In this document: one piece after another, positions 1-41,351 of the stretch
Layout of the letters: each line of letters begins with the position of its first letter
Position numbering within the stretch: the first letter of the stretch is position 1
Origin: Balneola sp. EhC07
GTDB lineage: Bacteria; Bacteroidota; Rhodothermia; Balneolales; Balneolaceae
Reading direction: 5' to 3'
Length of the DNA: 41,351 nt
NCBI RefSeq assembly: GCF_001650905.1
Contig: NZ_LXYG01000007.1
Coordinates: 1-41,351 of the forward strand
Notes under the pieces: generated by a model
Databases searched by the model: none
Told to the model about the DNA's origin: nothing
What the model saw: only the letters and a program-made list of their open reading frames with translations
Made by a program: the position numbers and the translations under genes

Positions 1-42
1 TATCAGCTATCAGCTATCAGCTATCAGCTATCAGCTATCAGC
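1..42. repeat. heptanucleotide tandem array, TATCAGC x6
   Basis: Six perfect head-to-tail copies of TATCAGC start at the first base of the window, so the array may extend further left. Its right edge touches the stop codon of the minus-strand gene that follows. Read on the minus strand the unit is GCTGATA, which gives TGA or TAG in every frame because 7 is not a multiple of 3. The same heptamer recurs six times at 32571-32612 in the opposite orientation. Confidence 0.95.
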
Positions 43-287
43 TAAAGCGGTAATAAAATAATCTCTTCAAAATCCAGATCAAGAATTTCAAAGATCGGTG
101 TAGCTATCTCTTCAATTTCTTCCTCGGGATATTCATCCAGGCCTTCGAGTTTTACATACAAAGTATCATTATGGTCATCCACAAAATATTGAACATCCGT
201 GGACTCGAAGCTCTCTTTTAACGTTTTAATTAGAAATTGAAGATCTTCTTCAAAGGATTGATGTTCTGTTTCTTCTATATTATTCAT
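42..287 (-). CDS. small acidic hypothetical protein
   Basis: An 81-residue, strongly acidic protein with many Glu and Asp and no membrane segment or signal peptide. I do not recognise a family. The reading frame can be extended to a TTG at 311, but the ATG at 287 is preferred because it gives a normal start and leaves 44 bp to the divergent anmK start for promoters. The stop codon TAG is formed at the edge of the heptamer array, so array changes could alter the 3' end. Residues 15-30 look helical and the middle alternates like beta strands, so a small folded domain is plausible. Function unknown. Confidence 0.6.
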   Translation of the reverse strand: MNNIEETEHQSFEEDLQFLIKTLKESFESTDVQYFVDDHNDTLYVKLEGLDEYPEEEIEEIATPIFEILDLDFEEIILLPL

Positions 288-331
288 GCAGATGGATTTG
301 ATTTGAAGCAAAAATACCCCGAGTTTGAGTC

Positions 332-1453
332 ATGAACAAGCAACTTCTTCGACTAACTGAGATTGCCCAAAAACCTCAGAGAACTATTATTGGGTTGATG
401 TCCGGAACTTCACTGGATGGACTGGATATCGCTATGTGTAAGTTCAAGTGGAAGAAGCCTCAGTTGCTGAATTTCAGAACTGTAGAGTATTCCCAAGATT
501 TAAGAAACAGAATCAGGGCTGTTCAGTCTCAGGTACAGGTTAATCTTCAGGAAGTTTGTGTTTTGCATACAGAGTTGGCTCACTTATACGCTGATCTGGT
601 TTTGGAATCTCTGGAAGAATGGGGAATTGAGCTGCATCAGGTGGACTTGATTGCCAGTCATGGACAAACGATCTATCACCATCCGAATGAAAAGATGAAC
701 AGCACACTTCAAATCGTTGATGGAGATCATATTGCCGAAAAAACCGGAATTGTTACTATCTCTGATTTCCGCCAAAAACATGTTGCCAAAGGAGGTGAAG
801 GTGCTCCGATAGCAGGAATTATGGACGAGGCATTATTCAGGTCGGAATCAAAACACCGATTACTGTTAAATCTTGGTGGGATCTCAAACTTTACCTGGCT
901 ACCAAGTAAGGAAAGTGGTGAGGAGATATTGACCTCAGATATTGGTCCGGCCAATACGCTTATCAACGAAGCAATGAAGAAGCATTTCAACAAACCTTTT
1001 GATGAGAATGGAAAAGTGGCATCAAATGGAAATGTACACTCCGGATTGCTGAAATATTTATTACTGGAACCATTTTTCAGAAAACCATTTCCGAAGACAA
1101 CGGGACAGGAAGATTTTAATCTGGATCTGGTGGAAGAACTAATGACCGGATTCAAGATCGAGCTGGAACCCGAAGATCTTGTAGCAACACTTACCCATTT
1201 AACAGTTCAAAGTATTACACGAGCTTTTGAAGAAGTTATTGGAAATAAGCCTTTTGAAATTTTTATATCTGGTGGGGGAGTGCATAACTTAACCGTTATG
1301 AGTGGGCTGAAAGAGAGGCTTGGTAATGCTGAATTCAAAGATTTTGAAGAATCAGGAATAACAGCAGATTCCAAAGAAGCGGTGTTGATGGCATTTCTTG
1401 CAAACGAATGTGTTGTTGGGGGAGAGTGGGAGTTGGGGAAGGTTAGTTTATAG
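332..1453 (+). CDS. anmK: anhydro-N-acetylmuramic acid kinase
   Basis: A 373-residue sugar kinase of the AnmK family, which cleaves and phosphorylates 1,6-anhydro-MurNAc to MurNAc-6-phosphate using ATP during peptidoglycan recycling in the cytoplasm. The phosphate-binding motif GLMSGTSLDGLD is at residues 21-32. Further family hallmarks are the ASHGQT stretch in the first third, the DIGPANTLI segment near the middle and the SGGGVHN stretch near residue 315. Length matches the family (about 365-390). The start is ATG. It is transcribed away from the small acidic gene and converges on the next gene with only 7 bp between stops. The usual partner murQ is not nearby, so it probably stands alone. 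Confidence 0.95.
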   Translation: MNKQLLRLTEIAQKPQRTIIGLMSGTSLDGLDIAMCKFKWKKPQLLNFRTVEYSQDLRNRIRAVQSQVQVNLQEVCVLHTELAHLYADLVLESLEEWGIELHQVDLIASHGQTIYHHPNEKMNSTLQIVDGDHIAEKTGIVTISDFRQKHVAKGGEGAPIAGIMDEALFRSESKHRLLLNLGGISNFTWLPSKESGEEILTSDIGPANTLINEAMKKHFNKPFDENGKVASNGNVHSGLLKYLLLEPFFRKPFPKTTGQEDFNLDLVEELMTGFKIELEPEDLVATLTHLTVQSITRAFEEVIGNKPFEIFISGGGVHNLTVMSGLKERLGNAEFKDFEESGITADSKEAVLMAFLANECVVGGEWELGKVSL

Positions 1454-1460
1454 GATTAGC

Positions 1461-2354
1461 TTAAAATTTAATTAAGAGCTTACCATAATCAGTAATTAAT
1501 TTATCTCGAACCGGTTTCCCTTTCTCAAAAATAGCTTCCTGAAGCGCCTTGTATTCTTTTCTTCCTTCTTCTGTTTCGATTTTAATCGGTTCTAAGCCAT
1601 GATCTCGCAAATCATACGGACTAGCTTGCATGTCAATGGTTCGGGCTTCTAATGCCAGTTCAAATGCTTCCAGAATAAGATCGCTGCTTACCCACGGATA
1701 TAATTTGAACGCCCATTTATACAGATCCATATTAGAATGAATACAACCCGGCTGTTCGGTTTCTGAGAATGTATCTCTGGAAAGCTCAAATCGATTCATT
1801 GGCTGTGCAGGTTTAGTGAAAAAGCGAAAAGCATCGAAATGAGTGCAAAGCAGTGGTCGTGATTCCACAAATTCAGCAAGCTCATCCGGCTCCATTCGCA
1901 GTGGAACCTGATCATGTCTTGGTTTTTCGGCTTTGTAGACCATAGCCCATTCATGCATGCCAAAACATCCAAAAGACGGACGACTGTTTTGAGTACTTTT
2001 CAGCATTTCCAGAATCCAGGTGGCAGAACGAATTCTTCTTTCCGGAAAAAGGTCCATATCGATCCATGCTTTATTATCTGATATGTTCAATTCCTCAAAA
2101 TCAGGAAGAGTTTCCACATCAGAAAACTCAAGAGCGGTTCCAAATCCGGGCGACCATCTCTTTAGCATTGAAGGACGAAAGGCGTAATATTGAAACAAGA
2201 AGTCCATTACCGGATTCTTTTTGTGTTGAGAACGCTCGATCAAATATTGACCGACTAAATTATCTACTTTAGATTCGTGGTCTGTTTGTCTGGACTTCCA
2301 TTCTTCTTCAGGGAGAACCACGTCTATATTTATGTCAGGTATAACTGCTTGCAT
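1461..2354 (-). CDS. conserved protein often labelled '3-methyladenine DNA glycosylase' (function unproven)
   Basis: A cytoplasmic protein of about 297 residues. From memory it matches a family common in Actinobacteria and present in Bacteroidota-like genomes, which databases often call 3-methyladenine DNA glycosylase. Recognisable blocks are FLFQYYAFRPSMLKRW near residue 50, FGCFGMHEWAMVY near 130, THFDAFRFF near 173, QPGCIHSNMDLYKWAFKL near 208 and DMQASPYDLRDHG near 248. No helix-hairpin-helix or AAG-type glycosylase fold is visible, so the enzyme name should not be trusted. The conserved His, Asp and Cys residues suggest an enzyme. The frame opens at a TTG (2360), but an ATG two codons later is the likelier start. 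It converges on anmK. Confidence 0.7.
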   Translation of the reverse strand: MQAVIPDINIDVVLPEEEWKSRQTDHESKVDNLVGQYLIERSQHKKNPVMDFLFQYYAFRPSMLKRWSPGFGTALEFSDVETLPDFEELNISDNKAWIDMDLFPERRIRSATWILEMLKSTQNSRPSFGCFGMHEWAMVYKAEKPRHDQVPLRMEPDELAEFVESRPLLCTHFDAFRFFTKPAQPMNRFELSRDTFSETEQPGCIHSNMDLYKWAFKLYPWVSSDLILEAFELALEARTIDMQASPYDLRDHGLEPIKIETEEGRKEYKALQEAIFEKGKPVRDKLITDYGKLLIKF

Positions 2355-2378
2355 ATCCAAAGATAAGGAATTGGATTT

Positions 2379-2440
2379 AACCCTTTCAGGGTTTTTGTGC
2401 GAATATCTTACATCTATTGATATTGAATCCCTTCGGGATT
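2379..2440. repeat. pair of short palindromes with TTC loops
   Basis: Two perfect 6-bp stems share the same triloop: AACCCT-TTC-AGGGTT at 2379-2393 and AATCCC-TTC-GGGATT at 2426-2440, 32 bp apart. They lie between two divergently transcribed genes, so transcription termination is an unlikely role. The layout of two related palindromes resembles REP-type intergenic elements. No transposase is nearby. Confidence 0.6.
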
Positions 2441-2524
2441 AATCATGAATTATAAACTTGATAAATTTTAATTCAACTTGTCTCAATAAAATAGACTATC
2501 AATCTTATCACATATATCAATCAA

Positions 2525-2551
2525 TTGTGATAGAAATAGTTTATAAGTTTG
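2525..2551 (+). promoter_or_regulatory. candidate Bacteroidota-type promoter for the thioredoxin-like gene
   Basis: TTG at 2525-2527 and TAAGTTTG at 2544-2551 match the -33 and TAnnTTTG -7 boxes used by the primary sigma factor of Bacteroidota. The 16-bp spacing is slightly short. The start codon is 12 bp beyond the -7 box, giving a very short leader. Confidence 0.4.
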
Positions 2552-2563
2552 GTAAAATTTTAA

Positions 2564-3187
2564 ATGAGACAACAAATGATGAAGTCATCAGCTATTACCA
2601 ACGAAGTTCTGACCAAAGCTCTTAACTATGACAGTTATACGAAGCTGATAGGAGATCTTTTTTCTGAAAACAGAACAACCAATGACGATAATTCTGAAAG
2701 TCAGTTGAACTATACCAAGCTGAATATTCAGCGGGCTTCAAGATGGGAAAAGAGAGCTAAGCTGAATGATGATCTGAAGGAAGTGGTCAATAAGATTAAT
2801 AACGATCAGATCTGGTTGGTGATCACAGAAGGGTGGTGCGGAGATGCTGCTCAGATACTTCCTTTTATAAATAAAATATCAGAGCTAAATGAGAAAATTG
2901 AACTGAAGCTCATACTCAGAGATCAGCATCCCGAAGTGATGGATGAGTTTTTAACAGATGGAAGTCGGTCAATTCCGAAAGTTGTTGTTCTGAATAAAGA
3001 AACTCTTGATGTGTTGGGGAGCTGGGGACCACGACCAAAAGCCGTACATGATGATTATGTTCAGAAAAGGAGAGATGCTGATTATGATAATAAGAAAGCA
3101 GCTGAAGAACTTCATTTGTGGTATGCCAGAGATAAAGGCAAAACCACTCAGGTAGAGTTCAAAGAATTTTTAGAAACACTGAACTGA
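2564..3187 (+). CDS. thioredoxin-fold family protein with a single active-site cysteine
   Basis: A 207-residue soluble protein with a thioredoxin fold in its C-terminal two thirds. The redox site is WCGDA at residues 91-95, so only the first cysteine (C92) of the usual CxxC is present. The conserved cis-proline is in SIPK (P138). The first 80 residues are a helical N-terminal extension without a signal peptide. Proteins of this type are common in Bacteroidota as 'thioredoxin family protein' and may work by a monothiol mechanism, perhaps with bacillithiol or a partner cysteine; that is inference. Start ATG; a second ATG five codons later is possible. It converges on the pseudouridine synthase gene with a 1-bp gap. 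Confidence 0.8.
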   Translation: MRQQMMKSSAITNEVLTKALNYDSYTKLIGDLFSENRTTNDDNSESQLNYTKLNIQRASRWEKRAKLNDDLKEVVNKINNDQIWLVITEGWCGDAAQILPFINKISELNEKIELKLILRDQHPEVMDEFLTDGSRSIPKVVVLNKETLDVLGSWGPRPKAVHDDYVQKRRDADYDNKKAAEELHLWYARDKGKTTQVEFKEFLETLN

Positions 3188-3188
3188 A

Positions 3189-3893
3189 TCAGTATTCAAA
3201 GAAATTCCAGGGTTGAAGATTTGGTACACTAGCCTCAAAAGTCATTTTCTTTTTAAGAGTAGGATGCTCAATAGTCAACCGTACGGCTCTTAAACCCATT
3301 TCTTTTCCGTCTTTGTTTCCTTCTTCTCCGTATCGGTAATCGCCCCATAATGAATGTCCTTCTTTAGCCATTTGTACCCTTATCTGATGAGGTCGACCTG
3401 TAAACAAGTCTATTTCAACTAAACTGTAATTGGCATTTTGTTTGATGGTTTCAAAGCTGAGCTTAGACTCTTTGGCTTTGCCCCTGGGCTTTTTATATGC
3501 GGAAACGTTATTCGAACGATTATCTTTCTCCAGGTAATGAACCAATGTGGCACTTGGCGGAGTCATTCCCTCAACCATTGCCCAATAAGTTTTATCCATT
3601 TTATTATTTCTAATCTGCTCCGATAATCGGGAAGCAGCTTTAGAAGTTCTTGCCAACACCATTACTCCACTGACAGGTCTGTCTAATCGGTGAACCAATC
3701 CCATCCAAACATCGCCTGGTTTGTTATATTTCTTCTTAATGTACTTTTTACAAAGAGTTAATACGTCAGGGTCTCCGGTGTGATCTTCTTGTGATAGAAC
3801 ACCTGCAGGTTTATCAATCACCAATAAATGATTGTCTTCATAAATAATAGGGATATCCGGATTAGTGCGCGTAGTCTGTTTTTTCATATTCAT
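3189..3893 (-). CDS. RluA-family RNA pseudouridine synthase
   Basis: A 234-residue pseudouridine synthase that isomerises uridine in rRNA or tRNA. The catalytic motif HRLDRPVSG carries the nucleophilic Asp at residue 71. The substrate-binding GRPHQIRVQ and the final LWGDYRYG block are present. There is no S4 domain, as in the short RluA/TruC-like members. Which RNA and position it modifies cannot be told from sequence. Length is normal for single-domain members. Start ATG with a second ATG at codon 3. About 290 bp of AT-rich sequence without a visible gene lies upstream. Confidence 0.9.
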   Translation of the reverse strand: MNMKKQTTRTNPDIPIIYEDNHLLVIDKPAGVLSQEDHTGDPDVLTLCKKYIKKKYNKPGDVWMGLVHRLDRPVSGVMVLARTSKAASRLSEQIRNNKMDKTYWAMVEGMTPPSATLVHYLEKDNRSNNVSAYKKPRGKAKESKLSFETIKQNANYSLVEIDLFTGRPHQIRVQMAKEGHSLWGDYRYGEEGNKDGKEMGLRAVRLTIEHPTLKKKMTFEASVPNLQPWNFFEY

Positions 3894-4185
3894 TCTCAGG
3901 TTCTTGAGGAAAATACATCTTTTTAAATCCTGATTTCTATTTGCTTTTGATTAATCCATTGACTTTCAATGAATTAAAATATTTAAAATTATTCTTATAA
4001 AGCCTTAATATTAAAAGAGGGAAAAGCTTATTAATAAAAGTATTCTTAATTTACACTGGTGAGCAAATAAAAGTTAAGGTAGCCCGTTCAGTTCTTTAAT
4101 TGTAACATCTGGCATTAAGCTCACTCTTAGTATAGTAGTGATTATAAAACCACAAAAGAGAAAAAAGTTCATCTAAAGACGAAAT

Positions 4186-4560
4186 ATGTTTAATTGGTTC
4201 AAGAAAAAGGAAGTATTTAGAGAAATTTGTATCCCAAAAGTATTTTTGGATAATGATATTGACTTCCGCTACCAGCATTCCATTGAGATCGCAACCATTC
4301 GAAGTAAAAGCAAATCAATATTTAAAGATATTGCTAAACTAATTCAAGAAAATGATACTCAATCTTTGAAAGACCTTTCAAATCCAGTATTGAACGAGGA
4401 CTCTATCAAGGTATATAACTTAATAGGTTCACAGGAAAATCAAAGAATGTTAATTGCCATTCTAAATCCTGTTAAGAAAGGAGAAGAACCGAGACTGGTA
4501 GCTTATAATCTGATCAACTCTGCTCGCCAAATGAGCATTAAAAAAGTTAGTAATTTTTAG
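4186..4560 (+). CDS. hypothetical protein
   Basis: A 124-residue protein starting MFNWFKKKE, an amphipathic opening often seen in small Bacteroidota proteins. It has no signal peptide or transmembrane segment. The middle (residues 40-70) is helical and polar; the second half alternates hydrophobic and charged residues with a conserved-looking MLIAILNP segment. I do not recognise the family. The start is ATG. The gene stands alone between the pseudouridine synthase and a decayed spacer, so it may be a strain-specific insertion. Function unknown. Confidence 0.6.
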   Translation: MFNWFKKKEVFREICIPKVFLDNDIDFRYQHSIEIATIRSKSKSIFKDIAKLIQENDTQSLKDLSNPVLNEDSIKVYNLIGSQENQRMLIAILNPVKKGEEPRLVAYNLINSARQMSIKKVSNF

Positions 4561-4956
4561 TATTCAAAAGAAAATGGCTTAAAGCAAGTTGTCCCGAATT
4601 TAGTTTCGGAATATTGGTGGCAAATTTTAGTTTTGAACTGATTAGGAAGTAATTTAAACTACAATTTAGCTAGTATATTATAGATAAATAAGTTTCTATC
4701 GTTAGTAGATCTGCGTTTTCCTCTGTCAATAGTACTTTTCCCGGGATAACTACAAAGCTTCTTGTCCTCCAATAATGGTAGGCATTACTGGTAAAAATTC
4801 AATAATATCATCATCTTATCTGTTATAGAGACCTCTTTATGTTCACCCGTATGTGAATAAGTTTCACCTTCGTACTTATGAATATTAATTTTGAAAATGA
4901 CTTGCCAGTAATGATCTTGATCCAATGTAAAATTACTAAATATCTCTTCTTTTGAT
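4561..4956. other. 396-bp intergenic spacer with decayed sequence
   Basis: AT-rich spacer between the hypothetical gene and the PPK2 gene. It holds a degenerate copy of the palindrome found at 36.5-36.9 kb and, on the minus strand, a short coding-like frame that may be a frameshifted remnant. No terminator or RNA gene is visible. Confidence 0.6.
4592..4612 (+). repeat. degenerate copy of the 36.5-kb palindromic element
   Basis: TCCCGAA followed by a TTTAG loop and TTCGGAA closely matches the stem-loop core at 36557-36575, with one mismatch in the right arm. The outer GACGTCA head and GATCTT tail are absent. It is best read as a decayed half element, though chance similarity is possible in so short a match. 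Confidence 0.4.
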
Positions 4957-4964
4957 ATGGACAA
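4750..4964 (-). pseudogene. possible small gene remnant, frameshifted
   Basis: On the minus strand a 59-codon frame runs from a TTG at 4964 to a stop at 4785 and looks coding (FTLDQDHYWQVIFKINIHKY near its start). Just before the stop the sense continues better in another frame, giving DDDIIEFLPVMPTIIGG and ending at 4750. One missing base near 4808-4816 would join the two. Family not recognised; the GG near the end recalls ubiquitin-like sulfur carriers, but that is only a hint. It overlaps the start of the PPK2 gene by 8 bp, which argues against an intact gene. Confidence 0.3.
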
Positions 4965-5778
4965 AGAAAATTATAAAAATGGTAAGCTGAAGTACGAAGT
5001 ATATGCTGAAGAACTTGCCAAACTACGGTCAGAATTACTAAAACTGCAATATTGGGTAAAAGAAAAGCAGCTAAAAGTGTGCGTGATCTTTGAAGGAAGA
5101 GATGCTGCAGGAAAGGGTGGAGTCATAAAAAGGATAACTGCTCCATTGAATCCCAGAACCGTTCGCGTGGCTGCACTTGCAAAACCAACTGAAAAGGAGC
5201 AAACACAATGGTATTTTCAGAGATATGTACAACATCTTCCTTCAGCAGGCGAGATCGTGATTTTTGACCGAAGTTGGTATAACAGAGCAGGAGTAGAGCG
5301 AGTAATGGGTTTTTGTTCTGATGAAGAGTATTGGGAATTCCTTAGAACGTGTCCAGACTTTGAGAAAATGCTCATCGGATCAGGTATTATTCTTATAAAA
5401 TATTGGTTTGCGATCAGTGACGGCGTTCAGGATAAACGTTTTCAGGATAGAAATAATGATCCTCTCAAGCGATGGAAACTCAGTGATATGGATCTCTTGG
5501 CAAGAAGTAAATGGGTGGAATATTCTAAAGCTAAAGATATAATGTTAGAACATACCGATACATCTGAATCTCCTTGGTATGTGGTAAATGCTGACGTTAA
5601 AAGACATGCCCGCTTAAACTGTATGACCCATCTTTTGAGTAAAATCGATTATCAGGATCTAACTCCTGACCCAATCGAGTTGCCACCATTAATTGTTGAT
5701 ACAGATTATGAAAGACCTTCTATAAACAACCAGAACTGGGTTCCGGCGATCTATGGGGAAAATCCTTTTGACAGTTAA
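4957..5778 (+). CDS. ppk2: polyphosphate kinase 2 family protein (PPK2)
   Basis: A 273-residue single-domain PPK2, which transfers phosphate between polyphosphate and nucleoside di- or monophosphates in the cytoplasm. The Walker A motif GRDAAGKGG is at residues 47-55, the Walker B FDRSWYNR is at 103-110 (D104, R105), and the lid segment with DPLKRWKLS lies near residue 167. This pattern fits class I enzymes, which mainly regenerate ATP or GTP from the diphosphate. The nucleotide preference cannot be read from sequence. Start ATG; no ppk1 or exopolyphosphatase gene is nearby. A weak 7-bp inverted repeat at 5821-5843 follows at the convergent end. Confidence 0.92.
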   Translation: MDKENYKNGKLKYEVYAEELAKLRSELLKLQYWVKEKQLKVCVIFEGRDAAGKGGVIKRITAPLNPRTVRVAALAKPTEKEQTQWYFQRYVQHLPSAGEIVIFDRSWYNRAGVERVMGFCSDEEYWEFLRTCPDFEKMLIGSGIILIKYWFAISDGVQDKRFQDRNNDPLKRWKLSDMDLLARSKWVEYSKAKDIMLEHTDTSESPWYVVNADVKRHARLNCMTHLLSKIDYQDLTPDPIELPPLIVDTDYERPSINNQNWVPAIYGENPFDS

Positions 5779-5838
5779 TTATCTTGAATTGAATTTATAG
5801 AATTACTAAAATTTATTGTCCTTGAAAGTAACGTGTTT

Positions 5839-6258
5839 TCAAGCTCCCAAAAGCGGCAAATGCTTCACTTTATGATAAGTAAGAGCAAGCTTTATACAAT
5901 GCTTGAGTTCGTTCTCGGGGATTTTTTCATCCAGCTTAAATACAATGGCTCGGTCACCTTCAAAAATGAATGTATCCTGATAGAGTTTTTTGAAAGTGGG
6001 AACTAGTTTGGAAGTGCATTTGAAATACATGGCATATTGATCCGGTTTCTTTTCTTTCCAGTCCATGCGGACTGTGCTTCCGTGTTTAGTAAGATAACTC
6101 GGTTCTCCCCATTTCAACGTTTCCTCCAAGTTTTCCAAGCCATCAACTTCTGAAGCAGCTTCCAGTACCAATTCTCTTAGTTTCTCCATTTGAGACCGAA
6201 CAGAACCCGGATAATTCTCAAATACTTCGATGGTTTTTGGGTTGGTGGATAGGTTCAT
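5839..6258 (-). CDS. DUF1801 domain protein (YdhG-like)
   Basis: A 139-residue cytoplasmic protein of the DUF1801/YdhG-like alpha-beta fold, related to CyaY-like and SCO-type small domains. Family marks are the ETLKWGEPSY block around residue 46 and the MYFKCTSKLVPTF stretch near 77, followed by a helical end with YHKVKHLPLLG. The biochemical role of the family is unknown. Start ATG. It faces the PPK2 gene tail to tail and is separated from the next minus-strand gene by about 70 bp. Confidence 0.8.
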   Translation of the reverse strand: MNLSTNPKTIEVFENYPGSVRSQMEKLRELVLEAASEVDGLENLEETLKWGEPSYLTKHGSTVRMDWKEKKPDQYAMYFKCTSKLVPTFKKLYQDTFIFEGDRAIVFKLDEKIPENELKHCIKLALTYHKVKHLPLLGA

Positions 6259-6327
6259 TGTAATTCTTCAAATTTCCAGTTAAAAAATGTTGAAAAGGAT
6301 TGTTTTGTGAGAAATCAGATTTTAATC

Positions 6328-6654
6328 TTATGGCAATAGTATGTCTGTCCTACCGTCAGCAAGGTCAAGCCATATTAGGAATGAAAATATTCCCATTAGT
6401 AAGATTAATAAGTCTGAAATTAAAATTGAAATAATAACTACAAATGAATTCGACCAATCCTCTTTTGCTCTAAAAGCCTTTCGATGAGTAAGAAATAGCC
6501 AAATTGGAAGTAGTAAAAATTGGAGAATGAAAATAATGGGTCTCCACGTTCTATAATCAACAATAGCGTCTAATAGAATTAAGAAGCAGAATAAACTCAA
6601 AGCAAAGCATATTACTACTTGCCCAAATATTTGAATATAAAATCTATTTCCCAT
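6328..6654 (-). CDS. small hypothetical membrane protein
   Basis: A 108-residue protein with three strongly hydrophobic segments (about residues 8-30, 37-56 and 70-94) joined by short charged loops, so an inner-membrane protein. No family is recognised. Start ATG. It lies 36 bp downstream of the symporter gene on the same strand and may be the last, loosely coupled member of that operon. Function unknown. Confidence 0.6.
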   Translation of the reverse strand: MGNRFYIQIFGQVVICFALSLFCFLILLDAIVDYRTWRPIIFILQFLLLPIWLFLTHRKAFRAKEDWSNSFVVIISILISDLLILLMGIFSFLIWLDLADGRTDILLP

Positions 6655-6690
6655 TTTAAGTTGACATAATTACATGGTAACACATGATTT

Positions 6691-8169
6691 TTAAAGCTCC
6701 GTATACCTCTCAATTCGGTCTCTGTCCTCAGGCTCGGTGGTCAAGCTAATTCCTATTAATAAAGCCAGATTCACGATCAAACCATAAATTCCTTCATGCA
6801 TGGGGAGCGGTTTGAATTCGGGATTGTAAAGGAAGAATAATGTGACCACAATCCCGCCGATCAATCCTGCAAGTGCACCTTTTCCATTTGCTCGAGGCCA
6901 ATAAAACATGGCAAATACCAACGGGAACATCTGAGCAATTCCGCCATATGCTCCCAGCAATAGAGATACAATATCCGTTTCTGAAAACACCGCGAAGTAA
7001 TAGGCGATCAAACTTATTACAATTACTAAAATTCGTATCAATGTCCGTTCATTGCCTTCAGCTTTCATCCAGTTTGCAAGTGATGGGGATTTTGAAAGTC
7101 CGTCCCGAACGGCAACCGAAGCTGCTGCGTGAACAATGGCATCACCCGAAGACATTGAAGCCGCCAAAGTTCCGGCACAAACCAAACCGATCAGAATTAC
7201 AGGCAGATCCATTTGAAGCAATACATGTGGAAGAATAGAGTCAGCCGGAGTTACATTCGGAAAAGCCAGAACGGCAGCAAAACCGATGATCAAAATCGGA
7301 ACCAAAAAGACCTGAAAAGTAGGGTAGAGGACAACAGTTAATTTAATAGTTCGATCACTTTTTGCAGCAAACGCTTTCATAAAGAAATGTGGCCACATCG
7401 AAAATCCAATCGCAGAGATCAATACGGCTGAACTGAATCCCCACCAATCCCAGACGGCTCCGCTACTGGTTAAACCCGGAGCAGTTAAAGCGTCACCAAA
7501 ATCGGAAGCAATCAATTCCTCAAACATCGGCCCGATTCCTCCATACATCTTTTCAGGAAGATATATTCCCAAAAACCATGCAATGATCAGCATGAAAATT
7601 CCTTGGAAAGTATTCGTCCACCCAACCCCCATCACTCCACTGAAGAACACATACACAAGCACAACTCCGTATGCAATTCCGGCGCCCAACCATTCAGGAA
7701 TAGTTCCTTCACTGATCGTATTCAGCACCAATCCGGCGCCTTTCATTTGAAGGGTTAAATAGGGAATTAATACCACCACTGTTAGTATAGCTAAAAGAGC
7801 AGAAAGTACTTTACTGTTATAACGATCCTGAAGTAATTCAGCCTGAGTCACAAATCCGTGTTTTGCTCCAAGTTTTCTGGCCTTGGGACCAAAAAAGTAA
7901 AAGGGAACCATTCCCAAAGCTCCATAAGCAATAATGTAGAAAGCGGCTGCTCCACGAGAATACGCCCAACCCGGTCCACCCAAAAATGCAAAAGACGAAA
8001 ATATGGAAGCGCCCAACACAAAATAGAGAATGAACACATTCATGGAGCGATCACCGGCTACATATCCGGCTGCACTGTTACTCACTTTTCTTCCGGGGAT
8101 GATTCCCATCACCAAAGTGATCGCCAAATAGATCCCACAAATTCCGAGGATAATGATCCAGTCAGCCAA
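6691..8169 (-). CDS. sodium:solute symporter family transporter (SSS)
   Basis: A 492-residue inner-membrane protein with about 13 hydrophobic helices, typical of the SSS family that couples solute uptake to sodium. The N-terminal segment with AAGYVAGDRSM near residue 33, the FAFLGGPGWAYSRG block near 62, and AASMSSGDAIVHAAASVAVRD near 335 are the usual core signatures. The closest general type is PanF/acetate-like permeases; substrate unknown. The start is a TTG directly abutting the stop of the upstream DUF3311 gene (TAA then TTG), which implies translational coupling. DUF3311 proteins are regular small partners of this transporter type. Confidence 0.88.
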   Translation of the reverse strand: MADWIIILGICGIYLAITLVMGIIPGRKVSNSAAGYVAGDRSMNVFILYFVLGASIFSSFAFLGGPGWAYSRGAAAFYIIAYGALGMVPFYFFGPKARKLGAKHGFVTQAELLQDRYNSKVLSALLAILTVVVLIPYLTLQMKGAGLVLNTISEGTIPEWLGAGIAYGVVLVYVFFSGVMGVGWTNTFQGIFMLIIAWFLGIYLPEKMYGGIGPMFEELIASDFGDALTAPGLTSSGAVWDWWGFSSAVLISAIGFSMWPHFFMKAFAAKSDRTIKLTVVLYPTFQVFLVPILIIGFAAVLAFPNVTPADSILPHVLLQMDLPVILIGLVCAGTLAASMSSGDAIVHAAASVAVRDGLSKSPSLANWMKAEGNERTLIRILVIVISLIAYYFAVFSETDIVSLLLGAYGGIAQMFPLVFAMFYWPRANGKGALAGLIGGIVVTLFFLYNPEFKPLPMHEGIYGLIVNLALLIGISLTTEPEDRDRIERYTEL

Positions 8170-8424
8170 TTAGCTTTCCTCCTCAGTATCTTTTCTGAAA
8201 AAGAGAAAGAGTGCTGTAAAGGAGCAACAAACCATCAGAATAACCCAGAAAAAGGAGAGTGGGAGCCCAAGAATTAGTGGCCTTGCTGAACTCATCAGTG
8301 GATAAACCGGCCAGATCAAACAGATCTGAATCAGTACCAGAATCGGAACTAAAATAAATGCACGCTTTCTCCGATTTGGTGATCGAGTAGAAAAAACTAA
8401 GCCTTTTGGGATTTTGTTGTTCAT
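8170..8424 (-). CDS. DUF3311 family small membrane protein
   Basis: An 84-residue protein with a basic N-terminus and two hydrophobic segments (about residues 22-45 and 50-75). It fits the DUF3311 family, which is usually encoded immediately before an SSS symporter and is thought to be an accessory subunit. The ATG overlaps the stop of the DUF2339 gene in an ATGA, and its own stop abuts the symporter TTG, so all three genes are tightly coupled. Assignment relies on size, topology and neighbours more than on a motif. Confidence 0.72.
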   Translation of the reverse strand: MNNKIPKGLVFSTRSPNRRKRAFILVPILVLIQICLIWPVYPLMSSARPLILGLPLSFFWVILMVCCSFTALFLFFRKDTEEES

Positions 8425-10778
8425 GATGATTCCTCTCTGGGTTCGGTGGAAAGTTCGTCCTTGAATCGATTATACAAGTATGATATAACAAGTAATAGAA
8501 TACCGAGAGAGATGAAAACTATCGTTTTTGAGATTGTTGACAGATGACTGATATCATAAAAGAATAGCTTTAACAGTGTAACAAAAAACACAAAGATTGC
8601 ACCGATTCGGAGATGTTTTTTTTGAACAACTATACCATAGAAAATCAAAGCTAGTGAACATGCTCCCCATAAAATGCTTAGACCCAGTTTATAAGAATTA
8701 CTGAACCCGGCGATATCCAACCATTGTATTAATTCAGTACTTAGAATAAAGATCCCGGAGAACGCTAAAAATAATTCGAAATATACTTTTTGATCCGGTT
8801 TTTTATAGTGTTCAGAGGCCAGTTTTTTGCAAACGAAAAGTCCCCAGCCGGCAAATCCGATAAGAATATATCTGAGTACAATATTCCAAGCGCTTTGATG
8901 TAAGCCTTTTGTGTCGAATTCTCCAAGGTACAATTCCCTGAGAAACTTGACTTCGGTAAAGAATGATGCAAAAAAGAACAAGAATAAAGCTCCATACAGA
9001 TAGAGACTTATTTTATCGAGTTGAGGAATTCTAAACCATCGTTTATTAACAAGTGTTCCTAACCCAAGAAAGGTAAAAGTATAATTCATTACCCAAATTG
9101 CTTTTACAGGATTAGATTCTGAATATTGCCCATCTCCTTTGAATATCAGAATGCTATCAAGATCCCAATAACTAAAAATATTCTGAATCTCGAAAAGTAA
9201 GTTGAAGTAAAGAGTAAAAACTAAAACAAAAGGGATTCCAATCTTAAAAAATAGCAATCGTTTAGAATCCGGTTTAAGAATTAAATCACTTGGATTTTTT
9301 ACAATAAGATATTGGATCGCATAAAAAGCAGCCCAAAAAACGAGAAAGGTTCCAAATAATGAATTTATAAATGGTAAAGTATCCGAAGAGGCGCTGAAAA
9401 CTAGGAAGTCAAACCAATAACCGAGCAAGCCTAAAAAAGCCAGAATTATTACAGGGTACGACAACACTTCAAAAATCCTTAAGCCCTTTTTTCGTCCCAT
9501 CCAAACCAGTAACAGAGCTTCCAAACTCCACGCCATAGTTATCCATTGATCCTGAAACTGAATTGGAATAGCGAGTGTTAAAAAAACAAGAACCAAACCG
9601 TTTAGAAAATTCAGGGTGGTTGGGGAAGGTAATTCAAATTTCTTTACAGCCCTGCCGGCAAGAAAATGTATTAAAGCTACCAATACGGTAAAAAGTCCAT
9701 GAAGGTGTTCATATTCAAATTCAAGGGTTTGATATCCAATACCAAAAAACAAGAATGTATTTGTCAGAATTGTGGAGATATCAAGAGAGGAGAGTTTTTT
9801 CTTGTTTCTGATCTTGTACGCAAGCGATGATGCATAAAAAATAAAAAAGAATAAAGTCGAGAATAGTAAACTGGTTACAATATCAGTTTCATAGGAGAAG
9901 TCCAGATTAAACCACGATAAAAAGATTAACCATGTAAATAAGAAAGCTGAGTAATACAGGATCTTCCAGTACCTTTGAAGGGCGATAAATAATACTCCAA
10001 GATTTATAAAGAGTATGTAACTGAATAAAACAATATAGTTGCTTGATTCTCCTCCAACTAAAAATGGCACTGCATAACCGCCAACAAGTCCGAATACAGA
10101 TATCCATTCTTTGTTATAACCAATCGCTGTTACAACGGTAACGCCGTTTATCAAAGCCATGATGATAAAAGTTACTAATTGTGGAATAAGACCGTAAAAA
10201 TTGTAGGCTGCAAAAGTTATCAAATACATGGATGCCATAGCACCACCCATTATTACTGCGCTATAATTCAGGTATTTATTTTTGAGGCGATAAGCTACCC
10301 CGGCTAATCCAATGCTAAATAAATAACCTAATATGATTCTTGTAAGAGGACTTATCAGATCATTTTCAATGACATAATTGGAACCGATAGCCACACCAAT
10401 TACTGTGATAATGATCCCAATTTTATTAATAAGATTTTCACCGAGTAATTTCTCAAAATCCAACCAGCTTGCTTTCGATCGCTTTTCAGAATTTGCCTCC
10501 TCATGAATCTCCGGCTTATTCTCTTGATATTTTCCAAGCACAAAAGAATCGAATTCTTCCGGTAATGGAAGTTCTTTTTTAGGAACAGCTTCTTCTTTAT
10601 TCTTATCAGTTGGTTGCTCAGAATCTTCGGGCTTCTTCAGATCAAACTGTTCTCTGCGTTGAAGGGATCTGATTTCAGAACGGAGTAATAATACTTCTTT
10701 TTGCATCTGTTGTTGTTTTTGCAAAAAGCTATCCAGCTTATGTTGAAGCTGATCCAGTCTGTCTTTTGATTCGCTCAT
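8421..10778 (-). CDS. DUF2339 family polytopic membrane protein
   Basis: A 785-residue protein with an N-terminal coiled coil (about residues 5-45, rich in Gln, Leu and Glu), a charged linker to about residue 110, and then more than twenty hydrophobic helices. The segment with WLDFEKLLGENLINKIGIIITVIGVAIG split around residues 105-130 is the usual entry into a DUF2339 domain. The molecular role of the family is unknown; a part in envelope or transport has been inferred elsewhere from topology only. Start ATG, 78 bp from the divergent uvrC. The ATGA overlap with DUF3311 makes it the first gene of the symporter operon. Confidence 0.85.
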   Translation of the reverse strand: MSESKDRLDQLQHKLDSFLQKQQQMQKEVLLLRSEIRSLQRREQFDLKKPEDSEQPTDKNKEEAVPKKELPLPEEFDSFVLGKYQENKPEIHEEANSEKRSKASWLDFEKLLGENLINKIGIIITVIGVAIGSNYVIENDLISPLTRIILGYLFSIGLAGVAYRLKNKYLNYSAVIMGGAMASMYLITFAAYNFYGLIPQLVTFIIMALINGVTVVTAIGYNKEWISVFGLVGGYAVPFLVGGESSNYIVLFSYILFINLGVLFIALQRYWKILYYSAFLFTWLIFLSWFNLDFSYETDIVTSLLFSTLFFFIFYASSLAYKIRNKKKLSSLDISTILTNTFLFFGIGYQTLEFEYEHLHGLFTVLVALIHFLAGRAVKKFELPSPTTLNFLNGLVLVFLTLAIPIQFQDQWITMAWSLEALLLVWMGRKKGLRIFEVLSYPVIILAFLGLLGYWFDFLVFSASSDTLPFINSLFGTFLVFWAAFYAIQYLIVKNPSDLILKPDSKRLLFFKIGIPFVLVFTLYFNLLFEIQNIFSYWDLDSILIFKGDGQYSESNPVKAIWVMNYTFTFLGLGTLVNKRWFRIPQLDKISLYLYGALFLFFFASFFTEVKFLRELYLGEFDTKGLHQSAWNIVLRYILIGFAGWGLFVCKKLASEHYKKPDQKVYFELFLAFSGIFILSTELIQWLDIAGFSNSYKLGLSILWGACSLALIFYGIVVQKKHLRIGAIFVFFVTLLKLFFYDISHLSTISKTIVFISLGILLLVISYLYNRFKDELSTEPREESS

Positions 10779-10844
10779 AGAAATTTATTTTTGAGAAAGT
10801 AACAGATGAGTGGGATACTTCAAATTAGATTACTGATTCTTTTA

Positions 10845-10852
10845 TATCTTTG
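10845..10852 (+). promoter_or_regulatory. candidate -7 box of the uvrC promoter
   Basis: TATCTTTG fits the TAnnTTTG box exactly. It ends only 4 bp before the GTG start, so the transcript would begin at or next to the start codon, suggesting leaderless or nearly leaderless mRNA. No good TTG -33 box is seen at the expected distance. Confidence 0.35.
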
Positions 10853-10856
10853 AGTT

Positions 10857-12701
10857 GTGAGCAATACCAAGATCAACATAGAAGTTTCTGAAAAAGTAGC
10901 GAATCTACCGCTTTCACCCGGAGTGTATATCTACAGAGATAAAAGCGGAAGTGTGTTGTATGTAGGAAAAGCCAAGAAGCTCCGAAACAGAGTTCGTTCT
11001 TATTTTCAGGAATCCCGGAATGTAGATGGGCGCATCAAAACGATGGTTTCTAAGATCGATGATCTGGAAGTGGTAGTTACTGATTCGGAAGCGGAAGCTC
11101 TGATCTTGGAGAATAACTTCATTAAGCAGTATCAGCCTCGCTACAATATTATGTATCGGGATGATAAATCGTACCCTTATATCTGCATCACAAAAGACGA
11201 TAAACCCAGAGTGTTTCCAACCCGGACTATCGTAAAAGACGGAAGTAAATATTACGGTCCGTACGACAGTGTGATAAACATGAAGCGAATGCTGGAAACC
11301 ATTCGTAAAGCATTTGATCTTTGTACCTGTGCGGTTTCAATCAAGAATATTGATCGAACTCGCGGGATTCCTAAGTGGCATTCCTGTTTTGATGATTATT
11401 TAGAGAACTGCTCCGGCGATTGGGATAATGAACGCTATAATGTTGTTGTATCAAAAGTAGAGCGCCTGTTGAACGGACAAACGGAAGTATTGATCCGCGA
11501 ACTTAAGGAAGAGATGGAAATAGCATCTTCCGCTTTAGCATTTGAAGAAGCAGCTAAGCTTCGGGATAGTCTTATTGCCGTGGAGCGCTACAGCAAAAAA
11601 ATGAAAATGGTCGCGGATAAAAAAGTAGATCGCGATGTATTTGCATTGATAATCGATTCGGAACTTGGAGAAGCCTGTGGGGTTTTATTTAAAGTTCGTG
11701 AAGGAAAGTTGATCGGTAAATTCCATCGCTTTTTGAAAAATATTGAAGGACTGGCTGAAGGTGTTCTGCTTCAGTCTTTTGTGGAAGATTATTACACCGG
11801 TCAATATACAGCGGCCATTCCGGATGAGGTGTATATCAGCAAAGAAATGGAAGATGATGAAGCATTGGTACAGTATCTGTATCAGGAAAAAGGGAAAAAA
11901 GTACCGGTTCATGTACCGCAGATCGGAGAGAAAGCACAGTTGATCAAAATGGCCAAATCGAATGCGAAGCTTCATTTGAATGAAAGAAGATTAGAAAAAG
12001 AAAAAGCAGAACGCGATCGCATTCCTCACGCAGTAAAAGAGCTGAAAGAGCATTTAGGTTTACAGAGACTTCCCAGAAGAATTGAGTGTTTTGATAATTC
12101 AAATTTACAAGGATCAGATCCTGTAGCTTCTATGGTTTGCTTTGTGGACGCAAAACCTCGAAAAAGCGAGTACAAGCGATTCAATATTAAAACAGTTGTT
12201 GGCCCGGATGATTTCGCATCGATGAAAGAGATATTGACACGGCGCTACTCCAAAGTGATGAAAGATGGATTGCAAATTCCGGATCTTATTATTGTTGATG
12301 GTGGGAAAGGACAACTTAGTTCTGCAGTGCAAGCCCTTAAAGAAATTGGGTTCTACGGTGAATGTGAAATTATCGGCTTAGCAAAGAGATTGGAAGAAGT
12401 CTTTTTACCTGAGAAGTCAGAATCTATTATGATCCCCAAAAAATCAACTGCCCTTAAACTGATCCAACAAGCCAGAGATGAAGCACATCGGTTTGCGATC
12501 ACATTTCATCGTCAAAAAAGGTCCAAGAGAACATTGATCACAGAACTCACTGATATAGAGGGAGTGGGTGAAAAAACATCACAAACACTGTTGAAGGAAT
12601 TTGGTTCAGTAAAAAAAGTAAAACAAGCTGAAATAGAAGAGATTCAAAAAGTGATCGGGGAAAAATCCGGAGAAAAAGTTTACAACCATTTCAATAATTA
12701 G
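10857..12701 (+). CDS. uvrC: UvrABC excinuclease subunit C
   Basis: A 614-residue UvrC, the nuclease that makes both incisions in nucleotide excision repair. Domains in order: GIY-YIG nuclease at about residues 15-95 (GVY at 22-24, YVG at 35-37, then KLRNR), UVR domain with the helical FEEAAKLRDSL stretch near residue 230 for UvrB binding, RNase H-like 5' nuclease with IECFDNSN at 409-416 (D413), and a C-terminal HhH DNA-binding domain with EGVGEKT near 566. Length is usual. Start GTG, right after a TAnnTTTG box. It is divergent from the DUF2339 operon; no other repair gene adjoins it. Confidence 0.97.
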   Translation: MSNTKINIEVSEKVANLPLSPGVYIYRDKSGSVLYVGKAKKLRNRVRSYFQESRNVDGRIKTMVSKIDDLEVVVTDSEAEALILENNFIKQYQPRYNIMYRDDKSYPYICITKDDKPRVFPTRTIVKDGSKYYGPYDSVINMKRMLETIRKAFDLCTCAVSIKNIDRTRGIPKWHSCFDDYLENCSGDWDNERYNVVVSKVERLLNGQTEVLIRELKEEMEIASSALAFEEAAKLRDSLIAVERYSKKMKMVADKKVDRDVFALIIDSELGEACGVLFKVREGKLIGKFHRFLKNIEGLAEGVLLQSFVEDYYTGQYTAAIPDEVYISKEMEDDEALVQYLYQEKGKKVPVHVPQIGEKAQLIKMAKSNAKLHLNERRLEKEKAERDRIPHAVKELKEHLGLQRLPRRIECFDNSNLQGSDPVASMVCFVDAKPRKSEYKRFNIKTVVGPDDFASMKEILTRRYSKVMKDGLQIPDLIIVDGGKGQLSSAVQALKEIGFYGECEIIGLAKRLEEVFLPEKSESIMIPKKSTALKLIQQARDEAHRFAITFHRQKRSKRTLITELTDIEGVGEKTSQTLLKEFGSVKKVKQAEIEEIQKVIGEKSGEKVYNHFNN

Positions 12702-12929
12702 ATCGTCTTAGCTTGTGATGTGATAATACGGCTAACATCATCATGTGATATGAAGGTTGAGCATCATGAATTAAAATAGAACCAAGCCAATTGTCTTAGC
12801 TCTTCGTACAATAGTGCAAGACAAGAGGTAAAATGCTCTTTGTGTTAATAAATGTTATTGATTGAATGTAATTGAGGTATTCAGAGTTTAATCAATACGT
12901 TGGCAAAGAGTTAACCCCAAAATACACGG

Positions 12930-13583
12930 GTGAACACAATGGAACTATTAAAGAGAACTACAAAGGCATCTTATAAAGATCTTCGGGACAGAGATCTGGT
13001 ACGTTATTTTAGAAAAAAGGCTGACGAAGCTGCATTCAATGAATTAATGAACCGTCACCAGGCAAAAATTTATTCATACATTTATAGTATGATCAACAAC
13101 CCTGAAACAGCTAATGATATTTTTCAGGAAGTGTTTACGAAGGTGGTCACAAAAATGGATGACACCTACAACGAACAGGGTAAATGGATTGCGTGGGTAA
13201 TGAGAATTGCGCACAATGCAACAATTGACCATATAAGAAAACAAAAGCGTTACATTGACGTTAACTCTTGGTACGACGATGATGATTCTCGCTCAGATTA
13301 CTTCGATAGAATGACGGACGAGAGTTGGGTAGACGCAGATGAGCAATTAGTTGAGGGCGAAACAAAGTCCAGTTTAATGGCTCATATAGCTAAATTACCT
13401 GAGGAACAACGCACCGTTGTACTTTTGAGGCATTATTATGAAATGCCCTTTAAAGAAATCGCAGAATTGACTAATGTATCAATAAATACGGCACTAGGTC
13501 GTATGCGTTATGCGTTGATAAATTTGCGCAAGCACTTTGAGGAAGAAAGACAACATGAGTTTAAACATGCAAATAAACGATGA
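12930..13583 (+). CDS. ECF-type RNA polymerase sigma factor
   Basis: A 217-residue sigma-70 family factor of the extracytoplasmic-function class. Region 2 spans about residues 35-105 (with DIFQEVFTKV near 63 and IAHNATIDHIRKQ near 93). Region 4 spans about 150-205, with LPEEQRTVVLLRHY and a helix-turn-helix around IAELTNVSINTALGRMRYA. An acidic linker rich in Asp and Ser lies between. The start is GTG here; the ATG three codons later is equally possible. It overlaps the anti-sigma gene by 29 bp. A loose promoter match (TTG at 12872, TACGTTGG at 12896) lies upstream. The regulon cannot be inferred. Confidence 0.92.
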   Translation: MNTMELLKRTTKASYKDLRDRDLVRYFRKKADEAAFNELMNRHQAKIYSYIYSMINNPETANDIFQEVFTKVVTKMDDTYNEQGKWIAWVMRIAHNATIDHIRKQKRYIDVNSWYDDDDSRSDYFDRMTDESWVDADEQLVEGETKSSLMAHIAKLPEEQRTVVLLRHYYEMPFKEIAELTNVSINTALGRMRYALINLRKHFEEERQHEFKHANKR

Positions 13584-14130
13584 AGACTGTATTCGGTACC
13601 TCATGAGGGAGATGGATCCCTCTGAGGAGATCGAATTTGAAAGAGAAATGATGAGTAATGAAAACTTACTCATAGAAGTTGAAAGTTTAAGGAGCACATA
13701 CAATAAGGTTAAAAAGTTACCATTAAAGCAGACACCTGCTGAAATACTCAATAAAGTTAAAGAACAAGCTGTATCCGATCAGCAAAAGCGACTACGAAGT
13801 TCGTTTAAGTTAATAGGTTGGTTTGGGAAATCGGTAGCAGTAGCCGCAACTATTCTGCTACTTATTTCGATTTCTGCATATTTCATTGATTTTGGAACGT
13901 TAACCAGCTCACCCGCTCAAACCACTGTAATTTCTGCCGGTACCGTTCAGCCATGGGTTGACAGGAATGAAATTATTAATATATCAGATCGTACAGACGC
14001 GGTTCAGGCACAAAGAATTGGTGCCGAGTACGAAAAGAGTTATGAAAAACTTATACCGGTAGATAAAGTTGATATATCCTCAAATCAAAGACAGGGAGTA
14101 CTATTAACCAGTTCTCCGGTTAATAACTAA
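13555..14130 (+). CDS. putative membrane-bound anti-sigma factor
   Basis: A 191-residue single-pass membrane protein. Residues 1-80 are a charged, helical cytoplasmic part opening with NDEDCIRYLMREMDPSEEIEFE, which resembles anti-sigma domains. One transmembrane helix spans about 92-112, and 113-191 would be periplasmic. The zinc-binding HxxxCxxC motif of classical ZAS proteins is absent. A TTG 18 bp upstream extends the frame, but the ATG at 13555 is preferred because GAGGAAG lies about 9 bp before it. The overlap with the ECF sigma gene indicates translational coupling and a sigma/anti-sigma pair. The signal it senses is unknown. Confidence 0.8.
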   Translation: MSLNMQINDEDCIRYLMREMDPSEEIEFEREMMSNENLLIEVESLRSTYNKVKKLPLKQTPAEILNKVKEQAVSDQQKRLRSSFKLIGWFGKSVAVAATILLLISISAYFIDFGTLTSSPAQTTVISAGTVQPWVDRNEIINISDRTDAVQAQRIGAEYEKSYEKLIPVDKVDISSNQRQGVLLTSSPVNN

Positions 14131-14147
14131 TCCCAATTGTGGATAAC

Positions 14148-14177
14148 TTGCTATATGGATGTGAATAAGTATTTTTG
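14148..14177 (+). promoter_or_regulatory. candidate parAB promoter
   Basis: TTG at 14148-14150 and TATTTTTG at 14170-14177, spaced 19 bp, fit the Bacteroidota -33/-7 consensus well. A short inverted repeat GTATC-GCAT-GATAC (14177-14190) sits at the expected start of transcription and could be an operator. The parA start is 52 bp beyond it. Confidence 0.5.
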
Positions 14178-14241
14178 TATCGCATGATACCTCGCTTTAT
14201 ATTGATTTTAATGTCAAAGAACCAAAATAAGCGAGTATTTA

Positions 14242-15039
14242 ATGGGTAAAGTTATCTCTATAGCAAATCAAAAGGGAGGAGTAGGTAAAACAACTACTGC
14301 TATCAACTTAGCTGCTAGTTTAGCGGCCATAGAGCACCCAACACTTGTAATTGATATAGATCCTCAAAGTAATACAACAAGTGGATTAGGTATTGATGTT
14401 AAGACGGTTACCAATTCTGTATATGAAGTGATGATTGGTAGCACAGACACTACTGAAACGATACGCTCAACAGAATTAGATTTTTTGGATTTGGTGCCGG
14501 CTCACATAAACTTGGTAGGTGCGGAAATCGAAATGATTGACAGAGAGGATCGCGAAAGAATTCTTGATAAGGCTATCGGTGATCTAAGAGATAAATATGA
14601 CTTTATCATTATTGACTGCCCGCCTTCTCTGGGACTTTTAACTATCAACGCGCTTACAGCATCGGATTCTATTGTAATACCTGTTCAGTGCGAGTACTTT
14701 GCATTAGAAGGTCTTGGTCAATTATTGAATACGATCAAAATTGTAAGACAACACTTGAATCCTGACTTGGATATTGAAGGCGTTTTATTGACGATGTATG
14801 ATACCAGAACTAGATTATCCAATCAGGTGGCTGAAGAAGTAAAGCGTTATTTTGATGACAGAGTTTTCAAATCAGTGATCGCCAGAAATATCAGGCTTGC
14901 TGAAGCTCCAAGTTTTGGTAAACCGGCGCTTTTATATGATTCTACCAGTACCGGAAGTAAAAATTATCTGTCTTTAGCTCGTGAGATCATTAAGAAAAAC
15001 AGAAAGCTATTTAAGAATAGTCCTGTACTTTCTAATTAA
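14242..15039 (+). CDS. parA: chromosome partitioning ATPase ParA
   Basis: A 265-residue ParA/Soj ATPase that binds DNA as an ATP dimer and moves ParB-parS complexes during chromosome segregation. The deviant Walker A motif KGGVGKTT is at residues 11-18, the Walker A' [14 protein letters not shown] is near 38, and the Walker [13 protein letters not shown] is near 122. There is no N-terminal helix-turn-helix, so it is the chromosomal (type Ib/Soj) form. Length is typical. Start ATG after GCGAG. parB follows 11 bp downstream in the same operon. Confidence 0.96.
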
Positions 15040-15050
15040 GGAATAATAGA

Positions 15051-15995
15051 ATGGCAAAGAAGGTTTTAGGAAGAGGTTTAGGTGTATATTTCCCGGAGTA
15101 TCAATCCGACGAGGAGAAATCCGAAGAGAATAAAAGAGAGCCTATAGCAAAACAAAAAGGCTCTGATTCGGAAAAAACAGTTGAAGTTGATCCTGCCGAA
15201 TTAGTAAACGTTGTTCTTCATATTCCTGTAGATGATATCAGAGCAAATCCACACCAGCCGCGTAAGGAATTCGATGTAGAGAAGCTGGACGAACTGGCTG
15301 ATTCTATTAAAGAGCATGGAATTATTCAGCCACTTACGGTCAGGTATATTGGCGAAAGAAAGTTTGAGCTGATAAGTGGTGAACGCAGATTAAAAGCATC
15401 GAAACTTGCAGGGCTTAAAGAGATAGCAGCATACGTTCGTAAAGCCGATGATGAGCAAAGCATGGCATTTGCTTTGATAGAGAATATTCAGCGGGAAGAT
15501 CTGAATGCCCTTGAAGTTGCTATGGCCTATAAAAGGCTTTTAGAGGAATTTGATTATACTCAAGCTCAAGTTGCGGAAAGAGTAGGCAAGAACAGAACTA
15601 CGGTTACAAACATGTTACGGTTATTGACCTTGCCAGATTTCATTCAAACAGCATTAAAAAAGAATGAAATAGCTATGGGGCATGCTCGTTCTCTTATTAC
15701 TATCGAAGATATTTCTGATCAGCAAAAATTGTTGAAAAAAGCGGTCACAAATGAATGGTCAGTACGACAAATGGAAGATGCGGTAAGAGCATTATCTTCA
15801 GCTGGTAAGAAAAAGAAAACCTCATCTAAAAAAGATCCCAATAATCCATTTTACGAAGAAATATCTTCAAGACTGAGACAAACTTTTAGTACTAAAGTGC
15901 AGGTTAACCCAAAAGCCAAAGGTGGAGAAATCAAAATCGAATATTATTCAGAAGATGACCTGGAGCGCATTCTTGGGATTTTTGATTCGATTTAA
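15051..15995 (+). CDS. parB: chromosome partitioning protein ParB
   Basis: A 314-residue ParB/Spo0J. The N-terminal LGRGLG segment is the ParA-stimulating peptide. The CTP-binding core begins with NPHQPRKEFD near residue 66 and includes the arginine motif GERRLKA near 107 and ENIQREDLN near 144. The KorB-type helix-turn-helix lies about residues 170-200 (TQAQVAERVGKNRTTVTNML). A flexible Lys/Ser linker precedes the C-terminal dimer domain. Start ATG with AAGGA upstream. No parS-like 16-mer is visible in this window. The next gene overlaps its 3' end. Confidence 0.96.
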   Translation: MAKKVLGRGLGVYFPEYQSDEEKSEENKREPIAKQKGSDSEKTVEVDPAELVNVVLHIPVDDIRANPHQPRKEFDVEKLDELADSIKEHGIIQPLTVRYIGERKFELISGERRLKASKLAGLKEIAAYVRKADDEQSMAFALIENIQREDLNALEVAMAYKRLLEEFDYTQAQVAERVGKNRTTVTNMLRLLTLPDFIQTALKKNEIAMGHARSLITIEDISDQQKLLKKAVTNEWSVRQMEDAVRALSSAGKKKKTSSKKDPNNPFYEEISSRLRQTFSTKVQVNPKAKGGEIKIEYYSEDDLERILGIFDSI

Positions 15996-16587
15996 TATCG
16001 TTTTTGCAAGCTTAGTTATTTTAAGCAGCGTAAATACAAAAGCCCAGTATTTGCAAAAAGCAGATTTAGAAAAATATTCTTATAGCTATTCTCTAAATAC
16101 AGATAGTACAAAAACTCAATATCCTGACCCTAAATTAGTAGTACGAAGATCACTAATAGTTCCGGGCTGGGGACAAATAACAAACAGGCAAGCCTGGAAA
16201 GTCCCCATAGTTTATGGTTTGCTAGGCGGACTTGGATATTACAGTGTATATCTTACAAAACAATATCATGATTACAGAGCCGCCTACTATAATTCTTTTG
16301 ATTCAAACACAGATATGAGATTTGGGCCAACTCCGGATCGATTGATCGGTCAAGGTCAAACGGCGTTAAAAAGTAACAGAGATTTTCTCAGAAACAGAAG
16401 GGATTTTATTTATGTAACGATATTTCTGTCATATGTGTTAAATGCAGTAGATGCATATGTTTTTGCACATTTACGGCCTTTTGATGTATCAGATGACCTT
16501 TCAATGAATAGAACATTTAAGCCGGACAACATTACTTCTCCTTTACTCGGAGATGTACCTTCAATTTCACTTTCAATAAGTTTTTAG
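15982..16587 (+). CDS. DUF5683 family secreted or membrane protein
   Basis: A protein of about 201 residues. From a TTG at 15982 it begins with a good signal peptide (MIRFN, then a hydrophobic stretch, ending NTKAQ). It then has RSLIVPGWGQITNRQAWK, the hallmark of DUF5683, and two further hydrophobic segments (around VYGLLGGLGYYSVYL and IYVTIFLSYVLNAVDAYV). The frame is open back to ATGs at 15922 and 15955 inside parB; the TTG is preferred because those longer forms have a poor signal sequence. The gene overlaps parB by 14 bp, an order seen in other Bacteroidota. Role unknown, probably in the envelope. Confidence 0.78.
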   Translation: MIRFNIVFASLVILSSVNTKAQYLQKADLEKYSYSYSLNTDSTKTQYPDPKLVVRRSLIVPGWGQITNRQAWKVPIVYGLLGGLGYYSVYLTKQYHDYRAAYYNSFDSNTDMRFGPTPDRLIGQGQTALKSNRDFLRNRRDFIYVTIFLSYVLNAVDAYVFAHLRPFDVSDDLSMNRTFKPDNITSPLLGDVPSISLSISF

Positions 16588-16588
16588 T

Positions 16589-17296
16589 ATGAATAAATCC
16601 AAAAAATCAGAAGCACAAATACAAAGGCAGTATGAGGAAGGGAGTAATAAAGATATTTGGAGTGTCTTTAAAATTATGGGGGAATTTGTTGAAGGCTTTG
16701 ATACTTTATACAAAGTAGGTCCCTGTATTTCAATATTTGGATCCGCACGAACAAAACCAGGTGATAAGTATTACGAACTCGCTGTTGAAACGGGTAAACT
16801 TATTACCGAAAAAGGATTTGGTGTCATTACCGGTGGTGGCCCCGGAATTATGGAAGCAGGAAATAAAGGGGCTTCGGTTGGAAATGGTCGCTCAGTTGGG
16901 TTGGGAATAGAGCTTCCGTTTGAACAGGGGATGAATGAATTTGTAAACAAAGATTATTCAGTGGATTTCAATTATTTCTTTGTCAGAAAAGTAATGTTCG
17001 TAAAATATGCTCAGGGATTTATCGTTTTCCCGGGTGGGTTCGGAACTTTAGATGAACTTTTTGAAAGTCTGACATTGATTCAAACTCATAAGATTTCAAA
17101 AATTCCGATCATCCTTTTTGGGTCTGATTATTGGACAGGTTTAGTTGATTGGATTAATAGTACTATGAAGGAGTCCGGTACAATTTCAGAGAAAGATTCT
17201 GATTTATTTCATGTTACGGATAGCAAAGAAGAAGCTGTAAAGATAATATGTGACTTTTATGAGAAAAAGGAACCAAAACCGAATTTTTCATTTTAA
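16589..17296 (+). CDS. LOG family protein (TIGR00730, Rossmann fold)
   Basis: A 235-residue cytoplasmic protein of the LOG family. The fold is nucleotide-binding Rossmann-like: SIFGSARTKPGD near residue 48, GGGPGIMEAGNKGA near 85, and the signature PGGFGTLDE at 148-156, preceded by an arginine in YFFVRKVMF. Studied members release the base from nucleoside 5'-monophosphates; some make cytokinin. The bacterial substrate here is unknown. The gene begins one base after the DUF5683 stop, so it is probably read as part of the par transcript. Confidence 0.88.
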   Translation: MNKSKKSEAQIQRQYEEGSNKDIWSVFKIMGEFVEGFDTLYKVGPCISIFGSARTKPGDKYYELAVETGKLITEKGFGVITGGGPGIMEAGNKGASVGNGRSVGLGIELPFEQGMNEFVNKDYSVDFNYFFVRKVMFVKYAQGFIVFPGGFGTLDELFESLTLIQTHKISKIPIILFGSDYWTGLVDWINSTMKESGTISEKDSDLFHVTDSKEEAVKIICDFYEKKEPKPNFSF

Positions 17297-17378
17297 ATAA
17301 ATAATGAAGAACATTTATACTAACATGAATATGTGAGAAATAACCATCGGAATAAATGGGTTATTAATTTTAGATATG

Positions 17379-17407
17379 AAGCTTTTTTTTATTTAAATTA
17401 AAAGCTT
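17379..17407 (+). terminator. weak hairpin between LOG and TPR genes
   Basis: AAGCTTTT at 17379-17386 pairs with AAAAGCTT at 17400-17407 across an AT-only loop. The stem is AT-rich and no T-run follows, so it may be a weak terminator or leader structure. Confidence 0.25.
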
Positions 17408-17436
17408 TGAAATAATTAACACTAGACATTAGAAAA

Positions 17437-18447
17437 ATGAAGTTTATCAATAAAAGTTTATTGGTTTTATTTGTGGGGCTGTTATCAAGCGCTGTTTATG
17501 CGCAAAGCACTTATGAAGATGCAGTAAAATTATATAATAGTGCTGCTGAACAAGCATCAGCAAAGGAATACGATAAAGCTATTTCTACCTATATGGAAGC
17601 AGCAAAGATTGGTGAAGAATTGGGAACACCACAGGGAGCAGATATTAAATCTCGTTCTGAGCAACAAATACCCAAGGTTCAACTGAACAAAGCAGGAAAT
17701 TTATTTAATGCATTCAGATCTTCTAAGCAAATTCCTGATCTTGATCTGGCTATAGTTGCTTTTGAAGAAACCGTAAAGATCGGTAAAGAATACGAAGATA
17801 CTCGTGTAACACAGGCTGCACAAGGATATGTTCCTCAGCTTTATTACCAGAAAGCTACTATGCTATTTAAAAGAGAAATGTACGAAGAAGCGGATGATGC
17901 TTTAAATAGTGCAATTCAAGCAAATGCTAATTACGCTCAGCCATACTATACCAAAGGTCTGGTTGCTAAGAAATTATCTGATGATATCAATGATGCTTTA
18001 AGATGGTTTGATCAGGCAATTGCTGTAGCTGATAAAACGAATAAGGGTCAAATCGCCAGACAAGCAAAAAATGCAGCTCATGACGAACTTCTTTTCAGAG
18101 GATCGAAACTTATCGAAGCAAAAAACTTTAGCGATGCTATCGATCTTCTAAATTTAGCAACTGAATATGATGCTGAATCTGCAGATGTGTATTACAGATT
18201 AGCAGAGGCTTATAATCAGCAAAGTAAATATGATTCAGCTATATCTAATGCTAAAACTGCTCTCACTTATGAAAAAGGAGGGAAAACTGATAAAGCTAAA
18301 ATTTATTTTGAAATGGGATATGCTTACCAAATGAAAGGGAATAAAGCAGATGCTTGTAGTGCTTATACGAATGCATCTTTTGGATCATTCAGTGCTCCTG
18401 CAAAGCATTCAATGGAGTTCGAACTAAAGTGTAGTTCAACTAACTAG
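17437..18447 (+). CDS. secreted tetratricopeptide repeat protein
   Basis: A 336-residue exported protein. A signal peptide occupies residues 1-23 (Lys-Ser start, hydrophobic LLVLFVGLLSSAV, then YAQS). The rest is made of helical repeats of the TPR type: motifs such as AKEYDKAISTYMEAAKIGEE, MYEEADDALNSAIQANANYA and SKYDSAISNAKTALTYE each carry the usual small residue followed by Tyr and Ala spacing. The final repeat contains cysteines in DACSAYT and ELKCSS. TPRs bind proteins; the partner is unknown. Start ATG. A strong terminator follows, so this is a monocistronic gene. Confidence 0.85.
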   Translation: MKFINKSLLVLFVGLLSSAVYAQSTYEDAVKLYNSAAEQASAKEYDKAISTYMEAAKIGEELGTPQGADIKSRSEQQIPKVQLNKAGNLFNAFRSSKQIPDLDLAIVAFEETVKIGKEYEDTRVTQAAQGYVPQLYYQKATMLFKREMYEEADDALNSAIQANANYAQPYYTKGLVAKKLSDDINDALRWFDQAIAVADKTNKGQIARQAKNAAHDELLFRGSKLIEAKNFSDAIDLLNLATEYDAESADVYYRLAEAYNQQSKYDSAISNAKTALTYEKGGKTDKAKIYFEMGYAYQMKGNKADACSAYTNASFGSFSAPAKHSMEFELKCSSTN

Positions 18448-18467
18448 CATATTATTTAATGTATCTT

Positions 18468-18501
18468 AAAAGCCCAATGATTTTTTCATTGGGCTTTTTT
18501 T
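18468..18501 (+). terminator. rho-independent terminator after the TPR gene
   Basis: A perfect 13-bp stem (AAAAGCCCAATGA with TCATTGGGCTTTT) around a T5 loop, followed by further Ts. Confidence 0.9.
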
Positions 18502-18591
18502 ATTTAAAATAACTTCTGGAAAAAGGCTTATCTTTTTTGATTGAAAAGACCTTCGTTTTCTTAAATTTTAAAAATTAACTACTCTTTATCT

Positions 18592-20586
18592 ATGGCTTCT
18601 TTAGATCAGCTGTGTGTCAATACAATAAGAACTCTTTCAATAGACGCTGTTCAAAAAGCCAACTCAGGGCATCCCGGAATGCCAATGGGAATGGCTGATG
18701 TATCCTATATTTTGTGGACAAAATTTCTCAAACACAGCCCGAAAAATCCGCAATGGTTTGACAGAGATCGATTTATTTTATCAGCCGGTCATGGTTCAAT
18801 GCTTATCTATAGTCTTCTTCATCTAACAGGTTATGATCTGAGTTTGGATGAGATTAAGAACTTTCGCCAGATGGGTAGTAAAACAGCAGGACATCCTGAG
18901 AAGCATTTAACACCGGGAGTAGAGATGACTACAGGGCCTTTGGGGCAAGGATTTGCAACCGGGGTTGGTATGGCTATGGCAGAAAAATTTCTGTCGGGTA
19001 AGTTTAATACAGATCAACATAAGATCGTGGATCATTATACATATGCAATTGTAAGTGACGGAGACCTGATGGAAGGAATATCTCATGAGGCAGCATCTTT
19101 GGCCGGGCACTTACAGCTGGGAAAAATGATCTATCTTTACGACGCCAATTCTATTTCCATTGATGGTTCAACTGATCTTGCATTTACTGAAGATCCTGTA
19201 AAACGATTTGAAGCATATGGATGGCATGTACAGGAAATCGATGGCCATAATCATGATGAAATTGAATCAGCGATAAAAAATGCGCAGTCAGAAACAGAAA
19301 AGCCATCTATTGTAATTTGCAGAACTCATATTGGATTTGGAAGTCCTAACAAACAAGATTCAGCTTCTTCGCACGGATCTCCATTAGGAGAGGATGAGAT
19401 AAAGCTTACAAAAAAAGCCTATGGTTGGGACCCCGAGAAAAAATTCTTCATTCCTGAAGAGGCTCTTGCTTTGTACAGAAAAGAAGTACCTAAAGGGATT
19501 GCTCTTGAGGAATCATGGAATAAATTGCTAAATGAATATAGATCAGAAAATAAAGAGTTAGCTTCTTTATTCGAAGACTGGATGAATGGAAAGATCTCTG
19601 AGAATATTGAGAGTTTGTTGCCTGATTTTGACGAAGACCAAAAGGGAGTTGCTTCAAGATCAGCATCAGGTACTGTGTTAAATGCTTTAAAAGATGAAAT
19701 TGCTAATCTCTTTGGAGGTTCGGCAGATTTAGAGGGCAGTGTTAAGACCAATCTAAAAGATGAAGGTGTATTTAGCTCGGAAAATTCCGTAGGCAGGAAT
19801 GTGCATTATGGAGTTAGAGAACACGGAATGGTTGCAGCTCTGAATGGAATGGCATTACATGGTGGTATGATTCCTTTTGGTGGAACATTTTTTGTGTTTA
19901 CAGATTACTGTAGACCTTCAATTCGTTTGGCTGGTTTAATGCAGACGCCTTCCATCTATGTTATGACTCATGATAGTATTGGATTAGGAGAAGACGGGCC
20001 AACCCATCAACCTATAGAGCATTTAGCTAGTTTAAGAGCAATGCCGAATGTAAATGTAATCAGACCCGGAGATGCTAATGAAGTTTCATATGCATGGAAA
20101 ATAGCCATTGAAAGTAAAGATACTCCTACCATTATTGTTTTAACAAGACAGAATATCCCAACATTCTCCAGAACATCAAGTAATGCTGCAAGCTTAACCG
20201 AAAAAGGGGCTTATATTCTATCTGATTCAGACAAGGAAATTCCTGATTCAATTCTTATTGGGACAGGATCAGAAGTTCATTTAGCGATGGAAGCTAAAGC
20301 AATTTTATCAGAAAAAGGAATTGATGCAAGAGTTGTAAGCATGCCTTGTTGGGAGTTATTTCAAAAACAAGATGCCGAGTATATCGAGAAAGTACTACCC
20401 GGATCTGTAACAAATAGAGTTTCAGTAGAAGCCGGCACAACCTTTGGATGGAACCAATGGATAGGTAACACAGGTATTGCTATCGGTATTGACTCATTTG
20501 GTGAATCAGCTCCTTATGAAGAGCTGTATTCGCATTTTGGGATTACAACTGAAAAAGTAGTTGAAGCAGTAGAATCCCAGAGATAA
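18592..20586 (+). CDS. tkt: transketolase
   Basis: A full-length 664-residue transketolase, the thiamine diphosphate enzyme that moves two-carbon units in the non-oxidative pentose phosphate pathway. The N-terminal [13 protein letters not shown] block, [14 protein letters not shown] near residue 116, and the thiamine-binding [16 protein letters not shown] near 154 are intact. The middle domain holds [15 protein letters not shown] near 410 and [18 protein letters not shown] near 462; the C-terminal domain is complete. Start ATG. A loose promoter match (TTTG at 18536, TAAATTTT at 18562) lies upstream, and a strong bidirectional terminator follows. Confidence 0.97.
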
Positions 20587-20610
20587 ACTCCTTTAAATTT
20601 CGTTGAAATA

Positions 20611-20645
20611 AAAAAAGCCCCTTTTTATAAGAAAGGGGCTTTTTT
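20611..20645. terminator. bidirectional terminator between tkt and the T9SS protein gene
   Basis: A perfect 14-bp stem (AAAAAAGCCCCTTT with AAAGGGGCTTTTTT) around a 7-nt loop. It has A-runs on the left and T-runs on the right, so it can serve both convergent genes. Confidence 0.92.
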
Positions 20646-20657
20646 GTGATCTATGAT

Positions 20658-20703
20658 TTTTTATTTGATCAAAGTCATTCTTTTTATTTGATCAAAGTCA
20701 TTC
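20658..20703. repeat. 23-bp tandem duplication at the end of the T9SS gene
   Basis: Two exact 23-bp copies (20658-20680 and 20681-20703), each holding TTTGATCAAAGTCATTC, followed by a partial third (TTTTTATTTGA). The copy inside the gene encodes the last residues RMTLIK and the stop; the other lies just after the stop. It looks like a recent slippage or duplication event. Confidence 0.9.
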
Positions 20704-23563
20704 TTTTTATTTGAGAAAAAGAACGATTTTGAGAAACAGAGTTAGCATCAATTCTGTAGAGATAGACACCACTAGCAAGATTGCTGGCATCAAAACTTAA
20801 AGTATGGTTCCCGGCAGTTTTAGATTCTCCTGCAAGAAGATCTGCTACTTTTCTTCCGTTTATATCATATACTGAGATATTCACTGTACTGTTTGAGGGT
20901 AGCGAATATGAGATATTTGTAGATGGGTTAAAAGGATTTGGATAGTTTTGATCCAGACTAAATTCTCCAGGAATATCAGAGAGATCTGCTACTTCATTTG
21001 AAACCGACATTGATACGTTCCCCAGAAAGATTCCTCTACCATGGGTTGCTATTGCAAGTGTTTTATCGGAGGGTCTGTAATCTAAATATTCAATTACAGT
21101 ATTTCCAACAGTTGAAGCTCCCTGAAATTTCCATTCTGTATTTCCACCTGCGAGGGTATTCGTTGCATATAACCCCGTGCTGGTTCCAACAAAATATGTT
21201 TTTTCTCCTGAAGCGGTCTTGGTAATCGCTGCAGTTCTCACAGAAGGTCCGTTTCCATTCGAAGGTTCAAGGTTGCCTCCAATTCCGGTCCAGGTATCGC
21301 CTCCATTTGTAGAGTAATAGATACTTTCTGTACTGTAATTAGATACTACAGCAATAATCTCGTCACCATTATCCTCACTTACAGCAATATCATGTATGTA
21401 AGCGCCTTCAGGTGGAATAGAGTCCGAATTAGCAGCTGTAAAGGTTTGTACTTTAAGGTCGCTGGTGGATGAAGAGCTGTTAGCATTAGACAATCTGTAA
21501 ATTTCAGGCTTTTGAGATGCTGAGTATGAAGCATAATAAAGCACATTACCCGGATTACTGGCACTTATTGCTAAAGTAGAAATAATTGTACCGGCAGGTG
21601 TTGCCAAGTTTGTTAATTCAGACCACCCTTCCGAAGTACCATCCGGATTACTTTGATTTGTCTGAATTAGCGTTGCTGATGAATTTCTGAATAATTTATT
21701 ACCAGCTGGATAAAAAATATGATTCTCACTATTAGGATTGACTAAATACGGATGGATAAATAACTGATTACTGGCGTCTATTGGAGCGATATAAGAGAAT
21801 GTTGTCGGGTCTCCATCCAATGTGTATCTATATTGTATTAACCGGCCTCTTTGAGATGAGGTTGTAAGATAATTTTCACCCAGATAAGCATAGGCTCCAT
21901 CACCGGAGGATATATCAAAAGATCCACTAGTTCCTAAAAGTGCTGAAAACTCAAAAAACGGGGACCCATTATCCTGAGTGCCTCCCAGAACGCGTTCGTC
22001 ACCGGCATCAGGATGAATGGCAACAGTGTAAAACTGAGTTATATTATATCCGTTATTAAGATCTTGCCAGCTGATAGTGTTTGCTTTAATATTTGAAGTA
22101 ACACTTATTCCTCCATCATGGCTACTGAAAACACGATCCACATCGTTTGGATCAAACACTACAAAGTGTTGATCAGGATGGTGATTTGGATATTGTGATA
22201 CATTGTTTTGAGGTGCGTAGCCACCGATCCAGAACTTATCTTTTTCAGTATTATCAGCATAACCATCACTTCCTGCATTTCCATTTTGGTCTTCATTATC
22301 TGCCGGAGTAGAAGTAAATCCATCAACAGATCTGAATAAGTTAGTTCCACCAATCAAAACTGTATTACGATCAGTTGGGTGTACTTCACAAACCATATTG
22401 TACCCGCCTTGCAGATTTAAACTACCCACCTGTGGACCGAAATTAGGAATATTGTCAGTTCGATCGAATGACAGAACATTTTGTAGGTCGGAAATATTAA
22501 AACTAAACAAAGTAGGTTGGTTTGAATTATCAGCAGCAAATACATAAAAGAAGGAGGGATCAGACTCTGACACTCCAATTACAGCTCTTCCGGGATTAGA
22601 TGGATAGGTAGCAGGAGTAACATCTGTCCATGTAATACCATCGTTTGTTGAAATATAAACACCGGAAGAATTTGCTTGGGAAAAGCCATCAAAAGGTCTT
22701 GAAATAGCAGCTATAACAACTCCATCAGAGGCCACCTGAACATCACTATAAACATGTTGATTAGTTCCACCTAAAGCAAGAGAACTGCTTACAAAGTCAT
22801 TCGTAGACCTATGAACACCTATGGCATTACTCGCAAAGAAAGTTGTCCCTGTAGTAGGACTTACTTCAATTCTTGAAATATAGTCGAATTTGGAATTGAA
22901 GGAAACGTCAGAATCATCAGTAGTAGGAATTTGAGCCCAACTATCACCGTTATCATTAGAAACATAAATTCCTGATCCATAAAGTTGACCACCACCGCCT
23001 CTTGCTCTGGCTGAACCTCCGGAAAATTCACCTGTTGAATAATACCAAGTGTCTGGATTATCAGGATCCTGAATCAGAGAAGTAACACCTAAATTTTCTC
23101 CCAGATCACTAGTTTGAGACCAATTTGCACCTCCATCAACAGATTTCCACATACCACCTGAGGCACCTCCTGCAAGTATTATATCTGAATCTCTTGAATC
23201 AACTCCCAGACCTCTTGTCCTGCCGCCAACATCATTTGGGCCGGCTTCCACTATTGAGATCTCATCCTGAAGGAGTGTATTGGTTTTATAGTTAAATGAA
23301 TTCTCAAGCGATTTGGCATGAGAAAGCTCTCTTGATCTAATATTTTTAGGAATAGTATTAGTATGAGGACTTCTAGTTAATCTAAAAAAGTGTTCTCTAC
23401 GTGCTTGCGAATTTTCAGCTCTGTCATTAACAGACTTTTCCTGGCCAGGAACAAAACTATTGTTTAAATTCTCAGAGTTCTTATATGTTGATAATGTGAT
23501 CAAAAAAACTAGCGTAAGAGCTAATAAAAGAGCACTTGAAATGGTTTGTAATTTTCTCTTCAT
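20684..23563 (-). CDS. T9SS-secreted beta-propeller (sortilin/BNR-like) protein
   Basis: A large exported protein of about 958 residues. From the ATG at 23563 the N-terminus has KRK and a hydrophobic stretch (signal peptide). The body has many Asp-box/BNR-like turns such as GGMWKSVDGGANW, GIYVSNDNGDSW and SIYYSTNGGDTW, as in sortilin/VPS10 or HCF136-like propellers. The last ~90 residues form a type A type IX secretion sorting domain (QNYPNPFNPST, then GVYLYRI). It would cross the outer membrane and be anchored or released. A frame extension of 11 codons into the upstream gene is less likely: the chosen ATG is 2 bp after that gene's stop. Ligand unknown. Confidence 0.85.
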   Translation of the reverse strand: MKRKLQTISSALLLALTLVFLITLSTYKNSENLNNSFVPGQEKSVNDRAENSQARREHFFRLTRSPHTNTIPKNIRSRELSHAKSLENSFNYKTNTLLQDEISIVEAGPNDVGGRTRGLGVDSRDSDIILAGGASGGMWKSVDGGANWSQTSDLGENLGVTSLIQDPDNPDTWYYSTGEFSGGSARARGGGGQLYGSGIYVSNDNGDSWAQIPTTDDSDVSFNSKFDYISRIEVSPTTGTTFFASNAIGVHRSTNDFVSSSLALGGTNQHVYSDVQVASDGVVIAAISRPFDGFSQANSSGVYISTNDGITWTDVTPATYPSNPGRAVIGVSESDPSFFYVFAADNSNQPTLFSFNISDLQNVLSFDRTDNIPNFGPQVGSLNLQGGYNMVCEVHPTDRNTVLIGGTNLFRSVDGFTSTPADNEDQNGNAGSDGYADNTEKDKFWIGGYAPQNNVSQYPNHHPDQHFVVFDPNDVDRVFSSHDGGISVTSNIKANTISWQDLNNGYNITQFYTVAIHPDAGDERVLGGTQDNGSPFFEFSALLGTSGSFDISSGDGAYAYLGENYLTTSSQRGRLIQYRYTLDGDPTTFSYIAPIDASNQLFIHPYLVNPNSENHIFYPAGNKLFRNSSATLIQTNQSNPDGTSEGWSELTNLATPAGTIISTLAISASNPGNVLYYASYSASQKPEIYRLSNANSSSSTSDLKVQTFTAANSDSIPPEGAYIHDIAVSEDNGDEIIAVVSNYSTESIYYSTNGGDTWTGIGGNLEPSNGNGPSVRTAAITKTASGEKTYFVGTSTGLYATNTLAGGNTEWKFQGASTVGNTVIEYLDYRPSDKTLAIATHGRGIFLGNVSMSVSNEVADLSDIPGEFSLDQNYPNPFNPSTNISYSLPSNSTVNISVYDINGRKVADLLAGESKTAGNHTLSFDASNLASGVYLYRIDANSVSQNRSFSQIKRMTLIK

Positions 23564-23565
23564 TG

Positions 23566-23970
23566 TTAGTTGTTGATAGTTATTAGTTTCCAAAGATTTG
23601 ACTTTTCTTGACCACCCATCATCATACCACTTTCTTGTTTAGAAAGTATTGCGGTAAGAGTTCCATTCGATTTGAATTTGGAAGATGAACTATTGTAAAG
23701 TTCTTTATCAATAGTAAACTTAAGATAAGTTCCTTTGGGTACAGGGTCTGTAGAACTTCCGTAGTTTAGAATATCTAAAACTTCAGAAGAAATGATCTTT
23801 TGTTCACCGTTATCCTCAATATTCAAAATTTTTAGATCAGCTTGAATATAACCGGGAGCCAAACTTAGCTCAGCTTGAGGGCTTGGTTGGGAAGTATCGG
23901 TTGTATTTTTTTTATTCGCACAACTTATTACAAAGAGAGCACAAATAGCTAAAAGAACATGTTTTTTCAT
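23566..23970 (-). CDS. putative lipoprotein upstream of the T9SS propeller protein
   Basis: A 134-residue lipoprotein. The signal peptide ends in VISC, with Cys17 as the lipidation site, followed by a Ser/Thr/Pro-rich spacer. The mature part (residues 40-130) alternates hydrophobic and polar residues and is likely beta-rich; a GMMMGG turn lies near residue 117. No family is recognised. Start ATG. The stop is 2 bp before the propeller gene start, so the two are co-transcribed and may work together at the envelope. Confidence 0.72.
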   Translation of the reverse strand: MKKHVLLAICALFVISCANKKNTTDTSQPSPQAELSLAPGYIQADLKILNIEDNGEQKIISSEVLDILNYGSSTDPVPKGTYLKFTIDKELYNSSSSKFKSNGTLTAILSKQESGMMMGGQEKSNLWKLITINN

Positions 23971-24062
23971 TTAAAAAGATGAATTAATAGTTGAAACAAT
24001 ATTGTAATTTACAGCAACTATTACCGTATTAATTTATAATATTTTGATTAATAACAGCAACT

Positions 24063-25241
24063 TTGAATAAACTCTTATTCCAACACATAATTGCACAAAC
24101 AAGTGATTCACCAATGGCACTAGAGATATCTAATGCAAAGGGCTGTTATATTTATACCAGTTCCGGAAAATCGTATCTGGATTTTATATCAGGAATTGCT
24201 GTAAGTAGTTTGGGGCATGGACATCCAAAGATCATTAAAGCGCTACACGAACAGATAGATCGTCATTTACATGTTATGGTATATGGGGAGTATATTCAAA
24301 AGCCCCAACTTGAATTTGCTCAGTTACTTTTGGATCAACTTCCTGACTCAATGGAACAGATCTATCTGGTAAATAGTGGTACAGAAGCTAATGAAGGAGC
24401 TTTAAAATTAGCTAAGAAATATACAGGGAGGTCTGAATTTGTTGCTTTTAATAATAGCTATCATGGCGACACACAGGGATCTTTAAGTGTAACGGGAAGA
24501 GATATTTACAGAGATCCGTATTTACCTTTACTTCCTGATGTGTATTTTGGAGAATTCAATTCTGACTCTGCACTTGACTTGATCAGTGATGAAACAGCTG
24601 CTGTAATTTTAGAACCTATTCAAGGGGAAGGTGGAATAATTCCGGCAGATAAAAAATGGTTAACATCATTACGAAAGAAATGTAATGAACATAATACGCT
24701 TTTAATTTTTGATGAGATACAAAGTGGATTTGGCAGAACAGGAAAGCTTTTTGCTTTTGAGCATTATGGAGTGACACCGGACATTTTATGCATGGCGAAA
24801 GCAATGGGTGGAGGAATGCCAATTGGAGGATTTGTTTCATCAAAACAGATATTCCAGACTTTTAAATACGACCCACCTTTAAACCATGTAACAACTTTCG
24901 GAGGACATCCGGTTAGTTGTGCAGCGGCTCATGCAAATTTAAAAGAACTTCTGGAGGGAAATTACTTTAAAAGAGCTCAGGAAATTGAAACGATCATGAA
25001 GTCCGGCTTAAAAGGTAAAGGGATCAAGGAAGTACGTGGAATAGGAGCCATGCTTGGTCTTGAACTAGAGAGTGTTGAGTTAACCAAACATGTTGTTGAT
25101 CAATGCTTTGAGAAGGGAATTTTGTTAGGTTGGACTCTCCACTCAAATCAACTGATCAGACTAGCTCCACCATTGATAATTTCTGATGAACAACTAAATT
25201 TTGTTATCAATACTATTTTGTCAGCACTAAAAAACTATTGA
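24063..25241 (+). CDS. class III PLP-dependent aminotransferase (acetylornithine/ornithine type)
   Basis: A 392-residue pyridoxal-phosphate aminotransferase of fold type I, class III. Family marks: YLDFISGIAVSSLGHGHPKI near residue 40, NSGTEANEGALKLA near 106, EPIQGEGGIIP near 184, FDEIQSGFGRTGKLFAFEH near 218, and the PLP-binding lysine K246 in MAKAMGGGMPIGG. It resembles ArgD and 4-aminobutyrate aminotransferases. No arginine or lysine biosynthesis genes adjoin it, so the substrate is uncertain. The start is TTG; the next Met (residue 18) would cut the family N-terminus. It lies between two minus-strand operons. Confidence 0.88.
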   Translation: MNKLLFQHIIAQTSDSPMALEISNAKGCYIYTSSGKSYLDFISGIAVSSLGHGHPKIIKALHEQIDRHLHVMVYGEYIQKPQLEFAQLLLDQLPDSMEQIYLVNSGTEANEGALKLAKKYTGRSEFVAFNNSYHGDTQGSLSVTGRDIYRDPYLPLLPDVYFGEFNSDSALDLISDETAAVILEPIQGEGGIIPADKKWLTSLRKKCNEHNTLLIFDEIQSGFGRTGKLFAFEHYGVTPDILCMAKAMGGGMPIGGFVSSKQIFQTFKYDPPLNHVTTFGGHPVSCAAAHANLKELLEGNYFKRAQEIETIMKSGLKGKGIKEVRGIGAMLGLELESVELTKHVVDQCFEKGILLGWTLHSNQLIRLAPPLIISDEQLNFVINTILSALKNY

Positions 25242-25248
25242 ATCAGGA

Positions 25249-25668
25249 TCAGGGTTTAAGGGAGTAGTTTACCATCCATTTAATTCCGAACTTGTCTTCA
25301 AGCATACCAAATTTAGCATTCCAGAAAGTAACATCGATTGGCATAGTTACTTTACCACCTTTTGCCAGGTTGTTAAACACTTTCTCCATATGGTCTTCAC
25401 TTTCAAAGTGAAGATTAATCTGAATGTTATCTCCAACCGTTATCTTTTTATGTGGGGCACCATCAGAAAACATGATCTTTAGATCACCAATGCTTAATTC
25501 TGCATGCATAATTTTGTCTTTATAATCTTCATCAACAGGCATTTCGGTATCTCCAAAGCGTTTTATAGCCAGTTCTCCTCCTAAACAATGATGATAAAAG
25601 TTGACAGCTTCTTCGCAATTTCCTTGAAAGATTAAATAGGGAGAAATTAAATCCATAATTTTATCCAT
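25249..25668 (-). CDS. VOC (glyoxalase-like, PhnB-type) protein
   Basis: A 139-residue protein of the vicinal-oxygen-chelate fold, PhnB subtype. It shows the typical YLIFQGNCEEAVNFYHHCLGG opening (split around residues 11-31), KIMHAELSIGD near 52, and WNAKFGMLEDKFGIKWMVN at the end. Members are metal-binding lyases or dioxygenases, or lack activity; the reaction here is unknown. The ATG overlaps the stop of the DUF4159 gene by one base (TAATG), so it is the last gene of the TonB-receptor operon by coupling, although functional relation to it is doubtful. It converges on the aminotransferase gene. Confidence 0.87.
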   Translation of the reverse strand: MDKIMDLISPYLIFQGNCEEAVNFYHHCLGGELAIKRFGDTEMPVDEDYKDKIMHAELSIGDLKIMFSDGAPHKKITVGDNIQINLHFESEDHMEKVFNNLAKGGKVTMPIDVTFWNAKFGMLEDKFGIKWMVNYSLKP

Positions 25669-26330
25669 TAAAGTGTTGTAAGTGCATATACTAAAATATT
25701 CGTCCCCATCCTCAGAGCTTGCTGACGAACAGAGGCAGGATTATTATGGATCTCCGGATCAGCCCAACCATCTCCCAAATTAGATTCATAAGCATAAAAG
25801 ACAACTAATCTTCCGTTTCTGAACAGTCCGTAACCCCTCGGAGACTGATTGTCATGTTCGTGGATCTTTGGCAGACCGTTTTCAAATTTATAGACATTTG
25901 TATAGATCGGATGAGCAAAAGGGATCTCAATGAAATCTTCATCGGGAAACACTTGCTTCATCATTTTTCTGGCGTGTTCATCGATGCCGTAATCATCATC
26001 AATAAATAAGAAACCTCCATTATCAAGATAGGCTCTTAAATTACTTGCCTCGGATGAATTTATAGCGATGTTTCCGTGTCCCGTTAAAAATAAAAAAGGA
26101 TAACTATGTAAATCACTACTGCCGATGGAGACATCTTTATATTTTTCAGCAATACTGATCGGGATCTGATTTTTTGCATACCCAATTAAGTTTGTAAGAG
26201 CAGAAGGATCATTATACCAATCTCCGCCACCACGATATTTTACCCGTGCTATTTCAAATTCTCCGGATACTTGAGAAACAGCAGGTTGGCTGAGAAAGAA
26301 AAGAAAACAAAGTAATAAGCAGTATTTCAT
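25668..26330 (-). CDS. DUF4159 domain protein, secreted
   Basis: A 220-residue exported protein with a signal peptide (residues 1-19, ending AVSQ). The mature part fits DUF4159: ARVKYRGGGDWYNDP near residue 28, PFLFLTGHGNIAIN near 78, and GGFLFIDDDYGID near 105, which give a glutamine-amidotransferase-like fold. The catalytic Cys of true amidotransferases is not apparent, so it is probably a binding or structural protein. DUF4159 genes are often found near envelope or MoxR-type clusters. Start ATG, 12 bp after the DUF4249 gene. Confidence 0.85.
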   Translation of the reverse strand: MKYCLLLCFLFFLSQPAVSQVSGEFEIARVKYRGGGDWYNDPSALTNLIGYAKNQIPISIAEKYKDVSIGSSDLHSYPFLFLTGHGNIAINSSEASNLRAYLDNGGFLFIDDDYGIDEHARKMMKQVFPDEDFIEIPFAHPIYTNVYKFENGLPKIHEHDNQSPRGYGLFRNGRLVVFYAYESNLGDGWADPEIHNNPASVRQQALRMGTNILVYALTTL

Positions 26331-26342
26331 AGAATAATAGTT

Positions 26343-27242
26343 CTATTCAGGTCTTTTAATATAGGTTTGAATGGTGTCTGCAGCAAGCGATCCGAATACA
26401 CCAATTCCACCTTCAATTCTGTAAAGAGCATTCGGGATTTCTCCTGGAGAAAGTGTAGAACCACCTAGTTGAACAGATTGGGATCGCAGGAAATCATAAA
26501 TGTTATCATCAATTATATTTGCTACGATCTTATTGTCTTCAAAGAAAGCCACAGCTAACCAGGGGTATTTCAGCCTTATGGAGCCATTCGGTGTTTGCTC
26601 AAAATTTGCTTCATTAACTATGCCTGAACTTGTTTTAGCAAATTCCTTTATATCTCCTTCTTCATCCTCAAAGAAATCAGCATAAAGAGGAGTGAGGTTT
26701 TCAATGCTTGGATTTTGAGATATGGTTGTAAATACAAAATAACTTTGGCGTTCAGAATTTTCACTAGGAGTAATATCTATTTCAATCTGATTCTCAGACT
26801 GATAAATCACGGTATCCTGTACCTGACTCACAGTGCTGAAAGTATCAGGTACTGTTGTATAAGCCTCGATAGAGGCTTCAATATCTCCGGGAATATTAGA
26901 GATCGTCAATTGATAAGTTCTATTCGGTAAAGTTCTATGAGCTACCAGAGGGCTATAAACACCCGGTTCATTCATTTCATAAGGAAACTCATCTTCAATA
27001 GAAGATCCAACTCCCTCAGAAAGCAGGTTTACCTGAACGCTGGCATTTCTGACAGCGAAGTCTTCAAAACTGTACTCTATGTTTGCAGGTGCAGTAGTTG
27101 ATAGATATAAATTTGATAGTTCATCCAACGCTGTTAAATAATTTTCAACAACATAAAACTCTTCATATTCATCCTGAGGATAAAGTTCACATGAAATGAG
27201 AAGTACAGAAAAAACCAGTAAGGCTAAAGTTAAATGTCTCAT
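26343..27242 (-). CDS. DUF4249 family lipoprotein
   Basis: A 299-residue lipoprotein with lipobox LISC (Cys18). The mature chain is predicted beta-rich; FVVENYLTALDELSNLYLSTT follows the Cys, in the manner of DUF4249 proteins, which start with a short beta domain. DUF4249 lipoproteins are usually encoded right after a TonB-dependent receptor and are likely surface partners that help present the ligand. The gene begins 3 bp after the receptor stop, so they are translated together. Ligand unknown. Confidence 0.8.
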   Translation of the reverse strand: MRHLTLALLVFSVLLISCELYPQDEYEEFYVVENYLTALDELSNLYLSTTAPANIEYSFEDFAVRNASVQVNLLSEGVGSSIEDEFPYEMNEPGVYSPLVAHRTLPNRTYQLTISNIPGDIEASIEAYTTVPDTFSTVSQVQDTVIYQSENQIEIDITPSENSERQSYFVFTTISQNPSIENLTPLYADFFEDEEGDIKEFAKTSSGIVNEANFEQTPNGSIRLKYPWLAVAFFEDNKIVANIIDDNIYDFLRSQSVQLGGSTLSPGEIPNALYRIEGGIGVFGSLAADTIQTYIKRPE

Positions 27243-27245
27243 GAA

Positions 27246-29504
27246 TTAAAAATTTACGGTATAAGAAATTGTAGGGAGGAGTGGGAGGAGTGGGACTGCC
27301 GATCTGGAAACGGGATTTTCATCAAAATCGAAATTATAGAACCAAATGTTTCTTCTTGAATAAACATTAATGATCTGGAACTGCCATTCGGCTTCGCCCA
27401 TCCCGAAAAAGGTGCCGCTTCTTGCAAAGGAAACATCCATTCTGTGATAGGCAGGTAGTCGGGATGCATTGATTTTACCCACGGTAAAAGTATTAAAATC
27501 AGCATTTGACCAAGGAGTGTTGCTGACAGTATAACGACCTAATACTTGAGTGTAAGCTTGACCTGTAGCATAGTTAAAAGACAAAGTAGATTTCCAGCGT
27601 TTACTAAGCTGATATGAAAGAACCAGATTTACATCATTTCTCCGATCATATTTTGGCGGGTATCTTCTGCCGGAGCCATCAGGATTACCGATGTCATTAT
27701 TGTATTCATCAAATTTTTTCCATGTGTAAGCAAATGTATATCCTATAAAACCTGTAAGATCCCCGACCCTTTTTTCAAAGAAAAGTTCAGCTCCATAGGC
27801 ATCACCGTTTCCAATTCTAAACAGTTCAGGATAATCTAATCCGGAAACATCTTGTAAGAACGGATCCAGTTCAAACATATCATTCATCGTACGATAGTAG
27901 AATTCTATATCTAAACCATAACCTAAAAAGGGGATTGTTTTTGCTCCTACTATAAATTGGTCTCCGAATGAAGGTTTTACTCCATCATCAGCAGTCAGCC
28001 AAACGTCAAATCCGGAAAAGGCTTCATTTGTTATCAATGTCAGGTATTGGTTATAGCGCCCGTAAGCGGTTTGGAGCCGAATCCTGTCGTTAGCTTTATA
28101 TTCGAGGGATACACGAGGCTCTAAACGAAAATAATCTCCATCAGATAAGTAAGAGGTTCTGATACCGCTAACTATTTTCCATTTATCTGATGGGCGCCAA
28201 GTATCGGATAAATATACCGAACCATATTTAGAATGGCTTCTGGAACTAAAACTTGGTTCGTCATCAAAACGATCGTTTAATCTAATAGTAAGTGTTCCTG
28301 CCCAAATTCCTATGGCAAGTTCATGCTTTTCGTTAGGAAGATATTCCAGATCAGCTTTTACCGAATAGTCGTAAATATTATTTCTTCTTTCGATGGGAGT
28401 ACCGCCAAGTTCAACTTCCGGGTAATTGAAATATTGAGAACCGGTAAGAACAAAATTCGAAAAAAGTTTATTACTGAAAATATGAGTCCAGTTTGTACTC
28501 AATGTTCTGTTACCATAGTTCAGTTTAAATTCAGCGTCATCTGAAAAAGGGAAATTCACTTTATCCTGTCCGGAATAGAAGGCCAGAGAAAGTTTGTCGT
28601 TTTTAGAAGCGTCAAAATTTACTTTCCCATTAAAATCTAAGAAATAGAAGCTGGATGGGATGTTATCACTTGTACTTCTTAAAGCAGCAAGTACCGGTTC
28701 TAAAGTGCTTCTTCTGGCTGAAAACATCCAGGATCCTTTTTTGTAAGGTCCTTCAATGGATATACGAGAGGCTAACATCCCCAACGTTGCAGTTCCCTCT
28801 GTTTCATTTCTATTTCCGTCTTTGTTATAAATGGTAAGCACTGAACCTAACCGCCCACCATATTCTGCAGGATATCCACCTTTGTAAAGGCGTACATCTT
28901 TAATAGCATCCGGATTGAAGGTTGAGAAAAACCCGAAAAAGTGGCTTGGGTTATAAACAGTATTTCTGTCAAGCAGGATCAGGGTTTGATCAGGACTTCC
29001 TCCACGTATATACAAACCACTCGAAAAGTCGGAAGCAGCCTTTACGCCTGGAAGAAGTTGAATGGATCTAAATACATCTGCTTCAAAAACCTTAGGAAGT
29101 GATTTTATAAGCTCGGTATTAATTTCTGCGGTTCCAATATCTTTTTGCTCTTCTTTCACACGATCGCTGGTTACAACAATTTCGTCAGTTGATACAACAT
29201 TCGGCTCCAGTTCAATATCTAGTCGAAGTGTTTCATCAGCCGAAAGAGTGATAGTTTTTCTGAAGAGCTTAAATCCAATGTAAGAACCTGCAATGGTATA
29301 AGTGCCGGGTTCCAGATTCGTGAGTGAAAAGTAGCCAAGTGTGTTTGTGGATGTACCCCGGTTGTTTTCGAGTAGGGCAACGTTAGCACTTATAAGAGTC
29401 TCTCCTGAGCTTTTATCTGTTATGTAACCGTTTACCGAAGCATTTTGGGCGATCAGCATTGTTGGCATAAAAAGCATCAAAAATGCAGCAAGTTGTTTTA
29501 TCAT
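27246..29504 (-). CDS. TonB-dependent outer-membrane receptor with carboxypeptidase-like domain
   Basis: A 752-residue outer-membrane transporter. The signal peptide covers about residues 1-19 (ending LIAQ). Residues 22-105 are a carboxypeptidase-regulatory-like domain (VNGYITDKSSGETLISANV). The plug domain is about 115-230 (SLPKVFEADVFRSIQLLPGV, then LYIRGGSPDQTLILLD). The remaining ~500 residues form the 22-strand barrel, ending in a C-terminal aromatic (F). It takes up a large nutrient with TonB energy; the substrate is unknown and no SusD is nearby. Start ATG. It heads a four-gene operon with DUF4249, DUF4159 and VOC genes. Confidence 0.92.
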   Translation of the reverse strand: MIKQLAAFLMLFMPTMLIAQNASVNGYITDKSSGETLISANVALLENNRGTSTNTLGYFSLTNLEPGTYTIAGSYIGFKLFRKTITLSADETLRLDIELEPNVVSTDEIVVTSDRVKEEQKDIGTAEINTELIKSLPKVFEADVFRSIQLLPGVKAASDFSSGLYIRGGSPDQTLILLDRNTVYNPSHFFGFFSTFNPDAIKDVRLYKGGYPAEYGGRLGSVLTIYNKDGNRNETEGTATLGMLASRISIEGPYKKGSWMFSARRSTLEPVLAALRSTSDNIPSSFYFLDFNGKVNFDASKNDKLSLAFYSGQDKVNFPFSDDAEFKLNYGNRTLSTNWTHIFSNKLFSNFVLTGSQYFNYPEVELGGTPIERRNNIYDYSVKADLEYLPNEKHELAIGIWAGTLTIRLNDRFDDEPSFSSRSHSKYGSVYLSDTWRPSDKWKIVSGIRTSYLSDGDYFRLEPRVSLEYKANDRIRLQTAYGRYNQYLTLITNEAFSGFDVWLTADDGVKPSFGDQFIVGAKTIPFLGYGLDIEFYYRTMNDMFELDPFLQDVSGLDYPELFRIGNGDAYGAELFFEKRVGDLTGFIGYTFAYTWKKFDEYNNDIGNPDGSGRRYPPKYDRRNDVNLVLSYQLSKRWKSTLSFNYATGQAYTQVLGRYTVSNTPWSNADFNTFTVGKINASRLPAYHRMDVSFARSGTFFGMGEAEWQFQIINVYSRRNIWFYNFDFDENPVSRSAVPLLPLLPTISYTVNF

Positions 29505-29598
29505 AAATTAGAGTCGGTAATATTTTTTTGGTCTTTAACGATAAAGCGCTCAAAAAGTTAGCGAAATAAATAGCTTTTTATTGTTAAGAATATGTGAT

Positions 29599-30492
29599 TT
29601 ATAGATCTAGTTTTGGGGGTTCAGGATCTTTGTTAGGCAAATCCAGATCTGTGCCCAGAGCTTTGTTTAATTTCTCAATGAAATAAGCTGAGAGTAAAGG
29701 AGATTCCTTCTCTACATTTTGATGAACGAAGAAGTACAGATTTCTTAAACCATGATCCTTCCAGATCTTAAGTCTGTCTACCCATTCATCCAGTCTGGAA
29801 TAATCTGTTTCATGGTTTGCTCCTACATATCTGATAAAAGCATCCGGAGTTGTAAGTCGCATATGAAGAAGATCCCGTCGTCCGGCAGTATCAGTAATGA
29901 TATTTGAGACGTTATGTTCTTCAAACAATTTATAAGTTCGGGCGGCTACGGTTTCATCATTGTACCAATCTGTATGACGGAGTTCTATTGCCAATGGAAG
30001 ATCTTTAGGCCAGATTTCTAAGAATCGTTCAACTCTATCAAAATCTTTTGGTTTAAAATCGTCCCGAAGTTGCAGGAAGATCATTCCTAATTTTTCCTCA
30101 AATGCTCGAATAGGAAGTGTGTATTCTTCAACTAATGCTTCAACACCCTTTAATCTTTTAAAATGACTAATACTGTTTACCACTTTCGGAAAGAATTTAA
30201 AGTCATCGCCCGTTTTTTCTTTCCATCCGGTGACAATGTCTTCACCAAAAATTCTGTAATGCGTAGCGTTTAATTCAATAGAGTTGAACTGTTTGGCATA
30301 ATATTCTAATTCATCTTTTGTGCCCCGCGGGTAAAAACCTTTCAGATCTTTCTTGTTCCATTTAGCGCAACCCACATATATTCCTTCCAGCTTTCCCTGT
30401 TTATTTGATTCCAACACCTTGTAGGTATCAGGATGGTCTTGAGGGAGTGAGAGGTCTGAATTTCCAGGGTCGTCTACGCTTCCGAATTTCAT
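29599..30492 (-). CDS. DUF72 family protein (YecE-like)
   Basis: A 297-residue cytoplasmic protein of the DUF72/YecE family, a TIM-barrel. Family blocks are YVGCAKWNKKDLKGFYPRG near residue 39, FNSIELNATHYRI near 70, FKFFPKVVNSISHFKRL near 98 and LPLAIELRHTDWYND near 164. The biochemical activity of the family is not established. Start ATG. It stands alone, about 180 bp from ssrA and divergent from it. Confidence 0.9.
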   Translation of the reverse strand: MKFGSVDDPGNSDLSLPQDHPDTYKVLESNKQGKLEGIYVGCAKWNKKDLKGFYPRGTKDELEYYAKQFNSIELNATHYRIFGEDIVTGWKEKTGDDFKFFPKVVNSISHFKRLKGVEALVEEYTLPIRAFEEKLGMIFLQLRDDFKPKDFDRVERFLEIWPKDLPLAIELRHTDWYNDETVAARTYKLFEEHNVSNIITDTAGRRDLLHMRLTTPDAFIRYVGANHETDYSRLDEWVDRLKIWKDHGLRNLYFFVHQNVEKESPLLSAYFIEKLNKALGTDLDLPNKDPEPPKLDL

Positions 30493-30522
30493 CTTTTTTG
30501 AATTAAAAATTTTAAATTATGG

Positions 30523-30586
30523 ATTTTGAATTTGTCCTCTAGTTAAAGAAGATCTTAGTATTAAATGTGTAACCCAAATTCAAAAT
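30523..30586. repeat. AT-rich inverted repeat upstream of ssrA
   Basis: ATTTTGAATTTG (30523-30534) is the reverse complement of CAAATTCAAAAT (30575-30586). Related AAATTC words continue to about 30610. It may be a cruciform or simply low-complexity sequence in the promoter region between DUF72 and ssrA. Confidence 0.45.
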
Positions 30587-30670
30587 TTAGAATTCACGCA
30601 TTCAAAATTCTTATTTTATAGAGGAAAATATTGTCTCAAATTATTCGTATTTTAGGTGAGCAACAAAGAT

Positions 30671-31037
30671 GGGGGTGTTCTGGCTTCGACGGGACGCGTA
30701 ATATCGCAGGTTGCATGTCGAGATTGTCCAATGGATCTCGTAATAATAACCATTATGGAAATTAATGTAATTGACAATAATTACTCATACCGCCTAGCAG
30801 CGTAAGCTGACTAAGCTGTTCCCCCGGTTAGCGTGCCTATCAGTGCCGGGCTGAACATCATACAAGATAGGATAGCGTATTGGTGTTTTCTGTCTGCAAT
30901 GCGTAAAACTTAAACAGAATAGCTTGAAGTCGCTTTGTTACTGGGCTCGGCTTCTCGCGAAATTTAATCAGTAACTAAACATGTAGATGTTTGTAGGTTT
31001 ACTGTTTCGGACCGGGGTTCGACTCCCCGCACCTCCA
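30671..31037 (+). ncRNA. ssrA: transfer-messenger RNA (tmRNA)
   Basis: A single-piece tmRNA of about 367 nt that rescues stalled ribosomes with SmpB. The 5' GGGGGTG pairs with CACCTCC at 31030-31036 to form the acceptor stem, with A31037 as discriminator. The 5' CTGGCTTCGACGGG block and the 3' GGGTTCGACTCCC T-arm are diagnostic. CCA is not encoded. The tag frame ends at TAA 30803-30805; read from GTA at 30767 it gives VIDNNYSYRLAA. The exact resume codon is not certain. The LAA degradation signal is kept. A terminator follows directly. Confidence 0.97.
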
Positions 31038-31043
31038 CAATTA

Positions 31044-31077
31044 GGCTGGCTGAATTAAATTTTAGTCAGCCTTTTTT
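31044..31077 (+). terminator. ssrA terminator
   Basis: GGCTGGCTGA and TAGTCAGCC form an imperfect stem, followed by six Ts. It begins a few bases after the tmRNA 3' end. Confidence 0.75.
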
Positions 31078-31101
31078 ATGACATATTTCAAGTGATTCTA
31101 C

Positions 31102-31125
31102 TTACTTTTGTACCGACAAAAGTAA
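31102..31125. repeat. perfect 10-bp palindrome
   Basis: TTACTTTTGT-ACCG-ACAAAAGTAA, a perfect 10-bp stem with a 4-nt loop. It lies between the ssrA terminator and the long hairpin at 31143-31278 and may be part of the same intergenic element. Confidence 0.85.
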
Positions 31126-31142
31126 CAAAAACTCTTTGCGAT

Positions 31143-31278
31143 GAATCTTTAGTGCGTTCGAGGTTTCAAAGCTATAAGAAGTCAAAGGTCTACGTGCAAA
31201 TCTACCCTTTAATTTAAATCTCACCTGAGTGACTTCTTACTTACGCTTTTACACCTCTCACTTTATCACTAAAGATTC
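31143..31278. repeat. long imperfect inverted repeat (about 136 nt)
   Basis: Nested complementary arms: GAATCTTTAGTG with CACTAAAGATTC (31143-31154 and 31267-31278), GAGGT with ACCTC (31160-31164 and 31253-31257), AAAGC with GCTTT (31168-31172 and 31245-31249), TAAGAAGTCA with TGACTTCTTA (31175-31184 and 31230-31239), and AGGT with ACCT (31186-31189 and 31223-31226). Together about 36 pairs with small internal loops and a roughly 33-nt apex. No coding frame fits. It may be a non-autonomous mobile palindrome or a structured RNA. It makes up most of the 308-bp gap between ssrA and the phosphatase gene. Confidence 0.8.
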
Positions 31279-31345
31279 AAAGGCAGTAATTTTGAGTCAA
31301 TTCGAAAAATCTTTGATCCAAAAACAATAGTGCAATCAGTGATTC

Positions 31346-32485
31346 TTATTCCGGCCTATGTACGCACGTAAAAGTCACATCATCAAGAGGGGCTTCCTGA
31401 CCTATGAAGGCTTCTAAAGAGCTTTGGAGTTTTTTAACTATGGTTTTAGCATGAAGGGAACCATAGATCTCCATCAAGGACTGAATACGTTCTTCACCGT
31501 ACTCTTCACCACGATAGTTTCTGGATTCGTTTAACCCATCAGTATAAAAAAGAACAGAATCACCGGGTTTGAAATGAAATTTCTTTACTTCAAGATGTTT
31601 TGCAAGCAAGGCACTGTTGGTCATACCTAAAGCGAATCCTTCGGCTTTTAAATTGAAAGTAGTATCTCTTTCTCTGCTGTAGTAGATCGGGATATTATGA
31701 CCGGCGCGAACATATTCGAATTCTTCTTTGTCATTCGGAAAAAAACCAACACAACCGGTTACAAAGGTCTTATCACGGCTGTTACTTTTTACGTAATCGT
31801 TTAATTGAATGAAAAGATCTTTTGGTGAAGGATGTTCTTTGGTAACCAACATATTTACTAACGCCTGCATCCTTACCATATAAAGAGCTGCAGAAAGTCC
31901 TTTTCCGGAAACATCAGCAATAATTACATAGGTGCCTTTTTCAGTATCGATCACATCCAGATAATCGCCGCCTACTTCTTTAGCAGTATGAGCAAAGGAA
32001 TAGACTTCCAGATTCTTTTTGTTTAAGGAAGTACTTGGCAACAGGCTCAATTGAATATCTCTGGCAAGATCGATCTCTTTTTGCACATCGGACTTTTCGA
32101 GTAACTCTACCAACAGCAGAAGAAACATGGATACAAAACCAAAGGGGAGAAGTAACTCAGAAAAGAAAACAATTCCTTCTAACCCAAAAATGTTCACTAA
32201 ATAATGAGATACAAATCCAACAGAGCCTAACCCGAATGCTAATCTTCTTGTAGGATTAAGGCGTTGAGTCAGATCAGAAAATACACGAAGGAACTTAACA
32301 TGTCCGGGAAGATTTTGACCTTGTTGGCGTTCGATATCTTCAACAGCTTCTTTGTATAACAGTTTTAAACGATCGGTGTCGGCGGTGAGCTCTTTGGAAA
32401 TACGGTCTTTTGACATTCCGGAAACATATTCCTGATAGAATTTCTTGGTTCCGTAACCCGACTGTGCTTCGTTTTTTAAACTCAA
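31346..32485 (-). CDS. RsbU/SpoIIE-type PP2C serine phosphatase with membrane segments
   Basis: A 379-residue phosphatase. Residues 1-80 are charged and helical, two hydrophobic helices lie about 83-104 and 106-127, and the SpoIIE/PP2C domain fills 135-379. Metal ligands are in GGDYLDV (D174) and ADVSGKGLS (D191); AGHN, LFYTDGLNES and a C-terminal DDVTF complete the site. Such enzymes dephosphorylate anti-sigma antagonist proteins in partner-switching pathways. No antagonist or RsbW-type kinase is in the window, so the partner is unknown. The frame starts with TTG at 32485; an ATG at residue 24 is an alternative. A heptamer array lies about 85 bp upstream. Confidence 0.88.
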   Translation of the reverse strand: MSLKNEAQSGYGTKKFYQEYVSGMSKDRISKELTADTDRLKLLYKEAVEDIERQQGQNLPGHVKFLRVFSDLTQRLNPTRRLAFGLGSVGFVSHYLVNIFGLEGIVFFSELLLPFGFVSMFLLLLVELLEKSDVQKEIDLARDIQLSLLPSTSLNKKNLEVYSFAHTAKEVGGDYLDVIDTEKGTYVIIADVSGKGLSAALYMVRMQALVNMLVTKEHPSPKDLFIQLNDYVKSNSRDKTFVTGCVGFFPNDKEEFEYVRAGHNIPIYYSRERDTTFNLKAEGFALGMTNSALLAKHLEVKKFHFKPGDSVLFYTDGLNESRNYRGEEYGEERIQSLMEIYGSLHAKTIVKKLQSSLEAFIGQEAPLDDVTFTCVHRPE

Positions 32486-32570
32486 AGTATGTGCTTCTGA
32501 TTATTTATTTGTGCCTTGTTCGTAATAATAGTCAAAAAGTTTTGAATTGGCTTGATTAATATTTCGTTTA

Positions 32571-32612
32571 GCTGATAGCTGATAGCTGATAGCTGATAGC
32601 TGATAGCTGATA
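32571..32612. repeat. heptanucleotide tandem array, GCTGATA x6
   Basis: Six perfect head-to-tail copies of GCTGATA, the reverse complement of the unit at 1-42. It lies between the adenosine deaminase stop and the phosphatase start, upstream of the phosphatase gene. Copy-number change here could vary promoter spacing for that gene. Confidence 0.95.
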
Positions 32613-32640
32613 GGAATGTTTATGCGAGTAGATTATTTAT

Positions 32641-33639
32641 TCAGAGGTGATTTGGTAGTCTCTTTTTCAATTTTTCTTTCATTTCCTCATCCACAAAAGC
32701 AGCTTCGATGGCGAAGAGATTGGTTGCTAAATAGTCTTTAAGCTTCCAGTCAAAATGGGTGTTCAGGTTTTTGTATTCGTCTAATAAACTAACATTGGAA
32801 AGTGATCTGCCGTCGGTATTCACACTCAGAGAAACTCCGGATCTGTAAATCTTATCGATATTATGATTTGCCAGTTTTGGATAGATTCCCGTTTTAATAT
32901 TACTGGTCGGGCAAACTTCCAGATGAATATCTTTTTCTTTGAGATACTCCATCAATGTAGAGTCTTCATAACTTCGCACTCCGTGACCGATTCTTTGAAC
33001 ATGAAGCTCATCAATGGCTTCCCATACATTTTTAGGTCCACATGCTTCTCCTGCATGGCAAGTACATGGAATATTATTTTCTCTTGCAAATTCGAAGGCT
33101 GATTTGTGTTCATCAATCGGATAACCGGCTTCATCCGCAGCAAGATCAAAACCAACTACATTTGTGTCTTTGAAATCACGAACCAATTGAACGGTTTCTA
33201 AACTCTGTGCTTCCGAAAAATGGCGAAGAGAGCATAAGATCAGTCGAACTTCCATCTCCAGTTCAGCTGTGGCTTTTGAAATAGTTTCGTTGACGGTTTC
33301 AACAACTTCTTTTGCAGTTAATCCTTGATTCAAGTGCTGAAGGGGTGCAAAGCGAACTTCACAATAAATAACATTATCCGCTTTTAGCTGCTCAATAAAA
33401 TCCAGTGTAACTAATTCCAGTTGCTCTCTGGTTTGCATGATGTCTATGCTGGCAGATGCACATTTTATATACTCAACTAAACTTCCACAGTTTTCGGGAG
33501 CTACAAAACGCTCATTATAATCTTCCTGTGTTGTTCCGGGAAGTAGTTTCTGAACCACCAGAAAGCTCAGGGAGCAATCCAGATGAACGTGCAGTTCTAC
33601 TTTTGGGAGTTGTTGAAGTTGTTGAGTAAAATTATTCAA
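32641..33639 (-). CDS. add: adenosine deaminase
   Basis: A 332-residue zinc enzyme that converts adenosine to inosine in purine salvage. Metal and catalytic residues are in place: HVHLD (H17, H19), CHAGE (H195 and catalytic E198), RIGHG near residue 220 and NTDGR (D276). The DCSLS after HVHL and the NTDGRSLSN block fit adenosine deaminases rather than adenine deaminases of the fungal type. The start is TTG, which puts the zinc motif at the usual distance from the N-terminus. It is divergent from polA, with about 80 bp between. No other purine gene is adjacent. Confidence 0.92.
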   Translation of the reverse strand: MNNFTQQLQQLPKVELHVHLDCSLSFLVVQKLLPGTTQEDYNERFVAPENCGSLVEYIKCASASIDIMQTREQLELVTLDFIEQLKADNVIYCEVRFAPLQHLNQGLTAKEVVETVNETISKATAELEMEVRLILCSLRHFSEAQSLETVQLVRDFKDTNVVGFDLAADEAGYPIDEHKSAFEFARENNIPCTCHAGEACGPKNVWEAIDELHVQRIGHGVRSYEDSTLMEYLKEKDIHLEVCPTSNIKTGIYPKLANHNIDKIYRSGVSLSVNTDGRSLSNVSLLDEYKNLNTHFDWKLKDYLATNLFAIEAAFVDEEMKEKLKKRLPNHL

Positions 33640-33718
33640 ATGATTTAGAATCTGAATTCGGAATTAATGTCAAAACCTTTAGTTTCAAAGACTACAATTT
33701 CGACAAATAAAAGACTAC

Positions 33719-36469
33719 ATGTCAAAGAAACTTCTTTTTTTACTTGATGGGATGGCACTGGCTTATCGTGCTCATTTCGCATTTGTTAATTCTCGACTTA
33801 AAAATTCTGAAGGAATAGCCACCGGTCCTGTGCTTGGATTTGCCAATACTATGATGAAGATGCTGGACGAAGAAAAACCCACACACATTGCCGTTGCCTG
33901 GGATACTCACGCTCCAACTTTCCGTCATACTGCCGACGAAACCTACAAAGCTCAACGTCCGCCACAGCCTGATGAACTGAAAGTGGGAATTCCTTTGATC
34001 AAAGAAATGGTAGAAAATTGGGGCATCAAAAATATTGAACAAGATGGCTATGAAGCCGACGATATAATCGGAACCATTGCTTCAGGTGCAAATGCAGATG
34101 ATGTAGATGTATATCTGGTTACTCCTGATAAGGACTTTATGCAATTGGTGCACGATCATGTAAAAATGATGAAGCCCGATAACAAAGACGGTGGATTTAA
34201 TATCATCGACAGAGAAGGAGTACATGATTATTTCGGAGTGTATCCGGATCAGGTGATCGATGTGCTGGCAATAATCGGTGATGCTTCTGATAACATTCCG
34301 GGTGTTCCGGGAATCGGAAAGAAAGGCGCTCCAAAACTGATCAATGAGTTTGGTTCTTTGGAAGAAGCCATCGCCAAAGCTGACACCATTTCCGCAAAAC
34401 GTCAGCGAGAAGGATTACAGGAATTTGCTGATCAGGCAATGCATGCCAAATTTATGGTGACCATCAAAACAGATGTTCCTGATACAGCAGAATGGGAAGA
34501 GTTAGAATGGAATGGTCCGAATAAGAATGATCTGGGTGCTTTTTTCAAAAGAATGGAATTCAGAACTCTTACAAAGAGATATTTAGGCGAAGAGCCCATC
34601 GAAAATAAAGCCGGAGATCAGGGAGATCTTTTCGGGACTTTTGTTGAAGAAGAACCTACTGAAAAGCTGGACGAAGAAAAGAATGCATATGAGCTGATCA
34701 AAGACATAGACGGGGTTAAAAAGCTTGTTGAGGATCTAAAGAAAGAATCCGTGATCTGTTTTGATACAGAGACAAATTCACCGAATCCGGTTTCGGCTTC
34801 ATTGGTAGGATTCTCATTTTCAGCCAAGCCGGGAATGGGTTTTTATATTCCTGTAAATGTTGAAGGAGCTTTGGATGAAAAAGAAGTGGTTGATATCATT
34901 CGTCTGTTGTTTGAAGATGAGAGTAAAACCCTTGTGGCTCATAACTATAAGTTCGATTGGCTGATTCTCCATCGAGCAGGAATTCAGATCAAAGGAAAGC
35001 CATTTGATACCATGATCGCTGCGTATCTTATTGATGCGACTCAAAAGATCAAGATGGATGAACTATCAAAAAAGTATCTGAATTATGAGCCGGTTCCGAT
35101 TGAAGCATTGATCGGAAAAGGAAAGAAGCAGATCTCTTTGGCTGATCTTACTCCTGAAGAAGTGTATTTGTATGCGTGTGAAGATGCAGATATAACTTTA
35201 CGATTGTATGAGATATTTAGCGAACAGCTCACCAAAGATGAATTGGATGAAGTTGCAAAAACAGTTGAATTTCCACTCATGGAAGTGCTTGCCGAGATCG
35301 AATATCAGGGAGTAAAGCTGGATGTTGGAATGCTGGAAGGATTTTCCGAAGATCTTGCTACCGATCTTAAAGAATTGGAGAAGCAGATCTATGAGAAGGC
35401 TGGAGAGGAGTTTAATATCAATTCTCCGCAACAGTTGGGAACCATTTTATTTGATAAACTGGGATTACCTGCCGGAAAGAAAACGAAAACAGGTCAGTAT
35501 TCTACCAATGAATCGGTGTTGACAAAACTGGCTGTGAAGTACGAAATGCCGGATCTGATTTTGGAATATCGTCAGTTGGCGAAACTAAAATCTACTTATG
35601 TTGATGCATTACCTTCGATTGTTGATGAAGCTACCGGTAGAATTCATACAGATTTCAATCAAAGTGTGGCGGCAACGGGTCGACTTTCATCTTCCAATCC
35701 TAATCTTCAGAATATTCCGATACGAACAAAACGAGGTCGGGAGATCCGTAAAGCATTTATAGCTGATAAAGGATTTAAAATGATGTCTGCGGATTATTCT
35801 CAGGTAGAGTTGAGAGTGATCGCTCATATCGCTAAAGATGAAGCTATGATCGAGGCGTTTAAAAATGGGGAAGATATTCACTCCAGAACAGCCAAAGAGA
35901 TCTTTCACTTGGATTCACTGGATGATGTTACTGCAGACCATCGTCGTAAAGCGAAAGAAGTGAATTTTGGAATTCCTTACGGATTAAGTGCGTATGGATT
36001 AGCTCAAAATCTCGGCATCGAAAATTCAGAAGGGAAGGAAATGATCGATGAATACTTTGAGCGATTTCCGAATATTCTGAATTACATCAATGACACTAAA
36101 CAGTTTGCCAAGGAACACGGATATGTGAAAACATTGATCGGAAGAAGGAGATATGTGCCGGATATCAATTCAGGAAACTGGAATGTTCGTGGATTTGCTG
36201 AACGTGTAGCGATCAACATGCCGATACAGGGAACGGCTGCAGATGTAATCAAGCTGGCGATGATCAACATCCATAACTGGCTGAAGAACAACGACAAGAA
36301 AAGCCGGATGTTACTTCAGGTTCATGATGAACTGATCTTTGAGATCCATGAAAGTGAGCTGGATGAAGTTCCAAAGAAGATCGAAGAATTGATGGAATCG
36401 GCTTTTGAGATGGATGTTCCTTTAAAAGTTGAAGCCGGAATTGGAGAGAATTGGTTGGAGGCGCATTGA
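33719..36469 (+). CDS. polA: DNA polymerase I
   Basis: A complete 916-residue Pol I used in Okazaki fragment processing and repair. The 5'-3' exonuclease domain (about 1-295) opens with LFLLDGMALAYRAHFAF and has the GYEADDIIG block. The 3'-5' proofreading domain (about 325-510) is intact: FDTET (D349, E351), AHNYKFDW and YACEDADIT. The polymerase domain has motif A SADYSQVELR (D692), motif B with RRKAKEVNFGIPYG, and motif C VHDEL (D870). Keeping a proofreading site differs from Thermus-type enzymes. Start ATG. No terminator follows; a palindromic element lies 80 bp downstream. Confidence 0.97.
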   Translation: MSKKLLFLLDGMALAYRAHFAFVNSRLKNSEGIATGPVLGFANTMMKMLDEEKPTHIAVAWDTHAPTFRHTADETYKAQRPPQPDELKVGIPLIKEMVENWGIKNIEQDGYEADDIIGTIASGANADDVDVYLVTPDKDFMQLVHDHVKMMKPDNKDGGFNIIDREGVHDYFGVYPDQVIDVLAIIGDASDNIPGVPGIGKKGAPKLINEFGSLEEAIAKADTISAKRQREGLQEFADQAMHAKFMVTIKTDVPDTAEWEELEWNGPNKNDLGAFFKRMEFRTLTKRYLGEEPIENKAGDQGDLFGTFVEEEPTEKLDEEKNAYELIKDIDGVKKLVEDLKKESVICFDTETNSPNPVSASLVGFSFSAKPGMGFYIPVNVEGALDEKEVVDIIRLLFEDESKTLVAHNYKFDWLILHRAGIQIKGKPFDTMIAAYLIDATQKIKMDELSKKYLNYEPVPIEALIGKGKKQISLADLTPEEVYLYACEDADITLRLYEIFSEQLTKDELDEVAKTVEFPLMEVLAEIEYQGVKLDVGMLEGFSEDLATDLKELEKQIYEKAGEEFNINSPQQLGTILFDKLGLPAGKKTKTGQYSTNESVLTKLAVKYEMPDLILEYRQLAKLKSTYVDALPSIVDEATGRIHTDFNQSVAATGRLSSSNPNLQNIPIRTKRGREIRKAFIADKGFKMMSADYSQVELRVIAHIAKDEAMIEAFKNGEDIHSRTAKEIFHLDSLDDVTADHRRKAKEVNFGIPYGLSAYGLAQNLGIENSEGKEMIDEYFERFPNILNYINDTKQFAKEHGYVKTLIGRRRYVPDINSGNWNVRGFAERVAINMPIQGTAADVIKLAMINIHNWLKNNDKKSRMLLQVHDELIFEIHESELDEVPKKIEELMESAFEMDVPLKVEAGIGENWLEAH

Positions 36470-36549
36470 TCAATTAAGAATGGCTCAATGAAGAATTAAG
36501 AATTTTTCAATTAGTAATAATTCTGATTTACGATTTCATCTCCAAAAAG

Positions 36550-36582
36550 GACGTCATCCCGAATTTATTTCGGGATCTTTGT
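36550..36582 (+). repeat. left copy of the GIY-YIG-flanking palindrome
   Basis: Begins GACGTC, then ATCCCGAA and TTCGGGAT form an 8-bp stem (36556-36563 with 36569-36576) around a 5-nt loop, and it ends CTTTGT. It is inverted relative to the copy at 36921-36950. Confidence 0.9.
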
Positions 36583-36614
36583 AAGGAATGGTAGTCGAAT
36601 CTGTCTTACTAATT

Positions 36615-36905
36615 ATGAGCAAAGGATACTTCTATTTTCTAACCAACTTTCAAAGGACTACGCTATATATTGGTTTTACTTCTAATCTCACTAGAAGAAT
36701 TTGGGAACATAAACAAGGAAAAGGTTCAGAGTTTACTTCAAAGTATAAGCTAACTATTCTGGTTTACGCAGAGGAATTCGATTCAATAGTGGATACCATT
36801 GATCGCGAAAAGCAATTAAAGAATTGGCATAAAGAATGGAAATGGAATTTGGTAAAGCAACACAATCCAAAGCTGGAAGATTGGGATGAGACTTTAAGGG
36901 GTTGA
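36615..36905 (+). CDS. small stand-alone GIY-YIG nuclease
   Basis: A 96-residue protein that is almost only a GIY-YIG domain (UPF0213/YhbQ-like). The first motif is YFYFL at residues 5-9 in place of GIY; YIG is at 18-20. The catalytic arginine is in NLTRRIWEHK (R27 or R28), the metal-binding glutamate is E65 in DREKQ, and the conserved asparagine is in QHNP (N84). The family cuts DNA with one metal ion; the target here is unknown. The frame is open to 36588, but the ATG at 36615 gives the family's short N-terminus. Inverted palindromes lie 32 bp before the start and 15 bp after the stop. Confidence 0.9.
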   Translation: MSKGYFYFLTNFQRTTLYIGFTSNLTRRIWEHKQGKGSEFTSKYKLTILVYAEEFDSIVDTIDREKQLKNWHKEWKWNLVKQHNPKLEDWDETLRG

Positions 36906-36920
36906 TCTGAGGTAGCTCAT

Positions 36921-36950
36921 AAGATCCTGAAACAAGTTCAGGATGACGTC
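36921..36950 (-). repeat. right copy of the GIY-YIG-flanking palindrome
   Basis: On the minus strand it begins GACGTCATCCTGAA and ends GATCTT. The stem is ATCCTGAA with TTCAGGAT (36924-36931 with 36937-36944) around a 5-nt loop. Compared with the left copy, the C-G pair at stem position 5 is a T-A pair. Confidence 0.9.
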
Positions 36951-36993
36951 ATTTAGATGGAACATTTCTTATTGGTAAAGATGTTCTGCTTCC

Positions 36994-38502
36994 ATGACTA
37001 TCAACAAAGACTACGACGTAATTATTATTGGTTCGGGAATGGGAGGGATGAGTGCAGGGGCGATGCTTGCCAATGACGGCTACAAAGTTCTGATCCTGGA
37101 AGCCGCGGCAGTTCCGGGTGGATGCAGTTCATCGTATTACAGAAAAGGATTTACGTTCGAGTCTGGCGCGACTACACTTATCGGATTTGATGAAAATCAG
37201 CCATTGTGGAAATTGGAGAGAGAAACCGGAATTCAGATTCCCAGAGAAGAGATCACTCCAAGTATGACGGTCAGGTTAGATGGCGAAGAGATTATCCGGT
37301 ATAAAGATCGGGCAGAATGGATTGAAGAAGCCGGACGAGTTTTTGGTAATCCTCAGGCACAGAGATCATTCTGGGAAGAAGCACTAAAAGTCTCTGATAC
37401 CGTTTGGGGTGTATCACTCAAAAATCCTTTTTTTCCACCGCAGAATATAACCGATTGGGGAAGACTGGCGATCTTAAATTCTCCCTTAGATGTTTGGGTG
37501 TTACCTTATGCCATTCAATCGGTTGAGGATGTAATGCGAAAGTTTGGAGTTGACACACCTAAGTTTCGTCGATTTGTAGATGAACAGTTGATGATCACAG
37601 CTCAATCAAAAGCAGAAGATACACCGTTTTTATTCGGTGCAGCCGGTTTGACTTATACCAACTATTCGAATTTTTATGTTCCCGGTGGATTACTGGAAAT
37701 GATCAACTCCATCAGAAGTTTTATTCAGGAAAAGGATGGTGCTCTTCATACTAGGGAAGCGGTTACTCATCTGAGTAAAAAAGAAGAAGAGTTCATCATT
37801 CAAACCAAAAAAGGAAATATTTACCAAGCCCCGATCGTGGTTTCCAATATCCCGATATGGAATATGAAAGATATCACATCAGGAGAAATGACGGAGTATT
37901 TTGTAGAAGAATCTGAAGATTTTGACGAAGCTTGGGGAGCGATCACATTAGGTATAGCAACCACGGATACTTATCCCGATGAAATGAGTTTACACCATCA
38001 AATTCATTTGGAAGAAGAAGATTCTATTCCGTTTACAAATTCAGATTCGATATTTGTATCTATGTCAAAAAGAGGAGATACCGATCGAGCTCCGGAAGGA
38101 AAAAGAACGCTCAATATATCCTGTCACGCTTCACCTGAATATTGGTTTTCATTAAATGGTGATTATGCATCTGCTAAGAAACAAACAGAAGAGTTTATAG
38201 TTGAAACACTAAAACAGAAACTACCGGGTTTTGAACAAAGTGATATCGAAACAATTCATACGGCTACTCCCATTACATGGCAAAATTGGGTATACCGCAA
38301 AAAAGGCAGGGTTGGTGGTATCCCGCAAAGCATGGCACGCAGCTTGCTTAAATGGACACCAAACCAAACGCCATTCTCAGGATTATATCTTGTGGGCGAT
38401 ACAACTTATCCCGGACAAGGAATTCCGGGCGTAACTTTAAGTGGTATCAACGTATATTGGCGTATCAAAAAAAATCAGAACAGAATTAAAAATCAGCGAT
38501 AA
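36994..38502 (+). CDS. FAD-dependent oxidoreductase of the CrtI/carotenoid isomerase type
   Basis: A 502-residue flavoprotein of the phytoene desaturase superfamily (CrtI, CrtD, CRTISO, RetSat). The N-terminal dinucleotide motif GSGMGG (13-18) is followed by GYKVLILEAAAVPGGCSSSY; the C-terminal flavin motif LYLVGDTTYPGQGIPGV lies near residue 465. Members desaturate or isomerise carotenoids or reduce retinol-like substrates. No crtB or other carotenoid gene is nearby, so the substrate is open. Start ATG. The rhomboid gene begins 9 bp after its stop, so it heads a plus-strand group. Confidence 0.87.
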   Translation: MTINKDYDVIIIGSGMGGMSAGAMLANDGYKVLILEAAAVPGGCSSSYYRKGFTFESGATTLIGFDENQPLWKLERETGIQIPREEITPSMTVRLDGEEIIRYKDRAEWIEEAGRVFGNPQAQRSFWEEALKVSDTVWGVSLKNPFFPPQNITDWGRLAILNSPLDVWVLPYAIQSVEDVMRKFGVDTPKFRRFVDEQLMITAQSKAEDTPFLFGAAGLTYTNYSNFYVPGGLLEMINSIRSFIQEKDGALHTREAVTHLSKKEEEFIIQTKKGNIYQAPIVVSNIPIWNMKDITSGEMTEYFVEESEDFDEAWGAITLGIATTDTYPDEMSLHHQIHLEEEDSIPFTNSDSIFVSMSKRGDTDRAPEGKRTLNISCHASPEYWFSLNGDYASAKKQTEEFIVETLKQKLPGFEQSDIETIHTATPITWQNWVYRKKGRVGGIPQSMARSLLKWTPNQTPFSGLYLVGDTTYPGQGIPGVTLSGINVYWRIKKNQNRIKNQR

Positions 38503-38511
38503 GGTTTTCAA

Positions 38512-39138
38512 TTGAATCAATTTTCTCCGAATACTCAGTTTTCATTTTTTCCTCCTGCAATTAAGTACTTATTGATCTGGAACGGGATCTTCTTTTTGGC
38601 CACCATTAACATTTTTGGTTCAGGATGGACTCCAATGGGTTCGGCTCTGGCTCCGTTACTTGTTTTGCAGCCTTTCGGTGATGGGTTTATGCCATGGCAG
38701 CTGGTAACTTACATGTTCTTACATGCGGACTTTTATCACATCTTTTTCAACTTGTTTGCGCTTTGGATATTTGGTCAGGCACTAGAACAATTATGGGGAA
38801 CTAAGCGCTTTTTGATGTACTATTTTTTAACAGGAATCGGAGCAGGTTTGATTCAGCTATTTGTGAGTAGTGGTTCAACTATCGGTGCTTCCGGTGCTGT
38901 GTATGGGATTTTATTAGGATTCGGAATGATGTATCCAAATCGCAGAATCATGCTTTTATTCCCGCCAATCCCAATTAAAGCTAAATATTTTGTTGGATTT
39001 TACGGTGCACTTGAATTATTTAATGGATTAACCAGAGCTGATAGTGGCGTTGCACACTTTGCACATTTAGGTGGTTTATTAGTAGGTTTTATTTTGATCA
39101 AGTTGTGGGGATTAAAGAAACCATCCGAATATGCTTAA
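38512..39138 (+). CDS. rhomboid family intramembrane serine protease (first of two)
   Basis: A 208-residue six-helix rhomboid, which cuts transmembrane substrates within the inner membrane. The catalytic serine is S127 in GASGAVYG and the catalytic histidine is H185 in HFAHLGG. The HADFYHIFFNLFALWIFG block around residue 73 gives the oxyanion-stabilising His and Asn. The start is TTG, 9 bp after the upstream stop. It lies in tandem with a second rhomboid 20 bp downstream; divergent sequences suggest an old duplication. Substrate unknown. Confidence 0.93.
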   Translation: MNQFSPNTQFSFFPPAIKYLLIWNGIFFLATINIFGSGWTPMGSALAPLLVLQPFGDGFMPWQLVTYMFLHADFYHIFFNLFALWIFGQALEQLWGTKRFLMYYFLTGIGAGLIQLFVSSGSTIGASGAVYGILLGFGMMYPNRRIMLLFPPIPIKAKYFVGFYGALELFNGLTRADSGVAHFAHLGGLLVGFILIKLWGLKKPSEYA

Positions 39139-39158
39139 GCTCAGATAATTAGAAAGAG

Positions 39159-40016
39159 ATGAGAAATCAGTCATACGATTCATTTGGAAATACTTTTAAG
39201 CGAGGCTTCATGCGGGTGCCTGTTGCTCTTCGTACGATCATAGCCATCAATGCAGTTATATTTGTAATTCAGTTGCTGGTAGGTCCTAGTTTAAATACAT
39301 GGATCAAATTGAATTTTGGTTTTGTTCCAAATTTTCCAACTATTTATTTAGAGCCTTGGAGAATCATTACCTATGGATTTCTGCATGGTGATTTCATGCA
39401 TTTTCTATTCAACATGCTTTGGCTTTGGTGGATGGGAAGAGCGGTGGAAGATACAATTGGACCAAGATCATTTTTAACGATCTATTTTTCTGCATTGGTA
39501 GCCGGTGCTTTGTTTCATTTTTCATCAGCATTTGTATTTGACTATAATTTAGTGATTGGTGCATCTGCAGCTGTTAATGGAATTATGGTAGCTTTTGCTG
39601 TTCTTTTTCCAAGAACACCGATAATGCTTTTGCTTCTACCACCGATTGAAGCCAGATATTTAGTTGCAGGATTGGTTGCGATCGATGTGTTGCTTCTGAA
39701 CAGCGGAAGTAATGTTGCTCACTTTGCTCATATTGGTGGAGCTTCGGTTGGATATTTATTGACTACGGCTCATAAATCAGGAACAGATCTGAGTAAAGTA
39801 ATTCGATATTTTGAGTATCTTTTTGGTCGGGTAAAACCAAGTCCTTCTTCAAAGCCGAAAAATAAGAATATGAGCATTGTGAAGGATGTTGAGATCGTTG
39901 AAGAAGTTGATCAAACCGAATTGGATGAAATTTTAGAAAAGATATCTAAAAGCGGTTATGATGCTTTGACGAAGGAAGAAAAACAGAAACTATTCGAATT
40001 AAGTAAGAAAAATTAG
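39159..40016 (+). CDS. rhomboid family intramembrane serine protease with C-terminal tail (second)
   Basis: A 285-residue rhomboid. The core is complete: [18 protein letters not shown] near residue 77, the serine S136 in GASAAVNG (the usual Gly after Ser is Ala here), and the histidine H191 in HFAHIGG. After the last helix a cytoplasmic tail of about 75 residues ends in a short helical domain ([20 protein letters not shown], then [10 protein letters not shown]), a tail common in rhomboids from Bacteroidota. Start ATG with AGAAAGAG before it. Its stop is 7 bp from the ispG start, so the two are co-transcribed. Confidence 0.92.
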
Positions 40017-40023
40017 GGCATAC

Positions 40024-41238
40024 ATGGCTTCTATAAAAAGAAGAAAGTCAATTCAAGTAATGGTTGGTGATGTTCCGGTTGGTGGGGGAGCTCCGATCGT
40101 TGTACAGTCAATGACAAATACCGATACCGCTGATATTGATGAAACAGTAGATCAAATTGATCATCTGCACAAAGCAGGTTCTGAGATCGTCAGAATTACC
40201 GTAAATAATGACGCGGCAGCGAAAGCAGTTCCTCATATCAAAGAGAAATTGATGAATCGTGGAGTTCCCGTGCCTATCGTTGGGGACTTTCATTATAATG
40301 GTCACGTGCTGTTGACGAAATATCCCGACATGGCGGAATCTTTGGGAAAGTTCCGTATCAATCCCGGTAATACAGGGACAAAAACTCGTGACAAGAATTT
40401 TACCACGATTGTAGAACAAGCCATTAAATATGACAAACCCGTTCGAATTGGTGTAAACTGGGGATCGCTGGATCAGCAGTTACTAGCTCAAAAAATGGAT
40501 GCAAATAACGATTTGGCAGAACCTAAGTCAGCCAAAGAAGTGATGCTGGATACTATGGTTGAAAGTGCAAAGCGTTCTTCAAAATTAGCCGAAGATGTTG
40601 GATTGGGATCGGATAAGATCATCATCAGTTGCAAAATGAGTGGTGTTCAGGATGTTGTAAATGTATACACACGAATAGCTGAGGTTGTAGATTATCCGCT
40701 TCATGTAGGATTAACCGAGGCAGGAATGGGGATGAAGGGTATGGTAGCAAGTGCATCGGCTTTGTCCGTTATCTTACAAAGAGGAATTGGTGATACGATA
40801 AGAGTTTCATTAACACCTCAGCCCGGCGCTGACAGAGCATTGGAAGTTCAGGTTGCTCAGCAAGTACTTCAATCGCTGGGAATCAGGAGTTTTATTCCAC
40901 AAGTGACTTCCTGCCCGGGATGCGGACGTACAAAAAGTACATATTTCCAGGAATTAGCTGAAGAAATTCAGGATTACATAGTGGAATCCATGCCGGTATG
41001 GAGAGAAGTATATCCGGGTGTGGAAGAAATGGATGTTGCGGTAATGGGTTGTGTAGTAAACGGCCCCGGAGAATCACGAGCGGCAAATATAGGGATTTCT
41101 CTTCCCGGAACATTTGAAGAGCCCAAAGCTCCGGTTTATGTAGATGGAGAGCATTTCAAAACCCTTAAAGGTGAGGGGATAGGAAAAGAGTTTAAATCTA
41201 TTCTGAATGATTACATTGTAAAAAATTACAAGAACTAG
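40024..41238 (+). CDS. ispG: 4-hydroxy-3-methylbut-2-enyl diphosphate synthase (IspG/GcpE)
   Basis: A 404-residue iron-sulfur enzyme of the MEP isoprenoid pathway, converting MEcPP to HMBPP. An N-terminal TIM barrel opens with [20 protein letters not shown]. The 4Fe-4S ligands are C297 and C300 in CPGCGRT and C343 in GCVVNGPGE, with E350 as the fourth ligand. It is the two-domain form without the large A* insertion found in Chlamydia, plants and most Bacteroidetes (about 600-700 aa). Start ATG. About 110 bp of AT-rich sequence follows to the window end, without a clear terminator. Confidence 0.96.
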
Positions 41239-41351
41239 GTTTTTGTAAGCGAAAGATCGGTTACATAAAAACAATCAGTTATTTACCCTTTCTCAGAATA
41301 TTATCCTTTTAGTTAAGGTGGTATTAAAGATTATTTAAGAAATCTTTAAAA

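Follow-up and report, generated by a model that had tools for sequence, protein, structure and literature searches.

Why a small nuclease gene should be enclosed by two inverted copies of one palindrome is a question raised by a unit of about 400 bp (positions 36549–36951, forward strand) in Balneola sp. EhC07. The window, by which we mean the whole 41,351-nucleotide stretch of contig NZ_LXYG01000007.1 that was analysed, has the order polA, unit and CrtI/CrtD-like desaturase gene at this place. We consider it probable that the unit represents a widespread system resembling RAYT/REPIN, in which CGTC-tagged palindromes have a small stand-alone GIY-YIG endonuclease as their dedicated partner.

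The unit and its copies in the Balneola genome

The left palindrome (36549–36579, forward strand; GGACGTCATCCCGAATTTATTTCGGGATCTT) is made up of an outer tag GGACGTC, an 8-bp stem (ATCCCGAA/TTCGGGAT) closed by the loop TTTAT, and an inner CTT. It is adjoined by a short inner signature, TGTAAGG (36580–36586, forward strand; GATCTT-TGTAAGG when read across the border), which recurs at a single end in units L004, L006 and L009 and in doublets L019 and L035, described below. The GIY-YIG nuclease gene comes next (36615–36905, forward strand) and encodes 96 amino acids matching Pfam PF01541 (E 3e-13); an alternative start at 36588 would give 105 amino acids. The right palindrome (36921–36951, reverse strand; TGACGTCATCCTGAACTTGTTTCAGGATCTT) is inverted and has the stem ATCCTGAA/TTCAGGAT with the five-nucleotide loop CTTGT. 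Folded alone, the left and right palindromes reach −7.4 kcal/mol (z −3.8) and −6.1 kcal/mol (z −3.5), respectively. An earlier sequence-only reading had described a 96-residue stand-alone GIY-YIG gene between two inverted palindromes, each with an 8-bp stem and a 5-nt loop, that match at 26 of 30 positions and differ by two compensatory exchanges of a C-G stem pair for T-A. The profile match and the coordinates confirm the gene and its position, both palindromes fold as described, and the number of matching positions and the two exchanges are correct on reading the sequence.

A repeat search scores the palindrome pair as 34-nucleotide arms with 85% complementarity. The core pattern, with up to two mismatches allowed, occurs in the window at these two palindromes only, and gave no matches in 100 shuffles. 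Outside the unit are located polA on the left (33719–36469, forward strand; Pfam DNA_pol_A, E 8.5e-168) and the desaturase gene on the right (36994–38502, forward strand; Pfam Amino_oxidase, E 1.9e-20), the product of which has an amine-oxidase fold and NCBIfam matches below cut-off. Rfam contained nothing near the unit up to E 0.5, PADLOC gave no match up to E 0.1 and PHROGs gave weak matches only (E 0.012 or worse).

The left palindrome is one of 73 copies of the exact core in the 3.62-Mb draft genome, in which the reversed control pattern does not occur. Neighbouring exact copies at most 700 bp apart form 15 pairs with the tags outward, none with the tags inward and five in direct orientation, and four of the 15 outward pairs have a GIY-YIG gene inside. 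The genome contains 11 matches to PF01541, six of which are flanked by such palindromes on both sides (L003, L004, L005, which is the unit of the window, L006, L009, which has one stop, and the decayed L011), while the other five are not. A longer variant of the palindrome is present on one side of L003 and on both sides of L011, with TCCGCCAGCTGGCGGA between the usual half stems. L003, L004, L006, L009 and L011 are 88–96% alike. In L003, L004, L006 and L011, the shared stretch is about 530 bp long and takes in an outer inverted repeat; the homology of L009 to the other units is limited to about 420 bp and ends no more than about 14 bp from the palindromes. The outer inverted repeat (about TTGTAGATGTTAGRTAATTCGNTGACA) surrounds the palindrome unit in the copies of about 530 bp, namely L003, L004, L006, L011, L050, L053 and L057, and the whole has the form of an element around an element. 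The GIY-YIG gene at L001 (1501–1701) is of another kind: it has a T5orf172 match and is flanked by an inverted repeat of its own, CCCCGCACATAACATTTAA, which is unrelated to the CGTC palindromes.

Units L004, L006 and L009 have two different, polar inner ends, GATCTTACG and GATCTTTGTA. Both are present in three of the four gene-less doublets that were read (L019, L031 and L033; L017 has neither), and a fifth doublet, L035, has both and retains pieces of the gene from either end. The unit of the window contains only one of the polar ends, GATCTTTGTA; at its other end, on the inner side of the right palindrome, it reads GATCTTATG where L004, L006 and L009 have GATCTTACG. In 69 distinct copies from the genus, conservation drops just outside the tag and persists inward, the commonest inner 9-mer being TTTGTAAGG (17 copies). 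Judged by their ends, the units and gene-less doublets have the look of an autonomous element with shortened derivatives: L019, L031, L033 and L035, but not L017, share both ends as non-autonomous internal-deletion derivatives, a trait of classical insertion sequence/MITE pairs.

By their sequence, the palindromes of the window fit the CGTC-tagged REP superfamily. In the part of the survey by Di Nocera, De Gregorio and Rocco (2013; PMC3733652) that was available, this superfamily is described as having a CGTC tag, a stem of 8–9 bp starting with AT and a loop of 4–5 nt, and as occurring mostly in head-to-head dimers; it includes Neisseria dRS3 and Rickettsia RPE-4/6, and Bacteroidetes are among its hosts. 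The window palindrome shares tag, stem and loop (GACGTC, ATCCCGAA-TTTAT-TTCGGGAT), and the genome shares the high copy number (73) and the head-to-head bias (15 head-to-head, no tail-to-tail and five direct pairs); intergenic placement was not counted. Within the genus the tag is GTC, preceded mostly by G or C. According to the same portion of the survey, CGTC-tagged REPs 'apparently lack a dedicated transposase'; 'GIY' is absent from its main text, and no GIY-YIG partner is mentioned there (PMC3733652).

Pairing of gene and palindrome across genomes

If the palindrome were scattered without enrichment next to GIY-YIG genes, the proposed pairing would be refuted. Scattered it is, with 73 copies in one genome, but enrichment is not lacking. 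Among 15 close GIY-YIG loci of the genus, the palindrome is observed on both sides, within 400 bp, at 12 and on one side at the remaining three; it is absent from all eight other GIY-YIG loci of the genus, four of which (L008, L064, L065 and L071) are a single orthologous locus, and from the Y1-transposase loci considered below. The 15 close loci leave out GIY-YIG genes of the genus at 35–46% identity, some with inverted repeats of another kind and others without a clear one. A gene at other sites in relatives without any palindrome would likewise have counted against the sequence-only reading. Elsewhere in relatives the gene is mostly accompanied by palindromes, even where the stems are different, while no clear palindrome is present at L061, L252 and L255.

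In the family, the palindrome pattern is found in 41 of 92 genomes. When a close homologue of the window protein is defined by E of at most 1e-26, a cut-off that was chosen after the tables had been seen, at least 10 palindrome copies are present in 19 of the 20 genomes with a close gene and in 8 of the 72 without (Fisher 2e-12; genus-stratified permutation 1e-5). The corresponding figures are 18 of 19 against 9 of 73 at a cut-off of 1e-30, and 20 of 28 against 7 of 64 at 1e-20. The exceptions are G034, with the gene but only two palindrome copies, and G004, G015, G017, G018, G045, G048, G067 (101 repeats) and G074, with copies but no close gene. A further pair, formed by TTTCGA-type palindromes and the type B gene, co-occurs more weakly (7 of 11 against 7 of 81), and this association is partly confounded with type A, in that type B tends to be present in genomes with type A. 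A clean double dissociation of the two pairs was looked for and failed, the type B repeats tracking the type B gene only moderately.

The orientation of the palindromes is not uniform. At a further 23 loci of the family, strict outward hairpins are located on both sides in seven cases, on one side in seven and on neither in nine. Seven of the last nine (L227 and L229–L234; five loci of genus g2, one of g3 and one of g6) have the same palindrome with the tags inward. Tags facing the GIY-YIG gene, opposite to the order in the window, are also seen at L075, L079 and L083, and the inward-tag loci belong to genera g2, g3 and g6 and to Fodinibius-like records. Since both sides of the Azospirillum lipoferum unit (see below) are full doublets, single inward tags elsewhere could be remnants of doublets, which has not been shown in the lineages with inward tags. 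Nine loci with more distant GIY-YIG genes (L236–L244) have hairpins with other stems, on both sides at one (L241), on one side at six and on none at two.

Outside the family, a profile scan with one genome per species yielded 549 confirmed loci, the best 80 of which make up the cross-phylum set; seven were dropped from the hairpin test for having less than 350 bp of flank. In the remaining 73 of the best 80 loci, strict tag-outward GTC hairpins were found on both sides at 36, on one side at 18 and on none at 19, several of these 19 having imperfect CGTC palindromes by eye. The two-sided loci among these 73 come from nine phyla. At shifted positions, hairpins on both sides were never found (0 of 73, 0 of 74, 0 of 70 and 0 of 69, or 0 of 286 in total), and those on one side were found 7, 5, 8 and 9 times. 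With the 63 other trinucleotides as anchor, the median is one of 73 loci with hairpins on both sides, against 36 of 73 for GTC; the two highest of these others, TCA (28) and CAT (21), detect the same hairpin in a shifted register, and the next reaches 9. Counted over the same 73 of the best 80 loci, there are 117 outward hairpins against 74 inward ones, the latter being present on both sides at 14 loci. The hairpin rule was relaxed twice after misses had been inspected, earlier rules giving 26 of 80 and then 33 of 74 loci with both sides. The anchor control was run with the last two rules and the shifted positions with the final rule only; for the first rule, the far background amounted to 43 matches in 257.5 kb. 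When the left flank was aligned with the right one, for 74 of the best 80 loci, the score lay above the 95th percentile of cross-class pairs at 39 loci and above the 99th at 22, and none of 143 shifted windows went beyond the 99th percentile.

The plasmid collection contained 33 records with a match, 12 of which were opened. Strict outward hairpins on both sides are present in seven of these 12 (Novosphingobium aromaticivorans, Azospirillum lipoferum, Neisseria gonorrhoeae, Sphingobium, Shinella, Rhizobium CIAT894 and Aeromonas caviae). In Sinorhizobium meliloti the test finds a hairpin on one side, the one on the other side containing a single inserted base. Imperfect palindromes can be seen by eye in Planktothrix and Spirosoma, and no palindrome was seen at the opened GIY-YIG loci of Rhizobium tumorigenes and Photobacterium. 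In plasmid p1 of Planktothrix agardhii (L250), the GIY-YIG gene with its GTCATTCTGAG-type repeats is located between the gene for an MmeI-type restriction enzyme and the DISARM gene drmA.

Generally, the stems vary widely between loci, with their complementarity kept (for example ATCCTGAA, ATGCTGAA, ATTCCAAA, ATCACGCGA and GTCCCTGC). In one palindrome type (168 copies), Watson-Crick pairing at two variable stem positions is observed at frequencies of 0.95 and 0.98, against 0.51 and 0.57 expected. The variation also follows the protein. On a tree of 78 of the best 80 proteins (two with internal stops were left out), 41 rows of which were labelled, palindrome type changes 10 times, against a mean of 17.1 after shuffling (0 of 300 as low) and of 14.6 after shuffling within classes (3 of 300 as low as 10). 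Neither rows of the type 'other' nor rows that lacked an outward hairpin were counted, the tree is weakly resolved, and the palindrome types are coarse and were defined by the analyst; the labelling rule was slightly altered between two runs, both of which gave 10 changes. As far as these comparisons reach, enzyme and flanking palindromes coevolve, and the RAYT/REPtron criterion is met. In the right palindrome of the polA-crtI site of G003 and G001 (L153 and L154, respectively), the loop holds a palindrome-like insert, with CTGAAT...GTTCAG nested in CCTGAAAC...GTTCAGG.

Presence, absence and relative age of the unit

The presence and absence of the unit can be observed at several sites. In Azospirillum lipoferum 4B, the gene is located between sufB and sufC, where a doublet of palindromes borders it on either side. 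For the 11 further Azospirillum records that were listed (23 had some match), the span of the same flanks is about 805–913 bp rather than 1,401, which means that they lack the unit; four of these 11 sequences were inspected directly. By reading, Sinorhizobium meliloti Ak57 contains an intact unit beside an internally deleted one, and Sinorhizobium K101 has palindrome remnants only at the site of the Ak57 unit.

The polA-crtI site itself contains the unit in G000, G001, G003 and G007, while G004 is without it and G006 keeps the ends of the unit around other DNA; in G002 and G005 there is no unit after polA. From its sequence, the absence in G004 may be a microhomology deletion. The window and G007 are 87.6% identical over a stretch (36542–36952) whose ends lie at most 7 bp from the palindromes, against 75.8% and 69.7% in the flanking matches. 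Synonymous differences from G007 amount to 0.40 in the GIY-YIG gene, against 0.82 and 0.80 in its neighbours (p 3e-9 and 3e-7), and those from G001 to 0.18 against 0.42 and 0.33 (p 6e-4 and 0.035); those from G003 are not lower in the gene (0.39, against 0.34 and 0.34). By these differences, two of the three comparisons (with G007 and G001, not with G003) make the unit younger than the genes beside it. Together with the similar units at other sites and the absence in Azospirillum, the G007 and G001 values support the mobility that had been suggested for the unit.

Neither a target-site duplication nor an exact empty allele could be made out at the four genus sites that were compared (L033, L031, L035 and L019, of six searched across the genus), or at the polA-crtI and Azospirillum sites. 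The intergenic regions compared are mosaics of several palindrome families, in which presence and absence are visible but no exact junction is. At the L031 site, G000, G004 and G006 contain a CCTGAAC-type doublet and G001 and G003 a TTTCGA-type one, as though certain intergenic sites drew in palindromes of different families.

The nuclease and the explanations of the pairing

The only Pfam match of the unit protein is GIY-YIG (PF01541), with no Y1 HUH transposase. In an alignment of 75 sequences (10 from the genus and 65 from the best 80 loci of the cross-phylum scan), Y18, H32, E65 and N84 are invariant and Y7 and R28 are at least 90% conserved; the set of catalytic residues of the GIY-YIG superfamily (Tyr, Tyr, Arg, His/Tyr, Glu and Asn) is present in the family. 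For some of these residues, the catalytic role is general background on the superfamily. For the others, it is taken from the available portion of a published study (PMC10287932). Because the catalytic residues are conserved, the protein is likely to be an active nuclease, a prediction for which there are no cleavage data. The predicted structure (pLDDT 87) is ranked by Foldseek closest to the UPF0213 protein BH0048 (E 2.4e-3), followed by Slx1 (E 0.06, despite which the probability is 1.00) and UvrC (E 0.4), and no match of the model reaches E 0.001. A sequence-profile search of solved structures returned UPF0213 only (1zg2, BH0048, E 4e-10; 1ywl, EF2693, E 1.5e-7), these small GIY-YIG proteins being both the only solved relatives by profile and the best fold match. 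The same GIY-YIG fold is found in the structure-selective nucleases Slx1 and ANKLE1, both of them DNA-repair enzymes of eukaryotes that have additional domains or partners and are not known to be tied to any repeat.

RAYT/REP systems and REPINs are reportedly the subject of work by Bertels and Rainey from 2011. The Balneola unit is like RAYT/REP REPtrons and REPINs in that a single small gene is located between two inverted palindromes, gene-less inverted pairs exist, cognate palindromes vary with the gene and the presence of the gene predicts repeat abundance. It is different in its enzyme, which is Y1/HUH in RAYT and GIY-YIG here, in its tag, which is GTAG in REPs and (C/G)GTC here, and in that the Y1 genes of the genus are not near CGTC palindromes (0 of 30 loci). 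The features by which RAYTs are recognised, as given in the part of Nunvar 2010 that was available (PMC2817692), are inverted REPs around the gene, coevolution and correlation with abundance. Since these are met but enzyme and tag differ, the unit would work like a RAYT/REP system without being a member. The sequence-only reading had drawn the same parallel, which is supported for anatomy, co-occurrence, cognate variation and presence/absence.

If the GIY-YIG endonuclease is the dedicated partner of the CGTC palindromes, as we think, the palindrome-gene-palindrome unit would be an autonomous mobile element, gene-less outward-tagged pairs would be its shortened, non-autonomous relatives and single palindromes would be remnants. 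The nuclease would recognise the tag and its own stem on an extruded palindrome, as a hairpin or cruciform, for example on the lagging strand, and would nick it by metal-dependent hydrolysis, in the way its relative ANKLE1 nicks a cruciform. The unit or doublet would then be copied into a new intergenic site by host repair or replication. The association with the gene, the change of stems between loci and the presence or absence of units are established by comparison; recognition, cleavage and copying are inferred. In the accessible part of the work on ANKLE1 (PMC10287932), this enzyme nicks a cruciform in a plasmid, from which we infer that extruded palindromes are plausible substrates of the unit nuclease. 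Against this explanation stand the repeats without gene in 8 of 72 genomes, the inward tags, the absence of a strict outward hairpin from 19 of 73 loci and the lack of a target duplication.

Alternatively, the nuclease could be homing: a selfish GIY-YIG gene would cut, and copy itself into, ready-made palindrome pairs that something else had spread. GIY-YIG homing endonucleases of the I-TevI type are indeed mobile nuclease genes with the same catalytic core, and the NCBIfam model for group I intron endonucleases finds 28 of the 75 homologues with E no higher than 0.001 (best 1.8e-7). If the gene re-entered a preferred site, the polA-crtI unit would also be younger than its neighbours, as seen against G007 and G001, which is compatible with homing and no proof of it. 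However, repeat number depends on the gene (19 of 20 against 8 of 72 genomes), three of the four gene-less doublets have both polar ends of the unit, L035 keeps remnants of the gene, and the only other mover that was checked, the Y1 transposases, is not near the palindrome (0 of 30 loci). I-TevI-type enzymes are known to have no terminal palindromes of their own and no large families of gene-less derivatives. We regard homing as unlikely.

A function in host maintenance, with the nuclease trimming or resolving palindrome cruciforms and the pairing held by selection without either partner being mobile, would agree with the purifying selection on the gene (dN/dS 0.04–0.09 in three comparisons) and with a fold nearest to UPF0213 and then to the structure-selective Slx1. 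The neighbouring genes are under even stricter selection (0.01–0.04 where not saturated). We give little credence to this explanation, against which argue several closely similar units at different sites, the presence or absence of the unit between close relatives, the decayed copies with stops, and stems that change with the protein family.

All eight genomes of the genus encode Y1 transposases, so the palindromes could be ordinary REPs spread by these RAYT enzymes, the GIY-YIG gene being merely among them. Of 41 Y1 transposase matches, 30 became loci for the palindrome check, and the palindrome is absent from the 1.5-kb flanks of all 30, while it is present on both sides, within 400 bp, at 12 of the 15 close GIY-YIG loci; Y1 transposases were rejected as movers of the palindrome on this count. 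In the available part of Di Nocera 2013, no RAYT is flanked by CGTC repeats either (PMC3733652), and very little room is left for this explanation. That the palindromes are chance hairpins or mere transcription terminators around a small gene, for which 8-bp stems could serve (there are no data on this), is practically ruled out by the specificity for the tag (36 of 73 loci for GTC against a median of 1 for 63 other anchors), the 0 of 286 at shifted positions and the 15 outward against no inward pairs in the genome of the window.

Among the matches listed from the open-licence literature, outside of which are subscription papers and preprints, no paper joins GIY-YIG genes and REP palindromes. 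The occurrence of the same gene-hairpin pairing in many phyla suggests that the GIY-YIG enzyme is the missing partner that spreads CGTC repeats. A more far-reaching proposal is that small GIY-YIG nucleases mobilise the whole bacterial CGTC REP superfamily, including repeats of the Neisseria dRS3 type and alphaproteobacterial ones, by hydrolytic cutting of their own terminal hairpins and host repair, without transposase chemistry, and that this arose independently of RAYT/GTAG. We put it forward tentatively, as a genuine possibility that we are slightly more inclined to doubt than to accept.

Among the non-coding repeats of bacteria, REPs are common, and the 2013 survey could name no enzyme for one of their two large classes. 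With a named candidate enzyme and its cognate palindromes, the question of the missing enzyme becomes testable. If our reading is true, a partnership of nuclease and palindrome would have evolved at least twice from unrelated enzymes, and small genes annotated only as 'GIY-YIG nuclease family protein' would gain a function.
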